This document shows, in pieces, positions 1 through 64,000 of a stretch of DNA of 64,000 nucleotides (its first letter is position 1; each line of letters opens with the position of its first letter). Source of the DNA: Rhodohalobacter sulfatireducens (GTDB taxonomy: Bacteria; Bacteroidota; Rhodothermia; Balneolales; Balneolaceae); the NCBI RefSeq assembly GCF_022012475.1, contig NZ_JAKLWS010000002.1, positions 1 to 64,000 of the forward strand, given 5' to 3'. The translations under genes and the position numbers were made by a program. Below the pieces are notes generated by a model. It was not told the DNA's origin. It searched no databases and saw only the letters and a list, made by a program, of their open reading frames with translations.

Positions 1-51
1 TTTAAAGCTATCACTATAGGTAGGTTGGGGTTTCTTCTGTTTATTTTTCAT
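1..51 (-). CDS. Start of probable IS3-type transposase OrfA (partial)
   Basis: Seventeen codons from an ATG at 51 with GGAG 7 nt upstream give MKNKQKKPQPTYSDSFK before the window ends. The Thr-Tyr-Ser-Asp-Ser-Phe-Lys stretch resembles the beginning of the HTH_Tnp_1 domain of IS3-family OrfA proteins. Only the N-terminus is present, so the product is an inference that depends on the terminal sequence just upstream. Confidence 0.4.
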   Translation of the reverse strand, partial: MKNKQKKPQPTYSDSFK

Positions 52-103
52 CGGCTGACTCCTTAAATTGTGTCAACCTATTTCAGTTTAAGACCGGGGG
101 ACA
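1..103 (-). mobile_element. End of a probable IS3-family insertion sequence (left end, truncated by window)
   Basis: Read on the minus strand, the sequence starting at 103 runs TGTCCCCCGGTCTTAAACTG and continues into AATAGGTTGACAC, followed by a Shine-Dalgarno GGAG and an ATG at 51. A TGT-starting end, the AATAGGTTGACA motif and a Lys-rich start leading into a TYSDSFK-type helix-turn-helix are what I recall of IS3-group left ends. The other end and any target duplication are outside the window, so this is inferred from one end only. The end lies 35 bp beyond the ispH stop codon. Confidence 0.45.
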
Positions 104-138
104 CTCCTTCACAGAATCTTAACTCGTACTCATTTAGT

Positions 139-1389
139 TTAACTTTCGGTTTCTACCGTTTCATCAAAAGGGCTGAGTACATCTTCAACTGTTCGAGCAT
201 TTGGAAAAAATTTCAGAATTTCCAGCAACACCTCATCCACAAGCACATCGGGGCAGGAAGCGCCTGATGTGAGAGCAATCCGAAGATTGGGTTGATCCAA
301 AGGTAACCAGTCGTTTGTTGTAAGCATCTCTTTTTCCCACTGGTTGAAGTGTCGAATTTGTTCGGGTGACTCAAACTCACCGGCATCCCGAATGTGATAC
401 GTCGGGCAGTATTCTTCCAAGATTTCAACAAGATGCATAGTATTAGAGGAGTTATATCCGCCAACCACTATTGCAAGGTCCGGCTCTGCATTGGCTAAAG
501 CGTATGTAGCAGACTGATTTTCATTGGTAGCGTAGCAAAGTGTGTCCGATGTGTCGGCAAAATGATCGAGAACATTGCTCTCTCCAAACCGCTCGGCGGC
601 AGCTTTTTTCAGGATATCCATCACTTCCTGTGTTTCGGTAGCAAGCATGGTTGTTTGATTGATTACGCCGAAATATTTGAGATCTTCAAGCGGGTTGAAA
701 CCATCCGTGCTTTTATGCCCAAAGTGAGATTCAAAATCTTCAAGGGGACGTTTTTCAGTCATGATGTCCGCAAGGATCTGAGCCTCCTCCGGATTTAAAA
801 CAACAACTACCGGTGAATGATCAGCACTATGCGAAAATGTTGCTCGTGTCTCCTCATGCCTGTGTTTTCCATGGACCACCAAACTATATCCCTTTTTGCC
901 AAGTTGATTTCCACGGTTCCAAACTTTTTCTACAAAGGGGCAGGTTGTATTGTATTCATATGGATCAATCCCCTTGCTCTTTAATTTATCCTGAATTTCA
1001 AGGGTCGTTCCAAATGCCGGAACGATTACAATATCATCCGAATCCAGGGATTCTATCGGAATGTTTTCTGTCCCGTCCGTTTCAAAAAGGAACTTCACAC
1101 CCCGTTTCTGAAGGTCTTCATTCACTGTTGGGTTGTGAATCATTTCACTAAGCAGATAGATATCCTTATCGGCGTTCTGTTCAACTGTTTTGTACGCGAT
1201 ATCGATAGCATTCTCCACTCCGTAACAGAATCCAAAATGTCTTGGAATCAGGAAAGAAACCGGTCCAAAATTGAGTGTAGTCGGGGTAAGATCCTTTTTA
1301 CGGGGATCGGTAATTTTGTTCGCCTCCTTCACCTTTCGGATTACGGGAGACTGGTACATTACAGGGATGTCAAACTTCTTTCGTGCCAT
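139..1389 (-). CDS. ispH: 4-hydroxy-3-methylbut-2-enyl diphosphate reductase
   Basis: Last enzyme of the MEP isoprenoid pathway, converting HMBPP to IPP and DMAPP with a [4Fe-4S] cluster in the cytoplasm. The 416-residue product has the three cluster cysteines: C55 in GFCYG, C150 in NTTCPF and C285 in TLCYATNENQ. It also has the SEMIHNP, HGKHRHEE and VVGGYNSSNT motifs. It is about 100 residues longer than E. coli IspH, mainly through an N-terminal extension and internal inserts, like the long forms of cyanobacteria and Bacteroidota. It is transcribed away from the helicase gene, with a 437-bp divergent spacer. Confidence 0.95.
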   Translation of the reverse strand: MARKKFDIPVMYQSPVIRKVKEANKITDPRKKDLTPTTLNFGPVSFLIPRHFGFCYGVENAIDIAYKTVEQNADKDIYLLSEMIHNPTVNEDLQKRGVKFLFETDGTENIPIESLDSDDIVIVPAFGTTLEIQDKLKSKGIDPYEYNTTCPFVEKVWNRGNQLGKKGYSLVVHGKHRHEETRATFSHSADHSPVVVVLNPEEAQILADIMTEKRPLEDFESHFGHKSTDGFNPLEDLKYFGVINQTTMLATETQEVMDILKKAAAERFGESNVLDHFADTSDTLCYATNENQSATYALANAEPDLAIVVGGYNSSNTMHLVEILEEYCPTYHIRDAGEFESPEQIRHFNQWEKEMLTTNDWLPLDQPNLRIALTSGASCPDVLVDEVLLEILKFFPNARTVEDVLSPFDETVETES

Positions 1390-1826
1390 GAATCAAATCT
1401 TTTTCGAATTAACGTGTAAAGATAAGGAATGTTTGGAAGTAACATAGAGAGCAACGGAAAGATTCACTGCCCCGGTTACGAAAATTATTTAGGGTCGGCT
1501 GGAGTACATATTTCGGTCAGATAAGTTCAATGCAATGAATGTATTTCCCCTCGATTATGAGAGTATATTTTGGATTTTGGGGGGTAAAACAAATCTCATT
1601 GAGTAGTAGTATATCCCGGAAATAAGCGTATCTTTGGTGCTTAATTATTGACGATTCCCCATTAACCTGTCCTTTCGGTTCTATTTTTGCCTCTCTTCAG
1701 CAAGTTCACTTCTGAATATTCGTAAAACGCGTTTTGGCCGGGAAAGTATCTCCCTGATTTTTAAAACAAGAATGGAGCGATGCGCGTGGTGAATGCCAAA
1801 AAACAAATATTACAGGACAATTATCT
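1390..1826. other. 437-bp divergent intergenic region, ispH / DEAD-box helicase
   Basis: No open reading frame with coding character on either strand. The spacer must hold promoters for both genes. A TATTTTTG at 1682-1689 fits the Bacteroidetes -7 element (TAnnTTTG) for the helicase, but no TTTG lies at the right distance upstream. The position would leave a helicase leader of about 130 nt; long leaders are common for DEAD-box helicase mRNAs. Confidence 0.3.
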
Positions 1827-3119
1827 ATGAAAAATGATTCTTTTTCAAAGCTGGGAATCCAGCCCGAAATACTTAAGGCTATTAATGAAATGGGCTTTGA
1901 GGCACCAACAACCATCCAGGAAAAGTGTATTCCGGCAATTCTATCGGGTGCTGATGTAGTGGGACAGGCTCAAACAGGAACAGGGAAAACAGCTGCATTC
2001 GCAATTCCGGCAATTCAAATGGCAAATACCGGCTCTAAAATTCCAACAGTTTTGATTTTAACTCCTACACGTGAATTGGCTATCCAGGTAACAGGCGAGC
2101 TGATCAAACTTGCTAGATTTACGGACGGGGTCTACACAGTACCAGTTTATGGCGGGCAACCGATTAATCGACAGTTCAAAGCATTGAAAAAAGGTGCACA
2201 GATTGTGGTTGGAACACCGGGCCGGATTATAGATCATCTGAAACGCGGAACTCTTAAGCTGAATAACCTGAAATTTGTAGTGCTTGATGAAGCCGACGAA
2301 ATGCTGAATATGGGTTTTCGGGAGGATCTCGAAAAAATTCTGAGTTACAGCTCGGAAAAATCTCAAACCGTGATGTTTTCAGCGACTGTTCCGAAGGCGA
2401 TTCGCCAGATTATGAATAAATGGATGCATCAACCCAAAATGGTAAAAGTAGAAGGGAAGGCCGAAACCGCATCGGGTATTGAACAGTATGTGATGGAAGT
2501 GCGCGATTCAGTACGGACGGAAGCAGTTACCCGCGTAATGGATATGGGTAACTTTAATCTCGCGTTGATTTTCTGTAATACAAAACGTCTTTGCGATTCA
2601 CTCGTTCAGGATTTGCAGGCACGCGGATATTCTTCAGATGCCCTTCATGGCGATATGCGTCAACAAGTGCGGGATAAAGTGATGAACAAATTCCGAACCG
2701 GCCAAATTGATATGCTGGTGGCTACCGATGTTGCCGCACGCGGACTGGATGTTGAGAATGTAGATGTGGTATTCAATTATGATATTCCCCAGGATCCGGA
2801 ATATTACGTGCACAGAATTGGGCGCACCGGAAGAATGGGACGCACTGGAATAGCTATTACATTTGCCTCAGGAAATAAAAGAAAACGGATTCGGTACATT
2901 GAGAAAATGATACGCACGCAATTGCTGCCGCTTCCAATGCCTTCCACGCATGAAGTCAAGCAATCGCAGATTGGAAATCACCTCGATGAAGTGATTGAAA
3001 CTCTTCAAGCCGGTGGTTTACGATCTTACATCGAACGTCTTGAATCCATAGCCGAAGGTGAATTTACACCCATTGAAATTGCCGCAGCGTTATTCAAAAT
3101 GAAAGTGAATAAGAATTGA
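1827..3119 (+). CDS. DEAD-box ATP-dependent RNA helicase
   Basis: RNA helicase of the DeaD/RhlE type that unwinds structured RNA using ATP. All core motifs are present: Q motif GFEAPTTIQ, Walker A AQTGTGKT (48-55), PTRELA, TPGR, DEAD (154-157), SAT (185-187), the ATDVAARGLDV motif and HRIGRTGR (329-336). The 430-residue protein ends soon after the second RecA domain and lacks the C-terminal DbpA RNA-binding domain and basic tail of full-length DeaD/CsdA, so RNA specificity cannot be inferred. The ATG start has an AGGA about 10 nt upstream. It is convergent with the M14 peptidase gene, across an imperfect inverted repeat. Confidence 0.93.
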   Translation: MKNDSFSKLGIQPEILKAINEMGFEAPTTIQEKCIPAILSGADVVGQAQTGTGKTAAFAIPAIQMANTGSKIPTVLILTPTRELAIQVTGELIKLARFTDGVYTVPVYGGQPINRQFKALKKGAQIVVGTPGRIIDHLKRGTLKLNNLKFVVLDEADEMLNMGFREDLEKILSYSSEKSQTVMFSATVPKAIRQIMNKWMHQPKMVKVEGKAETASGIEQYVMEVRDSVRTEAVTRVMDMGNFNLALIFCNTKRLCDSLVQDLQARGYSSDALHGDMRQQVRDKVMNKFRTGQIDMLVATDVAARGLDVENVDVVFNYDIPQDPEYYVHRIGRTGRMGRTGIAITFASGNKRKRIRYIEKMIRTQLLPLPMPSTHEVKQSQIGNHLDEVIETLQAGGLRSYIERLESIAEGEFTPIEIAAALFKMKVNKN

Positions 3120-3130
3120 TGGTTCAGTAC

Positions 3131-3212
3131 TGAGATATGAGATTTGAGTAGTGAGACTCTCCTACTAAGATTGATTGAAATTTACAACTCACGACTCAAG
3201 TCTCAGAACTCA
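3131..3212. terminator. Imperfect 25-bp inverted repeat between convergent genes
   Basis: Arms at 3131-3155 and 3188-3212 pair over 25 positions with about four mismatches and contain repeated GAG/CTC steps. It sits exactly between two converging genes, so a bidirectional termination or transcript-end role is plausible. Similar GAGTA-rich arms occur at 40423-40475. There is no clear U-run, hence moderate confidence. Confidence 0.4.
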
Positions 3213-3222
3213 TGACTATCTT

Positions 3223-5751
3223 CTAATTCCCAACAAAGAAAACCGCATTTGCTATCAACAGTTTGCCGTTTTCCCAGAAACCACGGTATAGAGGATTATC
3301 TATAAAATAGATCACCTGTCCGGAACCATGGGGCTGTACTCCAAATGAAAGGGTGTTTTCGAGCTCCTGTTTTGCCTTGTAACCGGCAAATCCACTCATG
3401 TTGGCTTCCGAAGACTGAACAGTTCCAACGTTCCATCCTGTATCTAAATATTCATAAGTATCTTCGTCCGTTTTCAAAGAGTAGTAGAATTCTTCGTAGC
3501 CGTATGCCAGGGGATGCGAATTATCAACCGAAGTTTTAAAAATGGAACCGGGGACTCGGGAACTGGCCCTGTTTCGGGTTCTGTCCTCATATGGCCGTAG
3601 CATCTCTTCATTGGTAGGTTCGTTCTCCTGGTTAACCTTTTGCTGAAGCTGGAATCCATCTCGGCCGGCTAGTATTCGGTTTGTGTTTCCAAAGGTTATG
3701 AGTTTTCCGCCGCTGCTTGTCCAGGAGCTGATTTTTTCAATCGCATGGTCCGTAAGAATACCGGAATAATAGCCCGATGGCAGGATTAGAACATTAAAGG
3801 AATTGAGATTCGTTGAGATCAGGTTATTTGTGTTAATGAGCGTAGCCGGATAGTTAAGCTGCTGATCAAAAAAGTGCCAGATTTCACCGGCATTCAGAGA
3901 GGAGGTTCCTTCGCCAATCAACAACGCAACTTTGGGTTCCTCAATGTATTCAACATTGCCTGATCCGAAATCAGATCCGCTGTCCACATATCCACTCGGT
4001 GAACCGTACAGAGATCTGTGATGGTTACGGGCCGCATTTTGAATGATTTCATCGAAGGAATCACCAAGTTCATCATTATTATTTCGCGTGATAACAAGGG
4101 ATCCTTTTTTAAAGGTCTTCCCGCCGATATCAAAATCAATCTTAGAAAACCTGCTTTTCACACCTTTTTGTGTGATCTCTGCCAGGAACCGGGCATCATC
4201 AAGAGAACTCCAGTCCAAAATGTAGGCATATGGTTGATCTGATCCTGTATAGTCGGGTGATCTGAAATCATCGGCTCGGATATCCATTTCAGGGTTGATC
4301 CGGTTCTCCAGTGCATAGCCCTCCAGGCCGTACCGGTAGTGAGCATCCCATGCGGTGATGTCGTAAGTCAACGAATCGGAAAGTTCCGGGTTTGGTTCAA
4401 ATAAAACTCTCACAAAATTACCCTGTGGCTGATAGGCACTTACAATAATATCATCATCAGAAATAGAAACACGTTCGGTTTCTCCTGTGGAATAATCGTA
4501 ACCATCCAGATTCCGGTCTTCACCTGCCGTTCCATATTCGATCTGGTTGTTATCTAAATCAGAAAGCAGGTCATAAATTTTGTCGGGTTGATTGCCTGCT
4601 TTAATGACAAATGTTTTATACTCGCCTGCGGGATTTTCCTCTGCTTCATTGAAGTACCGCTGAAATTCCTCAATCAGGCGATCGGCATGTTGAGAGGAGA
4701 CCTCCACGGTAGACATGCCCGTGGTGTAATGGTGCATGAGGCGATCTTTTAACGTGAGTGTATCTCCTTCCGCTTTTTGAATGGCGAGCCCGGCGCTGCC
4801 ACCCCCAGCCTGTTCATAGGTCATGCCGATAGCCCCGTGAAATGTGGGCCATGTATCGCCATAACTTGGGTAGAAGAGGTCAAACCGCTCTTTGGTGAAA
4901 TAGAGCCAGCCCTCTTCATCAAAATATTGAATGTGATTTTCCCCGATTGTGGTCTGAAATTCGCGCTGCCATTCGGTAATTACTTTATGAAATGGTTCGG
5001 CTGCCGGAGCAAAATAGTAGGGACTGTTGTAGCCCTGTTCGTGGTAATCCACATGAATGTGGGGATACCACTGCTTGTAGATATCAAAACGCTGCTGTGT
5101 TTCTTTTTGAACCTGCCAGGCCCAATCGCGGTTCAAATCAAAAAGGTAGTGATTGGAGCGGCCACCGGGCCAGGGTTCATCGTGTTCCCGGGCAATAGGG
5201 GAAGCATCCGGGCTTTCACCGGCTACCTGCTTGTACCAGTTTACGTATCGATCGCGTCCATCCGGGTTTATCATGGGGTCCATTAACACTACTGTGTTCT
5301 CTAGCCAGTTTTTAGCTTCCCGGTTGCCGGGCTGAACTAATTCATACAAGGTTTTTAGTGCAGCTTCGCTGCTGGAAGTTTCATTTCCATGCACGTTATA
5401 ACTCAACCATACGATCGCTTTTTGGTTTTCTGTAATTTCTCCTTCTTGAAGCCCGATCATTCTCAGGTTGTTCAAGCGAATTTCCTCGATATTTTCATGA
5501 TTTTCCGGGTTTGTTACGATCAAATAAACAAGTTCGCGATGCTCATAGGTTTCCCCGTATGAATGAATGGTGACTAAGTTTGATTCTTCTGCAACGTGTG
5601 AAACATAATCCAGGACATTGTGGTGAGGTGTCCAGCGCTGACCAAGTTCATATCCAAGATAGTCTTCAGGGGATTGAAGTTGAGCAAATATTGGTGAGGC
5701 TATTGAAGACAAAAGTAGTAAAAAAGTGATGAGCCAAGCCCTTTTATTCAT
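3223..5751 (-). CDS. Secreted M14-family zinc carboxypeptidase, 842 aa
   Basis: A signal peptide (MNKRAWLITFLLLLSS...IFA) is followed by an M14 carboxypeptidase domain. Zinc ligands are H121 and E124 in HGNETSSSE and H237 in HVDYHEQG; NPDGRDR and DLNRDW are the substrate-side motifs; E313 in GMTYEQAGGG fits the general base. The C-terminal half (about 590-842) looks like a class I glutamine-amidotransferase-like fold (VALLIGEGTS...) without visible catalytic residues, an arrangement known from large bacterial M14 proteins. It probably acts in the periplasm or outside the cell on peptides. There is no operon partner; the upstream gene is 294 bp away. Confidence 0.9.
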   Translation of the reverse strand: MNKRAWLITFLLLLSSIASPIFAQLQSPEDYLGYELGQRWTPHHNVLDYVSHVAEESNLVTIHSYGETYEHRELVYLIVTNPENHENIEEIRLNNLRMIGLQEGEITENQKAIVWLSYNVHGNETSSSEAALKTLYELVQPGNREAKNWLENTVVLMDPMINPDGRDRYVNWYKQVAGESPDASPIAREHDEPWPGGRSNHYLFDLNRDWAWQVQKETQQRFDIYKQWYPHIHVDYHEQGYNSPYYFAPAAEPFHKVITEWQREFQTTIGENHIQYFDEEGWLYFTKERFDLFYPSYGDTWPTFHGAIGMTYEQAGGGSAGLAIQKAEGDTLTLKDRLMHHYTTGMSTVEVSSQHADRLIEEFQRYFNEAEENPAGEYKTFVIKAGNQPDKIYDLLSDLDNNQIEYGTAGEDRNLDGYDYSTGETERVSISDDDIIVSAYQPQGNFVRVLFEPNPELSDSLTYDITAWDAHYRYGLEGYALENRINPEMDIRADDFRSPDYTGSDQPYAYILDWSSLDDARFLAEITQKGVKSRFSKIDFDIGGKTFKKGSLVITRNNNDELGDSFDEIIQNAARNHHRSLYGSPSGYVDSGSDFGSGNVEYIEEPKVALLIGEGTSSLNAGEIWHFFDQQLNYPATLINTNNLISTNLNSFNVLILPSGYYSGILTDHAIEKISSWTSSGGKLITFGNTNRILAGRDGFQLQQKVNQENEPTNEEMLRPYEDRTRNRASSRVPGSIFKTSVDNSHPLAYGYEEFYYSLKTDEDTYEYLDTGWNVGTVQSSEANMSGFAGYKAKQELENTLSFGVQPHGSGQVIYFIDNPLYRGFWENGKLLIANAVFFVGN

Positions 5752-5984
5752 GATAAAGAGGAAAGTTTATAGTATTAATTCGATGATAGAAGTCGGCATA
5801 ACTTACTTAAATCGCGGGTTTGCTAAAAGTACCAACTTGCAATATTCAGGAAAGTGATTTAATGGGGAGAATTAAGAAAACCGGATCAATCTATTCTTCA
5901 AAATAGGAACAGATGATCCGGTGAAGTGCTGTTTATTTAACGTGAGGTCGATATGAAACCTTTGAATGTGGCAACCAAAAAGGT

Positions 5985-6005
5985 CCCCCTCCTTACGAAG
6001 GAGGA
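5985..6005. repeat. Palindromic CCCTCCTT/AAGGAGG repeat
   Basis: A hairpin with arms CTCCTT and AAGGAG around ACG sits in the spacer between osmC and the M14 gene. The C-rich/G-rich arms match the style of intergenic copies at 8898-8965, 10234-10365, 39014-39118 and 50590-50622. It may also serve as a transcript-end hairpin for osmC. Confidence 0.45.
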
Positions 6006-6045
6006 GAGACTCATTTTCCAAATTCTCATCTCAAATTCACGTTAT

Positions 6046-6480
6046 TTAGTTAAGCGTATAATCCAGCGTAATTTCAGCGTTTAGTACTTTCGATACAGGG
6101 CATCCTGCTTTTGCACCATTTGCAAGTTTATCGAACTCATCATCCGAAATATCCGGTACGCTGGCATCCAGTTTAAGATTGATAGTTGTTATCGCCCAGC
6201 CGTCGTCTACCTGGTCGAGACTCAAAACGGCTTTCGTTTCAATAGAATCGGCAGTGTAACCCGATTCTTCGAGGGCCACACTCAGAGCCATAGCATAGCA
6301 ACCGGCGTGCGCAGCTGCTATAAGCTCTTCCGGATTTGTGCCTTTGGTTCCGTCTTCATTTTCAAATCGTAATTTCAGGGAGTAGGGCAGGTCTACAAAT
6401 GCCTTACTGTGAGGCGTTGTTAATTTTCCTGATCCTTCAGTTCCTGATCCATTCCAAACTGCTTCTGCTGTACGTTTCAT
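6046..6480 (-). CDS. osmC: OsmC-family peroxiredoxin
   Basis: Thiol-dependent hydroperoxide reductase of the OsmC/Ohr superfamily, cytoplasmic, detoxifying organic and inorganic peroxides. The 144-residue protein has the two redox cysteines, C61 in HAGCYAMA and C127 in KAGCPVSK, and the typical NPEELIAAAHAGC segment before the first. The combination EGSGKL...TNPEEL and length fit true OsmC rather than Ohr. It is monocistronic; the flanking spacers are about 290 and 190 bp. Confidence 0.9.
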   Translation of the reverse strand: MKRTAEAVWNGSGTEGSGKLTTPHSKAFVDLPYSLKLRFENEDGTKGTNPEELIAAAHAGCYAMALSVALEESGYTADSIETKAVLSLDQVDDGWAITTINLKLDASVPDISDDEFDKLANGAKAGCPVSKVLNAEITLDYTLN

Positions 6481-6666
6481 AATTGTTGGTTAGTTATGAT
6501 TTTAAGTTATGATTTAGTGTCTCTAAGAAAACCTCAATTTCTGTGTTAAACTTACCCTAAAAATGCTCATGTACAGGTAGTAGACTGCGCTTAATAGGGC
6601 TTTACGCTCCTTAACCTTGACGTTTTCTTCGGACACTATGAATTGTCTTACACGTATGATTTAAAT

Positions 6667-7551
6667 TCATTTATCGGAAGATAGTATCAAAAGAGCATTT
6701 GCAACATCTCTTTCACCTTTATGATCAAATTGAAAGTTATCACTCGGGTAATTTACAATCCCATTGTCGTTCCTGTTTCTGATCCACATAGAGGTTGAAC
6801 CTCCTCCATCCAAATTCAAAGCATAATCAGAACCAAGTTGCCTTAAAAAACTTGTCAATTCAGGGATTGTCATTCCATATGCCTGGAACGATCGTCCATC
6901 AATTGTAACCAAAAAGAGACGCTTGTCGTTTGATATGGCAACTGCTGTCCTGGGATGGCGGTTTTGATGGAAGGAGTTGTTATTAAACGTTTGAGCCTCA
7001 GAATCATAAATCAATAGAGGTCCGGAGGTTAAAATGGTTTTAAATGGCAATGTTTTCCATCCCTCTTCCGGTCTTTTCAAAATTTGTACGGGCTCCTTAT
7101 CTGACCACCCCACGGCCCCCCGTTCATTAAATGGGTTTCGATTTGTGTGGCCTTCGTGAATTACTTTCCCATCCACCTTCAGGAAAACGACTGAACCACC
7201 CTCTTCCCGGTTGAAAAATGAACCATTAATAGCGGCAAGGGCATCATTTGAGGATGCAAATTGACTCGTCTTAAATAAACTGTCTTCATGGAAAGCTACT
7301 TTAAGCGGCATATCTACGCTATCTAAATAGACCTCAATCAGGTTAACGTTTTGTTTTGAATCAAAGAAATGTTCACCATTGTAATTTTTCCAATAGATCC
7401 CGGTATCGAGCCTTTCTGTGGCCCAAATTAGATCTGATTTCTCAAGCGCGGGAGAAGATTGAGCCTTTAATTCAGGATCTGAAAAAACAAACAGAGCAGC
7501 CATGAGATACAATGACCCAATGATAAAATATATTCGGAACGCCTGTTTCAA
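6667..7551 (-). CDS. Secreted phosphodiester glycosidase-like (NAGPA domain) protein
   Basis: The 294-residue protein begins with a hydrophobic signal or anchor segment (about 6-24) and continues into a NAGPA domain, named for the human enzyme that removes GlcNAc from phosphodiester-linked mannose-6-phosphate. Seen motifs are AAINGSFF, HPRTAVAI, LVTIDGR, the glycine-rich ALNLDGGGSTSMW and the terminal ERDVANALLI. Bacterial members are secreted, with mostly unknown substrates. It is divergent from the efflux adaptor gene at 7764. Confidence 0.8.
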   Translation of the reverse strand: MKQAFRIYFIIGSLYLMAALFVFSDPELKAQSSPALEKSDLIWATERLDTGIYWKNYNGEHFFDSKQNVNLIEVYLDSVDMPLKVAFHEDSLFKTSQFASSNDALAAINGSFFNREEGGSVVFLKVDGKVIHEGHTNRNPFNERGAVGWSDKEPVQILKRPEEGWKTLPFKTILTSGPLLIYDSEAQTFNNNSFHQNRHPRTAVAISNDKRLFLVTIDGRSFQAYGMTIPELTSFLRQLGSDYALNLDGGGSTSMWIRNRNDNGIVNYPSDNFQFDHKGERDVANALLILSSDK

Positions 7552-7763
7552 AATATGTTAAGTCGTTGTTTTTGTTTAAACCCGTGATTTTTTTCTAAAG
7601 AACTTAAAAAGGTTCTGCAAGCAGTAATAGCTCCCTATAGTTAATGTAAACAAAAAAGAATCAGTTTGAGATCGAATTCTCAGAAACCTTGCCAAAAAAG
7701 AATCGTAATGAAGTTTATATAGAGTTTAAAAATTTAGTTTTGAATCAAAAAAAAGATGGCAAA

Positions 7764-8870
7764 ATGAAAGGAAAAAAACTATGGATCTCACTACTGGTAG
7801 TCATTGTATTGGGCAGTGGCACTTTTTACTTTATGCAGGGTAATGCATCATCAGAAGAGGGACAGGAAGATCCATTCGTGGTAGCTGAAACCGGGACTGT
7901 AGTGGAAAAAGCCCTGGCAGTCGGTACTATTGAGCCGGAGAATGAAATTGAAATCAAGTCAAAGATATCGGGTGTGGTGAGTCAAATTTATGCTCAGCCC
8001 GGTGAGTATGTTTCAGAGGGTCAGCCTCTGATTGAAGTTAAACCCGATCCTACGCCACTTGAGCTTGCAGAAGCAAAGCGAAACCTGGAGCGTACTCAGA
8101 TTGAAAAGAGGAGTCTTGAAAGTGAAATGCAGCGAATGCAAAAGCTAATGGACCAGGAGCTCGTTTCTGAACAGGAATATGAACAACTGGAGCAGGAATT
8201 CGAGGATGTAAAGATTCGCCTTCAAATTAGCCAGGAACGTCTTGATCTCTTGGAATCGGGCAGAGTTTCTATTGGTGATACTGTAATTGAATCCGTGATT
8301 CGAGCACCGGTTGACGGCTATATTCTTGAGAAAATGGTAGACATTGGAGAGCCTGTAGTTCCACTGACTTCATACCAGGCCGGGACCGCCCTGATGAGTA
8401 TTGCAGGAATGGATAAATTGCTATTTGAAGGCACTGTTGATGAAATTGATGTTGGCAAAATGCAGGAGGGCATGGCTGCCGAAATTAAAATTGGTGCACT
8501 GCCCGACGCAGTCGTTTATGGAGAAGTATCCAGGATCTCTTTGAAAGCAACACAGGAAGATAATGCAACTGTTTTTCCCGTTGAGATCACGATTACCGAT
8601 ACAAACGGGGTAACGCTCAGAGCCGGGTATTCTGCAAACGCTGATATCATTATTGAGCAGGTAGAAAATGTGATTACGATTCCTGAACGGGTCATTACTA
8701 TGAAAGATGGGAAGAATATTATTGAGGTACCCGGTGAGGAGGCCGGAAGCCGGGTAGAGAAGGAGGTTGAACTCGGCCTTAGCGATGCCATTACGGTTGC
8801 TGTTACAGAGGGTCTTTCCGAGGGTGATAAAGTGTATGAACGTCCCGTGAGAACTCTTACTGTTAGATAA
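7764..8870 (+). CDS. Efflux membrane-fusion protein (HlyD/MacA-type periplasmic adaptor)
   Basis: Periplasmic adaptor linking an inner-membrane exporter to an outer-membrane channel. From ATG 7764 the protein is 368 aa with an N-terminal membrane anchor (LWISLLVVIVLGSGTFYFM), a biotinyl-lipoyl half (IEIKSKISGVVSQI... and VIRAPVDGYI), a central coiled-coil hairpin rich in Glu/Gln/Lys, and a C-terminal beta-barrel. The frame is open to a TTG at 7689, but the extra 25 residues are polar and precede the anchor, so ATG 7764 is preferred. Two permease genes follow on the same strand, suggesting one MacAB-like export unit. Confidence 0.87.
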   Translation: MKGKKLWISLLVVIVLGSGTFYFMQGNASSEEGQEDPFVVAETGTVVEKALAVGTIEPENEIEIKSKISGVVSQIYAQPGEYVSEGQPLIEVKPDPTPLELAEAKRNLERTQIEKRSLESEMQRMQKLMDQELVSEQEYEQLEQEFEDVKIRLQISQERLDLLESGRVSIGDTVIESVIRAPVDGYILEKMVDIGEPVVPLTSYQAGTALMSIAGMDKLLFEGTVDEIDVGKMQEGMAAEIKIGALPDAVVYGEVSRISLKATQEDNATVFPVEITITDTNGVTLRAGYSANADIIIEQVENVITIPERVITMKDGKNIIEVPGEEAGSRVEKEVELGLSDAITVAVTEGLSEGDKVYERPVRTLTVR

Positions 8871-8897
8871 TGAACTCGGGGGGATGTCACCTTGATC

Positions 8898-8965
8898 ACG
8901 GAAACACCCCTCTTAGATTCTCAAGAACTTTTGAGAATCTCTGTCTCCCCTCAAAGGGAGACTTA
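8898..8965. repeat. Intergenic palindromic repeat cluster
   Basis: Two hairpins lie in tandem: AGATTCTCAA/TTGAGAATCT (8915-8924 and 8931-8940) and GTCTCCC/GGGAGAC (8943-8949 and 8956-8962), preceded by ACACCCCT. It occupies most of the spacer between the adaptor and first permease genes. It belongs with the other C-rich dispersed palindromes in the window. Confidence 0.6.
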
Positions 8966-9001
8966 TTGTAAATCAAATTTGAATCCTGAGTTTCATCATC
9001 C

Positions 9002-10234
9002 ATGTCAATACCGAGTCTTTTTACAGATCTCTTCCGAAACCTGAATCAGCAGCGGTTAAGGAGCTTCCTCACCATATTTGGAATCATGTGGGGAACGGCT
9101 ACTCTGATTCTGCTTCTGGCTTTTGGCGTAGGATTCCGCGATCAAACCGTTTTAAATATGCGCGGTATGGGAGATCAGCTTGCCATCATGTTCCCGGGTC
9201 AAACTACCCAGGCGTTTGAAGGATATGGGGTAGGCCGCCCGATTCGTTTCCGTGAAGCGGATGCATGGATGCTCAAGCAGCAAATTCCGGCGATAGATAT
9301 TGTCCTGCCAGAGTATATGCAAAATCTTCAGATTTCGTTTGGAGAGAAACGAAGGAATTCATCCGTGGGTGGTGTCTATCCGGAATACCAGGGGGTTCGT
9401 AATATGTATGAACAACCGGGGGGACGATGGCTGAATGAGGATGATATTGAAGACCAAAGACGGGTGATTTTCCTGGGTAATCGGCTGGCCCAAAATCTGT
9501 TTGAAGAAAATGAAGATCCGATTGGGAAAAAAGTTTTTATGCAGGATACTCCTTTCACTGTAATTGGTGTACTTGCCGAGAAGATTCAGAACTCATCGTA
9601 TTCACAGCAGGACCAGGACCGCGCATTTATTCCGGCCAGCACATTTTCAACCATGATGGGAACCGATATTGTCAACAATATCATCTACACTCCTGAGGAT
9701 CCGGCTTTGGCGGAGAGCATTCGTACGCAAGTATACGAAGTGATGGGCCGAAAACACCGGTTCGATCCATCCGATACAGATGCCATTGGCCTTTGGGACA
9801 CGAATGAGTTTTGGTCGTTTATCGATATCATGTTTTTGGGAATCAACGGGTTTTTAGGTTTGATTGGGTTTTTTACACTTGCCGTTGGAGGTATCGGGGT
9901 GGCCAATATCATGTTTGTAGTGGTTCAGGAGCGTATGAAGGAGATTGGTATACGGCGATCGGTTGGAGCACGTCGGCACCACATTATGGGTCAGTTTTTC
10001 CTTGAAACTTTTTTGATAATTGGACTCGGCGCCGGTGCAGGGTATGTCATAGGATGGCTTTTGGTTCAGGCAACCCAAAATATTCCGATTAAAGAATTTG
10101 TAGGTGCTCCTTATTTCTCACCGGAAGTGGGATTGATCGCATTTGGCGTTTTAGGATTTGTAGGATTTGCCGCCGGTATGCTGCCGGCATGGCGAGCTTC
10201 ACGGTTGGATATTGTAGAGTGTTTGAGGAGGTAA
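9002..10234 (+). CDS. MacB-like ABC transporter permease
   Basis: A 410-residue FtsX/MacB-type permease with the usual order: cytoplasmic start and TM1 (about 20-42, FLTIFGIMWGTATLILLLAF), a periplasmic MacB_PCD domain of about 230 residues, then three C-terminal TMs beginning near 282 (FTLAVGGIGVANIMFVVV) with the cytoplasmic loop ERMKEIGIRRSVGARRH and the ending PAWRASRLDIVECLR. It has no ATPase domain of its own, unlike E. coli MacB. It is paralogous to the next permease; the two probably form a heterodimer. Transported substrate unknown. Confidence 0.9.
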   Translation: MSIPSLFTDLFRNLNQQRLRSFLTIFGIMWGTATLILLLAFGVGFRDQTVLNMRGMGDQLAIMFPGQTTQAFEGYGVGRPIRFREADAWMLKQQIPAIDIVLPEYMQNLQISFGEKRRNSSVGGVYPEYQGVRNMYEQPGGRWLNEDDIEDQRRVIFLGNRLAQNLFEENEDPIGKKVFMQDTPFTVIGVLAEKIQNSSYSQQDQDRAFIPASTFSTMMGTDIVNNIIYTPEDPALAESIRTQVYEVMGRKHRFDPSDTDAIGLWDTNEFWSFIDIMFLGINGFLGLIGFFTLAVGGIGVANIMFVVVQERMKEIGIRRSVGARRHHIMGQFFLETFLIIGLGAGAGYVIGWLLVQATQNIPIKEFVGAPYFSPEVGLIAFGVLGFVGFAAGMLPAWRASRLDIVECLRR

Positions 10235-10365
10235 TCCCCCTTTGAAGGGGGAAATCAACATAGTTGATTCAGGGGGATGACTAAGGCTTGAATTCAGTCA
10301 ATGAACACCCCTCGCCCGACTACGCTTAACGCTTCGTCGGGCACTCCCCTCAAGGGGAGATTAAT
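10234..10365. repeat. Composite C-rich palindromic repeat
   Basis: It contains CCCCCTTTGAAGGGGG (10238-10253), an AACATAGTT inverted pair, a CGCCCGACTACG...CGTCGGGC hairpin and a closing CTCCCCTCAAGGGGAG. The element fills nearly the whole spacer between the two permease genes and resembles, in layout, the copy at 39014-39118 (ACACCCCT followed by CCCCTC..GAGGGG). Confidence 0.6.
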
Positions 10366-10382
10366 TACAAATAATCAGATTT

Positions 10383-11627
10383 ATGTGGCGAAATTTATTC
10401 AGAGAATTCTTTACAGATCTTGGTAAACAGAAACTGAGATCCTTCTTAACACTTTTAGCCATCGCCTGGGGTACATTGTCGGTTGTTCTTTTGTTGGCAT
10501 TTGGACGCGGTTTGGGAACCAGTATGATGGAGGGAATGCTGGGGGCAGGAAACCAGGTGATTGTTATTTATGGCGGACAAACCAGCATGAACTATGAAGG
10601 CCTTGGAATTGGCCGGGCTATACGGTTCACTGTGGATGACGTTGACCTGATTGAACGCGCTGTGCCGGATGTTCAGTATTCGAGCCCGCAATATGGACGA
10701 TGGGGAGCTACCATCGAATATGGAGATGTTCGCACCAATACCTACATGGAGGGCGTGGATCCCGATTTTGAGATCATGAGGACCATGTATCCGGCGCAAG
10801 GTGGACGATTCATCAATGAGAAAGATGTAGATGAGATGCGTCGTGTACTTTTTTTGGGGGATGAAATTGCAAAACAAATATTCCAGGATGAGGATCCGGT
10901 TGGAAAAGAGGTGATGTTGAATGATACACCGTTCACAGTTATCGGAACCATGCAGTCCAAAATGCAGACATCCATGAATAATGGCCCCGATGCTGATCGT
11001 GCTATCATCCCATATACGACATATAAGAACATTTACGGTGATAGAAATGTCGGCTCCATCTTGATTCGGCCGAATGATCCCAGCAAACAAGAGGATATCA
11101 AAGAAGCCGTTACCAATATTTTTTCGGCCAAGTATAAATTCGATCCCGCAGACGAACAGGCGATGCCGATGTGGGATTTTATAGAGATGGAGGAGATGAA
11201 TCAGAATGTTGCAACAGGCCTGGAGATCTTTTTATTCACGGTTGGATTTTTTACGCTGATGATCGCCGGTGTTGGAGTGGCAAACATCATGTTCGTAATT
11301 GTTAAAGAGAGGACAAAAGAGATTGGTATTAAACTGGCAGTGGGAGCTCGAAAAATTCATATCATTATTCAGTTCATTTTTGAATCGTTATTCATCTCTT
11401 TGTTAGGTGGATTACTGGGAATGACAGTATCATCGGCAATAGTCTACGGAGTTTTGGCCATGAACATGACAGAAGGAGCGGGTCAATTCCTTGGAAAACC
11501 CGAAATCTCTCAGCTTGCCGTTATTATTACAGTGGGCGTACTTGTTATTATTGGATTGATTGCGGGAATATTCCCGGCAATGAAAGCTGCAAAAGTGGAT
11601 CCCGTGGAGTCTTTGCGGTATGAGTAG
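10383..11627 (+). CDS. MacB-like ABC transporter permease (second paralog)
   Basis: A 414-residue paralog of the preceding permease with the same layout: TM1 near 20-42, MacB_PCD periplasmic domain, three C-terminal TMs and the coupling loop ERTKEIGIKLAVGARKIH. It ends with PAMKAAKVDPVESLRYE, the usual FtsX-family tail. Adaptor plus two FtsX permeases is a common Bacteroidota export set, normally completed by a LolD/MacB-type ATPase, which is not found here; the ATPase must be supplied from elsewhere if the system is active. Confidence 0.9.
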   Translation: MWRNLFREFFTDLGKQKLRSFLTLLAIAWGTLSVVLLLAFGRGLGTSMMEGMLGAGNQVIVIYGGQTSMNYEGLGIGRAIRFTVDDVDLIERAVPDVQYSSPQYGRWGATIEYGDVRTNTYMEGVDPDFEIMRTMYPAQGGRFINEKDVDEMRRVLFLGDEIAKQIFQDEDPVGKEVMLNDTPFTVIGTMQSKMQTSMNNGPDADRAIIPYTTYKNIYGDRNVGSILIRPNDPSKQEDIKEAVTNIFSAKYKFDPADEQAMPMWDFIEMEEMNQNVATGLEIFLFTVGFFTLMIAGVGVANIMFVIVKERTKEIGIKLAVGARKIHIIIQFIFESLFISLLGGLLGMTVSSAIVYGVLAMNMTEGAGQFLGKPEISQLAVIITVGVLVIIGLIAGIFPAMKAAKVDPVESLRYE

Positions 11628-11736
11628 TACAAGGAAAAGTGATAACGACTTGGATTGTCAACTCAAAAACAACCAGTCAGCGACCGCAGGATCTGGGTGA
11701 GAGTTGGATTTTATACATCAAGACACTGTCAAAACC

Positions 11737-11767
11737 AACTGGTTCAAGTTTGCAACTTGGACTAGTT
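11737..11767 (+). terminator. 13-bp hairpin downstream of the permease operon
   Basis: Arms 11737-11749 and 11755-11767 pair at all 13 positions when G-U wobbles are allowed, around the loop TTGCA. It lies 110 nt after the permease stop and 75 nt before the kinase gene. It lacks a following U-run, so it may be a transcript-end stabiliser rather than an intrinsic terminator. Confidence 0.4.
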
Positions 11768-11841
11768 ACAATAGATAAATCCACTTGTTTCAAATCGATT
11801 ATTTATTAAATTGATAGAAATTAAACGATTACGAGGTTGGA

Positions 11842-13776
11842 TTGAGGTGGGGAATAAAAATATTATTTCTGATTCTATTGCTTATATGGATCGTTCCCCC
11901 CGGGCAGGCTCAAGTACAAAAGCCAGATAGTCTTTACGAAGCCGCCTCCGCCACATCCGATCCAAATGAAAAAGCCCAAATTTTTCTACAACTAAGTCAG
12001 CTAACTACTCCCACCGATCTGAACTTAGCATTGGAACAGGTAAACCAGGCAACAGAACTGGCGGATGACGCAGAGTTGCTGGGGGATATTTACGACCAAA
12101 AGGGCAGGGTTCATTTTGCGCTTGGTGAACTGGATGGAGCTCTCAGCAGCTTTCGTGAGGCTAAAAGACGTAAAGAGGCAGCCGGAAATGACGCACTGGC
12201 CGCACGGGTTAACAATCGTGTAGGAGTGGTACTGGTAAGATTAAAACGTCTTGAGGAAGCCATGGAGGTGTTCCTGGAGAGTGCAGCCTATTTTGAGGAA
12301 GCCGGTGATGACGTTAACCTGGCGATGAGCCATAACAACATGGCCGGTATTTTTGCCGATATGGGAGATTACGAAAATGCGGTTCGATATAATGAATTGG
12401 CATTACCGGTATTTCAGGAAAATGATATAAAACAATATGAGATCATTACGCTCACAAATTTGGCAGGCCAACACCTTAGGTTAGAAAATTTTGAAAGTGC
12501 TATCGAGTATAATCAACTGGCTGAAGTGATAGGCGAAGAGTTACAGGATCAATATGCGTTGGGGATAGTTTACAACAATTTTGGGCAGATCTATTTTGAG
12601 CGTGGGGAGATCGAAACTTCACTCGACTATTATGAGAAATCGCTTGCGGCAAAAAAGTCAATTGGCATCAATTCAAACCTTGTACCTACCTACAATAATC
12701 TTGGACAATCACTTACAATGTTGAACAGGCCTCGAGAGGCTATTCAGTACTTGATTCAGGGTTTGGAAATTGCACAGGGGGATGAACTTTGGCATGTGAC
12801 CAGCAACCTGTCTAAAGCCTATTCGTTAGCAGGTGAACCGGATTCATCCACGTATTATCTCGATCTGACGCTGGCACATCGCGACAGTATATTTACCATG
12901 GAACGCCAACTTGTGATTGACGAACTTCGAACGCAATATGAATCTGAACAGCAAGAGATGGAAATTGTGCAACTGGAAGAGAGCCAGAGGCAAAACAGGA
13001 ATCTCTTAGTTCTTATCTCAGGGTTGTTCGGAGCTACGCTGGTTATTGCTTTCCTGGTGATTAAAAATAACCGGAAGAGAAGGGTCATAGCGCAACAAAA
13101 TGAAAAAATAGAGAAGCAACATGTTGAGAAGTTATTGAAAGAGCAGGAGTTGATTGGTATCAATGCTATGCTTGAGGGACAGGAAAAAGAGAGAGAAAAA
13201 ATTGCCGAGGAGTTACATGATACAATCGGTAGTTCATTAGCCACCCTTAAACTTTATATTGAAAGTTTGGATGAAGTGAAAGGAAACGGGGATTACCATA
13301 AGCTCCATCAGAAAGCAAGCCATTTGTTGGAAGAAACGTATGATGATGTACGAAAAATTGCTCACAGTAATAGCGTGGGTGTGCTTATCAAAAAAGGGTT
13401 GGTGCCGGCTGTCAAGTCGATGGCATTGAAGATTTCAGAGGCGCAGAGAATTGATATCCAGGTGATTGGAACCGGGTTGGAAGACAGGTTGGAAAATAGT
13501 GTTGAAATTGGAGTCTTCAGAACTATCCAGGAACTACTTTCTAACGCAGTGAAACACTCAGGCGCATCCGAGGTTGTGGTTCAGATCACCCAGCATGATG
13601 ATATATTAAATATCATTGTAGAAGATGACGGATTGGGTTTTGACCCGAATAATACTCAGTGGGGTATGGGCTACACAACCATCCAGAATCGAATGGATAA
13701 TCTGAACGGAGAATTAACAATCGACTCCTCCACGGGAAATGGAACAACCGTAATTTTAAATGTGCCGGTCGATTGA
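11842..13776 (+). CDS. TPR-containing sensor histidine kinase (HisKA_3, NarL-partner type)
   Basis: The 644-residue membrane kinase has a signal peptide (to about 23), a periplasmic array of tetratricopeptide repeats (about 40-345), a single TM (388-407), a coiled coil, a HisKA_3 dimerisation domain with phospho-acceptor H459 in EELHDTIGSS, and an HATPase_c domain with N568 (ELLSNAVKHSG) and DDGLGF (595-600). Such kinases phosphorylate LuxR/NarL-type regulators; one is encoded at 18812 after two envelope genes. The TTG start at 11842 is chosen because GAGG lies 5 nt upstream and it gives a proper signal peptide. Confidence 0.9.
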   Translation: MRWGIKILFLILLLIWIVPPGQAQVQKPDSLYEAASATSDPNEKAQIFLQLSQLTTPTDLNLALEQVNQATELADDAELLGDIYDQKGRVHFALGELDGALSSFREAKRRKEAAGNDALAARVNNRVGVVLVRLKRLEEAMEVFLESAAYFEEAGDDVNLAMSHNNMAGIFADMGDYENAVRYNELALPVFQENDIKQYEIITLTNLAGQHLRLENFESAIEYNQLAEVIGEELQDQYALGIVYNNFGQIYFERGEIETSLDYYEKSLAAKKSIGINSNLVPTYNNLGQSLTMLNRPREAIQYLIQGLEIAQGDELWHVTSNLSKAYSLAGEPDSSTYYLDLTLAHRDSIFTMERQLVIDELRTQYESEQQEMEIVQLEESQRQNRNLLVLISGLFGATLVIAFLVIKNNRKRRVIAQQNEKIEKQHVEKLLKEQELIGINAMLEGQEKEREKIAEELHDTIGSSLATLKLYIESLDEVKGNGDYHKLHQKASHLLEETYDDVRKIAHSNSVGVLIKKGLVPAVKSMALKISEAQRIDIQVIGTGLEDRLENSVEIGVFRTIQELLSNAVKHSGASEVVVQITQHDDILNIIVEDDGLGFDPNNTQWGMGYTTIQNRMDNLNGELTIDSSTGNGTTVILNVPVD

Positions 13777-13811
13777 GCCTGTAATATCTCTGCTTACTTA
13801 TCTTGGTAAAA

Positions 13812-13833
13812 AAATACCTATGAGTAGGTATTT
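13812..13833. promoter_or_regulatory. Palindrome AAATACCTA-N4-TAGGTATTT, candidate NarL/FixJ-type operator
   Basis: Arms 13812-13820 and 13825-13833 are a perfect 9-bp inverted repeat around TGAG. Read as TACCTAT-GA-GTAGGTA it fits the 7-2-7 NarL arrangement (TACYYMT half-sites, one mismatch in the second). It ends 71 bp before the ATG at 13905. A second copy lies 62 bp before the gene starting at 20085. The LuxR-type regulator at 18812 is the obvious candidate ligand. A weak, A/T-rich terminator for the kinase gene is the alternative, since TTTCTT follows. Confidence 0.5.
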
Positions 13834-13904
13834 CTTATGAGCCTTCCTGTCAGTTCATTACAGTAGGAACAGAGGTTTGGGTACAAACTCTAAAATTTAC
13901 TGCA

Positions 13905-15983
13905 ATGAAAAAAGAGATCATTGCCATACTGCTCATATGTTGTCTGCCAACATCAGTTCTTTTCGCACAACAGACGGAGTTAAGGGAGATCCAGGAAGAG
14001 ATCATCACTGTTCGCCAAGAAATCCAGAAAAGTACTGCTTCATTTTTACTGATTTCAAAGCAACTCACCCAAGGTGAACAATCGGTACAATCCACTGAGG
14101 ATTATGTTCAAATAATCGATCAGAGAGTGATTGTTCGAGAATTGGATTTGGAAACATCTCCGGTGCTTTCAGAGGTTCTAGAAGGAGATGAATATATACT
14201 GATCGAACAGAGAAATGATTGGTTGAAAATTGAGCTTGACGATGGACGAGAGGGGTGGGTTCGGCGCGAAAATGTTCAGATCATCGAGAGAGGAGGTCAT
14301 AGCGAACGACCCGTTTCTGGGGATCCTCGAATCAGGCAGATGACAGAACAACTTTATTTAAATATTCAGAGCCAATACGACCGGGCTGAACAACTTTTTG
14401 AGGAATTTGAAGAGATATATGAAGATCTCTCATCATCCGAAAAAACTGAAGTTTCAGGTGTTTATTCAGGCTACCTGGAAGAAAAAGAGAAGATTCAAAC
14501 CTACAGGGCGTATGCGAATCATTATCATGGAAAAATTGGGATCTTTCCATCTGGACAAATGGCAACGACAGCGGGTGGGCAGAGAGAAATTGGGTTCCGG
14601 GGAACGGCATCACTCAGGCTGGGAACTTCTTCATATGAAGCGGCGACAAAACAATCCACAACATCGAGGAATGTAAATTTGAATGGGGCTGTAATTTTTA
14701 GTCCGCAATCGAGATTGAATGTAAATATCAACCACAACAACGATGTAGTCCAAACTCCCTATACTTCGAACGATCTGAACCTCAGCTATCAACATCAAAC
14801 AGAAGGGGGGACCCGATTGCGTGGTTCGGTTTTATACAATTCTTACAATGATGAGGCTTTAGATCGGAATAACTTTCAAAATGTGGGTATAGGTGCAAAT
14901 GTCGATCATCCAATAAGCAACAGAACAAGGGTTTTCGGGGATATTAATGCGAATTCTAAAAGTTTTGATGTTGAAGATGGAAATGGATTTGAAGGTGCAG
15001 CGTTTAACTCCGGATTAAACTACAATGGGGCAAAAACGCAGGCAAATGTAGGAGTCAGGGGGCGTGTTCAAAACAGCGACGTTAGCTTCCTGGATTTCAT
15101 GAGAGTGATTCCAAACGCTGCTGTCCGCTGGTTGACGGGCAGCGGTAGTTTTGGGATCAGGGCGGAAGCGGAACAGTTAACCTATGATACTGAAGCTGAA
15201 GGAAATAATTTCAATCGAGGGCGGGTTGATCTGCAGTGGTCGGGCAGAACAAATTCAAGTTCTCTGATCTTGATTGCCAAACAGTATCCAAACAACGAGG
15301 CTTTTGATAATTACAGGCTGAGGCTGCAAAATCAATGGAATAAAGCGAAAAGTATCGGTTCTGCCAGAACGGCGTTATCACTTCAATATGTCTATCATCC
15401 GCAGGAAGAAACCCAGCTTACAAACTATATTGATCTTCGATTCGACAGAAACAGCAGTGGCCAGAGAGCCTATTTTGACTTGAATCTTTTTGGCCGTTAT
15501 TGGGAGGATACAGACAGATATCACAGGGTTGATTTATTCAGTCGGTTTGGGTTTAAATTCAATCAATTTCAGATTGGCCCGGCCATTGGTGCTCAATTAC
15601 TATTAAATCAGAATGATATTCAAGTTGAACAAAGCGGGAATAGTTTTAGGCTTGGTGTAGACGCCCGTGCTAATGCAGCCATAGAAACAGTAACAGTGTA
15701 TGGAAGCCTGCGATACCAAAAATCGCTTGTTTACAACAGTGAAATATCAATCAACACAAGTACGGGAACAGTCACACAGGGAGATCTTCAATCAAGAATG
15801 CCCACAACTATTCAGTTTAGTGCGGGAGTCCAGGTACCCATTATGGATGCTTTAGATTTTAAAATTGATGCCAGTTACTACAATGTGGACCTGGATATTT
15901 CAGATGAGATTAGTATCAACCCTGTTCAGACACGAACCGGACTGCGGGTACTCGGGGGAATCAGTTATAGATTTCAGAAATGA
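13905..15983 (+). CDS. Outer-membrane beta-barrel protein with N-terminal SH3b domain (function unknown)
   Basis: A signal peptide (to about 21) is followed by a short coiled coil, a bacterial SH3 domain (about 70-127, VIVRELDLETSP...GWVRRENVQII) and a helical linker. From about residue 230 to the end there is a long run of alternating polar/hydrophobic strands rich in Asn, Ser and aromatic residues, ending ...GGISYRFQK, as expected for an outer-membrane barrel. SH3b domains often bind cell wall, so the protein may tie the outer membrane to peptidoglycan. It is 13 bp upstream of the next gene and lies between a histidine kinase and its regulator. I do not recognise the family. Confidence 0.75.
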   Translation: MKKEIIAILLICCLPTSVLFAQQTELREIQEEIITVRQEIQKSTASFLLISKQLTQGEQSVQSTEDYVQIIDQRVIVRELDLETSPVLSEVLEGDEYILIEQRNDWLKIELDDGREGWVRRENVQIIERGGHSERPVSGDPRIRQMTEQLYLNIQSQYDRAEQLFEEFEEIYEDLSSSEKTEVSGVYSGYLEEKEKIQTYRAYANHYHGKIGIFPSGQMATTAGGQREIGFRGTASLRLGTSSYEAATKQSTTSRNVNLNGAVIFSPQSRLNVNINHNNDVVQTPYTSNDLNLSYQHQTEGGTRLRGSVLYNSYNDEALDRNNFQNVGIGANVDHPISNRTRVFGDINANSKSFDVEDGNGFEGAAFNSGLNYNGAKTQANVGVRGRVQNSDVSFLDFMRVIPNAAVRWLTGSGSFGIRAEAEQLTYDTEAEGNNFNRGRVDLQWSGRTNSSSLILIAKQYPNNEAFDNYRLRLQNQWNKAKSIGSARTALSLQYVYHPQEETQLTNYIDLRFDRNSSGQRAYFDLNLFGRYWEDTDRYHRVDLFSRFGFKFNQFQIGPAIGAQLLLNQNDIQVEQSGNSFRLGVDARANAAIETVTVYGSLRYQKSLVYNSEISINTSTGTVTQGDLQSRMPTTIQFSAGVQVPIMDALDFKIDASYYNVDLDISDEISINPVQTRTGLRVLGGISYRFQK

Positions 15984-15996
15984 AGGATAACAGAGG

Positions 15997-18768
15997 ATGG
16001 AAAAAATGAAAACGCACACTTATTTGGAAAAAATTTTCAGCAAGGTTGTCCTTTTGATGTTTATCGCTTTAACGATCATCCAACCCCCTGCGTTATTGAT
16101 GGCTCAAAATCAGGAGTTTGAGGAAGCCAACCAAATTATGCAGGGAATGAATGAGAGTCTTAAAGAGGTGAATGCAGATATTGAACAAGTACAATCGTAC
16201 TACCAACAATTGAAGGATTGTTTAAGTGGTGCCGGTGAAACGGGTACGGAATGTCAGCAGTACATTGATTTATTATACAACATGGAGGGAGGTGGAATAG
16301 AGCTGCAAGACCAGGTGATGACGGTAAAAGAGTTGGGGAACCAGATTATTCAACGTTTCGAAGAAACCAATGCTTTCCAGATGTTAAATGATGCCGCTGA
16401 AAGGTTTGGCTCAATCGGAACAATGGTTGATAATTCAGCGAATGCAATGGCATTTGCACAAAAATTTAATCCGGAAGGTGCCAGGGAAGACCCAACACGT
16501 GCACTGCGAATGATTGGTGAAGCGATTGGTGGAGCAGCGGGTAGTTTGCCTTACCCGATGGATAAAATCTTTGAGGGTTATGCAAATTCCGTAACCGTAA
16601 TTATTGGCCGTCTAAATCAGCTTCAAAATAAAATTGAAGAAGCCAGGCAGGGAAGTTTGGGAGCCAGTTACAGTGGGTATGCAGCTGCGCAGGAATTTTT
16701 TGATACCAATTTTGCCAGTAATTCCAGGTTAAGTATCGAATTTTTTGATGTCACATCTCAGTTTCGATTGCTCGGTGGAGATGTTCAGGTATTCCAAAAC
16801 CTGGGCAGCCTCACAAGTGAATACTATGTTTATAAAGGAGATACAAATCGCGGATGGATCGCCCCAACAGTTTTCAGTGAAATCTATAACTATTTTGAGG
16901 CTGTGCCGTCATCCGATAAAAGTGAAGTAACCGTGGGTTACAGGGCGGAGCTAATTGTTTCCCAGGCAATTTCGAATCCAAGAGCTGAGATAAATGAGGC
17001 AAAAGAACATTATAACACCTTCAGAGAGATTGACACTCAATTCTATGTTCGAAGAATTTTGGAGGAGATGCAGTTACTAAATTCAATGAATTCTTTAGTT
17101 GAAGCCGGTGAAGATGCATTTATCGGTTATTGGTTACTGATTGCTTCAAAGCACAGAGAAATTCGGAATATTGTTGAAGTAATTACAGGGTATGTCTATT
17201 CCGAAGGAAAAGTGTTGAAGGAAACAGAATCTGGTAGAGAACCAGCACCTGGGGAATTGGTTACTTTAACTGTAAGCGGCGGGGGAACAGGACAGGTTAG
17301 TTCTGAAGAAAATGGTGATTATTTTGTATACACAAGAGGTAGAGAAGGATCCGATTTTACAATAACAGCCGGACAGGGTGAAGAGAGATTTGAAGAGTCG
17401 GGCAATTTTTACCAGCAGGGATTTGATGGGTTTAATTTGATTTTAAAAAGTGTAGAGGAGATTCCGGTTAGCCTCACAATTTCGCCAGCGGAAGCAAGCC
17501 TCGAGATTGACGGTTCAGTTAGTTTTACCGTTTTTGCAGTTTTTGATGATGAATCGACGAGAAACGTTACAGAGTTAGCTACCTGGAATACGGGTAGTAG
17601 TAGTTTTACAGCTACCGAAGCTGGTGAAACAACAGTAACTGCTACATATCTGGGGCTTTCAGCAAGTGCAGTAGTTATCGTGGAGGAAGCAGCTCCTCAA
17701 TGTAACGAACCCAGTGAAGTGTTGGATGAAGAAACAGGAAATTGCGTATGCAACACTGCCGAAGGATATGAGATGAATGAGGAACTTGGAAAATGTATCA
17801 ACATTGATGAAGCATTGGAGGAAGTGACCGAGGAGGGAGATGCACTATGTGATGAGCAATCACTCATTGCCAGCCTGGCCAGGCTCGATGAAATTGTGGC
17901 TTCAGGAAATCGTTTGGCAGCTAATTTTCGTGCTACGGTCAACAAATTTATGAAAGAAGTAAACGATCAAAATTCAGACATCTGCGAGAATACAATCATT
18001 GCCGCGGCGTTTGCCGGAGCAAAGGATCAACAGGCTGAATACCAGGTTTTGGTAGATGAAGCGACCCGTTTAAGCACCGATCTGATTTTGGAGAGTAGCC
18101 TGTGTCCGCTCGAGGACGTTGAAATTGATATCAATAGTATCCTTCAGAAAATATCTCAGTTGGGGCCCATTCAAGGAGAGATGGAAGATGGATTGGCCAT
18201 GATGGAAGATCAGCTGCAACAGCAGTCTTGTGATACCCAGGAAGTGGAAGACCAGGGAGATACCATCGCAGAACGCGATGACCCCGAAGTGATTCAGGCA
18301 GGTGGAACCGGTGCCACAGAGATCTGCGGTGATGGAATTGATAATGACGGAAATGGTTTGATTGATGATGGCTGTGCGGGAGCAAGTAATTTCAACGTAA
18401 CAATCAGCCTGTACGATTCAGGGAATTTAGCTGATGATGTATTTGGACTATCCGTTTCCGGCCAGGGGAACCTTGGAAATACGCCGGAGGGCGGGTTGAG
18501 AGTGTATCCATTGCGCTTATCTCCCGGTTCGTATGTTGCAACCATTACAGTAATCAAGGCACCGGACAACCAGGGAACGTATACCATTAGCATCATGGAA
18601 GGTTCGCAGGTTCTGAATTCCAGTACGGGTTCACCGCCCCAGGGATCCGTGATTGACGTACCATTTTCTGTAGGTGGTAATTCAGATGCAACGGCTGAAA
18701 CTGAATCAATGCTGCCTATGCTGATGAACTCTATGAGGCAAATCGATCAAACTGAAGGAAGTAATTAA
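15997..18768 (+). CDS. Large secreted protein with Ig-like (Big_2) and MopE-type metal-binding motifs
   Basis: A 923-residue exported protein with a signal peptide near 15-36. Residues about 40-400 are helical with no recognised domain. About 410-480 looks like a carboxypeptidase-regulatory-like or beta-sandwich segment. Residues 488-560 (LTISPAEASLEIDGSVSFTV...) are a Big_2 Ig-like domain, followed by a small Cys-rich module (about 567-602) and, at about 774-790, CGDGIDNDGNGLIDDGC, which matches the MopE-type putative metal-binding repeat. Co-transcription with the preceding barrel gene (13-bp gap) and the following regulator is likely. Function unknown; a surface or envelope-associated role is inferred. 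Confidence 0.75.
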   Translation: MEKMKTHTYLEKIFSKVVLLMFIALTIIQPPALLMAQNQEFEEANQIMQGMNESLKEVNADIEQVQSYYQQLKDCLSGAGETGTECQQYIDLLYNMEGGGIELQDQVMTVKELGNQIIQRFEETNAFQMLNDAAERFGSIGTMVDNSANAMAFAQKFNPEGAREDPTRALRMIGEAIGGAAGSLPYPMDKIFEGYANSVTVIIGRLNQLQNKIEEARQGSLGASYSGYAAAQEFFDTNFASNSRLSIEFFDVTSQFRLLGGDVQVFQNLGSLTSEYYVYKGDTNRGWIAPTVFSEIYNYFEAVPSSDKSEVTVGYRAELIVSQAISNPRAEINEAKEHYNTFREIDTQFYVRRILEEMQLLNSMNSLVEAGEDAFIGYWLLIASKHREIRNIVEVITGYVYSEGKVLKETESGREPAPGELVTLTVSGGGTGQVSSEENGDYFVYTRGREGSDFTITAGQGEERFEESGNFYQQGFDGFNLILKSVEEIPVSLTISPAEASLEIDGSVSFTVFAVFDDESTRNVTELATWNTGSSSFTATEAGETTVTATYLGLSASAVVIVEEAAPQCNEPSEVLDEETGNCVCNTAEGYEMNEELGKCINIDEALEEVTEEGDALCDEQSLIASLARLDEIVASGNRLAANFRATVNKFMKEVNDQNSDICENTIIAAAFAGAKDQQAEYQVLVDEATRLSTDLILESSLCPLEDVEIDINSILQKISQLGPIQGEMEDGLAMMEDQLQQQSCDTQEVEDQGDTIAERDDPEVIQAGGTGATEICGDGIDNDGNGLIDDGCAGASNFNVTISLYDSGNLADDVFGLSVSGQGNLGNTPEGGLRVYPLRLSPGSYVATITVIKAPDNQGTYTISIMEGSQVLNSSTGSPPQGSVIDVPFSVGGNSDATAETESMLPMLMNSMRQIDQTEGSN

Positions 18769-18811
18769 CAGTAAGATTCGCGTTTTTAAAGAATCTGAGA
18801 TAGATTGAAAT

Positions 18812-19438
18812 ATGATAAGGGTAGCAATAGCAGACGATCACCAGATGTTTATTGATGGCATTCGATCCATCCTGGATAATGTGAGTTATATTACCATAGT
18901 GGCCGAAGCCAAAGATGGTCTTGAATTGATCAAAGCCGTTGAAAAAGAAAACCCTGATATTGTACTGACAGATATCCGGATGCCTGGAATGGATGGTATC
19001 GCGGCCGTTAAATATCTGACTGAGAACTACTCACATATCCCGGTGCTGGCTCTAAGTATGTTCGACCAGGAAGAGGAGGTTATTGATATGCTCAAAGCGG
19101 GAGCGGCCGGTTATATCATCAAAAAAGCGGGAAAGGATGAGTTGGTTACGGCCATTCAGAAATTGGTCAATCGAGGCCACTATTATAGTGATTCCATTTC
19201 AGCCAATGTCCACAAATGGTTAGAAAATCCGGAGATGGTTGAAGAGTTGACTCCACTTACAAAAAGGGAACGCCAAATCCTGAAACTGATTGCCGACGGA
19301 AAAACCTCACAACAGATTGCAAGATTCCTTAAAATCAGCAAATACACCGTAGATACTCACCGAAAAAACATCCACAAAAAACTGGATATCAAAACCAACA
19401 CCGGTCTTGTGAAATATGTGTTGGAGAATATGCAGTAA
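18812..19438 (+). CDS. NarL/FixJ-family response regulator
   Basis: A 208-residue two-domain regulator: receiver domain with acidic pocket DDH (8-10), phospho-acceptor D54 in LTDIRMPGMDG and conserved Lys near 104; then a LuxR-type HTH from about 146 (LTKRERQILKLIADGKTSQQIA...TVDTHRKNIHKKL). It is the natural partner of the HisKA_3 kinase at 11842. It lies 43 bp after the large secreted-protein gene on the same strand, so the transcript starting before 13905 would include it, and the palindrome there suggests autoregulation. Confidence 0.93.
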   Translation: MIRVAIADDHQMFIDGIRSILDNVSYITIVAEAKDGLELIKAVEKENPDIVLTDIRMPGMDGIAAVKYLTENYSHIPVLALSMFDQEEEVIDMLKAGAAGYIIKKAGKDELVTAIQKLVNRGHYYSDSISANVHKWLENPEMVEELTPLTKRERQILKLIADGKTSQQIARFLKISKYTVDTHRKNIHKKLDIKTNTGLVKYVLENMQ

Positions 19439-19455
19439 TTAATCAGACTACCATT

Positions 19456-20085
19456 TTAGGTATTATCCCAATTATAAAAAGTAAGTCTTGCTTCGGTCGG
19501 ATCAAGATTAAAAAAGATGACTCTCTCCGAGCCCCATGAACCATTTCGAGCAAAGGTAAACCGCTTCGTTTCTCTGGTAATTTCCTGTATTTGCCCTTCT
19601 TCATCAATATATTCAACAATAACCTCGAAGATATCCCCTTCATGAATTACGATATCTTCAGGAGTAAATCGGGTGATATCAGTTGCAAACTCATCATATT
19701 TTATTTCAAAAATGTAACTCTGATCATGGATATTTATGACAATATTGTAAACTTCATCACTAAATATCCGTCCATGGTCTAAGGCGATATAAATATTATA
19801 CGCGCTCAGATCAATTCCGGGCAACTTACACCCCGGTTTAGCCTTGTTACTGAAAGTACACGTCTCTGCCATGACCCCTACAGCTGAGTCGAAATGATCG
19901 CAATCTTCCCGAATTTGGTCCCATGCTTTTTGCATGGTATTGGGATTACAACCTTGGGCATCAATTTTATCGTACATATGGTCGATAGAGCTCTGGCATT
20001 TATCACATTCATCTTCGCATTCAACTGCCATTAAAAACATAGATGTAAAAATTACAAGTATAGAAAAAGCCTTGAAGTGTCCCAT
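19456..20085 (-). CDS. Cysteine-rich secreted protein of unknown function
   Basis: A 209-residue protein with a hydrophobic export signal (about 5-21). The first 90 residues are rich in Cys (ECEDECDKC near the start, then five more), suggesting disulfides after export; the C-terminal half looks all-beta. The first Cys does not sit in a good lipobox (AVEC). I recognise no family. The gene converges on the response regulator with a 17-bp gap, and a palindrome nearly identical to the one before 13905 lies 62 bp ahead of its start, so joint control with the two-component locus is inferred. Confidence 0.65.
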   Translation of the reverse strand: MGHFKAFSILVIFTSMFLMAVECEDECDKCQSSIDHMYDKIDAQGCNPNTMQKAWDQIREDCDHFDSAVGVMAETCTFSNKAKPGCKLPGIDLSAYNIYIALDHGRIFSDEVYNIVINIHDQSYIFEIKYDEFATDITRFTPEDIVIHEGDIFEVIVEYIDEEGQIQEITRETKRFTFARNGSWGSERVIFFNLDPTEARLTFYNWDNT

Positions 20086-20147
20086 TTTTTCTGAAATGTA
20101 GTTGGAGATTTATTGGGTTTATTTTTCAGAAAAAAAGGCGCTTCTTC

Positions 20148-20167
20148 AATACCTATCGCTAGGTATT
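20148..20167. promoter_or_regulatory. Second ATACCTA-N4-TAGGTAT palindrome, candidate NarL/FixJ-type operator
   Basis: Perfect 8-bp arms AATACCTA (20148-20155) and TAGGTATT (20160-20167) flank TCGC. Arm sequence and 4-bp spacing equal those of the site at 13812-13833. It is 62 bp upstream of the secreted-protein start at 20085. I noticed no third full copy in the window. On the plus strand it is followed by TTTATTTTT, so a terminator remains possible, although no plus-strand gene ends near it. Confidence 0.5.
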
Positions 20168-20233
20168 TATTTTTGATAGGGATACTGTGTTGTTGAATTG
20201 ACTTAAAGTGCGTTAGTTTGAACGAATTGCTAT

Positions 20234-22714
20234 CTATTTGATCAATATCATTTTACGGGTTCGGACAAAGTCGGATGTTTTTAAGCGATACATATAAACT
20301 CCGCTGGCAAGATTCCTTCCATCAAATTCAACATCATGATAACCGGCTTCCACATTTCCGGCCTGTAACGTAACCACTCGAGTGCCGGAAAGATCAAATA
20401 TATCGAGAGTTACATCAGATTCTTGAGCCAGGTAATAGCGAATTGTAGTAACTGGATTGAAGGGATTCGGATAGTTCTGGGCCAAGTCTGTATCCTTATC
20501 CACTTCATTTAAAATGGGTGAATCCGGATCTTTCAAAAGTGAAATCAAAAACTGTTCTTCAGCTTGTTTCATTAAAGTTTTGGTAGATGCAATGACTGTC
20601 CATTTAATGGCGAATTCACTTTCGATGGTAATATTAGACCTTTGCAGGATATTCGTCAACTCCCGGTAGGTCATTGTATACTCTTTGGACTCTGCAATAG
20701 TGATCTCAGCCAATGGATCAGAAAAATCACTAGCCGGTCTGTCAATGAGCAATGTATACTCAATATCGAGCTCTGTTTCCCGAATATCCCATTCAAACGT
20801 TATCGTGCTGTCGGGGTCAATGTCTATTTGAATAGTTGTCTGATCAGTGGGATTCTTAAGATGAAAGTTTTGAATGTAATCATTCGTGAATTCAGCCTCA
20901 CCGAATGCTACATTAGAATAGGCCGATAATCCATTCGAATCTTTGGCACGAACCCTGTATTGATACAGCTTCTCGCCTATATTATTATCAGAGTACATAG
21001 AGTCACTCTTCTGTATGGTAGCGATTCTTTGGAAATTTTCACCGTCACCAGGTGATCGCTCAATAATAAATTCAGTTTCCTTGATAGAGGAGTGGTTCCA
21101 GTTCAATTCCAGTTGATTCTTCTCATTATTTGAGACAGTTAACAATACCGGTGCATCAGGTGGAACTCCATTGGCAAGCCGTTCATTAAGTTGGGCTTTA
21201 TACAGTGATGCAGGGATGGCATCTGTATTCGATCCTTCAATATATCCCGTCGGGTGATCATAGATTCCTTCTCCGGAAACGGACCCTTTATTACCAATAC
21301 CATAATTTTGAGCAGTTGGTGGTTTTTGAATGAAGATATACTGACCACCCGCATCTACATTCCATGCAACAGAATGAACGGCTCCCCATCCATGCGAAGA
21401 TCCAAAATCTCCCCGGTTGTATAGCCCTAAGACAAAATAGGTTTGAGGATTTTCGAAGGTTACATTGTCGTATAACAAACCTTGACTCCACTTCTGGTGT
21501 CCCTCAGAAGAGTTGAGAGCTCCCCGGGAGTGAGCGTTCAGAAATACAATTCCCGAAGAAACACTTGTTCCGTTTGATACAAATGAACGCCGCCCATTGG
21601 TGGAATTTACATTTTCGAAAAGTATATTATTCGAAAAGAATTGCGAATTGAAGTTGTAACGTTTCTCACCGGTCAGTGGTGAATGCGGCTCAAATGCACC
21701 CGAATTTGCTATGGTGATATTTCGCGAATTTGCGGTTCCGAAGCCTGTGGAGCTGAAGTGAAAAATGTTTATATACCGTGCCCAACCATTTTCAACACCA
21801 TGAAAGATGACCCCGTTTTCGGCATGGTTTTCTGAACGTTCTCCACTGCTCTGAATCTCAATTCGCAGGTATTCCACTCCGGATTTCTCAACAAGTTTTT
21901 TTCGATCCACTACATAAACTCTTGTTTCAGCCAAAGAACGGTCAAGATGGTTAAAAATCGGTGCATCAACAGAAATGGTGCTGTCTTTGATTCCCGTAAT
22001 TGTACGGTTGTAGTAAATCTCGATATACCCCTCTTCCCAGGGTGGATCGGTTGCCGTGCCCCCACCATTAATGGCATCGAGCCATTTTTGGCTGCTCCTG
22101 TGGCGCAGGATGATGTTATCTCCAACCTCAAAAAAACTAATATCCCCGACTTCAAAATTTCTTGATCCAACAGGAACAAATGGTGTTGTAACTATCGTTC
22201 TGGGATCCCTGTAATTCCAATACCAATCGTATTCCCCGGTACCGATTTGTACGACTGTGCCCCGGAATGATCTTGAAACCTGCAGAATAGTTGCATCTGT
22301 AGGATCAGGGCCGCTGCCGGCACCACGTAACACTACTCCCGAAGTTTCGATTTTCAGTTGATCTGATACCTGGTAAATTCCAGGTTCAAGAAGCACCGCT
22401 CCACGTACTCCGTTTTCGTCAACAGGCAGTCCCTCAACGTAAGAGATCGCTCCTTTTATTCTGTTGGTGTCGTCCCCGGGTTGTGGTCCTACTGTAATTT
22501 TTACAGGATAGTAGGGAAGTTCAGCTTCTCCACTCATGTACCCGGCATGACTAAAATCGGGGATCCTGTTTCCTTCCTGATCTGAGAAATAGGTTAGTCG
22601 CTCGCCGCTTTTTTGAAGGGCAGAAGAGGTATGCTGAGCATACCCGGGTAAAGCTATAAGAGATAGCAGGATGAGGTAGATAAAACGATCCAATATTTTA
22701 TGGTCATTCCTCAT
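20234..22714 (-). CDS. Secreted beta-helix protein with FN3 domain and type IX secretion sorting domain
   Basis: The 826-residue protein carries a signal peptide (ends GYAQ), a pectate-lyase-like right-handed beta-helix (about 75-480, with VLLEPGIYQVSDQL and VVLRGAGSG at its start), a fibronectin type III domain (about 525-610), another beta domain, and a C-terminal sorting module of about 85 residues. The last begins with LAQNYPNPFNP and ends with ASGVYMYRLK and RKMILIK, the FlgD-like/Por signature of type IX secretion cargo. It likely binds or cleaves a polysaccharide at the cell surface; the catalytic residues are not evident. It ends 66 bp from the palindrome at 20148. Confidence 0.85.
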   Translation of the reverse strand: MRNDHKILDRFIYLILLSLIALPGYAQHTSSALQKSGERLTYFSDQEGNRIPDFSHAGYMSGEAELPYYPVKITVGPQPGDDTNRIKGAISYVEGLPVDENGVRGAVLLEPGIYQVSDQLKIETSGVVLRGAGSGPDPTDATILQVSRSFRGTVVQIGTGEYDWYWNYRDPRTIVTTPFVPVGSRNFEVGDISFFEVGDNIILRHRSSQKWLDAINGGGTATDPPWEEGYIEIYYNRTITGIKDSTISVDAPIFNHLDRSLAETRVYVVDRKKLVEKSGVEYLRIEIQSSGERSENHAENGVIFHGVENGWARYINIFHFSSTGFGTANSRNITIANSGAFEPHSPLTGEKRYNFNSQFFSNNILFENVNSTNGRRSFVSNGTSVSSGIVFLNAHSRGALNSSEGHQKWSQGLLYDNVTFENPQTYFVLGLYNRGDFGSSHGWGAVHSVAWNVDAGGQYIFIQKPPTAQNYGIGNKGSVSGEGIYDHPTGYIEGSNTDAIPASLYKAQLNERLANGVPPDAPVLLTVSNNEKNQLELNWNHSSIKETEFIIERSPGDGENFQRIATIQKSDSMYSDNNIGEKLYQYRVRAKDSNGLSAYSNVAFGEAEFTNDYIQNFHLKNPTDQTTIQIDIDPDSTITFEWDIRETELDIEYTLLIDRPASDFSDPLAEITIAESKEYTMTYRELTNILQRSNITIESEFAIKWTVIASTKTLMKQAEEQFLISLLKDPDSPILNEVDKDTDLAQNYPNPFNPVTTIRYYLAQESDVTLDIFDLSGTRVVTLQAGNVEAGYHDVEFDGRNLASGVYMYRLKTSDFVRTRKMILIK

Positions 22715-23060
22715 GATTACTCCCTTTAAACCAACAATCCTCCATAAGTTTTAAAAGTTTGAAAATAGGGTATCAACGTACTGCCGATGTTTAAAAATCT
22801 GACTGAAGGTTTTTTCCAGTTTGATGAATATTCAATCAAGCCTGCTTCTCGCAATACATTATCATCTTAAACCATTATTGGGCAACCTATGGGTTGATAC
22901 AAAGAGATAATATGCACGGTTTTTCCTTTAGAATATTGATATCAGATTGTCTTTGATCTATTGATTGAAGGTTAATATAGTTTAATTAAAAAAAAACAGA
23001 AAAGGTATAAGTCTAAAATTAATATGCACAAGGCTAAAATATTGGAGTGAACGGGGCTTT

Positions 23061-23168
23061 TGTTCCAGTGGAACAACGGGTGGGTAACATGCCGGACGCA
23101 TGAATGAAGAAGCGTCCCGTTGGAGTACGCCTGGTGTTGGCAGGGTTGCCAGTCGTTCCGATGGAACG
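23061..23168. repeat. Paired GTTCC/GGAAC hairpins
   Basis: TGTTCC-AGT-GGAACA at 23061-23075 and CGTTCC-GAT-GGAACG at 23154-23168 are two short hairpins of the same design about 80 bp apart. The spacer between them is richer in G+C than its surroundings. They look like REP-type elements; no transposase is adjacent. Confidence 0.5.
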
Positions 23169-23257
23169 AGTATAATTGGTTTGTCCCTGTAGAAGTTACC
23201 AACCACTCCTTGCTGACGGAAGGTATCGATCATACTGAAAGTGAAGGAAGATGGTGC

Positions 23258-23290
23258 AACCCTTCCAGGGTTTGAAACCCAGGAAGGGTT
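23258..23290 (-). terminator. Near-perfect 33-nt palindrome after mnmE
   Basis: AACCCTTCC (23258-23266) pairs with GGAAGGGTT (23282-23290), and inside it GGGTTT pairs with AAACCC around one base, interrupted only by an A/A mismatch. It begins 9 nt past the mnmE stop codon. A U-run is missing, so this may be a repeat serving as a transcript-end hairpin. Confidence 0.5.
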
Positions 23291-23299
23291 CGTACATCT

Positions 23300-24679
23300 T
23301 CACTTACCGATACAAAACCGCGAAAAGATCGAATCGAGTAGGTCTTCGGTTGTAATCTCTCCTGTAATCGTGCCAAGCTCTTTTAAAGCGGCTCGCAGGT
23401 CAATGGCTAAAAGGTCCCCGGTCATGCCGCTGTCCAGTGCGTGGATGGCTCGCTGAACGTTTTCTCGTGCTTTCTGAAGGCTGTCGCGGTGGCGGGAAGA
23501 GGTGACCAGCAAGCTTGAGGTATCGTAATCTTTATTTTCGAGGGCTCGCTGTTTCATCATTTTTTTCAATCGCTCGATATTTTCTCCATCAAGAGCTGAA
23601 ATTTTCAGATCGTAATGGATTCGCTCTTCCTGGCTGTTCTGTTCCACATCTAACTTGTTGCCCACTAATAGAAACGGCGTTTTAGAAGCCCGTTTTTGAA
23701 AGGATGCGATCTCTTCTCTTTCGTCGGAATCGATCGGCCGCGAGAGGTCTTTCAGGTAAACAACAATATCGGCCTGTTCAAACGCTTTTTGGGATCGTTT
23801 GACGCCTTCCGCTTCTATCACATCTTCCGTTTCACGAAGTCCGGCGGTGTCAATCAATTTGAAGAGGAGACCGTCGTAGCTCCAGTCAGCATCAATGGTA
23901 TCACGGGTTGTTCCGGCAATGTCCGTTACAATGGCTCGTTCGGTCCCCACAAGCGTATTCAGAAGCGTGGATTTCCCGGCATTGGGTCGCCCGATAAATA
24001 CGGTTTTGACACCATCTTTCACAAGCCGCCCGGTTTCATAGGTATCCAGCAAACTGCCGATCTCATCATCCACTTCAACCAAGAGTTCTCTCAACTGATC
24101 TTTGTTGGCGAACTCTACATCCTCTTCGCTGAAATCGAGCTCAAGTTCCACCATTGCGGTGGCATCAATAATTTGTTGTCGGAATTTCTTGATGTGTTTT
24201 CCAAGCTGCCCCTCTAACTGCTGATGTGCCGCATCCACCGCTTTGATGCTTTTGGCGTGAATCAGATCGGCCACGGCTTCGGCCTGGCTCAATTCCAGTT
24301 TTCCATTCAGAAAAGCCCGCTGGGTAAACTCACCCGGTTCAGCGGGTCGAACACCTTGCGTAAGAACTGTTTCTAAGACCGCTTGCGTAACCAACACTCC
24401 ACCATGACAAGAGATCTCCACCGTATCTTCGCCGGTATATGATTTGGGGGCACGGAAAACGGTTGCTAAAACTTCATCAACAACATTTCCCTTTTTGTTA
24501 ATGATTTTTCCAAAATGGACAGTATGTGAATCCACTTCCAAGAGGTTTTTTCCTTTGAAGCATTGGCTCACTTTCTCAATCGCACTCTTGCCGGAGACAC
24601 GAATGACAGCAATCCCACCCTCTCCAACCGGAGTGGCTATTGCGGCGATTGGATGTTCTTGTGTTACTTCTTCAGTCAT
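23300..24679 (-). CDS. mnmE: tRNA modification GTPase MnmE
   Basis: GTPase that, with MnmG, installs the 5-(carboxymethyl)aminomethyl group on the wobble uridine of certain tRNAs. The 459-residue protein has the N-terminal tetrahydrofolate-binding TrmE domain (IAAIATPVGEGGIAVIRVSG), the helical region, an inserted G domain with GRPNAGKST (230-238), DTAG (277-280) and GNKLD, and the C-terminal FCIGK whose Cys is essential in the family. It is full-length. No mnmG neighbour is present. Confidence 0.97.
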   Translation of the reverse strand: MTEEVTQEHPIAAIATPVGEGGIAVIRVSGKSAIEKVSQCFKGKNLLEVDSHTVHFGKIINKKGNVVDEVLATVFRAPKSYTGEDTVEISCHGGVLVTQAVLETVLTQGVRPAEPGEFTQRAFLNGKLELSQAEAVADLIHAKSIKAVDAAHQQLEGQLGKHIKKFRQQIIDATAMVELELDFSEEDVEFANKDQLRELLVEVDDEIGSLLDTYETGRLVKDGVKTVFIGRPNAGKSTLLNTLVGTERAIVTDIAGTTRDTIDADWSYDGLLFKLIDTAGLRETEDVIEAEGVKRSQKAFEQADIVVYLKDLSRPIDSDEREEIASFQKRASKTPFLLVGNKLDVEQNSQEERIHYDLKISALDGENIERLKKMMKQRALENKDYDTSSLLVTSSRHRDSLQKARENVQRAIHALDSGMTGDLLAIDLRAALKELGTITGEITTEDLLDSIFSRFCIGK

Positions 24680-24782
24680 TCTATTATCGATTTAATTCAC
24701 ATCTAAATATAACTGTTAATCAAGAGGATGAATAGTGTAATCAGGGACCTAAATTTAGTTTTAGTTCTTTCATATACTTTTT

Positions 24783-24836
24783 ACCGATAAACCGATAAAC
24801 CGATAAACCGATAAACCGATAAACCGATAAACCGAT
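24783..24836. repeat. Tandem octamer repeat ACCGATAA, 6.75 copies
   Basis: Six exact copies of ACCGATAA and a partial seventh (ACCGAT) lie head to tail between the divergent mnmE and amidohydrolase genes. The position, 69 bp before the ATG at 24905 and about 100 bp from the mnmE start, could alter promoter spacing if copy number changes. Confidence 0.95.
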
Positions 24837-24904
24837 CCACTACCCACTTTTAGTAATTATTGTTATATATGCTTCCGTATAAATCATTAAAAGCCAAAAC
24901 ATCC

Positions 24905-26341
24905 ATGAAATACTCCATTATTTTACTCGTGTGCTTGATCGTTCAACCGGTTGCAGCACAAGAGACCATCGACAATGAATACAAACAAACTGTCATCGAA
25001 TCGATTGAAAACCAGGCTTCAAACCTTACGGAACTAAGTGATGAAATCTGGGAGCATGCTGAAATTGCATTCAAAGAAAACCAATCATCGGAAGCGTTGG
25101 TAGCCTACGCAAAAGCTCAAGGTTTTCGTGTAACTCGCGGCGTGGGAGAAATCCCAACAGCATTTACCGCGGAGTTTGGAAGTGGGGAGCCGGTGATCGG
25201 AATTTTGGGTGAATTCGATGCACTCCCCGGATTATCTCAAAAAACAGTACCAAACAAAGAGCCTCTCATTGAAGGTGAACCGGGTCACGGCTGCGGACAT
25301 AACCTGTTTGGTGTTGCATCTCTTGGTGCAGCCACAAGCATCAAAGAGCTGATTGAAAATGGTGAATTTGAGGGCACCATTCGGTTTTACGGCACTCCGG
25401 CCGAGGAGAAATTTTTCGGTAAACTTTGGATGATCCGAGCCGGGCTGTTTGATGATGTGGATGTGGTGATGGACTGGCATCCCAGTGATGAAACCGAGGC
25501 CAATGTTCAGAGCAGTTTAGCGCTGGTGGATTTTTTGGTTGAGTATTATGGCCAGGCGGCTCATGCTTCCGGTGATCCCTGGAACGGACGAAGCGCCTCC
25601 GATGCGCTTGAGTTGTACACCGACGGGATCAATATGTATCGAGAGCATATCAAACCAACGGTGCGGATTCATTACCACATCCAGGATGCCGGAAAAGTTG
25701 TGAATGTAGTTCCTGATTACTCCAAAATCTGGACACGCGTTCGGGATACCCGGCGCGAAGGAATGCAGGAAGTGTGGGATCAGGTTGAAAAAATTGCAGA
25801 AGGCGCTGCGATGATGGCTGACGTGGATTACAAAATTACATTGATTTCCGGCATTCATGAAGTACTCCCAAATCGAACCGGTGGCGCCGCCCTACAAAAG
25901 AATTTGGAGGCTCTCGGAACGATCGATTACACAGAGCAGGAGAAAGAGTTCGCCAAACAGATTCAGCTGGCAACGGATAGTGATACAGTGGGAATTGATA
26001 TGCAGATTAATCCAATGAAAGAAACGGCTGAACACCCGATGGGCGGCTCGACAGATGTAGGGGATGTGAGTTTTGTGGCCCCCACGATTCGGCTTGGAGT
26101 TACAACTGCACCAAAAGGAACACCATGGCATTCATGGGCGGTGGTTGCAACCGGCGGGATGTCGATTGGCCACAAAGGAATGGTTTACGCATCCAAAGCA
26201 CTGGCGATGACGATGGTTGATCTGTTTGAGAATCCCGATTTGATTAACGAAGTAAAAGCCGAGTTCCATGAGCGAAAAGGGGATTATGTGTACGAAGGAA
26301 TGGTACCACCCGGTCCGCCGCCACTGGATTTTGAGCAGTAA
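24905..26341 (+). CDS. Secreted M20-type amidohydrolase (AbgB-like)
   Basis: From ATG 24905 the protein is 478 aa with a signal peptide (YSIILLVCLIVQPVAAQ). The frame is open to a TTG at 24860, which would spoil the signal. The M20 fold resembles AbgB, the aminobenzoyl-glutamate amidohydrolase: GEFDALPGL, GHGCGHNLFG (metal ligands), GTPAEE (catalytic Glu), the dimerisation domain with GQAAHASGDPWNGRSA, and the late GGSTDVGDVSF. Likely hydrolyses an N-acyl amino acid or dipeptide in the periplasm. A decayed copy of its 3' end lies at 27728-27937. Confidence 0.88.
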   Translation: MKYSIILLVCLIVQPVAAQETIDNEYKQTVIESIENQASNLTELSDEIWEHAEIAFKENQSSEALVAYAKAQGFRVTRGVGEIPTAFTAEFGSGEPVIGILGEFDALPGLSQKTVPNKEPLIEGEPGHGCGHNLFGVASLGAATSIKELIENGEFEGTIRFYGTPAEEKFFGKLWMIRAGLFDDVDVVMDWHPSDETEANVQSSLALVDFLVEYYGQAAHASGDPWNGRSASDALELYTDGINMYREHIKPTVRIHYHIQDAGKVVNVVPDYSKIWTRVRDTRREGMQEVWDQVEKIAEGAAMMADVDYKITLISGIHEVLPNRTGGAALQKNLEALGTIDYTEQEKEFAKQIQLATDSDTVGIDMQINPMKETAEHPMGGSTDVGDVSFVAPTIRLGVTTAPKGTPWHSWAVVATGGMSIGHKGMVYASKALAMTMVDLFENPDLINEVKAEFHERKGDYVYEGMVPPGPPPLDFEQ

Positions 26342-26470
26342 GAAAATATGTAAAGGGGTTGTTCGCTTTATAAAATCTATATTTGAAGCATATTAAGTGA
26401 TTAGAGCAACTACTTAATTGCTTCTTATTGCTGGCTTGTACCATTATTAATAATACCATTCAGGTAAGAT

Positions 26471-26526
26471 ATCATGACTTTGAAACGTCATGATTATAAA
26501 AGAATCCGTTTTCATTTTTGAACGGA
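26471..26526 (+). promoter_or_regulatory. Two hairpins in the leader of the DUF3179 gene
   Basis: ATCATGAC/GTCATGAT (26471-26478, 26487-26494) is a perfect 8-bp inverted repeat and TCCGTT/AACGGA (about 26505-26526) a second one, ending 10 nt before the start codon. They could be an operator or a leader structure covering the ribosome site (AAGGTGG); nothing identifies a regulator. Confidence 0.35.
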
Positions 26527-26536
26527 AAGGTGGACC

Positions 26537-27643
26537 ATGCAATCTGAAAAAAAATATTCTGTTATATTTTTACTCCTGATCCTGATCATTGGAAGCTGTG
26601 ATACTGTAAACGAACGGCTCAGTAGTGAAGATCAAAATTTCCGGCAGCCTTCATTTTCCGAAGATTGGATTATTCCCAAAGGCGATATCATTCACGCTAC
26701 AGGATTAGATGGGATCGCTTCAATTGACGAACCAGATTTTGCACCTGTCAGCGACATCGATTTTGTAGATGACAAACGGCTTATTGAAGGTGTTAAGATT
26801 GAAGGCAGATTAAGAGCGTACCCCCACCAGGTATTGGATTGGCATGAGATTGTGAATGATCATATAGGCGATACCTCCCTGGCAATGACTTATTGCCCAC
26901 TTACCGGTACCGGTATTGCCTGGAATCGGAAGAACATGGAATTTGGAATTTCCGGGCTATTGTATCATGGTAACATGGTTCCCTATGATCGCCAGACCTT
27001 CAGCAGATATTCACAGATGCAGTTACGGGCGGTCAATGGACCGATGGCAGGTACCAGGCTGGAAACCTATCCGGTACTTCAAACCACATGGGAAACCTGG
27101 AAGGCAATGTACCCGAAATCGGATGTACTAACCAGGAATACAAGACACTCGTATAACTACAAGGGATTTGCCTATGGGGATGAGTATCTTGAAGAAAATT
27201 CGGCAACCAATTTTCCAATCAGAAATCCGGACGACCGATTGCCCAAGAAAAAAAGAGTTCATGGAGTTATCGGCGGCGCAATGGTTGATGAGAATGCAGA
27301 AGTTCGGGTATATGTTATTGACCGGATGAAACCCGGAATTGAGGTTATTCAGGATGTTTTTTTGGGGAATGAAATTGTTGTTGTCGGCAGCAGAGAGAAG
27401 AGTTTTGCCATTTCTTATCAAAGGACCCTGCCGGGAGGACCATTGTTGCAATTCGAAGCGGTACAAGACGCACTTCCGGTTATTATGAAAGACCAGGAAG
27501 GAAATTTCTGGGATGTTTTCGGATATGCGGTTGAAGGACCGCGCGTCGGAAGCCAGTTAACCCCGACCAAATCGTATACGGGATACTGGTTTGCATGGGC
27601 TGATTTTTTCCCCGGGCTCGAAATTTATGGCGAAGAGGACTAA
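26537..27643 (+). CDS. DUF3179 domain lipoprotein
   Basis: A 368-residue predicted lipoprotein (IIGSC lipobox near residue 20). The rest fits DUF3179, with MTYCPLTGTGIAW and SGLLYHGNMVPYDR early, SRYSQM and ETYPVLQTTWETWKAMYP in the middle, and SYTGYWFAWADFFPG near the end. The YCPLTGT segment carries the family's conserved Cys. Function of the family is not established. A ribosome site AAGGTGG lies 8 nt upstream. The gene sits between an intact amidohydrolase and the remnant of a second copy. Confidence 0.88.
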   Translation: MQSEKKYSVIFLLLILIIGSCDTVNERLSSEDQNFRQPSFSEDWIIPKGDIIHATGLDGIASIDEPDFAPVSDIDFVDDKRLIEGVKIEGRLRAYPHQVLDWHEIVNDHIGDTSLAMTYCPLTGTGIAWNRKNMEFGISGLLYHGNMVPYDRQTFSRYSQMQLRAVNGPMAGTRLETYPVLQTTWETWKAMYPKSDVLTRNTRHSYNYKGFAYGDEYLEENSATNFPIRNPDDRLPKKKRVHGVIGGAMVDENAEVRVYVIDRMKPGIEVIQDVFLGNEIVVVGSREKSFAISYQRTLPGGPLLQFEAVQDALPVIMKDQEGNFWDVFGYAVEGPRVGSQLTPTKSYTGYWFAWADFFPGLEIYGEED

Positions 27644-27727
27644 ATCATATGAAATCAACAACATGTATCCTCTTGGCAGGAATAAGTGACTGCTGGCATG
27701 TAGTCCAGTCTTTAAGTTGGAATATCT

Positions 27728-27937
27728 TGGCATTCGTGGCGGTAGTAGCAACCGGCGTGATGTCGTTTGGCAACAAAGAATGGTGTATGCATCCGAAGAG
27801 CTGGCAAAGACAATGGTGGATCTTTTGTGAATCCGGAGTTGATCAATGAAGGAAAAGCAGAATTCAACGAGCGAAAAGGTGATTATGTGTACGAAGGGAT
27901 GATTCCATTTGACCTTCCGCCACTGGATTTTGAGTAG
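27728..27937 (+). pseudogene. Decayed 3' remnant of a second AbgB-like amidohydrolase
   Basis: This stretch aligns with 26128-26341, the last part of the intact amidohydrolase, including GGCATTC, GCAACCGGC, GATTATGTGTACGAAGG and CCGCCACTGGATTTTGAG before the stop. Small indels break the frame upstream of about 27840, after which the reading is INEGKAEFNERKGDYVYEGM and ends LPPLDFE with TAG. Similarity continues past the stop (TAAGAAAATATGTAAA, then TTCG..TTTATA), so the duplication included the 3' flank. No 5' part is visible; the DUF3179 gene occupies that place. Confidence 0.85.
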
Positions 27938-28008
27938 TAAGAAAATATGTAAACTTATTATTCGTTTTATATATTCTATATATATTTATATAATCAACCA
28001 ATTGAGTC

Positions 28009-28263
28009 ATGGCACTAAGTATTAAAAATTCTGAAGTCGACAGATTAGCCCGGGAACTCTCTGATATTACAGGCGAAACCATTACCGAAGCTATTGCTAA
28101 GGCATTAAAAGAGCGATTAGAGAGAGAAACCGGGAAACCAAAAGGGAAGCAGCTTCGAGAGGAGATTGAAAGAATCCAGAATCGTATTCATCGATTAACT
28201 TGCTTGGATGAACGATCTGATGAAGAAATTTTAGGATACGATAAACACGGTTTACCGACTTAA
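28009..28263 (+). CDS. VapB-type antitoxin
   Basis: An 84-residue protein resembling the PSK-type VapB antitoxins (MALSIKNSEVDRLARELSDITGETITEAI...): a short N-terminal DNA-binding part followed by a charged helix and a C-terminal tail that would wrap the toxin. The stop codon is one base from the start of the PIN-domain gene, the classic antitoxin-toxin coupling. Likely autoregulates the pair. Confidence 0.88.
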   Translation: MALSIKNSEVDRLARELSDITGETITEAIAKALKERLERETGKPKGKQLREEIERIQNRIHRLTCLDERSDEEILGYDKHGLPT

Positions 28264-28264
28264 A

Positions 28265-28651
28265 ATGATCTTAGATACATCTGCAATCATTGCTATTCTT
28301 CAAAGTGAGCCAGAAGCTGATCAGTTAATATTAGCAATACAGAATGCAAGAACTCTTCGTGTATCTGCAGCATCAGTTGTTGAAGCAGGTATTGTTATGT
28401 ACACCAGATATGGAGATGCCGGTGAGCTGGAGGTTGATCAGTTTATTCATCGACTAAAGATCTCGATTGTACCGGTAAATGCAGAACAAGCTGAGTTGGC
28501 TAGATCTGCATATAGAAAATACGGTAAAGGAATACATCAAGCTGGATTGAATTACGGCGACTGCTTTTCTTACGCGTTGGCAATTTCTCTCCAAGAAAAA
28601 CTCTTGTTTGTTGGTGAAGATTTTTCGAAAACTGATGTACAAAAAACATAA
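28265..28651 (+). CDS. VapC-type PIN-domain toxin (ribonuclease)
   Basis: A 128-residue PIN-domain ribonuclease. Metal-binding acidic residues are all present: D4 in MILDTSA, E40 in SVVEAG, D99 in NYGDCFSYALA and D119 in VGEDFSKTDV. VapC toxins cleave tRNA or rRNA; the target cannot be told from sequence. It is translated immediately after the antitoxin gene. The pair lies next to a pseudogene, as expected for a mobile accessory module. Confidence 0.9.
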   Translation: MILDTSAIIAILQSEPEADQLILAIQNARTLRVSAASVVEAGIVMYTRYGDAGELEVDQFIHRLKISIVPVNAEQAELARSAYRKYGKGIHQAGLNYGDCFSYALAISLQEKLLFVGEDFSKTDVQKT

Positions 28652-28701
28652 ACCGATCCACGGAAATTCAGTGATATTCGGAACCTACCTGCCAATCAAA
28701 A

Positions 28702-29400
28702 TCAAGGAGAAAGTCTCTTGATCACCCACTCCTCTTCCTCAAGCGAATAACAGATTCGGTCATGAAGTCGGTTCAAACGTCCCTGCCAAAATTCAATCCG
28801 ATGCGGTACAATCCGAAAACCTCCCCAATGCGGCGGTCGCGGTATATCATCGACAAATTTCTTTTCATACTCTTTCATTTTTTCCTTTAGAACAGATCTG
28901 GATTCAACTTCTTCGCTTTGACTCGAGGCCCATGCACCCAACTGACTGGCAACAGGCCGTGATTTAAAATATTCATCGGACTGGGTCTCAGGTACTTTTT
29001 GTGCGTTTCCCTCAACATGAATTTGTCGCATCAATTCGGGCCAAAACAAAGTCATGGATACTCTCGAGTTATTTTGGATATGATGCCCTTTTCGGCTTCT
29101 GTAATTGGTGTAAAAAACAAATCCGCTCTCATCAAACTCTTTCAGTAAAACGGTTCTTGTAGCGGGTTGTCCATCTTCACTTACGGTTGAAAGAGTCATA
29201 GCGTTGGCATCAAGTGATACATCCCGGACAGCTTTTTCGAACCACGCTGAAAATTGTTTGAATGGATTGGGGTCAACTGATTTCTTATCAAGCGGTATCC
29301 CCTCATATTCACGACGGATCATGGCAATAGCTTGCTTGGTATCTTTCAATTCTTCCCTTGCGGGAGTCCATCTTTTTATGAATCTGGAAATTTTTCCCAT
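28702..29400 (-). CDS. pdxH: Pyridoxamine 5'-phosphate oxidase
   Basis: FMN enzyme that oxidises pyridoxamine or pyridoxine 5'-phosphate to pyridoxal 5'-phosphate. The 232-residue product shows the family landmarks RREYEG, NAMTLSTVSEDGQPATRTVLLK, TNYRSRKGHHI, SRPVASQLGAWASSQS, PPHWGGFRIVP and the terminal RLHDR. The start at 29400 gives about 27 residues before the RREY helix, typical of PdxH. Confidence 0.95.
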   Translation of the reverse strand: MGKISRFIKRWTPAREELKDTKQAIAMIRREYEGIPLDKKSVDPNPFKQFSAWFEKAVRDVSLDANAMTLSTVSEDGQPATRTVLLKEFDESGFVFYTNYRSRKGHHIQNNSRVSMTLFWPELMRQIHVEGNAQKVPETQSDEYFKSRPVASQLGAWASSQSEEVESRSVLKEKMKEYEKKFVDDIPRPPHWGGFRIVPHRIEFWQGRLNRLHDRICYSLEEEEWVIKRLSP

Positions 29401-29468
29401 GTTAGAGTTATAAAATTGTACCAGCCATCGGTTGAGTAATCTGAGTAGAAGTAATTATGGTAGCTGCA

Positions 29469-29861
29469 TCACTCATTCGATGACTCTATGGATATTTCGT
29501 TAGAAATTAACGGATTTTCCGCAAACTGATAATCGCGGACTGGCTTGCCGCCGATCAAGTGTTCTTGAATGATTCGCTCCAGTACATCGGGCGAACAGGA
29601 GTGATACCACACGCCTTCAGGATAAACAACTGCAATCGGTCCGCGTTTGCAAACCCTTAAACAGTTAGCTTTGGTTCGATAAACACCACCCTGTTTGTGA
29701 AGGTTCAGCTCCTTGAGACGTTGTTTTAGGAATTTCCATGATTTTAAACCAATCTCTTTTTTGCAGCATTTCGGTTTGGTTTGATCTGCACACAAAAAAA
29801 TATGTCGTTTGATGGTAGGGATATGAAGCTTCTCAGCTTCTTTTCGGGCCTTTTTGTTCAT
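29469..29861 (-). CDS. Thioredoxin-like [2Fe-2S] ferredoxin
   Basis: From the ATG at 29861 (preferred over 29921, which would add a hydrophobic, non-homologous stretch) the protein is 130 aa. Cluster cysteines appear as [12 protein letters not shown] and [10 protein letters not shown], the Cys pattern of the thioredoxin-fold 2Fe-2S family found in NuoE-like and stand-alone ferredoxins. [12 protein letters not shown] and [15 protein letters not shown] complete the domain. Probably an electron carrier in the cytoplasm; partner unknown. Confidence 0.85.
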
Positions 29862-30235
29862 CTTTAAGAATAATTTGAGGATACAAATTTCAAACCAAAA
29901 GATAGGATGATTTTTTATCAATTACGGGGTGTCTTCAGGAAGAATCTTAAATGCAATTATGAAGGACTGTCTCCCCTTTGGGGCTAACACTGAATGGTGT
30001 CAAATATTATTCCATAGCGCTTTGTACTATGATTTAAATCAATGGAGTAAAAAAGGATAAGCCCCGATGTGGGCGGAAGCCCCGACACCCCGACACCCTT
30101 TGGTTAGGAATGTTGAGAAATATCAAATTAAAAGCGTTTTCAGTCCGAAAAGTTGTGTTCAGCACTAAAATAAGAGTAATCAATTCTGTAATTTGGGCGA
30201 AGAGAAACAGATTTGAATGAAAAGAGAGTTGAATA
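29862..30235. other. 374-bp intergenic region upstream of the DASS transporter
   Basis: It holds a short CCCCTTTGGGG palindrome at about 29973-29983 that resembles half of the C-rich repeat family, and a G+C-rich patch at 30061-30098 with two copies of CCCCGACA. No gene is visible. Promoters for the divergent ferredoxin and transporter genes should be here. Confidence 0.35.
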
Positions 30236-31624
30236 ATGTCGAAGGTAAAATGGGCGGGTTTAATTTTGGGACTGATTGGTTTTTGCCTGCCCCTGTTTGT
30301 GAGCTTTCCGGGACTATCATTGGCTGGCCATTTTGCGATGAGTATTTTTTTGTTGGCTGCTGTTTTTTGGATGTTTGAAACTATTCCCATCTATTCTACA
30401 TCTATTCTTGTGATTTTGGCCGAGGTAATCCTTCTCAGTTCACAAGGATTTATTGATTACAGCAGTACATCATATAGTCCATTATCGTACACCGAGTTTC
30501 TGTCAACGCTGGCAGATCCCATCATCATTCTCTTTTTGGGAGGATTTATTCTGGCTGATGCATCCGTGAAATACGATTTCGATAAAAGTATGACGCGATA
30601 CCTCCTCCGGCCTTTTGGTTCGCGGACTAGTATGATGATGCTCGGCCTGATGCTTGTGACCGGTTTTCTGTCAGCATTTATGAGCAATACCGCTACAACT
30701 GCAATGATGATTACAGTGATCCTGCCAATCGTAGCCAAAATGGACCCCGGTGACCCGGCAAGAATCGGAATGGCGCTCAGTGTTCCTTTTGCGGCTAATA
30801 TCGGGGGGATGGCCACTCCAATTGGTACGCCACCCAATGCGGTAGTTATAGCAGCCCTCAATCAACAGGGGATGGAAGTGGAGTTCAGCAGTTGGATGAT
30901 CTATGCGGCACCCCTTGCCATTGTAATGCTTCTCATTGCCTGGCAGATATTGATTCGATTATATCCGCCGGCCATGGAGGCAATCTCCCTAAACCTGGAA
31001 GGAAAATTGAAAACGTCGCCCGGGGCCTTGATACTTTACGCCACATTCGCAGTAACTGTATTACTTTGGGTAACGGAAAGCCTTCACGGGATTAAGAGTG
31101 CGATTGTTGCCCTATTACCGGTTGCCGTTTTAACACTGACATCAACTTTTCAAAAAGAAGATATACGAAAACTACCGTGGGAAGTGCTTTGGCTGATTGC
31201 AGGTGGAATTTCACTTGGCATTGCGATGAAAGAAACCGGACTTGCCGAATGGATGGTCGGTGCAATTTCATGGGATCAATTTGGTTACCTGGCGCTGCTT
31301 GCGGTTTTTGCAACAGTGGCTTTGACGATGTCGAACTTCCTTTCAAATACAGTGACGGCTTCGCTGCTGATACCTCTTGCCATAACGCTGGTAACTTCCG
31401 GTATATTACAGGGAACCGCCGGTATGATGATGATTGGATTGGTGATTGCACTCGGCTCCAGTTTTGCCATGATCCTGCCCATATCCACACCTCCGAATGC
31501 CATCGCTGTTAGTACAGGCATGCTGAAAACTAAAAATATGATCACGGCAGGGTTGATTATCGGGTTGATAGGGCTTGGATTTATCCTGCTTCTATCGATG
31601 ATTTATTGGCCTTATTTGATTTAA
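30236..31624 (+). CDS. DASS-family (SLC13/CitT-like) sodium:anion symporter
   Basis: A 462-residue inner-membrane protein with about 11-12 TM segments and two inverted-repeat signatures: SNTATTAMMI with PIGTPPNAVVI, and SNTVTASLLIPLA with PISTPPNAIAV. These SNT motifs bind sodium and substrate carboxylates in the DASS family, which imports dicarboxylates, citrate or sulfate; specificity cannot be read here. The next two genes, a response regulator (12 bp away) and a sensor kinase, appear to be in the same transcript, which suggests substrate- or second-messenger-linked control. Confidence 0.9.
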   Translation: MSKVKWAGLILGLIGFCLPLFVSFPGLSLAGHFAMSIFLLAAVFWMFETIPIYSTSILVILAEVILLSSQGFIDYSSTSYSPLSYTEFLSTLADPIIILFLGGFILADASVKYDFDKSMTRYLLRPFGSRTSMMMLGLMLVTGFLSAFMSNTATTAMMITVILPIVAKMDPGDPARIGMALSVPFAANIGGMATPIGTPPNAVVIAALNQQGMEVEFSSWMIYAAPLAIVMLLIAWQILIRLYPPAMEAISLNLEGKLKTSPGALILYATFAVTVLLWVTESLHGIKSAIVALLPVAVLTLTSTFQKEDIRKLPWEVLWLIAGGISLGIAMKETGLAEWMVGAISWDQFGYLALLAVFATVALTMSNFLSNTVTASLLIPLAITLVTSGILQGTAGMMMIGLVIALGSSFAMILPISTPPNAIAVSTGMLKTKNMITAGLIIGLIGLGFILLLSMIYWPYLI

Positions 31625-31636
31625 TTAAAGAACACT

Positions 31637-32137
31637 ATGGAAACAAAAATCTACATTTTGGTGGTTGAAGATGAACCTGAAGTACTGGATGCTATTGTTC
31701 GGGACATCTCAACATTTGAATCGCATTTTGTTATTGAGATGGCCGATACGGCTGAGGAAGCACGTGAGATTATCCAGTCAATTTTTGATGATGGAAATGA
31801 GGTCGGGTTGATTTTATGCGATCACGTATTGCCGGGCGATAATGGCGTTGAACTGCTGGTGGAGATGCAGCATGACCCTCAAACTGAATCAACACAAAAA
31901 GTTTTAATTACCGGACAGGCCGGGCTGGATGAAACGGTTCGGGCGGTGAATGAAGCAGATCTGAAGCACTACATCGCCAAACCCTGGGAGAAGGAGAAGC
32001 TGGTTGAAATCGTCAAAGATCAGTTGACAGAATATGTGCTGGAACATGTTTCGAACCCGATGCAGTTTATGGCTGTTTTGGACGGTGAGAGAATTGCGGA
32101 ACAGATCAGAAAAGGAAAAAGTGTAACGGATAATTAG
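31637..32137 (+). CDS. Stand-alone response regulator receiver protein
   Basis: A 166-residue CheY-like receiver with acidic pocket EDE (11-13), phospho-acceptor D62 in LCDHVLPGDNG, Thr/Ser at ITGQ and K115 in IAKPW. The helical C-terminal extension (about 125-166) is not a recognised output domain. It lies 8 bp before a histidine kinase gene, the likely partner, and 12 bp after the DASS transporter. Output would be through protein contact rather than DNA binding. Confidence 0.9.
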   Translation: METKIYILVVEDEPEVLDAIVRDISTFESHFVIEMADTAEEAREIIQSIFDDGNEVGLILCDHVLPGDNGVELLVEMQHDPQTESTQKVLITGQAGLDETVRAVNEADLKHYIAKPWEKEKLVEIVKDQLTEYVLEHVSNPMQFMAVLDGERIAEQIRKGKSVTDN

Positions 32138-32145
32138 ATCTTCTT

Positions 32146-33603
32146 ATGAGTTTTAAATTCAGTAAACGGTGGATCGAAGATAAAGAGCTTGTTACTCAAC
32201 TTATCAAAAGGGTGTTTGATGAAACAGGCAAGTCGGAAAAATTTGTTCATAAAATAGATAAAGACGTTACTCTTTTCAGGGAGGGAGATGTTCTGAATGA
32301 TATCTACATTCTCCTGGAGGGCGTTGTTGTACTGCATAAAAAGAAACCGAAGACAGATATCGATTACCCGGTTATACGCCTGGAGCATGGGTCACTAATC
32401 GGAATTATTGCGTTCACAACCGGGAAACCTTCACTCACCACAGCCATCACAACGGAGCCCTCAACTGTACTTAAAATTCCGGATCTGGAAATTCGATCTC
32501 TGCTGGAACGCGATGATAGAATGAAGGAGTATATTGATGAAATTATCCTGGCAAATCTTTCGGATCGATTTAAAACGAACATCAGCTTGCAGATGAAGCT
32601 GGATTCGGTCAATAATAAATTACGAAAAGAGAGGAACGAACTTAAAAAGGCATACCAGGATCTGAAGGAAGCCCAGGATCGTTTGATATACCAGGAAAAA
32701 ATGGCCACACTGGGTCAGTTGGTAGCCGGATTTGCTCATGAGGTTAACAATCCAACAGCTTCACTGCTGAGATCTACGGAAACACTCGAAAATCGCATCT
32801 CTGAACTGATGAAACAAGATGACCGGGAGCCGGATAAACAGTCGTTCGTTCGAAGCCTTTATGAATCCGGCAAAAAATCAGGGTATCCAGATACGGCTAC
32901 GCTCCGAAAACGGTCGTCTGAGTTACGTAAACAATTTGAAGGAGCCAAAGCTTCACAGATTCGTTTATTAGCCCAGATACCCGGGGAACTTCTTTCCAAC
33001 TTCAAATCTATGACAAATAATCCCGAGGAGCTGGATATTTATCTCCAGTATTTTGAACTGGGCAAAATGTTTCAAAATATCGAATCGGCCGGTAACCGAA
33101 TTTCCGGTTTAGTGAAAAGCTTGAAGAGCTACAGCCGCACCGATACCGACAAAGAGTGGGAGTTGATTGATATTCGTGAAGGAATCCACGATACGCTTCA
33201 ACTGACAAGCAACCGGATAAAATATTACGACATCCAGATTAACCTGGAGGAAGTTCCCAAAATTCGCGCAAATCCGGCAGCACTGAACCAGGTTTGGACG
33301 AACATCATTCTGAATGCTGCGGATGCAATGGGGAAAAATGGCTCATTAGATATCTACTGCACTGCCGAGGATGATCATATCAGAGTAAGGATTAAAGATT
33401 TAGGCCCCGGTATCCCTGAAGAGATTATTTATAATATTTTTGATTCCAACTTCTCAACTAAAAAATCTGATGTGAAATTTGGTCTCGGCCTTGGCCTTTC
33501 CATTTCAAGAGATATTATAAAGCAGCACGGCGGAACCATTTCTGCAAGGAATGATCCCGATGGTGGAGCGGTATTTACGGTTACGCTTCCGATCAGGAAT
33601 TAG
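32146..33603 (+). CDS. Histidine kinase with N-terminal cyclic-nucleotide-binding-type domain
   Basis: A 485-residue cytoplasmic kinase. Residues about 25-145 form a cNMP-binding-like domain (VTLFREGDVLNDIYILLEGVVVLH), then a coiled coil (150-185) leads to the HisKA domain with H198 in GFAHEVNNPTA. An unusually long helical segment of about 130 residues separates it from the HATPase domain (IILNAADAMG, DLGPGIP, GLGLGLSI). No TM segments are seen. The arginine-containing phosphate cassette of true cAMP receptors is not obvious, so the ligand is unknown. It is the third gene of the transporter operon. Confidence 0.9.
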   Translation: MSFKFSKRWIEDKELVTQLIKRVFDETGKSEKFVHKIDKDVTLFREGDVLNDIYILLEGVVVLHKKKPKTDIDYPVIRLEHGSLIGIIAFTTGKPSLTTAITTEPSTVLKIPDLEIRSLLERDDRMKEYIDEIILANLSDRFKTNISLQMKLDSVNNKLRKERNELKKAYQDLKEAQDRLIYQEKMATLGQLVAGFAHEVNNPTASLLRSTETLENRISELMKQDDREPDKQSFVRSLYESGKKSGYPDTATLRKRSSELRKQFEGAKASQIRLLAQIPGELLSNFKSMTNNPEELDIYLQYFELGKMFQNIESAGNRISGLVKSLKSYSRTDTDKEWELIDIREGIHDTLQLTSNRIKYYDIQINLEEVPKIRANPAALNQVWTNIILNAADAMGKNGSLDIYCTAEDDHIRVRIKDLGPGIPEEIIYNIFDSNFSTKKSDVKFGLGLGLSISRDIIKQHGGTISARNDPDGGAVFTVTLPIRN

Positions 33604-33787
33604 GTATTGAGAGGGAGTAAAAGCCCGCTGCAATCTCAGGCAACATTCACCAGGCTAAGTTCAGGCTTAGATTACGATATTTATCAACCCAAAATTGTTC
33701 AGCAAGCATAGGAGGAAACTTCTATTTGATGTAGATGTATATAGGTAGGTAAGAGTTCTTGCGTGTATTACAAACAGACACTATAAA

Positions 33788-33808
33788 AAAGTGACGGATA
33801 ATCACTTT
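33788..33808. promoter_or_regulatory. AAAGTGA/TCACTTT inverted repeat before the serpin gene
   Basis: A perfect 7-bp inverted repeat with a 7-nt centre, 42 bp before the serpin start, in an otherwise A/T-rich 247-bp spacer. It could be an operator or a leader hairpin. No regulator is assigned. Confidence 0.3.
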
Positions 33809-33850
33809 CATGCTCAATTCGTTATACATGCAAATTAAATAACCATCAAC

Positions 33851-35110
33851 ATGAGTACTATAAGATCAATCATTTTGATATTCCCAACATTTTTCTTGGC
33901 ATTGCTTTTAGCCACCTGTCAATCAGACGTTACCGGCCCGGGTGAAATTCATGGCGAACTTCCAAGAGAGCTCACTGCATCAGAAAAGCAGCTCGTTGAA
34001 GCCGATCAGTCGTTTAGTTATGATATTTTTCGGCAAACAGTTTCTTACGACAATGAGGAAGAGAACTTGTTTATCTCGCCATTGAGTATCTCCACCGCTC
34101 TGGCTATGACGCTAAACGGAGCTGAAGGAGAAACACTTGAGCAGATGAAAGAAGCACTACATTTAAACGGAATGGACACTGGAGAGATTAACGAGGCATT
34201 TCAATCACTGATCGAGCTTTTGGTATCGCTGGACCCCAAAGTGACCATGAAAATTGCGAACTCCGTTTGGCATGAGCAATCACTCGTTGTGGAAGACGAT
34301 TTCCTTCAACGACTGGAGGATTTTTATGATGCGGAAGTTGCCGGGCTGGATTTCAGGAATTCGGGATCGGTGGATACGATCAACAGCTGGGTTAATGAAA
34401 ATACAGAGGGTAAAATTGAAAAGATTATTGACCGAATTCCGCCTGAGATGGTAATGTACCTGATCAATGCGATCTACTTCAAAGGAGATTGGCTCAGCAA
34501 GTTTGATAAAGATGAGACCCGCAAAGCCGATTTTCATCTTGAAAGCGGTGAAACGGTTCAGGTTGACATGATGAGTCAAAAAGAGAGATATGCGGTCAAT
34601 TTTTCTGAGGAGGTTAGGATGATTGAGCTTCCTTACGGGGACAGCCTATTCACTATGAGCGTTCTGATGCCGGGTGATCCAGAAATGCCGCTCAATCAAT
34701 TTATTGAAGAAGAGGTAACCAAGGAAAACCTGGTACAATGGAGATCGAACCTTCGGGTTTCAGAGGTTCCACTTGAACTTCCAAAATTTGAGATGGAATA
34801 TGAGATCACCTACAACGATATCCTCAAATCGATGGGTATGGAAAAAGCGTTTGATGAGGGAGCGGCTGATTTCTCCGGTATAGCGGATGTTTCTCCACAG
34901 AGTCTCTATATCAGTGAAGTAAAGCACAAAACATTTGTAAGTGTGGATGAAGAGGGCACGGAAGCTGCAGCCGTAACCTCGGTGGGTGTAGGGGTTACAT
35001 CTTTGCCACCTTCCATGATTGTTAATCGTCCGTTTGTATTTATTATCCATGAGAGAGAAAGTGGCACAAACCTCTTTATGGGCAAAGTGAAAGATCCGTC
35101 CGTGTTGTAA
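33851..35110 (+). CDS. Serpin-family protease inhibitor, predicted lipoprotein
   Basis: A 419-residue serpin with an N-terminal export signal ending in LLATC (C23, a weak lipobox). Serpin landmarks are seen throughout: FISPLSISTALAMTLNGA, VNENTEGKI, AIYFKGDW, PKFEMEYEI and the C-terminal RPFVFIIHERESGTNLFMGKV. The reactive-centre hinge EEGTEAAAVT (367-376) has the small residues needed for loop insertion, so it should be inhibitory; counting from the hinge places P1-P1' near T383-S384, suggesting an elastase- or subtilisin-like target. Likely protects the envelope from secreted proteases. Confidence 0.93.
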   Translation: MSTIRSIILIFPTFFLALLLATCQSDVTGPGEIHGELPRELTASEKQLVEADQSFSYDIFRQTVSYDNEEENLFISPLSISTALAMTLNGAEGETLEQMKEALHLNGMDTGEINEAFQSLIELLVSLDPKVTMKIANSVWHEQSLVVEDDFLQRLEDFYDAEVAGLDFRNSGSVDTINSWVNENTEGKIEKIIDRIPPEMVMYLINAIYFKGDWLSKFDKDETRKADFHLESGETVQVDMMSQKERYAVNFSEEVRMIELPYGDSLFTMSVLMPGDPEMPLNQFIEEEVTKENLVQWRSNLRVSEVPLELPKFEMEYEITYNDILKSMGMEKAFDEGAADFSGIADVSPQSLYISEVKHKTFVSVDEEGTEAAAVTSVGVGVTSLPPSMIVNRPFVFIIHERESGTNLFMGKVKDPSVL

Positions 35111-35234
35111 AGCTATTAAAGACCCACTGGTATGATTTATTTAAACTAAGTATAAACTGATCCTTAGAGTATGATATTTGACAAAAATTGCCGTTTATAG
35201 ATGTGTAAATACTGAATAAAATGGAGGATCAATT

Positions 35235-35330
35235 ATGGATAAACCAACGACATGTCCACAATGTGGAGCAACGGCAGTTGATAAATGCCAAATGGAAGAG
35301 CAAAAGCAGGATGACTGCATCCGAGATTAA
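35235..35330 (+). CDS. 31-residue zinc-ribbon-like small protein
   Basis: A GGAGG ribosome site lies 7 nt before an ATG that opens 31 codons ending in TAA: the start reads MDKPTTCPQCGATAV, with further Cys at residues 18 and 28. CPxCG is a typical zinc knuckle. A strong intrinsic terminator begins 20 nt after the stop, so the small gene has its own transcript unit. I do not recognise the family. The ribosome site is one of the best in the window, which argues for real translation. Confidence 0.65.
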   Translation: MDKPTTCPQCGATAVDKCQMEEQKQDDCIRD

Positions 35331-35350
35331 TCGATGAAATAGTTCGAATG

Positions 35351-35388
35351 AAAAGCCGTCTCAATTTTCGGGGTGGCTTTTTCTTTTT
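35351..35388 (+). terminator. Intrinsic terminator of the small zinc-ribbon gene
   Basis: AAAAGCCGTCTC (35351-35362) pairs along its whole length, with wobbles, with GGGGTGGCTTTT (35370-35381) around a 7-nt loop, and the run TTTTTCTTTTT follows. It is a textbook hairpin plus U-run, placed 20 nt after the stop codon at 35330. Confidence 0.85.
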
Positions 35389-35492
35389 GATGAGTATTCT
35401 GCATCATATCATTTCAAGAAAAAACCACTGTCTTGCTAAAAAAGAGAAATATCTTTAGCGCCAGTTGTAAATGCCCGGGACGTTTAGGGTAA

Positions 35493-36203
35493 TCACATCG
35501 CAGAAAGTTCTTCGAGGCCAATTCTTCCCTCATAGTATGCCTTCCCGACAACCACTCCGTAGATGTTAAGTGAGATAAGCTCTTCAAGGTCATCAATTTT
35601 TGATACCCCACCTGAAGCAATCCAATTCAATTCCGGAAATTCATGTTGCAGGTTTTGATACATCTGAACATTGGGTCCGCTAAGCATCCCATCTCTTGAA
35701 ATATCAGTACTTAGAACTGTTTGGAGTCCGGCATTCATCATTGGTTTTAGAAACTCGGCTATCGATTGGTCTGAGGTTTCCAGCCATCCACCATAAGCCA
35801 TTTTTCCATCTTTAAGGTCTAATCCAAGTATCATCTGTTCGGGATAATTGTTGATAGCCTGGATCCATTCTTTAGGCTTTTTTACTGCCATAGAGGAGCA
35901 AATGATACCGCTCAATCCAGCTTCCAGAAGCAGCTCTACGTCTGCTTTAGATCGAACGCCACCGCCGGTTTGAACAGAAAGTCCTGTTGTATCAATAATT
36001 TTTTGGATGAGGGGTAGGTTTTCAAACTTGCCACTTTTAGCCCCATTCAGATCCACTACATGAATATGATTGAATCCGGCTTCTTTAAATTTCGATGCTT
36101 CTTGAACCGGGTTATCGTTGTATACAGTCTTTTTTTGATAATCTCCTTTCTGAAGTCGAACAACCTGGCCGTCGAGCAGGTCAATGGCGGGAATAATTTT
36201 CAT
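35493..36203 (-). CDS. hisA: HisA, phosphoribosylformimino-AICAR-phosphate isomerase
   Basis: Fourth step of histidine synthesis: Amadori rearrangement of ProFAR to PRFAR. The 236-residue (beta/alpha)8 protein begins IIPAIDLLDGQVVRLQKGD with catalytic D8 and has the second catalytic Asp in STDISRDGMLSGPN; VDLNGAKSG and TGGGVRS bind phosphate. Last his gene of the leftward operon in this window; hisF and hisI/hisE, usually next to it, are absent. Confidence 0.96.
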   Translation of the reverse strand: MKIIPAIDLLDGQVVRLQKGDYQKKTVYNDNPVQEASKFKEAGFNHIHVVDLNGAKSGKFENLPLIQKIIDTTGLSVQTGGGVRSKADVELLLEAGLSGIICSSMAVKKPKEWIQAINNYPEQMILGLDLKDGKMAYGGWLETSDQSIAEFLKPMMNAGLQTVLSTDISRDGMLSGPNVQMYQNLQHEFPELNWIASGGVSKIDDLEELISLNIYGVVVGKAYYEGRIGLEELSAM

Positions 36204-36239
36204 AGATGACTCTAAAATTTAACTTAATTTAAGATCCGC

Positions 36240-36256
36240 GAAGTTTTGAAAACTTC
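36240..36256. repeat. GAAGTTTT-G-AAAACTTC hairpin between hisA and hisH
   Basis: Perfect 8-bp arms around a single base in a 71-bp spacer. Similar simple palindromes occupy other his gene junctions (36936-36998, 39014-39118, 40423-40475), which may tune the stability of the polycistronic mRNA. Confidence 0.6.
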
Positions 36257-36274
36257 ACGAGTCTAAACTCAAAA

Positions 36275-36871
36275 TCAGGAACTATTCACCATATCCAAAA
36301 AATTCTGCAGCAAGAGCGAGCCAACTTGTCCCGATTTTTCAGGGTGAAATTGAACACCGATGAAATTGTCTTTGTTGGTTACAGCTGTAAATTTTTCAAT
36401 GTAGTCGCATGTGGCAAGAGTGTGCTCGCTTTGTGGAGCATAATAACCGTGTACATAATAGAGAAAGTGTTTGTTCTCAATTCCTCTGAGAATTGGATGT
36501 TTTTTTACCGATTCGAACTTATTCCAGCCCATATGAGGGACCTTAGCTTTTGAAGAATCAAACCGTTTCAGTCTTCCGGGGATAATTCCCAAAGCCTTAC
36601 AATCCCCCTCTTCAGATGACTCATAGAATAACTGCATGCCCAGACAGATTCCAAGTACTGGTTTTTTGGTATTCTTCAGCCAAACATCCAGATCTTTAGA
36701 TCGCAGATCGTCCATCGCTGCTGCTGCATGACCCACACCCGGGAAAATGATTGCATCCACCTTTTCCAGTTCCTCTAGATTGTCTGATACTATATAATCG
36801 GCATGAAGTCTGTCTAATGCGTTCGAAACAGACGCTAAATTACCCGCCTGGTATTTTATTATTCCTATCAT
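36275..36871 (-). CDS. hisH: HisH, glutamine amidotransferase subunit of imidazole glycerol phosphate synthase
   Basis: Class I glutamine amidotransferase that supplies ammonia to HisF for IGP and AICAR formation. The 198-residue protein has the nucleophile Cys in LGICLGMQLF, PGVGHAAAAM around the oxyanion region, and the His/Glu dyad in GVQFHPEKSG. Its obligate partner hisF is not in the window, so the synthase must be completed from another locus. Confidence 0.96.
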   Translation of the reverse strand: MIGIIKYQAGNLASVSNALDRLHADYIVSDNLEELEKVDAIIFPGVGHAAAAMDDLRSKDLDVWLKNTKKPVLGICLGMQLFYESSEEGDCKALGIIPGRLKRFDSSKAKVPHMGWNKFESVKKHPILRGIENKHFLYYVHGYYAPQSEHTLATCDYIEKFTAVTNKDNFIGVQFHPEKSGQVGSLLLQNFLDMVNSS

Positions 36872-36935
36872 TGTGATGAGTGAAAAGGCAAACGTGAAAA
36901 GTAAGAAGTGGGTTTCGAGGATAGTATATAGTCAA

Positions 36936-36998
36936 TCTGAAGTTGATTCAGACTCCTCTTTTGTGTTAAAGCCAAGAAATCCTGAATAAAGTTCAGGA
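36936..36998. repeat. Two short hairpins (TCTGAA/TTCAGA and TCCTGAA/TTCAGGA)
   Basis: TCTGAA-GTTGA-TTCAGA (36936-36952) and TCCTGAA-TAAAG-TTCAGGA (36980-36998) lie in the 175-bp spacer between hisB and hisH. The second, followed by TGACA, is a form I recall as a dispersed palindrome in marine Bacteroidota genomes. Confidence 0.55.
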
Positions 36999-37046
36999 TG
37001 ACAGCAAAGAGACTTTTAACTTTTGCGTTTTGCTTTCTCACTAAAT

Positions 37047-37934
37047 CTAAATTGTTCCTTTGGTTGTGGGTAAAATTCCTTTGATTCGCTCGTTGCGGCT
37101 GACAGAAAATCTCAGTGCTTTGGCGAATCCTTTAAAAATGGCTTCAATAATGTGATGCTCATTTTTTCCATCTGCTGAAACATGCAGGGTGGCGCGTGCG
37201 TTCATTGCAAGCGAATAAAAAAAGTGCTCCAGCATCTCTGTTGGAAAATCACCAACATATTCACGGCTCAGCTGCACATTCCACTGAAGGTAGGGACGAT
37301 CAGAGAGATCGATGGCAACGTTGGCTTGTGCCTCATCCATCGGCAGGGCAAACCCATAACGCTGGATACCTGCTTTGTTGTCAGAAATTGCTTCGCGAAT
37401 AGCCTGTCCTAACGCGATGGCGGTATCCTCAATAGAGTGGTGTTCATCCACTTCCAGGTCTCCGTCGCATCTTATTTCGAGGTCCACCAATCCGTGACGT
37501 GCGATCTGCTCTAGCATGTGATCAAAGAAGTTCAGTCCGGTATTGATTGAACTCTGCCCCGTGCCATCCAGGTTTATTGAAACACAAATATCCGTCTCTT
37601 TTGTATTTCGTTCGATCAGAGCTTTTCGGCTTGGAAATAAAATTTTATGGCTTATTTTTGTCCAGTCATCCGCTTCTTCAATAATTGTTTCATTGGTGAT
37701 AAACTGGAAGGATTGCTTTTTCTGTATCCATCCATCTGCTTGTTCAGAATCAAAATCACCCGCATGGATCTCTTCATTTTTGATCAGTTCGATTTGTTGA
37801 TCTGAGAGAGAGTCAGAATCAAAAGATAGTTCAGCATCATTTTCCTGCAGATATCTCATCGCAAAGAGTGTACCGGATGGAAGCAACGAATCAGAATTGC
37901 TGTTTAAAGCTGTATCATCAATCCAGATTTTCAT
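37047..37934 (-). CDS. hisB: Imidazoleglycerol-phosphate dehydratase with atypical N-terminal domain
   Basis: The C-terminal part (about 106-295) is a complete IGP dehydratase: RNTKETDI, DHMLEQIARHG, the metal motifs DEHHSIED (H165, H166) and NEHHIIEAIFKGFAKAL. The first 105 residues are extra compared with stand-alone enzymes (about 195 aa) but shorter than the 165-residue histidinol-phosphatase of enterobacterial HisB. The start MKIWIDDTAL recalls a HAD strand, yet the DxDGT nucleophile motif is missing, so this half is probably a degenerate phosphatase. The start codon overlaps the hisC stop (4 nt). Confidence 0.93.
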   Translation of the reverse strand: MKIWIDDTALNSNSDSLLPSGTLFAMRYLQENDAELSFDSDSLSDQQIELIKNEEIHAGDFDSEQADGWIQKKQSFQFITNETIIEEADDWTKISHKILFPSRKALIERNTKETDICVSINLDGTGQSSINTGLNFFDHMLEQIARHGLVDLEIRCDGDLEVDEHHSIEDTAIALGQAIREAISDNKAGIQRYGFALPMDEAQANVAIDLSDRPYLQWNVQLSREYVGDFPTEMLEHFFYSLAMNARATLHVSADGKNEHHIIEAIFKGFAKALRFSVSRNERIKGILPTTKGTI

Positions 37935-38989
37935 ACAAGGACCTCCTTCAAAGTTTTGAGGAAACGCACATTTTCATCCGGCATGCCGATGGTGACACGC
38001 AGGCAGTCTTCGCAAAGTGGTTCATTGCCCCGATACCGAACAATTACACCTCGATTTGCTAATTTTTTATAGATCTCTTTTGCGTTTTGAATCTTAAAGA
38101 GAAGAAAATTCGCATCGGATGGATATACTTTTTCAACTTCTTCAGCGTGACCTAATTGCTCCGCTACATACTCTTTCTCTTCGATAATTTTTTGGATGTT
38201 GAACTTCACCAACTCGATGTTGTCAAACGCATCAAGGGCTGTTTTGGCGGTCAGTTTATTGATGTTGTAGGGAGCCTTCACCTTCAACATATAATTAATG
38301 ATTTGAGGATTTGAGATCGCGATGCCCAACCGGATTCCCGCCAGTCCATAGGATTTTGAAAATGTCTGAAGCACCACCAAATTCGGATACTGTTGGACTA
38401 ATCCCGCCATCGATTCCTGGCTGCTGAAATCGATATATGCTTCATCAATAACGATGATTCCCGGAAACTGAGACACCAATTTCAGCAGGTCTGTCTGCTT
38501 CATGGAGTTTGCAGTGGGGTTGTTGGGTGAGCATAAAAACAGAGCTTTGGTTCGCTCATCAGCTGCTTCAAGAATTTTCTTTGGCTGTAGCTGAAACGAC
38601 TCTGTCAGAAGAACCTCCTTCACATCAATATTATTGATATTCGCCGAAACTTTGTACATACCATAGGTTGGAGGAGTGGTGATGATCGAATCCTTACCCG
38701 GCTCACAAAAGATACGCATAATCAGGTCGATCGCCTCATCACTACCGACGCCAAGGAAAATGTTTTCAAAATCAACCTGTCTCCATTCGGCGATCTTTTT
38801 TCGAAGCGCGTCCTGAGTAGGGGTGGGATACCGATGCAGCTCAAGATCATTTCGCACCGGTGAACCGAGGCTGTTTTCGTTGGCATCCAGCAAAAGACCT
38901 TTGTCAAAGTCATCGCGGGCACTTCGGTACGGTTTTAAATTTCTGATGTTCGGTCGAACAAGGCTTTCTATATCGATTGTTTTAGGCAT
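37931..38989 (-). CDS. hisC: Histidinol-phosphate aminotransferase
   Basis: PLP-dependent class II aminotransferase converting imidazole acetol-phosphate to histidinol phosphate. The 352-residue protein shows LDANENSLG, FLCSPNNPTAN, VIDEAYIDF and PLP-binding K212 in TFSKSYGLAGIRLG. The gene overlaps hisB by four bases, indicating coupled translation, and is separated from hisD by a palindromic repeat element. Confidence 0.96.
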   Translation of the reverse strand: MPKTIDIESLVRPNIRNLKPYRSARDDFDKGLLLDANENSLGSPVRNDLELHRYPTPTQDALRKKIAEWRQVDFENIFLGVGSDEAIDLIMRIFCEPGKDSIITTPPTYGMYKVSANINNIDVKEVLLTESFQLQPKKILEAADERTKALFLCSPNNPTANSMKQTDLLKLVSQFPGIIVIDEAYIDFSSQESMAGLVQQYPNLVVLQTFSKSYGLAGIRLGIAISNPQIINYMLKVKAPYNINKLTAKTALDAFDNIELVKFNIQKIIEEKEYVAEQLGHAEEVEKVYPSDANFLLFKIQNAKEIYKKLANRGVIVRYRGNEPLCEDCLRVTIGMPDENVRFLKTLKEVLV

Positions 38990-39013
38990 TTTTTGATTTA
39001 TGATTTCGATTTT

Positions 39014-39118
39014 CTTCCCCTCTTGGGAGGGGACAGATAACGGAGCGTTCAGCGGAGTTTTCAGGGGTGGGTTCCCGTGACGAACACACCCCTAAATCCC
39101 CTCTCGAGAGGGGACTTC
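39014..39118. repeat. Composite C-rich palindromic repeat inside the his operon
   Basis: CCCCTCTTGGGAGGGG at the left, a central GGGGTGGG...CACACCCC pair and CCCCTCTCGAGAGGGG at the right fill almost all of the hisC-hisD spacer. It is the most complete copy of the repeat family also seen at 10234-10365 and in part at 5985, 8898 and 50590. Confidence 0.7.
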
Positions 39119-39122
39119 TTTT

Positions 39123-40415
39123 CTACTTCTCAGACAACTTCTTCAACCTCAAACTCACAGCTTGTTTATGTGCATCCAGGCCTTCCAGTTTTGCTAAGGT
39201 TTCAACAGTTGGCCCCAAATCTTTCAATCCCTTTTCGGAGATTTTCTGCATCGTGATAAACTTCTGAAAACTGCTGAGAGAAACACCGCTGTACATTCGT
39301 GCATATCCATATGTAGGAAGCGTGTGATTCGTACCGGAGGCGTAGTCTCCCATACTTTCCGGGGTCCACGGCCCGATAAATACGGAGCCGGCATTTGTAA
39401 CTTTATCAGCCAGGTAATCCGCATCTTTTGTATTTATAATTAAATGCTCCGGTGCATATCGGTTTGAAAACTGTATTGCTTTCCTTGAATGATCCACCAC
39501 TACAATAAAACTGTTTTCAATAGCTTTAGAAGCAAACTCCTTTCGAGGTAGATTCGCTAACTGTTTTTCAAGTGCTTCAGATATAGCTGGGATGTCTGTC
39601 TCTTTGGTTGCGACCAAAATTGCTTGGCTGTCAGCTCCGTGTTCGGCTTGAGAAAGCAGGTCAATCGCAACAAACTCCGGATCGGCGGTTTCATCGGCAA
39701 TGACCAATACTTCTGAGGGACCCGCCGGCATATCGATCGAAATCATCGCTTCGCTGTTTTGCAGCATCATTTTAGCGGCAGTGACATACTGGTTCCCGGG
39801 GCCGAAAATTTTGTCCACTTTTGGGATCGACTCTGTTCCGAGTGCCATTCCTGCGATTGCCTGGGCACCACCGGCTTTCACAATTTTTGAGACCCCGGTT
39901 TTTTGAGCCACATATGCAACAGATTCAGGTATCGCCCCATCTTTACCGGGAGGAGTTGCAAGCACGATGGTCTTGCAGCCGGCAATCATTGCCGGAATAC
40001 AGAGCATCATCGCTGTGGAGGGTAGTGGAGCCGTTCCGCCCGGAACATAAACTCCTACCTTTTCAATCGGTTTTGACACACGCCGGCAATCAACTCCGGT
40101 TTGGGTCTCCACCTCGATATCATCCGAAATCTGTCGTTGATGGAACTTCGAGATATTATGCATCGCCCGGTCGAGTGCAGAAATGATCTCATCAGACAAA
40201 TTGATTAGAATATCATTCGGATCAACCACTAACGGATCAGGATCGACACCGTCAAACTTTTGGGTAAATTCCCGAATCGCCTGATCACCGTTGGATTCAA
40301 TGTCATCTAAAATCGGTTGCACCTGTCCAAAAACAGACCCGAAATCCATTTTCGGTCGCCGGCAAAGGGATTCTATTTCAGAATCAGAAAGTTGGTTGTA
40401 GGTATATGTTTTCAT
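39123..40415 (-). CDS. hisD: Histidinol dehydrogenase
   Basis: NAD-dependent oxidation of L-histidinol to L-histidine in two steps, zinc enzyme. The 430-residue length is typical. Seen motifs are [56 protein letters not shown] (zinc Gln/His and catalytic region), PEHLII and [18 protein letters not shown]. It lies between hisG and hisC in the leftward operon. Confidence 0.97.
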
Positions 40416-40422
40416 GGTGATT

Positions 40423-40475
40423 AGTATTGAGTATCGAGTAGCAAGTACTGAGTAAAAATCTTGATACTCAATACT
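40423..40475. repeat. 13-bp inverted repeat between hisG and hisD
   Basis: AGTATTGAGTATC (40423-40435) pairs perfectly with GATACTCAATACT (40463-40475), and further GAGTA/TACT heptamer-like copies extend on both sides. It occupies the 76-bp hisG-hisD spacer. Similar GAGTA-rich arms occur at 3131-3212. Confidence 0.75.
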
Positions 40476-40491
40476 TCATACTTACTACTTA

Positions 40492-41370
40492 TCATGCGAT
40501 CATACTTTCAATGGGCAGCATTACAATTCCGGTGGCTCCGGCTTCTTTCAGGCGTTCCATCACATCCCAAAAGGTGGACAATGGAACAACCGTGTGGATG
40601 GCTACCATTCCATTATCGGCCAGCGGCATCACCGTAGGGCTTTTTAAAGATGGAATAATTTCTTTGATCCGTTCGACAGATTCTTGTGGCGCATTCATCA
40701 TAATATACCGGCTTTTGCCCGCTTTTTGATATCCTTCAATTCGTTGAAGAATCTTTTCAATCAACTGTTGTTTGCCTTCAGAAAGCGGCTTGTTGGTTTT
40801 GATCAACTGGGTTTCCGAATCAAAAATATTGATCAGTTCATCCAGTCCGTTAGCTTTCAGCGTGTTCCCGGTCGAGACCAGGTCACAGATTGCATCGGCA
40901 ATTTCAAGCCGCGGTGCAATCTCAACGGATCCGGAAAGGGTAATCACTTTTACATCAATTCCTTTCTTTTCAAAATATCTTTTCGTGATTCCGGGATAAC
41001 TGGTTGCAATTTTCTTCCCGGCAAAATCTTCCGGTTTTTTGATGTCGCCATCCTTAGGTACTGCAAGTGACAACCGGCAAACGCCGTAGTTCAGGCCGCG
41101 AAGAATCTCTACGTCCATCTGGTCTTCCTCAACAACATTCGCCCCGACAAATCCGAGATCGCAGACACCGTCTTGCACATATTCCGGGATGTCATCGTCG
41201 CGAATGAGGAGAAGTTCCACATCAAAGTTGAGGCATTTTACAAGCAGGCTTCGTTTGTAATCATCAAACTTAAGTCCAATGCCCTCTAATAGGTTTAAAG
41301 TTTTATCGGTGAGCCGTCCGCTTTTTTGAACGGCAATTCGTAGTGATGTAGTAGAATCGAGAGTTCTCAT
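40492..41370 (-). CDS. hisG: ATP phosphoribosyltransferase, long (HisG_L) form
   Basis: First and committed step of histidine synthesis, joining ATP and PRPP; feedback-inhibited by histidine. The 292-residue size and the C-terminal ACT-like domain (about 215-292, ending VMLPIESMIA) mark the long, self-regulated form that needs no HisZ. The catalytic half shows VQKSGRLTDKTLNLLEGIG, DLGFVGANVVEED and ICDLVSTGNTLKANGL. It follows the hisL leader by about 80 nt. Confidence 0.96.
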   Translation of the reverse strand: MRTLDSTTSLRIAVQKSGRLTDKTLNLLEGIGLKFDDYKRSLLVKCLNFDVELLLIRDDDIPEYVQDGVCDLGFVGANVVEEDQMDVEILRGLNYGVCRLSLAVPKDGDIKKPEDFAGKKIATSYPGITKRYFEKKGIDVKVITLSGSVEIAPRLEIADAICDLVSTGNTLKANGLDELINIFDSETQLIKTNKPLSEGKQQLIEKILQRIEGYQKAGKSRYIMMNAPQESVERIKEIIPSLKSPTVMPLADNGMVAIHTVVPLSTFWDVMERLKEAGATGIVMLPIESMIA

Positions 41371-41418
41371 AGATTAAATATGGTATATAAACTGAATAAA
41401 ATTAAAATTTAAAAGGGT

Positions 41419-41491
41419 AAAAAAGATTGCGATGCGAAGAAGAGAAAATTTAATGCACAGCATGCTCTTGGCTACCATGATGATGGTGGCC
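41419..41491 (-). promoter_or_regulatory. Predicted his attenuator hairpins
   Basis: On the minus strand, GGC-C-ACCAT (41491-41483) can pair with ATGGT-A-GCC (41478-41470) across the His codons; ATGC-TGT-GCAT follows at 41463-41453. TGCTGTGC (41462-41455) can pair with GCATCGCA (41435-41428) with one mismatch, directly before ATCTTTTTT (41427-41419). The last behaves as a terminator; the structures share bases and so could exclude each other. Pairings were worked out by eye. Confidence 0.5.
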
Positions 41492-41527
41492 GAAATGGTA
41501 AGTGGTATGTAATGTTTTTGTCAGCAC
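41450..41527 (-). CDS. hisL: His operon leader peptide
   Basis: Starting at GTG 41527, 25 codons run to TAA at 41450. Residues 14-17 are four consecutive His codons (CAC CAT CAT CAT) and His also occurs at 7, 11, 22 and 25, eight in all. An in-frame stop lies just upstream, and no ATG is available, so GTG (or a nearby alternative codon) must start it. It lies 79 nt before hisG, with hairpins and a U-run in between, the arrangement of ribosome-mediated attenuation. Translation of His codons would sense charged histidyl-tRNA. Confidence 0.75.
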   Translation of the reverse strand: MLTKTLHTTYHFGHHHHGSQEHAVH

Positions 41528-41613
41528 AACATGAAATTATGCATTTCGTGAATAGAATTCCAATTCAATACAGAATAAGCTGACTGTTTGAAAATGAATA
41601 ATCAGAAATGAGA

Positions 41614-41667
41614 TAAAAAAAGCAGAGTATCAACTCTAAACAGTATTCTGTTTCTATGATACTCTGC
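41614..41667 (-). terminator. Intrinsic terminator of the DUF4382 gene
   Basis: GCAGAGTATCA (41622-41632) and TGATACTCTGC (41657-41667) form a perfect 11-bp stem; an inner AACAG-TATT-CTGTT hairpin sits in the loop. On the minus strand it is followed by seven T residues (A-run at 41615-41621). It separates the DUF4382 transcript from the his leader. Confidence 0.88.
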
Positions 41668-41694
41668 TTATTAACTAAAAATAAATTTCTTGAT

Positions 41695-42507
41695 CTACTC
41701 CACTTCTTCTAGAGTGATCAATCCAAGGTTGGTTGTATCCGGAGCGGTAACGTCTACGTTATTAATATTTTCATCAGAATATTCGTCGTCTGGGGAATCG
41801 ATCGCAACCTGGTATGAGCCTGACAACAAGCCAATGAGTCTGAACTCACCCTCGGCATTTGCGCGTGTACCTGCTACGGTATCGACTCCTGCAATGGCAT
41901 AGACCCATGGAAGAGATTCAGCCGGTTCGATATCACCTTCAATGGCACCGGTTTCTGCAAATGAAACAGCTCGTATAACCGGTTTGAGCAGGTACTTCCC
42001 TGAATTTCCGGCTTCCACAATGGAACGAGAGGCATCAAAATCAAGCAGCAGTGTATAAATCTGTCCTCCCTCAATCTCTGCATTTACATTCAATTTTAAA
42101 CCAGATTGTTGAGCACTGGGAGTATCAAGGGTATGAGTTATACCATTTTTGACGAGCTCATTATCGTCTCCCAGAATGAGCCTGACCTGGCTGTACATTC
42201 CTTCTTCAAGCTCCGTCTCTCCAAGTGCTTCAAGTTCGCCGTTCGTTAACTCCAGTAAGTTAACTTTCATTGGGTCATCACTGATGGTAATCCAACCTTC
42301 GTCATCTTCATCAATATCCTCCTCTTCATTAACGTGAATTCGCACCTCTTGGATGTCAATCCAGACAGCTTCATAGTTTGCGGGGGCATCGGTCAGGTAT
42401 ACCTGGAGTGTTCCGGTGGCGGTATTTGAACTTCCATCATCAGAAACATCGCAGGAGCTGAGCAGAAATAAAACTGCAAGTAGTGTTGTAGCAATTCGTG
42501 AAAACAT
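41695..42507 (-). CDS. DUF4382 domain lipoprotein
   Basis: From ATG 42507 the protein is 270 aa with a classical lipoprotein signal (MFSRIATTLLAVLFLLSSC); an ATG at 42537 would add ten residues ahead of it. The mature part begins with TGTLQVYLTDAPANYEAVWIDIQEVRIH, the DUF4382 signature, followed by an acidic loop, and ends with a CarboxypepD_reg-like beta-sandwich (GTRANAEGEFRLIGLLSGSYQVAI). Probably an outer-membrane or surface lipoprotein; function of the family is unknown. Confidence 0.85.
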   Translation of the reverse strand: MFSRIATTLLAVLFLLSSCDVSDDGSSNTATGTLQVYLTDAPANYEAVWIDIQEVRIHVNEEEDIDEDDEGWITISDDPMKVNLLELTNGELEALGETELEEGMYSQVRLILGDDNELVKNGITHTLDTPSAQQSGLKLNVNAEIEGGQIYTLLLDFDASRSIVEAGNSGKYLLKPVIRAVSFAETGAIEGDIEPAESLPWVYAIAGVDTVAGTRANAEGEFRLIGLLSGSYQVAIDSPDDEYSDENINNVDVTAPDTTNLGLITLEEVE

Positions 42508-42603
42508 AAATTTTTCAGATTTAATTATTTGATTCATCTGTTTAATTAAATGGATGAACCACTACAATGTTCCACGATCAGTTTTAATATGAGTATTTGC
42601 TGC

Positions 42604-43812
42604 CTATTTAGTTTTGTTGATATGAAAATGCCGATCTGCAAAATTCAGAAACTGAACCCAATCATAGATTTTCAGGTCATGTTCGCCATCCCGAATGTGG
42701 TATGCAGCATAGGAATTGTCAGTAGGATTGTTGATGGCAGGCATTCGAACACTTAACGGAATGGATATCCCATAGATACTCTCATAAACCTCTGATGCAT
42801 GGAGTAAGGATTCGTACATTCCTTTTGGATCGGCCCACTCATCATCCTCAGCCGCAGTGATGTAGACACCTCGCGGTGCAATTGTAGCGAGAAGCATATG
42901 CTGATCAAACGGCATTTCCGATTCATTCTGATTAAACGCTTCAAAATTAGGTGTGAACCAGTATGGAAATCCGTTATTGATGATTTCAACTGTCTCCCCA
43001 AATTTTCGCTTTGAAAGAGCCGCCCCAACTGCCCCGGACTCATTAGCAACGATGATACCCCAACGCTCGTCATTTGCTCCGGTCCAAAGCGCTGATTTTC
43101 CTCCCCTGGAGTGCCCGACCAACATCGATTTTTGTTGATCAATATCATCATCCGTTTCAAAATAATCCATGATTCGCATCGCACCCCAACCCCAGGCAGA
43201 GAGTGCCATCATTCCATCATCTTGTCCAATTTGTTCAGGATAGAGCGTTTCGAGGATATCTTCTGTATACGTATCGGGATCATCATCGGCAACATCTCCA
43301 ACACTGTAAACGGCAGCTGCATATCCGCGTTGAAGAATTGTCTCAGCCGGCCAGAAATCTTCTTTTGATTCGAGTGTGATATCCATATACTCAGGTCCGC
43401 GATGATTCATTAATAGGGTAACCGGAACAGGTTTTTCGGCATCATTTGGAATCAAAAGATTAAGCCGAATTGGGAGAGAATTTCCATTTCGGGTGATGGT
43501 AATATCTATCTCTTTGGCTGTGGCTGTACCATTTAAGGCTGATCCGTTTTCACTGACAACAATAAATTCGATAGAATCGAAATGCTGTGGCATTTGACCA
43601 TACACCTGCTCAGCGAAAATGCCCACAATTTCAGGCCGCCTCTCATATCGCCACTCATTGAATGTTGATACCGGATCACCCTCAGATGTCTCAAGGATAT
43701 TGGGCAGTTCATAATCCGGAACTTTGGATTCATCATAATGGGCCTCTTCCTGGGCATTTATTTGATGAGAAAAAAGAAATAAAATAAAAAGCGATAAGAC
43801 GGCGATTTTCAT
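42604..43812 (-). CDS. Secreted CE15-like (glucuronoyl esterase type) alpha/beta hydrolase
   Basis: A 402-residue hydrolase with a signal peptide (ends INA). The nucleophile elbow VGHSRGGKSALW and preceding ALSAWGWGAMRIMDYF, the NESGAVGAA strand carrying the likely acid, and the late GEHDL His match bacterial CE15 esterases, which cut the ester between glucuronic acid of xylan and lignin alcohols; marine members may act on algal uronates. No other carbohydrate-degradation gene is adjacent, so the substrate is uncertain. Confidence 0.82.
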   Translation of the reverse strand: MKIAVLSLFILFLFSHQINAQEEAHYDESKVPDYELPNILETSEGDPVSTFNEWRYERRPEIVGIFAEQVYGQMPQHFDSIEFIVVSENGSALNGTATAKEIDITITRNGNSLPIRLNLLIPNDAEKPVPVTLLMNHRGPEYMDITLESKEDFWPAETILQRGYAAAVYSVGDVADDDPDTYTEDILETLYPEQIGQDDGMMALSAWGWGAMRIMDYFETDDDIDQQKSMLVGHSRGGKSALWTGANDERWGIIVANESGAVGAALSKRKFGETVEIINNGFPYWFTPNFEAFNQNESEMPFDQHMLLATIAPRGVYITAAEDDEWADPKGMYESLLHASEVYESIYGISIPLSVRMPAINNPTDNSYAAYHIRDGEHDLKIYDWVQFLNFADRHFHINKTK

Positions 43813-43994
43813 GTCTGATTGATCAATTTTTGGTTAAAAGTTATGGTACTTTTCGAGCTGTTTTCAGTTTATTCAATTTAACACTCAATATATGAACTGC
43901 AAGTTTTTAAAAAGGCTATGAAAAGTTGTGTATTGTTTTGCGAAGCCAGTATTTTCAACCATACTAAGGATCAACCAGAATAATTAATTGACAA

Positions 43995-44240
43995 ATGAAA
44001 ACAGTAGCACAATTAACCTACATCCCGCTCTACACCGATCATCCAAAAGAAAAAGTTCAAGACTTGATTGAATTTGTAGCTCAACACGATGTGGAGGTCG
44101 ATATAAATTATCTGTCCACAAGCGTAAAGGGAGATACAGATGTAGTGTTCGACCTGATTAGGGAGATCTATGATACTATGATACTTGAGGATGACGCCTT
44201 TCGATTTCATGTGGAGCTTTTAAGTCCTACGGAAGACTAA
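43995..44240 (+). CDS. Small thiamine-binding-like (MTH1187/YkoF-type) protein
   Basis: An 81-residue cytoplasmic protein with a ferredoxin-like pattern: strand LTYIPLY, helix KEKVQDLIEFVAQH, strand VDINYLSTSVKGD, helix DVVFDLIREIYDTM, strand FRFHVELLS. The STSVKGD-type turn and size resemble the thiamine-binding MTH1187/YkoF family, whose members bind thiamine or HMP. Assignment is by fold pattern, not clear motif identity. There is no thiamine gene nearby. Confidence 0.5.
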   Translation: MKTVAQLTYIPLYTDHPKEKVQDLIEFVAQHDVEVDINYLSTSVKGDTDVVFDLIREIYDTMILEDDAFRFHVELLSPTED

Positions 44241-44389
44241 TTCTTTTTTAAAATGATTACAGGTGAATGCCCCTTCGGTGAGCCTATTGAACAGCTAATA
44301 TCGAAAGGGAAATAACGAACTGTATTGGACAGGTATAAGCAGCTTTTTCCCGCCTTATTAAACGGAGTTAAGGACTTTCAGAAAAAACT

Positions 44390-45436
44390 TCAAAAAAAGG
44401 GATACCCAAAATAATCGATATACTTTTGAAGTCTGTTCTGGATATATTCGAGGTTCTCATCTGACATCTCCTCCGTAAAATAATTCATTTTTTCTGATGA
44501 TATACGCACATCACGAGAAAATTTATCGGGATTAATTCCCAGCCAATCGGATAATAATTTAACTTCATTCCAATCTGAAAGGTCCTCTAGTTTCACAAAT
44601 TTATATTGTATATGAGAATTTCTGCCGGCTAATTTATGAGAGAAAATGCTTCTTTCATATAAGTTCTCGAGCAGGTCGCACACTTGTTTTAAAGTATAAG
44701 GTGCCCAAGGTACCTTAAGCATTGAATTGGCAACACCCGCCGGATGACGCATAACATGCACAAAATATGCATCCTCAAAAATCTTACTAAGAAAGTTCAT
44801 ATTGTAGATGTTTGCGGGAGTATCTTCGCACCAGGACATTGTTTCATCTCCTAATATGCTACCAAATATACTGTCTGTATAGTTTCGCAATATCGTTTTA
44901 AGTTCGTCATCGTCAGGAAAATATTTGGGAATGTAAATATTTTCTATGGGCAGAATACCTTTGTATCCTAACTGGCTTAATTGATATCTTTTTTTAAACA
45001 CACGACGCGTTGTTCCCGAAATAAAGTAGTTCAAAGAATCTAGTTTATCTCTGAGAAATGGAGTCGTTATAGACTTATCTATACTGTGGCAATCTGTCCC
45101 GTTAAAAGCTCCTTCCGATATGTTTGAAATAAGATGTTTTGTTGCCGCTATAACTTCATCTTTATACTTATAAAGAGGATGACCTAAATAGGGAGATTGA
45201 TTCTTTTCACATATAGTTTTTGTCATCATCTCCTCAAAATTTCTAATAGCAATTCTTCCCTGGTCATAACTATAGTTTTCTGTCAGTGATGAATAGAGAT
45301 TTACTAAACCATGATTATCAATGATGAACCTACTCTCAAATGGTATTTTTGAAATCGTATTATGACTCCCTATTAATAAAGATAAAATCCTGGTTCCACT
45401 ACGCCCTGTACCACCGACAAATATTCGTTTCTTCAT
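44390..45436 (-). CDS. Sulfotransferase-family protein
   Basis: A 348-residue protein with the PAPS-binding loop GGTGRSGTRIL at residues 8-18 and the 3'-phosphate site VMRHPAGVANS further on, as in Sulfotransfer_3 proteins. Such bacterial enzymes sulfate polysaccharides, lipids or proteins using PAPS. The gene and its flanks are visibly more A/T-rich than neighbours such as lepA, and it stands alone, both consistent with horizontal acquisition. Confidence 0.82.
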   Translation of the reverse strand: MKKRIFVGGTGRSGTRILSLLIGSHNTISKIPFESRFIIDNHGLVNLYSSLTENYSYDQGRIAIRNFEEMMTKTICEKNQSPYLGHPLYKYKDEVIAATKHLISNISEGAFNGTDCHSIDKSITTPFLRDKLDSLNYFISGTTRRVFKKRYQLSQLGYKGILPIENIYIPKYFPDDDELKTILRNYTDSIFGSILGDETMSWCEDTPANIYNMNFLSKIFEDAYFVHVMRHPAGVANSMLKVPWAPYTLKQVCDLLENLYERSIFSHKLAGRNSHIQYKFVKLEDLSDWNEVKLLSDWLGINPDKFSRDVRISSEKMNYFTEEMSDENLEYIQNRLQKYIDYFGYPFF

Positions 45437-45812
45437 ATATTTCTAAGGTTAGTGAATACGGTTACAAATTAGGCGTGTGCTCAGAGAAATTAAGAATTAT
45501 TTCCTGCTAGCCAACAGTTTAAATTCCTGACATTTTATACCTGTAAGTAGAAATTATAGATCAAATTTAAGCATTTAAGGATAATTTGGTAGGCTCTGGG
45601 ATTAAGATGCTTCTTTAGTATTAATCACTCTAATTGTTAGCTGTTGTCGTTGTGATAGATACGGCCTTTGGTCCAAAAAATAATTGCACATTTATTTATT
45701 GAGATTCACTTATAGCTTTTTCTAAAGCGAAAACAAATAACATTTCGCTGTAATGACCGTTTCGAATTTGTATATTTAGGGCTTGAATAATTTTAGTCTG
45801 TCTCCTATTTGA
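45437..45812. other. 376-bp A/T-rich intergenic region before lepA
   Basis: No gene or strong hairpin is visible. The right end carries the lepA promoter candidate. The minus-strand ORF that crosses from here into lepA is antisense to a well-conserved gene and rejected. Confidence 0.4.
45767..45796 (+). promoter_or_regulatory. Candidate Bacteroidetes-type promoter of lepA
   Basis: TTTG at 45767-45770, a 17-nt spacer and TAATTTTAG at 45788-45796 approximate the Bacteroidetes -33/-7 consensus (TTTG, TAnnTTTG; last base differs). It would start transcription about 10 nt before the lepA ATG, giving a very short leader. Confidence 0.4.
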
Positions 45813-47612
45813 ATGAAGAATATTCGGAACTTTTGCATTATTGCGCACATCGATCATGGCAAGTCTACACTCGCCGACCGTTTGCTTGAGCGCACAGGCA
45901 CCATCAGCGAACGAGAAATGCAGGAACAGGTCCTGGATGATATGGACTTGGAGCGCGAGCGTGGAATCACCATTAAGAGCCATGCGATCCGGATGGATTA
46001 CAACCGGCCGAATGGAGAAGTTGTAACTTTTAACCTGATCGATACGCCGGGTCACGTTGACTTTTCTTATGAGGTGTCTCGGGCACTCAAAGCTTGCGAA
46101 GGAGCACTGCTGGTAGTGGATGCCGCACAGGGGATTGAAGCTCAAACTATTTCGAATCTTTACCAGGCGATTGACCAGGAACTGGAGATCATTCCCGTGC
46201 TCAATAAAATTGATCTTCCCGGGGCCGATCCCGACGGCGTTGGACAGCAGATTGTTGATCTGATCGGAGGTACAAAAGAGGAAATTCTGCAAGTATCCGG
46301 TAAGACCGGCGAGGGAGTTGAGGATTTGCTGGAAGCAATTGTTGAACGAATTCCAAGTCCCAAGCAAGAAGTAGACAAGCCACTTAAAGCCCTCATTTTT
46401 GATTCAATTTTTAATTCCTATCGCGGGTCGATCTGCTATGTTCGCGTGATGGAAGGTGTTCTCAAGAAAGGAGACGGCATCACTTTTATGGCCACTAAAA
46501 AGGAGTATGATGCGGAAGAGATCGGTTATCTGAAATTGAAGAAAGAAAAAACCGATCAGCTTGAAGCGGGTGAAGTAGGTTACGTTATCGGCAGCGTGAA
46601 ATCCCTGCAGGATGCAAAAGTGGGTGATACAATTACGAGTACAAAGAATAAAGCGGATACACCTATTCCCGGTTATAAAGAAGTGAAGCCGATGGTATTC
46701 AGCGGGATCTTTCCGACCAATTCCGAAGATTTTGAAGATCTGCGAGGAGCTCTCGAAAAACTGCAATTGAATGATGCATCACTTTCCTATCAACCCGAAA
46801 CTTCCAAAGCACTTGGGTTTGGATTTCGTGCCGGATTTCTTGGATTGCTTCATATGGAAATTATCCAAGAGCGGTTGGACCGCGAGTTCGACATGGACAT
46901 CATCACAACCGTACCCAATGTTCGGTATGAGATTGATCTTGAGGATGGTGAGCGAATCAAAGTTGATAATCCAAGCGAGATGCCGGAAGTTGGTAAAATT
47001 GCAGACGTGTGGGAACCTTATATAAAAGCAAGTATTCTCACGCCGGCGGATTATATTGGCCCGATTATGACTCTTTGCGAGGAACGGCGCGGAAAATATG
47101 TGAATCAACACTTTATGCAGAACAACCGCGTTGAGATAACGTACGAATTGCCGATGGCAGAAGTTGTTTTCGATTTTTATGATCGGCTGAAGAGCGGAAC
47201 ACGCGGATATGCATCGCTCGATTACGAATTTCTGGAATACCGAAAAGGTGATTTGGTTCGTTTAGATATCCTGTTAAATGGCGACCAGGTAGATGCGTTG
47301 TCCAGCATTACTCACAGAGACAAAGCCTATTACCTGGGACGCAAAATCTGTGGAAAGCTGAAGGAACTTATTCCGCGACAACAGTTTGAAGTAGCCGTAC
47401 AGGCAGCTATAGGATCCCGGGTTATTGCCCGCGATACCATTCGAGCACTCAAAAAAGATGTAACAGCAAAATGTTACGGCGGCGATATCTCACGAAAACG
47501 GAAATTGATTGAAAAACAGAAAGAAGGTAAAAAGCGGATGAAACAGGTGGGTTCTGTAGAAATCCCACAGGAAGCGTTTTTAGCCGTACTTTCGATGGAT
47601 GAAGAAGATTAG
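45813..47612 (+). CDS. lepA: Elongation factor 4 (LepA), back-translocating GTPase
   Basis: Ribosome-associated translational GTPase. The 599-residue protein has G1 AHIDHGKST (11-19), switch [19 protein letters not shown], the [10 protein letters not shown] motif, domain II, the [12 protein letters not shown] segment, and the LepA-specific C-terminal domain ending [20 protein letters not shown]. Together with the next genes it forms a same-strand block; lepA-lepB proximity is conserved in many bacteria, here with one unknown gene in between. Confidence 0.97.
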
Positions 47613-47630
47613 AAATCATTTACAAACAGT

Positions 47631-48203
47631 ATGAAACGAAAATTATTATTATTTGTACTCATTGCATTGAGTACCGTCTCAATTGCATATGCTCAGTTTG
47701 AAGAGCCGGAAATTGAAAAAGTTGAATCCTCTGAAAGAGCCCAGTTCGAAAGCAGATTCGGGGATATAAAATGGACCGGCCAGGGGTTGTATAATCCTAC
47801 CACAATCGATCGAATTCCAACAATTGAACTTCGTTCGCGCCTGCAGGCCGTTTTTGGTGAACCTACACAGACCATCGGGGATCTTATTAACGAGCAAAAC
47901 TTCCGTCCCGGAAAAGCAATTCAGTTTGAGTACTGGTTTGTGATTGACGGTCAAATGCCACTGATGATTTTGGACCTCGACGGGCCGTTTGAAAATGGCC
48001 TTGTGTATGTTGGAGCCAGCCGGTTTATAGATATGATGCCCCAGGTAAAACGAACGTTAACCAGGATGCTGATGAGTGATGAGGGCGACCCACAGGAGTT
48101 CGATGATTATTTCTACTCTCCTGAACGACAGCAGTGGTATCTTGTACAATACAAAGACGGTGAATTCCAACGGGATATGATCGACCGTCCAACATTTAAC
48201 TAA
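47631..48203 (+). CDS. Secreted protein of unknown function between lepA and lepB
   Basis: A 190-residue protein with a clean signal peptide (MKRKLLLFVLIALSTVSIAYA). The mature part is a mixed alpha/beta domain with no motif I recognise; the strands GKAIQFEYWFVIDGQMPLM and QQWYLVQYKDGEFQRDM suggest a small compact fold. It lies 18 bp after lepA and 14 bp before lepB, so co-expression is likely; a link with protein export is only suggested by position. Confidence 0.75.
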   Translation: MKRKLLLFVLIALSTVSIAYAQFEEPEIEKVESSERAQFESRFGDIKWTGQGLYNPTTIDRIPTIELRSRLQAVFGEPTQTIGDLINEQNFRPGKAIQFEYWFVIDGQMPLMILDLDGPFENGLVYVGASRFIDMMPQVKRTLTRMLMSDEGDPQEFDDYFYSPERQQWYLVQYKDGEFQRDMIDRPTFN

Positions 48204-48217
48204 CTAATTTTTAGACA

Positions 48218-49303
48218 TTGAAAAACGATAAAAGCTCTTCGGGGAAACGGTCAGCCAGATCGGAACGGAGAAAATCTGAGGAAACGAAAGCAAAACATTG
48301 GGCAAAAGAGTGGCTGGATGCGTTGATTTGGGCCGGTATTGCCGCAATCATTTTGCGTACATTCTTCTTTGGAGCCTACCGAATTCCCACACCGAGTATG
48401 GAGAAAACCCTGCTCACGGGTGATTTCCTGATCGTCACAAAACTGGCTTACGGTCCCCGGACACCTATGACGCTCTCCGTTCCATTTACTGATATCTACA
48501 TGCCCGGTGTAAATCTGCCTTGGGTGCGAATTCCCGGCTACTCCGATATCAAACGAAATGATATTGTTGTTTTCAATTACCCGATTGACGTAGCCCCGAT
48601 CTCCGTAAAAACCAACTATATAAAAAGGGCTGTTGGTATGCCGGGTGACGAGTTACGAATTGACGAAAAAGTGCTTTACGTAAATGGCGAAGAAGCTGAA
48701 ACGTTTGATACATACATGTACAATTACCGGGTGGATATCCGGGATCGAATCCGATTGAGTCCATCGAAAGTGCGTGAAGCCGGAGCTGAACTTGTTCAGA
48801 GTGGAAACGGGTTTCATATCATAAATATGACGGAGCAAACTGCTGAAGAATTGAGTGAATGGCCGGAAGTTGAAAACGTAAATAAATTTGTACTACCCGA
48901 TGATTACGACGGATTCAGCCGACGCGGCTTCAACTTCTCCGATGGATTTGCCAACCACGATAATATGAAAGCGTTTACCGTTCCCGCGGAGGGAATGGAG
49001 GTTGAGCTCACACCGGAGAACTGGCATGTCTACGAAGATGTACTTCTAAGGTATGAACGAAATTTGGTGGAGCGAAACGGAGACCAGTTTATCATCAACG
49101 GTGTAGAAACAAATAGCTACACCTTTCAGCAGGATTATTACTTTATGATGGGAGACAACCGTGACGATAGTGAAGACAGCCGCTATTGGGGATTCGTCCC
49201 GCAAGATCACGTGATTGGTAAGGCCGGAATTATCTATTTTTCATGGGATGGCGAAAACTGGCTTCCGCGATTTAACAGAATTTTTGATCTGATTCATTCA
49301 TAA
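48218..49303 (+). CDS. lepB: Signal peptidase I
   Basis: Inner-membrane serine protease that removes signal peptides. The 361-residue protein has one TM (about 34-52), catalytic S60 in PTPSMEKTLLTGD, K136 in NYIKRAVGMPGDEL, and the box MGDNRDDSEDSRYWGFVP near the end. About 150 residues between the Lys and the last box form an enlarged cap domain, longer than in E. coli's 324-aa enzyme core. A TTG start at 48218 is needed because no Met occurs before residue 61. The basic N-terminus is cytoplasmic. Confidence 0.94.
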   Translation: MKNDKSSSGKRSARSERRKSEETKAKHWAKEWLDALIWAGIAAIILRTFFFGAYRIPTPSMEKTLLTGDFLIVTKLAYGPRTPMTLSVPFTDIYMPGVNLPWVRIPGYSDIKRNDIVVFNYPIDVAPISVKTNYIKRAVGMPGDELRIDEKVLYVNGEEAETFDTYMYNYRVDIRDRIRLSPSKVREAGAELVQSGNGFHIINMTEQTAEELSEWPEVENVNKFVLPDDYDGFSRRGFNFSDGFANHDNMKAFTVPAEGMEVELTPENWHVYEDVLLRYERNLVERNGDQFIINGVETNSYTFQQDYYFMMGDNRDDSEDSRYWGFVPQDHVIGKAGIIYFSWDGENWLPRFNRIFDLIHS

Positions 49304-49327
49304 TTTTCAAATAATTTTTTTAAAGCT

Positions 49328-49951
49328 GTGAGTGATGAACCGTTTACTGCCGAGTCATTAAATGATGAAATTGCTCTAAATACTCAATGGAGTCCCCTCA
49401 AGCCGGGTGGGACGAATACAACAGATTTTAAATTCAGCAAAATTTCATCAAGGCGCGTCGAATTTAAAGCTAGTCCTAAGCTGTATATAGCTGCTGTTGT
49501 CTTCATAATTTTGGGAAGTGCAGCTATCATTAAATTTTCAATGGAGCCTTCCGGTTCCTTGTTGTTTTATGGAGGTGTAGGTCTTGGGATTATTTTAATT
49601 CTCAATGGGATTTATAAGTTTTTTGATATTGGGAACCCCCCTGTTTTTGATCTTGATGAAGGTTATTTCTGGAAAGATCAAAAGAAACCGGATAAGGATA
49701 AAAAAGTATCTGCCACTCAGTGTAGAATTGATAATATCCATGCCATTCAACTGATACAGGAACGAATTCAAAGCGGGGGTTCAAGTGGAAGTTCTTCGTA
49801 TTACAGTTTTGAGATGAATCTTGTGCTTGAGAATGGGAATCGCCTTAACGTAGTTGACCACGGTACTTTGTCTCGTATCCGAAAAAACGCTGATCAGCTT
49901 TCAAATTTCTTGGATGTACCGGTCTGGGATGCCATAAACCGTAAATCTTAA
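49328..49951 (+). CDS. Two-TM membrane protein of unknown function
   Basis: The 207-residue protein starts with GTG at 49328 (no earlier Met). Two TM segments (about 52-70 and 78-97) are joined by a short loop; the N-terminal 45 residues and a C-terminal beta-rich domain of about 105 residues face the same side. The C-terminal part contains a Gly/Ser patch (GGSSGSSSY) and FEMNLVLENGNRLNVVDHG, which reads like a PH-type or DUF-style membrane domain. No family recognised. It is 24 bp after lepB. Confidence 0.7.
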   Translation: MSDEPFTAESLNDEIALNTQWSPLKPGGTNTTDFKFSKISSRRVEFKASPKLYIAAVVFIILGSAAIIKFSMEPSGSLLFYGGVGLGIILILNGIYKFFDIGNPPVFDLDEGYFWKDQKKPDKDKKVSATQCRIDNIHAIQLIQERIQSGGSSGSSSYYSFEMNLVLENGNRLNVVDHGTLSRIRKNADQLSNFLDVPVWDAINRKS

Positions 49952-49971
49952 AACTTTTAAACAGTAAACAG

Positions 49972-50553
49972 ATGAACGAGAAAATCCGCTGCAAATGGGC
50001 TGAAGGCCAGTTTGACGATTACATCAGATACCACGATGAAGAGTGGGGCGTGCCGGTTCATGATGACCAAACGCATTTCGAATTTTTGATTTTGGAGGGA
50101 GCACAGGCGGGGTTAAGCTGGTCAACCATTCTAAAAAGGAGAGAGGGCTATCGGCAATCCTTCGCTAATTTTGATCCCGAAAAAGTTGCCAAATTTGATG
50201 AAGAGAAGATCCAGACACTGCTTCAGTTTGAGGGGATCATTCGAAACAAGCTGAAAGTTCGGTCAGCCGTAACCAATGCTCAAAAATTTCTTGAAATACA
50301 GAACGAGTTCGGCAGTTTCGACCCGTACATCTGGCAGTTTGTTGACGGTGAACCAATCGTCAATTATTGGAAAAGTTTGGAGGATGTTCCGGCCACAACC
50401 AAAGAATCCGACGCCCTCAGTAAAGATCTAAAAAAGCGCGGTTTTAAATTCACGGGAAGCACCATCATGTACGCTCACATGCAGGCCTGCGGACTGGTAA
50501 ACGACCATACAGTGGATTGCTTCCGGTTCAAAGAACTTTTAGGATTTTTCTAA
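49972..50553 (+). CDS. tag: DNA-3-methyladenine glycosylase I
   Basis: Base-excision repair enzyme that removes 3-methyladenine. The 193-residue protein keeps the zinc ligands C7, H21, H179 and C183, and shows RYHDEEWGVPVHDD, LEGAQAGLSWSTILKRRE, KFTGSTIMYAHMQACGLVNDH. These are the hallmarks of Tag. It is the last gene of the lepA-rightward block, 21 bp after the membrane protein gene. Confidence 0.96.
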   Translation: MNEKIRCKWAEGQFDDYIRYHDEEWGVPVHDDQTHFEFLILEGAQAGLSWSTILKRREGYRQSFANFDPEKVAKFDEEKIQTLLQFEGIIRNKLKVRSAVTNAQKFLEIQNEFGSFDPYIWQFVDGEPIVNYWKSLEDVPATTKESDALSKDLKKRGFKFTGSTIMYAHMQACGLVNDHTVDCFRFKELLGFF

Positions 50554-50920
50554 TTAACATTAAGGCAAGATTATAATTTGTAAAAAGAGTTTCCCCTCCT
50601 TTGAAAGGAGGGGCCGGGGGTGGTTAAGAATTCATTAATCAGGCCTACAAATTCAACAATTGCCTGGTTACTTTTCTCAATCCAAAAACTAAATTGTAGT
50701 CAATCAGTAAACGCGTCATGCAAAAACGGTGATGCTGCTATGTGAAATCCCGAATTTAGATCGTCTACTGCACCCAATGCCGATGGCTCCCGGATCAAAT
50801 TAATCCCGAACATGATTTGGGGCACAGCATCGGTGATAAATGATCGCTAGCCGGCAGACCACTTGGCTTGTCCTTCAAAGCATTGGCGTCGTAGGGAGCG
50901 TTCAGACGGCTATCACAAAA
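50554..50920. other. 367-bp intergenic region between tag and dinB-like gene
   Basis: It carries a C-rich palindromic repeat near its left end (50590-50622). On the minus strand 50700-50813 an ATG-started reading of 37 codons (MFGINLIREPSALG...) has ordinary amino-acid composition but no ribosome site or family; it may be a gene relic. Confidence 0.4.
50590..50622. repeat. CCCCTCCTTT/AAAGGAGGGG palindromic repeat
   Basis: CCCCTCCTTTGAAAGGAGGGG is followed by CCGGGGGTGG, the same order as in the longer copy at 39014-39118. Located 40 nt after the tag stop codon, it may also act as its transcript end. Confidence 0.7.
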
Positions 50921-51454
50921 CTATTCACTCCATGGAGGTGTAATTCCGTTTACCCTGGCATAAGCAATTGCCTGGCCTACATGCTCGCTTTTGTGTGTAA
51001 CGAGCTGCATCAGAACTGCCTGTCCGTTTACTGTTCTACCGTACATCTCAGTTTCAGCCTGAATTTTTGAATCCGGCATCTCTCCAATATGTTCTTGAAC
51101 ATGCTCAATTGAGTGATTAAGTATGTCCACAACTTCCTCTTTGCCGGTAATCGACTCCATATTCTCAACATCCACATCTTCCGGTGCCGGGATTCCAAGT
51201 GATTCTTCCAGGTAATAGTAGTTGTAGCGAGCGATGTGGCTGAAAACCTCCTCCACGGAAAAGACACCCTCCCCGGGACGCCACGAATAGAGATCGGCCG
51301 GCATCGCTTCGGCTAAGGCAAGAACACGAGACGCCCGATCGAAATGCTGGAGAAACTGATTTTTGAACTGATTCGAATCCTGAGCCTGTATCGTTTGCGC
51401 AGAGAATGCCAAAATCAAAAATAATGATAGAACTAACCTTGCAAAATATTTCAT
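50921..51454 (-). CDS. Exported DinB-family protein
   Basis: A 177-residue protein with a signal peptide (ends IQAQ) and a four-helix DinB-like bundle. The metal-binding His positions are visible as HFDRAS, FSHIARYNYYY and the late THKSEHVGQAIAYAR. DinB/YfiT-like proteins are usually cytoplasmic metal-dependent thiol transferases or hydrolases; a periplasmic location is unusual. Monocistronic. Confidence 0.8.
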   Translation of the reverse strand: MKYFARLVLSLFLILAFSAQTIQAQDSNQFKNQFLQHFDRASRVLALAEAMPADLYSWRPGEGVFSVEEVFSHIARYNYYYLEESLGIPAPEDVDVENMESITGKEEVVDILNHSIEHVQEHIGEMPDSKIQAETEMYGRTVNGQAVLMQLVTHKSEHVGQAIAYARVNGITPPWSE

Positions 51455-51576
51455 AAATACCTGATTGGTTTTGAGTTAAGGTGACACTTAAAATATAATC
51501 TCTATCGAAATAAAGGTAAGGACGAGGGATCTATTTTTTGAAATTCATCTGTCAGATTACAAAAAACTTTAAAATT

Positions 51577-53577
<2,001 letters not shown>

Positions 53578-53757
53578 TTAGTTAATAAAATGTTCAAAGC
53601 ACAATGGGCGTAAAAATAACAATCAAATCGGAAGGGAAATAGATAAAATGAATTTCTTTTCGTTGTATTTATCCGAACAAAGTTAGCATATCCGGCGGGA
53701 GTGGAGTATTTTCAATCTTCGATGATGTTTCTGATAAGTTAAAATGCAGATTTGTTG

Positions 53758-54999
53758 ATGTATAAAAAAGCCATTCTATCTCTTTTTGTTGTTGTTTTTG
53801 CAATCTCATGCGAGGAACAACCCCTGCAGCGTCCGCTTATGGAATATGTGATGAATAATCCGACGCTGGAAGGTTCGCGATACCCCAATTTTTATGAAGA
53901 CGATACCGGACAATTGTATATGAGCTGGGTGTCAAAAATTGAAGAGGAGATTCATGCCCTTCAATACTCTGCTTATGTGAACGGTCGGTGGACGCAACCT
54001 AAAACCGTGAAGGTTGACATGAATTTTTTTGTGAACTGGGCTGATTTTCCATCAGTAGTCGGAATCGATGGAACTGAACTTGCCGCCCATCGCCTCAGGA
54101 AGGTTGAGGGAGGTCCCTATGCTTACAATGTGGAAGTATCTTTTTTTGATTCGGCCAACAGCGGTAGCTGGATTGATCCGATTACTGTTCACCAGGATAC
54201 AACCGCAACGGAACATGGATTTGTTTCGATGGAGCCTATCAACAGCGAAAAGGTTTTAGCCGTCTGGCTTGATGGAAGAGAAACGGCAGGACGTGCCGAT
54301 GATGAATATGCCGACACCAGTCAATCGATGACGTTTCGCTCGGCTGAGATATCTGCTTCCGGAGAAATCACAAACAGACAAATTATTGACTCAACGGTTT
54401 GTGATTGCTGTTCTACGGATCTGACTAAAACGGAGGATGGATATGTTGCCGTTTACCGGGGACGAACTGCGGATGAAGTCAGAGATATAAAAATTGCACA
54501 CTACGACCCGGAAGAAGGAAGCTGGAGCCAACCGGTAACTGTTCATGACGATAACTGGCAGATTATGGCATGTCCTGTGAACGGTCCGGCTGTGGCAGCC
54601 AATGGGAATGAGGTGGCAGTGGCCTGGTATACTGCTGAAAATGACAATCCACGGGTTTTATTCGCGAAGTCTTCGGATGGAGGCCAGACGTTTGGGGATC
54701 CGATCCGGATAAATGAAACAACCTACAGGGTTTTGGGCCGAACCGATCTGACGATATCAGACGATGGCCGTACATATGTAAGCTGGATGCAGGAATCAGA
54801 AGGAATGGGATATGTAATGATGCGTGAAGTGGTATCTGCCGATTCTTTGTCCAACCCTCAAACAGTGGGTATCACAGACTCATCACGAAACAGCGGTTTC
54901 CCAAAAATTGCACTGATCGACAATTCTCTCATTTTTGCATGGACTCAAACCGAACCAATCCTCAGAGTCCGAACTGCAAAAGTTGATTTAAATCAATAG
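53758..54999 (+). CDS. BNR/sialidase-like beta-propeller lipoprotein
   Basis: From ATG 53758 the 413-residue product has a lipoprotein signal (VVFAISC). The rest reads as a six-bladed propeller with an Asp-box AKSSDGGQTFGDP and several W-rich blade ends. It also has a Cys cluster VCDCCSTDL and AVNGP-like CPVNGPAVA, recalling the exo-alpha-sialidase-like domains of unknown function. The Arg triad of true sialidases is not evident, so enzymatic activity is uncertain. Surface-exposed location is likely. Confidence 0.72.
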   Translation: MYKKAILSLFVVVFAISCEEQPLQRPLMEYVMNNPTLEGSRYPNFYEDDTGQLYMSWVSKIEEEIHALQYSAYVNGRWTQPKTVKVDMNFFVNWADFPSVVGIDGTELAAHRLRKVEGGPYAYNVEVSFFDSANSGSWIDPITVHQDTTATEHGFVSMEPINSEKVLAVWLDGRETAGRADDEYADTSQSMTFRSAEISASGEITNRQIIDSTVCDCCSTDLTKTEDGYVAVYRGRTADEVRDIKIAHYDPEEGSWSQPVTVHDDNWQIMACPVNGPAVAANGNEVAVAWYTAENDNPRVLFAKSSDGGQTFGDPIRINETTYRVLGRTDLTISDDGRTYVSWMQESEGMGYVMMREVVSADSLSNPQTVGITDSSRNSGFPKIALIDNSLIFAWTQTEPILRVRTAKVDLNQ

Positions 55000-55147
55000 A
55001 TTAAGCCTTTTTAAAGATCAGCATTTGTCTGAGGTTGTGTATTGAATTGTCAATCACCTGATATCCACTAGTGATCAACATCAGGCACAGACTAGATGCT
55101 AAACGCGTTCAAAAAATTTTATCAATACATCACAAAGCAGATCCAAC

Positions 55148-56419
55148 ATGTACTCATTGTTTAAAAAAATCAGTTTTAGTCTTCTCATCTCTGCAATTTT
55201 TATTACCGGTTCAGTCTACTCTCAGGACAGGGAGGAATACCGTGATGAGGCGATAGAGATCCTGGAAAGCGTACCTCTTTTTGATGGTCATAATGATGCC
55301 CCGTACCAGTACAGGTACAGGGTCGGGTATAAATTTTCGGAACTCGATTTTTATGATACCACTCAGCTCGAGAATCCTATGCAAACCGATATTCCGAGGC
55401 TAAAAGAGGGGAGGGTTGGAGTCCAGTGGTGGTCGGTTTTTGTGAGTGCCAATATCCCGGAAAACGAAGCGGTGGTTCAAACAATGGAGCAGATCGATTT
55501 TGTAAAGAGAATGGCAAAGAAGTACCCGGAAGTATTTGAAATGGCCTATACCGCGGATGATGTTGAACGAATTTTTGAAAATGGGAAAATTGCTTCTTTA
55601 GTGGGAATGGAAGGCGGACATTCTATTGCAAATTCTTTGGGTGTGTTGAGACAGTTTTACGATTTGGGAGCACGGTATATGACTATTACTCACAGCCGGA
55701 CTCTCGATTGGGCTGATGCATCTACGGATGCCCCCGAACACGACGGATTGAGTGAGTTTGGAGAAGAAGTCATTCGGGAAATGAACCGGTTGGGAATGTT
55801 GGTTGATCTGTCTCATGTAGCAAAGACAACCATGCGCGATGCCATTGAAATTTCGGAAGCCCCGGTGATGTTTTCTCACTCTTCGGCACGGGCGGTTTGC
55901 GGTCACGTACGAAATGTACCGGATGAAATTCTGCCACTCGTGAAAGAAAACGGCGGAATTATTATGGTCACATATGTCGGGTCATACGTATCCGAAGAGC
56001 TGAGGCAGTATATTGCAGATCGTGAAGCATATGAACGAAGATTGGAATACCTGTACCAGGGAGAGGTGGATCTGATTGCCGAAAAGATGGAGGAGTGGAG
56101 AGAAGAGCATGAAGCCCCAACTTCAACGTTGAATCAACTTGCCGATCATATCGATCATCTTCGGGATGAAATGGGTGTCGATTACATTGGAATCGGTGGC
56201 GATTACGATGGCACATCCATTCTTCCTGAAGGTCTCGAAGATGTATCCACCTACCCTGATCTATTTGCCGAATTACTCAAGAGAGGATATTCGGAAGAAG
56301 ACTTAAGAAAAATCGCAGGGCTTAATATGCTCCGAGTGATGAGAGGAGCTGAAGAAACTGCTGAAAGATTACAAAATGAGCGAGAGCCCTCGGAAGTGTT
56401 AATTTCAGATTTTGAATAA
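55148..56419 (+). CDS. Secreted membrane-type dipeptidase (peptidase M19)
   Basis: Zinc dipeptidase of the renal dipeptidase family, 423 aa, with signal peptide (ends VYS). Metal ligands are in FDGHNDAP (H48, D50), GMEGGHSI (bridging Glu), MLVDLSHV and FSHSSARAV; YIGIGGDYDG carries the late Asp. It would cleave dipeptides, including D-amino-acid-containing ones, in the periplasm. An ATG with AGATCCAAC upstream gives no strong ribosome site. A repeat-rich spacer follows. Confidence 0.93.
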   Translation: MYSLFKKISFSLLISAIFITGSVYSQDREEYRDEAIEILESVPLFDGHNDAPYQYRYRVGYKFSELDFYDTTQLENPMQTDIPRLKEGRVGVQWWSVFVSANIPENEAVVQTMEQIDFVKRMAKKYPEVFEMAYTADDVERIFENGKIASLVGMEGGHSIANSLGVLRQFYDLGARYMTITHSRTLDWADASTDAPEHDGLSEFGEEVIREMNRLGMLVDLSHVAKTTMRDAIEISEAPVMFSHSSARAVCGHVRNVPDEILPLVKENGGIIMVTYVGSYVSEELRQYIADREAYERRLEYLYQGEVDLIAEKMEEWREEHEAPTSTLNQLADHIDHLRDEMGVDYIGIGGDYDGTSILPEGLEDVSTYPDLFAELLKRGYSEEDLRKIAGLNMLRVMRGAEETAERLQNEREPSEVLISDFE

Positions 56420-56423
56420 CTTA

Positions 56424-56446
56424 CACCGGCAGCTTGCCCGGCATTT
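56424..56446. repeat. CCGGCAGCTTGCCCGG hairpin repeat, copy 1
   Basis: ACACCGGCAGCTTGCCCGGC contains a GGGCA-AGC-TGCC palindrome. It is nearly the reverse complement of the copy at 56795-56814, so the two bracket the spacer before lysA. Further variants occur on the other side of lysA at about 58054 and 58160. Confidence 0.6.
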
Positions 56447-56515
56447 TAAGTTTACACCTGGTTAATTTTGACAATAGCCACGAAAACACCTTAGCACAAA
56501 ATTTTCTCTTTTCGT

Positions 56516-56771
56516 GATTCTGAGTTTCAAAAGAGGTAAGACTAAATCACATTTTCCCAAACTGGCGCAAGTGTTAAATCCGGTACTTCAAAGCATAAAT
56601 TGGAATAATGTTAGATCATGTCTTTCTGGAAAAAATTTATCTACAATCCGTAAATCAAGGATGTCACTTGTGCCTTTTTTTAATGAAAAGGGCACAAGTG
56701 ACGCTTCGCTGAACACTTGCGCCAGATGGGGATTCTGAGTTTCAAAGGAGGTAAGACTAAATCACATTTTC
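56516..56771. mobile_element. Candidate MITE-like element: 41-bp direct repeats around nested inverted repeats
   Basis: Direct repeats 56516-56556 and 56731-56771 are 41 bp with one mismatch. Between them, CTGGCGCAAGTGTT (56562-56575) and AACACTTGCGCCAG (56712-56725) are perfect 14-bp inverted repeats, and inside lies a second pair GTCACTTGTGCC (56663-56674) / GGCACAAGTGAC (56691-56702). The nesting fits a small non-autonomous mobile element or a structured RNA. No coding sequence is inside. Confidence 0.5.
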
Positions 56772-56794
56772 AGCATAAAGTAAAGAATAGTACC

Positions 56795-56814
56795 AGGCAA
56801 GCTGCCCGGTGTAA
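56795..56814. repeat. GGCAAGCTGCCCGG hairpin repeat, copy 2
   Basis: AGGCAAGCTGCCCGGTGT lies within 22 bp of the lysA stop codon and is inverted relative to copy 1 at 56424-56446. The internal palindrome may double as transcript-end hairpin for lysA. Confidence 0.6.
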
Positions 56815-56816
56815 AT

Positions 56817-57992
56817 TTAATCCGTAACAGCTTTCTCCACCAACTCATCTGAGTAATAAGCTTTCACTTGTTTCCTCAGGTTGAAACCGCTGCTCATCAC
56901 TTCACCGTAGGCCCCGGCGCTTCGAATAGCAAGAAGATCACCGCGCTGAACCTCCGGTAGTGAAATTCCGCGTCTGAATGTATCGGATGATTCACAAATC
57001 GGACCGACAACATCATAGGTAATCGGTTCTTTATCACTCGTGAGAATATTAATTGAATGCTCAGCCTGGTAGAGGGCAGGCCTTATCAACTCAGTCATGC
57101 CTGCATCAATCACTGCAAAATGTGTGGAGACACCTTCTTTAATAAACAACACTTTTGAGATCAAACTCCCACACTGACCTACAATACTTCGTCCAAGTTC
57201 AAAGTGAACTTCCTGGTCCGGTTTTACATCCAGGTAATTATCAAAAAGCTCAAAAAAGGATTTGAAATTCGGCATCGCCTCTTCTTCAGGTTTTTTGTAA
57301 TTGATACCCAAACCGCCTCCTAAATTGATATGCTGAAGATTATATCCTTTTCCTTCAAAAATATTTTGAAACTCATTTACCCGCTCACAAAGTTGTCGAT
57401 ATGATTCTAGATCAGTTACTTGCGAGCCGATATGAAAATGGATGCCTGTTAGTTTGATTGCAGCCAGCTTTGGTAATAGCTCGAAGAGATCAGAAAATCG
57501 ATCAGGATGGATGCCAAATTTGTTTTCGTGAAGGCCGGTGGTGATATATTTATGTGTTTTTGCCGATACATTCGGGTTCAGGCGAAGCGCAACTTTTGCC
57601 ACTTTTTCTGATTGTGATGCTAAATCATTTAATACTTCCAGTTCCTGGAGCGATTCGCAATTGAATGAAAAGATATCATGATCCAGCCCAATCTGAATCT
57701 CCTCATCCGTTTTACCAACACCGGCAAATGCAATTTGGTCGGGGCTGAAGCCGGCTTCAATCGAACGTTCAATTTCAGGACCGCTAACACAGTCAATTCC
57801 AAACCCTGCCTCCAGCATTTTCTCTAAAATCCGGAAGTTGTAATTGGCTTTAATTGCAAAATGGATGTGATATCCTTTTGACTGGCCGTGTAGTTTTACT
57901 TGCTCAATCGTTTTGTCGAGCAGATCCATATCATAAAAGTAAAACGGCGTTTTTAGCGATTTAAACGTTTCTATTTGGCTTTTTTTGAACAT
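56817..57992 (-). CDS. lysA: Diaminopimelate decarboxylase
   Basis: PLP enzyme for the last step of lysine biosynthesis, meso-DAP to L-lysine. The 391-residue protein has the PLP lysine K48 in HFAIKANYNFRIL, the FGIDCVSGPEIE motif, HIGSQVTD, INLGGGLGINY, and the C-terminal CESSDTFRRGISLP substrate loop. No other lysine gene is adjacent. Both flanks hold copies of the same hairpin repeat family. Confidence 0.95.
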   Translation of the reverse strand: MFKKSQIETFKSLKTPFYFYDMDLLDKTIEQVKLHGQSKGYHIHFAIKANYNFRILEKMLEAGFGIDCVSGPEIERSIEAGFSPDQIAFAGVGKTDEEIQIGLDHDIFSFNCESLQELEVLNDLASQSEKVAKVALRLNPNVSAKTHKYITTGLHENKFGIHPDRFSDLFELLPKLAAIKLTGIHFHIGSQVTDLESYRQLCERVNEFQNIFEGKGYNLQHINLGGGLGINYKKPEEEAMPNFKSFFELFDNYLDVKPDQEVHFELGRSIVGQCGSLISKVLFIKEGVSTHFAVIDAGMTELIRPALYQAEHSINILTSDKEPITYDVVGPICESSDTFRRGISLPEVQRGDLLAIRSAGAYGEVMSSGFNLRKQVKAYYSDELVEKAVTD

Positions 57993-58053
57993 CAGATTGA
58001 TTTGTTTAGCAGGATGCTAAGAATAAGAATTTTAGGAATGAAATGTGTATACG

Positions 58054-58185
58054 TACAACGGGCAGCTTGCCAGTTACTGACCAACATAAAATAAAGATGA
58101 ACAGAAAACAGGGTGCCCTTCAGCCATTAAAGAATCTTTACAATAAACAAGGGTCCAGGTGCCGTACAAGCTGTCCGGCGTACAA
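58054..58185. repeat. GGCAGCTTGCC-type hairpin repeats, copies 3 and 4
   Basis: ACGGGCAGCTTGCCAG near 58058 and ACAAGCTGTCCGGCGTAC near 58167 are variants of the repeats on the other side of lysA. They are in opposite orientation to each other, about 100 bp apart, as in the pair at 56424/56795. Confidence 0.5.
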
Positions 58186-58205
58186 GGAGAGCCATCACCA
58201 TTAAT

Positions 58206-59237
58206 TTATTCCATTATTCCATAAAGTTGAATTCCTTCATCCTCATACTCATCTCCCGGACTCCAGAAAGGTGCGTCGGCAGCATTGGCAATTTGTTGAG
58301 CCGAAAGAATATACGCCCTTGCATAGTCGGTTATGTAATCAAAGTTAATTGTGTCTGATTCATCCGTTGGCTGATGGTAGTAGTACTGGATATCTTCATC
58401 AAATGCCGTAAAACCGAGGCTGAAAGTTGGGGCCGGAATTCCTTTTCGGGCAAAATGGACGTTATCTGATCGATTGAAAAGTCCCAATTCAGGTACAGGG
58501 CTTGGGATGGCTTCGAGTCCAAATGCTTGAACCGATGATTCAAAAATTGATTCTGCATCGGTTCGCTCTAACCCGACAACTGTTACTTTTGTAGTGTCGT
58601 TATAACCGGCTCCGTCGATATTCAGGTTGTAAACAATTTGATCTAACGGCACAACGGGATTTTCAGCAAAATATCCGCTTCCGATCAGGCCAAGCTCTTC
58701 TGCACCCCAAAGTGCAAATATCACAGATCTTTTTGGCGGGTGTTCTGTAAAATACTTCCCGGCAGCCATCACGGTTGCCACACCAACCGCATTATCGCGG
58801 GCACCGTTGTAGATAGAATCGCCTTCTGCGGTTGCTGGCCCCACGCCAACATGATCATAATGAGCGGCAAGTAAGACGTATTCGTCACGCAGAGCAGGAT
58901 CTGAACCTTCGATCAACCCGATTACATTTTTGCTTTTAACTATCGACGAATCTCTCATTGTAACATCAAATTCCTGGAAATAAGAATCGTAGCCCGGAGC
59001 TGTCGAAACATCGTAAGCCGTAAACCAGTCAGCTATATATTTTGCGGAAATATCGATTTCAGGTGTTCCGGTTGCACGTCCTCGTAGTTCATCCGACGAT
59101 AAAAAGTGGATATTTAGTTCAAGGTCATCCTGGGAAACCCTTGCTTCAATTTGGTTAACAGAATTCTGTGCCTGGCTGCAGGAGAAAAGCCATGGAGACA
59201 GGAAAGCAAACATGAAAGTGTACATCAATCTTTTCAT
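58206..59237 (-). CDS. M28-family metallopeptidase, lipoprotein
   Basis: A 343-residue predicted lipoprotein (SPWLFSC) of the M28 aminopeptidase family. The zinc ligands are seen in order: LAAHYDHVGVG (His), NGARDNAVGVA (Asp), LWGAEELGLIGS (Glu, Glu), then a later Asp in YNLNIDGAGYN and a His near the end (YYYHQPTD). A PA-type insertion is not seen. Probably an outer-membrane or periplasmic aminopeptidase. The downstream spacer holds lysA-flanking repeats. Confidence 0.9.
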   Translation of the reverse strand: MKRLMYTFMFAFLSPWLFSCSQAQNSVNQIEARVSQDDLELNIHFLSSDELRGRATGTPEIDISAKYIADWFTAYDVSTAPGYDSYFQEFDVTMRDSSIVKSKNVIGLIEGSDPALRDEYVLLAAHYDHVGVGPATAEGDSIYNGARDNAVGVATVMAAGKYFTEHPPKRSVIFALWGAEELGLIGSGYFAENPVVPLDQIVYNLNIDGAGYNDTTKVTVVGLERTDAESIFESSVQAFGLEAIPSPVPELGLFNRSDNVHFARKGIPAPTFSLGFTAFDEDIQYYYHQPTDESDTINFDYITDYARAYILSAQQIANAADAPFWSPGDEYEDEGIQLYGIME

Positions 59238-59272
59238 CAGATATATATTAAGCTTAGTTGTTTGTGATCAGA

Positions 59273-60577
59273 TTACGAATCAGACCGAAAAATGTTTTTT
59301 GCTAATGGGATCATAAAAAGGGCAAAGATAACAAATGAGAGGAGAAGAATTGCAGTAGGAGAGATCCATTCAGAATTGGTCACCCGAAATGAAGCCCGAA
59401 ATAGATTAGTCAAACCAATCAGCACTGTTAGATAGACAACGACGGCGGTCACGAGATTGTAGATTGAGCTGTTTTGATGCTCTTTTTTGATGATACCGGA
59501 ATTGTTGATCATCAAAAAGAGAATGATAGCAATGACAGGCAGGATGATTCCATTGAGTGCCTGGGCCAGGATAATTACCGGAACGGGTTGAAAGTTCAGG
59601 AACCCGAAAATAATTCCAATAAGCAATACAATTAACCAAACCGAGCGGAAGCGCAGAGTTTGTTCACCCCATTTTTGATTAGGTCCGGGTTTGGATAGAA
59701 GTGATTGAGCTGTAATGGAAGCCGCCAGTGCAGCTGTAAGGGTAGAACTGATTCCGGCGCCAAACAGACCAACTCCCAAAAGTGCATACGCCCAGTTCCC
59801 AAGGCGCTCAGAAAGTGCCAGGGCGAGTGCTTCAAATGTAAATTGCCCCGAGATGGCCGTACCGGTTAACAGAATAGTGATGGAGATAAATCCTCCCAGC
59901 CCGATTGCAACAAATATACTCATCTTCATTTCAGACAAATTTTGGGTATGTTTTAAACCAGAGCCCAGGAAAATATTATAGGGCACAACGGTCGTTCCAA
60001 TCAAACCTAAAACAAGTAATTCTGAACCGGTGGGGATGGTTGGAGTCAGCCCGTCTGCTAAAAGTTGAAGAATATCATGGGGTATCAGGAAAGCAGTAAT
60101 TAAAAAGCAGAATCCCATTACGGCCACAACAATTCCAAGGAGTGTAGCAATCTGCTGAACAGTTCCCCGCCACAGTAAAACTCCCGCAATGGTGCCAATA
60201 CCTCCGACAGTGATCCATTGTGGAATGGAAGCAAATAAGAGTGAAATTCCCGATGCGGCGCCAACAATGTTTCCTGCTTCGAATGCGGCACAACCGGTTA
60301 GAATAGAGATCAAAACCAGGCCTGTAATAATCTTACCCCACTTGGATTCTGAGTATTCTCTCTGGATTGCTTCACCGAGATTCATTCCTGAAACTGCATA
60401 TATACGAGCTGCACTCTCTTGCAATACATAGCAAGCGATAATGGAAAAAATGAGTGCCCAGATCAGTTTATAGCCAAATTCAGCTCCTGCTGATGCAGCC
60501 GTTGTCACAGTTCCGGGACCGATAAACGCCGCAGAAAGGATCGACCAAAAGAGTATATTCAGGAATCGTTTTTTCAT
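59273..60577 (-). CDS. Nramp-related divalent-metal transporter with atypical metal site
   Basis: A 434-residue membrane protein of the Nramp fold (about 11 TMs). The canonical TM1 motif DPGN reads GPGT (20-23) and the TM6 MPHN reads VPYN (198-201): the metal-binding Asp, Asn and Met are replaced by Gly, Thr and Val. The known Mg2+-transporting Nramp-related (NRMT) group also has altered sites, so manganese/iron uptake should not be assumed. The neighbouring gene is an M28 peptidase with a 35-bp gap. Confidence 0.85.
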   Translation of the reverse strand: MKKRFLNILFWSILSAAFIGPGTVTTAASAGAEFGYKLIWALIFSIIACYVLQESAARIYAVSGMNLGEAIQREYSESKWGKIITGLVLISILTGCAAFEAGNIVGAASGISLLFASIPQWITVGGIGTIAGVLLWRGTVQQIATLLGIVVAVMGFCFLITAFLIPHDILQLLADGLTPTIPTGSELLVLGLIGTTVVPYNIFLGSGLKHTQNLSEMKMSIFVAIGLGGFISITILLTGTAISGQFTFEALALALSERLGNWAYALLGVGLFGAGISSTLTAALAASITAQSLLSKPGPNQKWGEQTLRFRSVWLIVLLIGIIFGFLNFQPVPVIILAQALNGIILPVIAIILFLMINNSGIIKKEHQNSSIYNLVTAVVVYLTVLIGLTNLFRASFRVTNSEWISPTAILLLSFVIFALFMIPLAKNIFRSDS

Positions 60578-60796
60578 TCAGCAAGTGCAGACACTGTTTT
60601 ACCTTCTTGTGAATTTTAGTACAATAAGAGCAGTTATATTAATTGAGTGCTAATATGTAGAAAAAGATTCAGGAAGCAAATCACCTTTTTTACAATTGTT
60701 CGGTAGAAATATGTTGAAGATTCTTTCTGATTTAATTGGAGTGAGAGGACTCTCCAATATTTTGATCTTCTGTTGCGTTCATAAATAAAATTTACC

Positions 60797-61834
60797 ATGG
60801 AAAAACTTGTCAGATTTACCAGCTGTTGGAAAGCATTTTTTTTGGTGTTATTTGCATTTTTGATGAGCTGTTCGGGAACCAGAGAGGTGGCCAGTGGTCC
60901 AAATGACAGAGGTTACTATAAGAATCACTTGCAGTCTCAGGAGGTGAGAGATGATATAAAAAAAGGTTTTCGTTCGGTGGTTCGAATTCAAAATAATGTC
61001 ATCTATCGCACTTACCAGTTTTACATAGATGATCTGCCGCGCCGATCGGAACTGGAAGGTGTAGCCTTAGAGAGTGTTGCTGCTCAAACATACCTTGAAG
61101 ATCAATCCACTGCAGGTACTGCTATTGTTTTGAGTGAGTTCCGAGGTAAATTTGCGATGCTGACGGCCGCTCATACTGTTTTCTATCCTGATACTGTGTG
61201 GCATTATCATTCCAGTTCAAATAACCAGCAAGGTCGACTCGTAGAGGCGGTATCAGTGAGGGAATCAGTGAATTATATATTACTGAATGATAAAGGTGTG
61301 ATTAAGCTGGATCTTGTAACGTATGATTCGAATCGGGATTTGGCTGTTATGACCAATGTTGAAGCGCGTGAAGACTTGATGACGCCACTCTCGTTATCTA
61401 TTGGCGAGTCTGATGAACTTGAATGGGGGGATATTGTGTATGCACTGGGTTATCCCAAAGGTGCACAAATGGTAACAATGGGTACGGCAAGCCGCAGTGA
61501 CCACCCCACTAGGAGCATTCTGATAGATGCATCCTTTAATCGTGGATTTAGCGGAGGTGCACTGTTTGCTGTTCGAAATGATGGCTCCGGACTTGAATTT
61601 ATAGGCGTGGTAACCTCTGCTCTTGGTGAGAGTGAGACCTACCTTGCACCGGTGGCATCGCGCCGAGAAGCCTACGATCCGGATGTACCCTACACAGGTG
61701 AAATTTTTGTTAAAACTGCTCCTCGAATCAATTACGGAATCACGAATGCGGTTGATTCTAAAGAAGTGAAAGAGTTTTTGAGAGAAAATGAAGAACAATT
61801 AAATAATTACGGCGTGGTTCTTCCCAGGCGGTAG
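60797..61834 (+). CDS. Trypsin-like serine protease, lipoprotein
   Basis: A 345-residue predicted lipoprotein (FLMSC). The trypsin-fold triad is readable: H126 in LTAAHTVF, D181 in NRDLAVM and S252 in RGFSGGALF, as in DegP/HtrA-type domains, with no PDZ domain after it. The family may degrade or sense misfolded envelope proteins. It is monocistronic; the spacer upstream is 219 bp. Confidence 0.85.
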   Translation: MEKLVRFTSCWKAFFLVLFAFLMSCSGTREVASGPNDRGYYKNHLQSQEVRDDIKKGFRSVVRIQNNVIYRTYQFYIDDLPRRSELEGVALESVAAQTYLEDQSTAGTAIVLSEFRGKFAMLTAAHTVFYPDTVWHYHSSSNNQQGRLVEAVSVRESVNYILLNDKGVIKLDLVTYDSNRDLAVMTNVEAREDLMTPLSLSIGESDELEWGDIVYALGYPKGAQMVTMGTASRSDHPTRSILIDASFNRGFSGGALFAVRNDGSGLEFIGVVTSALGESETYLAPVASRREAYDPDVPYTGEIFVKTAPRINYGITNAVDSKEVKEFLRENEEQLNNYGVVLPRR

Positions 61835-61848
61835 ATTCAGCAGTTCGG

Positions 61849-64000
61849 TTAGTCCCGAGGTTTCCCATATCCACCCCCGCCGGGAGTTTTTAAAACAAAG
61901 GCGTCTCCGGCCATAAGATCAGCGCCATCTCGCCAGGATAATTCTCTTTTTGATCCATCTTTTTGATTCACGACCTGGCTGCCTTTTTTTCCTTTTTTTC
62001 CACTTTTTAAACCGTATGGAGCAACTGTTCTGTGCTGTGTTAACACTGAAAGGGTGACCGGTTCGGTAAATTTCATCACTCTGATAATTCCATCCCCGCC
62101 TTTCCATCGTCCGGCCCCGCCTGAGCCTTCCCGAATTTGATATCGGCTCAAAAGAACAGGGTAACGGTGTTCAAGAATTTCAGGATCAGTGGCGCGTGTA
62201 TTAGTCATATGTTGATGAACAGCATCTGCACCATTGAAGCCATTTCCGGCCCCGGTTCCGCCGGCAACCGTTTCGTAATATCCGAATGAATCGTTTCCAA
62301 AAAGCACGTTATTCATGGTTCCATAGCTGCAGGCAGCCAAATTAAAAGCTTTGAGAAGAGTATCCGTCAGCCGCTGACTCGTCTCGATATTTCCGCCAAC
62401 TACAGCCGGGCATTTTGTTGGATCATCCGGAAAGTCGGGGTTCAGCATACCTATAGGAATATTGATTTCAACCGGCTCTAGGAGTCCGTCATTCAGGGGG
62501 AGAGGTTCGTCAATCAGTAACCGCAGTACATAAATAATTACACTTTTTACGATAGACGGATTGGCATTCAAATTTCCGGGGTGAACATCAGAGGTTCCCT
62601 TAAAATCGATTGAAAGTGAAGAACCAGAAATTATACATTTTACGTGAAGTTGAGAGCCGTCATCCAGCTTTTCGGTAGCTTCATAAATCCCATCTTCAAT
62701 ATTTTTCAGGGTTGATCTCATCCGCTCCGACGCATACGATTTCAAGCGTTGCATATATTTTATCACCTCATCCCGACCGTAGTTTTCAACCAGTTTTTTA
62801 AGCTCTTCCGCTCCACGATAGTTGGCTGCAACTGCGGCTCGGATATCCGCCATATTCTCATCGAAAGATCGCGTAGGATAGATGTTTTCTTTGAGCAGTT
62901 GTTCAAGCGGTTTCCAATTAAACTCCCCGGCTTTTGCGATAAAAGTTGGTGGAATCACAACTCCCTCTTCGGCCAGGTTGTCTGCATCAGGTGGCATGGA
63001 ACCCGGGCGCTTGCCGCCAATTTCTGCATGATGAGCGCGGCTGGCTGTAAATCCTATTTGTTCACCATTTACAAAAACGGGTGTTATAACCGTTACATCC
63101 GGCAGGTGTGAACCGCCAAATCCGGGGTGATTCGTAATAATCACATCTCCATCCTTTAGACCTTCAAAATTTCCAAAACTTTGGAGGTCTTTAATCAACG
63201 TTCTAACACAAGTTCCCATCGCGCCCAAATGAACCGGAATATGAGGGGCATTCACTACGAGGTATCCATCAGCATCCAGGAGGGCGCAGGAGAAATCCAG
63301 TCGTTCCTTCACATTTACAGAGATCGCCGTTCGTCGAAGCATTTCACCCATCTGGTCGGCAACCGAGGTAAACCGATTCGTGTACAACTGCAGATTGATG
63401 CTCTCGGATTTTTCGTAATCACCGGTAGAGCCGGCAGTTGAGATTTGTTCAAATTGCCAGGTTCCATCTGATTGATAAACGCCCTTCCAATTTGGTTCAA
63501 TCACCGTGGTGCTGTGTGGGTCCAAAATGAGTGCGGGTCCCTTCAGATTCATTCCGTGTTTGAGAGAGTCTCTCATATACAGATCTGTATGCTGAGCCTC
63601 TCCATTGCAAATCATGATTGATTTTTTTGAGGGTGATCCATCTGCCTGATTTTTTTCAGTAGCTGATATATCTTTCTCGAAATCGTTAGATCTTTTTTCC
63701 GAGCCGATCACCCGTATGGCTTCCAGCTCTATTTCCCGGTTTTCCACCCAGTGCCCATATTGCTCTTTGTATCTGTTTTGAAATCGTACTCTCAAATCAT
63801 CAAGATTCGATCCATCAATTTCCAGTGATGTATCCTGGCCTTGAAGACGCATGAACAGAATCTGTCGGCCGATCACAATTTTATCTTCCGAAAGTCCCTG
63901 ATCTTTTAGGTTTTCTGTGGCTTTTCGAGTTAATTCTTCAAACCAATCAGAAAGAGAATCAGAAACGTCATCAAGAGGTTTTAAAACCTGTTTGGATGTG
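61849..64000 (-). CDS. 5-oxoprolinase / hydantoinase (HyuA C-terminal plus HyuB), 5'-truncated by window
   Basis: The frame is open to the window edge, so the true start is beyond 64000. The visible 717 residues start in the C-terminal part of a hydantoinase A half (DSLSDWFEELTRKATENL, HSTTVIEPNWKG) and continue into a full HyuB half with NAPHIPVHLGAMG, TNHPGFGGSHLPDVTV, SRAHHAEIGGKRPGSMPP, GNIETSQR and TPGGGGYG. This is the fused arrangement of OplAH. ATP-driven opening of 5-oxoproline or a hydantoin is expected; the ATP-binding N-terminal half is not visible. Confidence 0.9.
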   Translation of the reverse strand, partial: TSKQVLKPLDDVSDSLSDWFEELTRKATENLKDQGLSEDKIVIGRQILFMRLQGQDTSLEIDGSNLDDLRVRFQNRYKEQYGHWVENREIELEAIRVIGSEKRSNDFEKDISATEKNQADGSPSKKSIMICNGEAQHTDLYMRDSLKHGMNLKGPALILDPHSTTVIEPNWKGVYQSDGTWQFEQISTAGSTGDYEKSESINLQLYTNRFTSVADQMGEMLRRTAISVNVKERLDFSCALLDADGYLVVNAPHIPVHLGAMGTCVRTLIKDLQSFGNFEGLKDGDVIITNHPGFGGSHLPDVTVITPVFVNGEQIGFTASRAHHAEIGGKRPGSMPPDADNLAEEGVVIPPTFIAKAGEFNWKPLEQLLKENIYPTRSFDENMADIRAAVAANYRGAEELKKLVENYGRDEVIKYMQRLKSYASERMRSTLKNIEDGIYEATEKLDDGSQLHVKCIISGSSLSIDFKGTSDVHPGNLNANPSIVKSVIIYVLRLLIDEPLPLNDGLLEPVEINIPIGMLNPDFPDDPTKCPAVVGGNIETSQRLTDTLLKAFNLAACSYGTMNNVLFGNDSFGYYETVAGGTGAGNGFNGADAVHQHMTNTRATDPEILEHRYPVLLSRYQIREGSGGAGRWKGGDGIIRVMKFTEPVTLSVLTQHRTVAPYGLKSGKKGKKGSQVVNQKDGSKRELSWRDGADLMAGDAFVLKTPGGGGYGKPRD

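Follow-up and report, generated by a model that had tools for sequence, protein, structure and literature searches.

Two described two-component systems come close to the locus reported here. NarL half-sites follow the consensus TACYYM in the excerpted text of PMC4886647, and excerpts of two further papers have NarL activating from sites centred at -44.5 (PMC7419079) or located between -40 and -49 and between -38 and -47 (PMC4549865). FimR of Porphyromonas gingivalis binds the mfa1 promoter and directly activates a cell-surface gene, according to an excerpt of PMC1974823, the text of which does not contain the string "palindrom". For this lineage, our literature searches returned no account of an operator used by a LuxR-type two-component system.

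Organization of the two-component locus

The window (the whole 64 kb stretch of DNA that was analysed) encodes a two-component system and several predicted envelope or secreted proteins, among which lie two copies of the palindrome ATACCTA-N4-TAGGTAT.

11842..13776, + strand: sensor histidine kinase, 644 aa (signal peptide, TPR repeats, transmembrane segment, HisKA_3, HATPase_c)
13814..13831, no strand: palindrome 1, candidate operator, exact 18 bp ATACCTATGAGTAGGTAT, ATACCTA-TGAG-TAGGTAT; centre 82 bp 5' of the barrel-gene ATG; same place in 6/6 loci
13905..15983, + strand: predicted outer-membrane beta-barrel protein, 692 aa (N-terminal helix, SH3 domain, helical pair, about 25 predicted strands)
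15997..18768, + strand: predicted secreted protein, 923 aa, 12 Cys, barrel's partner gene (secretion signal assigned by eye)
18812..19438, + strand: NarL/FixJ-type response regulator, 208 aa (Response_reg 1.5e-28, GerE 2.8e-18)
19456..20085, - strand: small predicted secreted Cys-rich protein, 209 aa, proposed target of palindrome 2
20149..20166, no strand: palindrome 2, candidate operator, exact 18 bp ATACCTATCGCTAGGTAT, ATACCTA-TCGC-TAGGTAT; centre 72 bp 5' of the 209-aa gene

The kinase and regulator named in the first-pass annotation are both encoded as it described, judging by ORFs and Pfam. The kinase matches TPR_12 (4.6e-31), HATPase_c (2.2e-12; 47.8 bits, cut-off 26.4) and HisKA_3 (2.9e-07; 31.4 bits, cut-off 24), the scores expected of a HisKA_3 sensor kinase; its signal peptide and transmembrane segment were assigned by eye. 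The regulator scores well above the cut-offs of its class (Response_reg 99.6 bits against 30.2; GerE 65.7 against 23.5), its nearest solved structure is NarL (1a04, E 5.4e-29), and it alone among the six locus proteins scanned has a helix-turn-helix (HTH) above the Pfam cut-off. Because its gene begins only 43 bp past the 923-aa gene, it probably belongs to the palindrome-1 operon in this genome.

The barrel protein has an SH3_3 domain (9.4e-07), and Pfam and NCBIfam scans assigned it to no barrel family. Its structure model (pLDDT 76.7) has as its top fold match, among the matches listed, chain B of the Mtr complex (Z 21.2, rmsd 4.1, 434 residues). The model of the 923-aa protein is poor (pLDDT 55.5), and the 209-aa protein has no Pfam match at E<=1 and no NCBIfam match at E<=0.1.

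In this genome, exact palindromes are confined to the locus

The paired palindromes reported in the first-pass annotation are real, although its coordinates (13812-13833 and 20148-20167) padded their ends by one or two bases, and its spacing of 62-71 bp to the start codons gives way to our counts of 73 bp (site 1 to the ATG at 13905, +) and 63 bp (site 2 to 20085, -). Allowing up to two mismatches, the window contains these two matches and no others (shuffles average 0.07, and 0/100 reach 2). Perfect inverted repeats of two 7-nt arms around a 4-nt gap occur at about the rate of chance (7 in the window against a Markov-1 mean of 5.5); two copies with common arms arose in only one of 200 random sequences with arms and gap of these sizes. 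One other arm-sharing pair is present in the window, TCCCCTC at 39016 and 39097. A sigma-70 promoter scan performed no better than on shuffles.

The absence of a third copy holds across the whole genome: in G000 (5.1 Mb), TACCTAN{2,6}TAGGTA occurs at these two places only, both in this locus and not scattered, and the reversed-letter pattern, an imperfect control, occurs 9 times. Weak off-locus sites in G000 comprise none with one mismatch and six with two, five of the latter within ORFs of at least 100 aa, and on these grounds we rejected a wider regulon in this genome. A one-mismatch site in G002 also falls within an ORF of at least 100 aa. Across the six locus-bearing genomes, the weak-site scan returned 45 sites, exact ones included, against 172 for the reversed pattern.

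Conservation within the genus

The locus of kinase, barrel, 923-aa protein, small envelope protein and NarL-type regulator was found in 6 of 28 genus genomes, with locus proteins of the relatives 41-80% identical to those of the window and kinase orthologues in 5/28 genomes at E<=1e-100. The palindrome is present in the same six genomes, and all ten exact copies of the core lie inside this locus. Over 11 sites, 13 of the 14 arm columns are invariant, the exception being a single mismatch at site 2 of G020, and the spacers (0.06-0.76 bits) and most flanks vary. The NarL 7-2-7 layout proposed earlier fits as far as the outer hexamers and the distance between them go, with TACYYM on both sides of four central bases at 10/11 sites (G020 site 2 has G for A). 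It fails at the seventh heptamer base, which is T on the left in 3/11 sites, A on the right in 3/11, and both in none of the 11.

In the comparison of orthologous loci that the first-pass annotation had called for, the palindrome is strictly kept 5' of the orthologous genes. The centre of site 1 lies 69-83 bp 5' of the barrel ATG in all six loci, and its upstream neighbour varies: it is the kinase gene in the window and G017, an outer-membrane protein gene in G012, and in G002, G011 and G020 a lipoprotein gene transcribed divergently. The 923-aa gene adjoins the barrel gene in 6/6 loci and in L082. Site 2 precedes the small gene in the five loci whose contigs reach that far. In G012, the gene for the orthologue of the 209-aa protein (40% identical) has the opposite orientation and is flanked by the 923-aa and regulator genes; relative to G012, small gene and site 2 of the window are inverted together, beyond the regulator, and the site has moved with its gene. 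Whichever the gene order, the regulator is downstream in a unit headed by a palindrome.

A regulator gene was found in all six loci. It is full length in four, including a G017 copy with an in-frame stop, and partial in G002 (first 13 codons, at a contig edge) and G011 (the final 29 residues, where a contig begins). The regulator matches at E 7.4e-78 or better in three relatives whose orthologue is full length, G017 with its stop among them, and at 1.2e-76 in G020; none of the remaining 22 genus genomes has a match stronger than E 2.8e-43. Two genomes, G485 and that of L082, have the barrel gene but lack an orthologue of the regulator (134 and 158 bits, compared with 404-424). Searched throughout, neither contains the exact core; G485 has one one-mismatch site on a different contig. 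Within the genus, site and regulator share one locus, and their co-occurrence does not count as independent evidence.

The palindrome outside the genus

Of 394 phylum genomes, 18 contain the 18-bp pattern; 14 of these lie outside the genus and account for 19 sites. The reversed pattern yielded 10 sites in the same 394, one in the genus. An HTH of the LuxR type like that of the regulator (E<=1e-5) lies in 9 of 18 out-of-genus palindrome regions and in 2 of 40 control regions (Fisher 1.7e-4). The controls were hand-placed, non-randomly, at round positions along the contigs that bear the palindrome, in 12 of the 14 genomes, and two congeners with similar loci (G140 and G353) are both counted. Within 3 kb, the figures are seven palindrome regions and one control (p 6.9e-4, outside the genus). 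In the other nine palindrome regions no such HTH was found. At a first look, 5 of 15 out-of-genus sites fell within ORFs of at least 80 aa, as called by a program that accepts any start codon.

All nine out-of-genus HTHs have a recognition helix of the form TH[RK][KR], and that of the window regulator reads TVDTHRKNI. Close paralogues, which are without the palindrome, have TVDAHRRNL. Among 26 loci of homologous regulators, taken on the + strand only, 12 helices could be read, all of them TVDAHRRNL or TIDAHRRNL. A search for common inverted repeats around these 26 regulators gave no convincing family; the top one (4/26) lies inside a matched coding stretch. In four of the nine HTH regions, the palindrome directly adjoins a kinase gene that is paired with one for a NarL-type regulator. 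The enrichment supports a LuxR-type protein as the binder of the palindrome, and the recurrence of the palindrome beside similar regulators in distant relatives hints at a common regulatory code.

Proposed circuit and alternatives

We consider it very likely that the palindromes are operators of the local regulator and that the locus forms a confined, autoregulated circuit within a wider class of operators. The TPR-bearing kinase (11842-13776) would phosphorylate the response regulator (18812-19438), a dimer of which could then bind both palindromes, docking at TACCTA-N4-TAGGTA about 70-140 bp 5' of the start codons. Judging from position only, it most likely activates, next to the core promoter. 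This would switch on a first unit, with the barrel gene, its 923-aa partner and (in this genome) the regulator itself, and a second unit with the small Cys-rich or lipoprotein gene, followed in G012, G017 and G020 by the regulator. The circuit would be restricted to its own locus and autoregulated, and its operator would be one of a wider class recognised by those LuxR-type HTHs whose recognition helix has TH[RK][KR]. The first-pass reading of a self-contained regulon is favoured by the lack of scattered copies and the strict conservation 5' of orthologous genes; binding is presumed, and the sites do not match the strict NarL 7-2-7 consensus.

The palindromes could instead serve a regulator encoded elsewhere in the genome, the local two-component system having other targets. 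Invariant arms reveal a sequence-specific DNA site and say nothing of its binder, and G017 keeps both palindromes intact with a stop in the HTH of its regulator, which may reflect a draft error, decay or a different binder. However, this is unlikely given that the sites are confined to the locus within the genus, that both gene orders place the regulator in a palindrome-led unit, that the two genomes with the barrel gene and without a regulator orthologue have no exact site, and that LuxR-type HTHs are enriched beside the palindrome in other genomes.

It is highly improbable that the palindromes are intrinsic terminators, the A/T-rich alternative offered by the first-pass annotation. Single-stranded, they could form hairpins, the first of 9 pairs (-8.8 kcal/mol for the 41-nt fragment, z -2.0) and the second of 8 (-8.4 kcal/mol for the 41-nt fragment, z -2.9), and both window sites lie within 100 bp past a stop codon. 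A terminator scan reports neither, which says little because the stem, with two G-C pairs, falls short of the three that the scan requires. This reading is refuted by the copies of site 1 between divergent starts, not at 3' ends, in G002, G011 and G020 (3/6 loci), unless those have a different role; moreover, the downstream genes stay constant as the upstream genes change, and none of the 11 sites has a base pair changed on both sides. Recombination or mobile-element ends flanking a movable cassette are scarcely credible either: the two copies bracket 6.3 kb, the locus is patchy (6/28 genomes) and the 209-aa gene and site 2 are rearranged relative to G012, but no recombinase or transposase was found among the six proteins scanned, the kinase lies outside the two sites, as does the regulator in G012, G017 and G020, and the sites hold a relation to start codons.

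Returning to operators read by a LuxR-type regulator, we tentatively extend the proposal to the phylum, as something quite possible though short of probable: TACCTA-N4-TAGGTA may define a phylum-wide operator class, its readers being LuxR-type regulators with a TH[RK][KR]N helix and its typical site the promoters from which a TPR or 7TMR kinase and its regulator are transcribed one way and envelope or secreted genes the other; its role in this genus would be to control an undescribed large-barrel envelope module. The comparison defines a candidate operator to the base, with natural controls, and in distant genomes this sequence recurs near regulators whose recognition helix is of the same kind. 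If the link from helix to operator is true, sequence would allow prediction of what many uncharacterised kinase-regulator pairs in the phylum control. A true phylum-wide class would give the first helix-to-operator rule for a large group of regulators that is unmapped in the literature searched.

Comparison with known systems

Two papers that matched by motif letters were set aside as unrelated: in excerpt, PMC7755780 describes an OmpR-type direct repeat and PMC5395568 contains CRISPR tables.

The modelled barrel resembles large-pore beta-barrels, both 6r2q chain B, which we take to be the MtrB barrel of the Mtr complex, and the PapC/FimD ushers (Z 21.2 and 17.8). Unlike these, it has an SH3 domain and long N-terminal helices. 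No CXXCH motif, as in a multihaem cytochrome partner, occurs in the kinase, barrel, 923-aa or 209-aa proteins, and the MtrB-like fold of the model says nothing on function.

Like FimS/FimR, the system described here is a two-component system that in the proposed circuit is tied to cell-surface genes. Three stretches of the kinase align with the FimS model of NCBIfam (NF053520), at 74.6 bits against a cut-off of 600. The genes concerned are those of fimbriae in FimS/FimR and of a large barrel with its partners here.

With NarX/NarL of Escherichia coli, the locus shares a receiver-GerE regulator and, as in NarL 7-2-7 operators, an inverted pair of half-sites that fit TACYYM in their outer six bases and are separated by four bases. 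The regulator scores 132.3 bits against the NarL equivalog cut-off of 250 (NCBIfam NF007935), and its recognition helix, aligned with 1a04, reads TVDTHRKN where NarL has TVKVHVKH. Unlike NarL sites, the palindromes always have an extra outer A/T pair, and their seventh heptamer base is variable. NarL governs a wide regulon, whereas the regulator described here would serve one locus.

Palindromes and gene order of the locus

We identified two exact copies of an 18-bp palindrome, each a putative operator, in a locus with the following features:

11842-13776, gene for a TPR-bearing sensor kinase, first in the locus, ahead of site 1
13814-13831, site 1, ATACCTA-N4-TAGGTAT
13905-15983, predicted beta-barrel gene, after site 1
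15997-18768, gene for a predicted secreted 923-aa partner, after the barrel gene
18812-19438, gene for a NarL/FixJ-type regulator, after the 923-aa gene
start 20085, minus strand, gene for a 209-aa Cys-rich protein, beyond the regulator gene
20149-20166, site 2, ATACCTA-N4-TAGGTAT, before the 209-aa gene

A whole-genome search for TACCTAN{2,6}TAGGTA found no place besides these two in 5.1 Mb, bearing out the first-pass annotation, which had seen no third copy. With up to two mismatches allowed, the window holds two sites against 0.07 expected, and none of 100 shuffles reaches two. Another identical 7-4-7 inverted-repeat pair, with TCCCCTC arms, lies at 39016 and 39097, 81 bp apart. Directly upstream of site 2, 20234-22714 encodes a protein of 826 aa that combines SusE/fn3-like domains with a T9SS type A sorting tail; its gene adjoins the locus in genome G012 too. 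No description of the locus or motif was found in the literature searched; for one broad search, which covered 10 of 1,125 matching papers, this is a weak negative.

Distribution and conservation

The barrel gene occurs in seven of 244 class genomes (E<=1e-8), namely six of the R. sulfatireducens genus (G000, the genome studied here, G002, G011, G012, G017 and G020) and G485, from another family. Among 394 evenly sampled phylum genomes four encode it (E<=1e-15), every one of the same genus. A scan of genome contigs, in which four of the six appear as Balneolaceae MAGs, yielded a single further record, L082, a region from a Bacteroidales MAG. Within the class genomes the 923-aa gene is confined to the same six, and the kinase gene was found in five of 28 genus genomes and not in the G002 assembly (E<=1e-100). 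Full-length copies of the regulator gene are present in G000, G012, G020 and G017, the last of them with a stop; the G002 contig ends after 13 codons, and a G011 contig starts with the last residues only (from TVDTHRKNI onward).

The core (TACCTA/TAGGTA arms) is present in six of the 28 genus genomes, exactly those with the barrel gene, so the conservation in orthologous loci proposed earlier as a check was found. All ten exact copies in the genus lie inside this locus, beside one single-mismatch copy in G020; the pattern read backwards, an imperfect control of different word content, occurs 11 times across the 28 genomes. Thirteen of 14 arm columns are invariant over 11 aligned sites and the other has one exception; information content at the four spacer positions ranges from 0.06 to 0.76 bits. 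Flanks are mostly low, with more than 1 bit at -7, -3, +17, +22 to +24 and several of +39 to +52, partly reflecting shared ancestry. No arm pair is altered on both sides in these 11 sites. The constraint is therefore on DNA sequence, since compensating changes would be permitted in an RNA stem.

Site 1 is centred 69-83 bp upstream of the barrel ATG in all six loci, and site 2 72-141 bp upstream of the small gene in five of five (homologous MKK starts in G017, G002 and G020, listed ORF start in G011). The upstream neighbour of site 1 is the kinase gene in the window and G017, a 245-aa OMP_b-brl_2 gene in G012, and a divergent lipoprotein-like gene in G002, G011 and G020 (the G020 product matches DUF6252 at 27.6 bits, cut-off 27.2). 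G012, G017, G002 and G020 have site 2 behind the 923-aa gene; in the window it lies with the small gene, inverted, past the regulator. The small gene encodes a Cys-rich product in the window and G012 and a lipoprotein-like one in G017, G002 and G020. Upstream of the kinase in G017, G011 and G020 (L042, L044, L045) is a gene of 345-346 aa, with a weak FecR-like match in G020 (E 0.013); in the window and G012 the kinase neighbours are instead two permease genes that we take to be MacB-like.

The regulator and its candidate sites

In the window the regulator gene comes after the site-1 unit; in G012, G017 and G020 it comes after the site-2 gene. It thus stands behind a site-led unit in both gene orders, and autoregulation looks to be kept in either, assuming co-transcription. 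Against the local regulator as binder, the G017 orthologue (L042:1237-1863, G017:C182, minus strand) has one in-frame TAA in its HTH region, and both palindromes and target genes there are intact.

Barrel genes outside the genus bear on the same link. L082 encodes a barrel (38% identical, lacking the SH3 region) and partner (29%) at JAFGXK010000073.1, L082:4136-8367, with neither kinase nor regulator beside them and no palindrome within 13.1 kb at up to two mismatches; the pair may therefore be a unit of its own. In G485 (72% complete) the barrel and its upstream DNA lie in a 3.3 kb contig without a site, and a single one-mismatch site is on another contig. Neither the L082 genome nor G485 has the exact core or a regulator orthologue (best 157.5 and 133.9 bits; orthologues score 404-424, the paralogue 171-174). 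These two distant cases are supportive of a regulator-site link, not decisive.

Outside the genus the 18-bp pattern has 19 sites in 14 phylum genomes (backwards control, 9), taken as 18 regions of 16 kb or up to the contig end. A regulator-like HTH is encoded in nine of the 18 versus two of 40 hand-chosen 16-kb controls from the same contigs in 12 of the genomes, G240 and G159 being omitted for short contigs (tblastn E<=1e-5; Fisher 1.7e-4), and within 3 kb in seven versus one (6.9e-4). G140 and G353 belong to one genus and their loci are alike, which leaves about eight independent cases among the nine:

L114, a divergent secreted-protein gene (by eye) on one side of the site, a TPR-HisKA_3 kinase gene and then its regulator on the other
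L115 (G240:C57), 7846-8242, two palindromes at a distance of 379 bp, with a 7TMR-DISM/HisKA_3 kinase-regulator pair to one side and divergent lipoprotein-like genes (by eye) to the other
L128, site ahead of a TPR kinase-regulator pair, divergent gene present
L129, 18-bp site behind the TPR kinase gene, which is divergent from the regulator gene; a second 12-bp core copy separates the two genes
L113, site flanked by a PAS-LuxR gene on one side and a secreted-protein gene (by eye) on the other
L122, site ahead of an operon containing a LuxR-type gene
L116 and L119, site upstream of genes that precede a kinase-regulator pair
L125, less clear arrangement

The arrangement thus recurs although these loci are not orthologous to that of the window. 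Their helices read NTHRKN, ETHRKN, NTHRRN, DTHRKN (twice), LTHRRN, DTHRKN, LTHKKT and ETHRKS; the window regulator has DTHRKN, and the two controls HTHVKN and ESHRKN. Paralogues of 40% identity carry DAHRRN (12 read among 26 loci), and all 26 loci lack the core. Counting against a LuxR-type operator, half of the regions have no such HTH nearby and the controls were picked by hand. Around the exact palindromes of nine regions (L117, L118, L120, L121, L123, L124, L126, L127, L130) the 16 kb of sequence showed no LuxR-type HTH; these may be chance copies, remote targets or sites of another binder.

Proposed target proteins

The barrel model (pLDDT 76.7, about 25 strands) has an SH3 domain and long N-terminal helices, and its fold is nearest to the Mtr barrel and chaperone-usher pores. 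The best match is Mtr complex chain B (Z 21.2, rmsd 4.1, 434 residues), followed by PapC (17.8). No CXXCH motif was found in the four locus proteins checked, making an electron conduit unlikely; our favoured guess is a large pore exporting or displaying its partner.

Comparison with NarL

The nearest solved structure to the regulator is NarL (1a04, E 5.4e-29). Excerpts of earlier reports give the NarL/NarP recognition sequence as TACYYMT (PMC4886647), describe heptamers paired as 7-2-7, and place NarL near -45 when it activates napF, yeaR and ogt (PMC4549865, PMC7419079). An AT-rich block (columns +39 to +47) lies some 31 bp beyond the centre of the palindrome; if it is a core promoter element, the operator would be centred near -45, as at those promoters. 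The 7-2-7 assignment of the first-pass annotation holds for geometry and the six outer positions of TACCTA-N4-TAGGTA, but not for the seventh heptamer position, which is not conserved, unlike in the NarL consensus. By its sequence, the putative operator thus appears NarL-like in its working rather than a strict NarL site.
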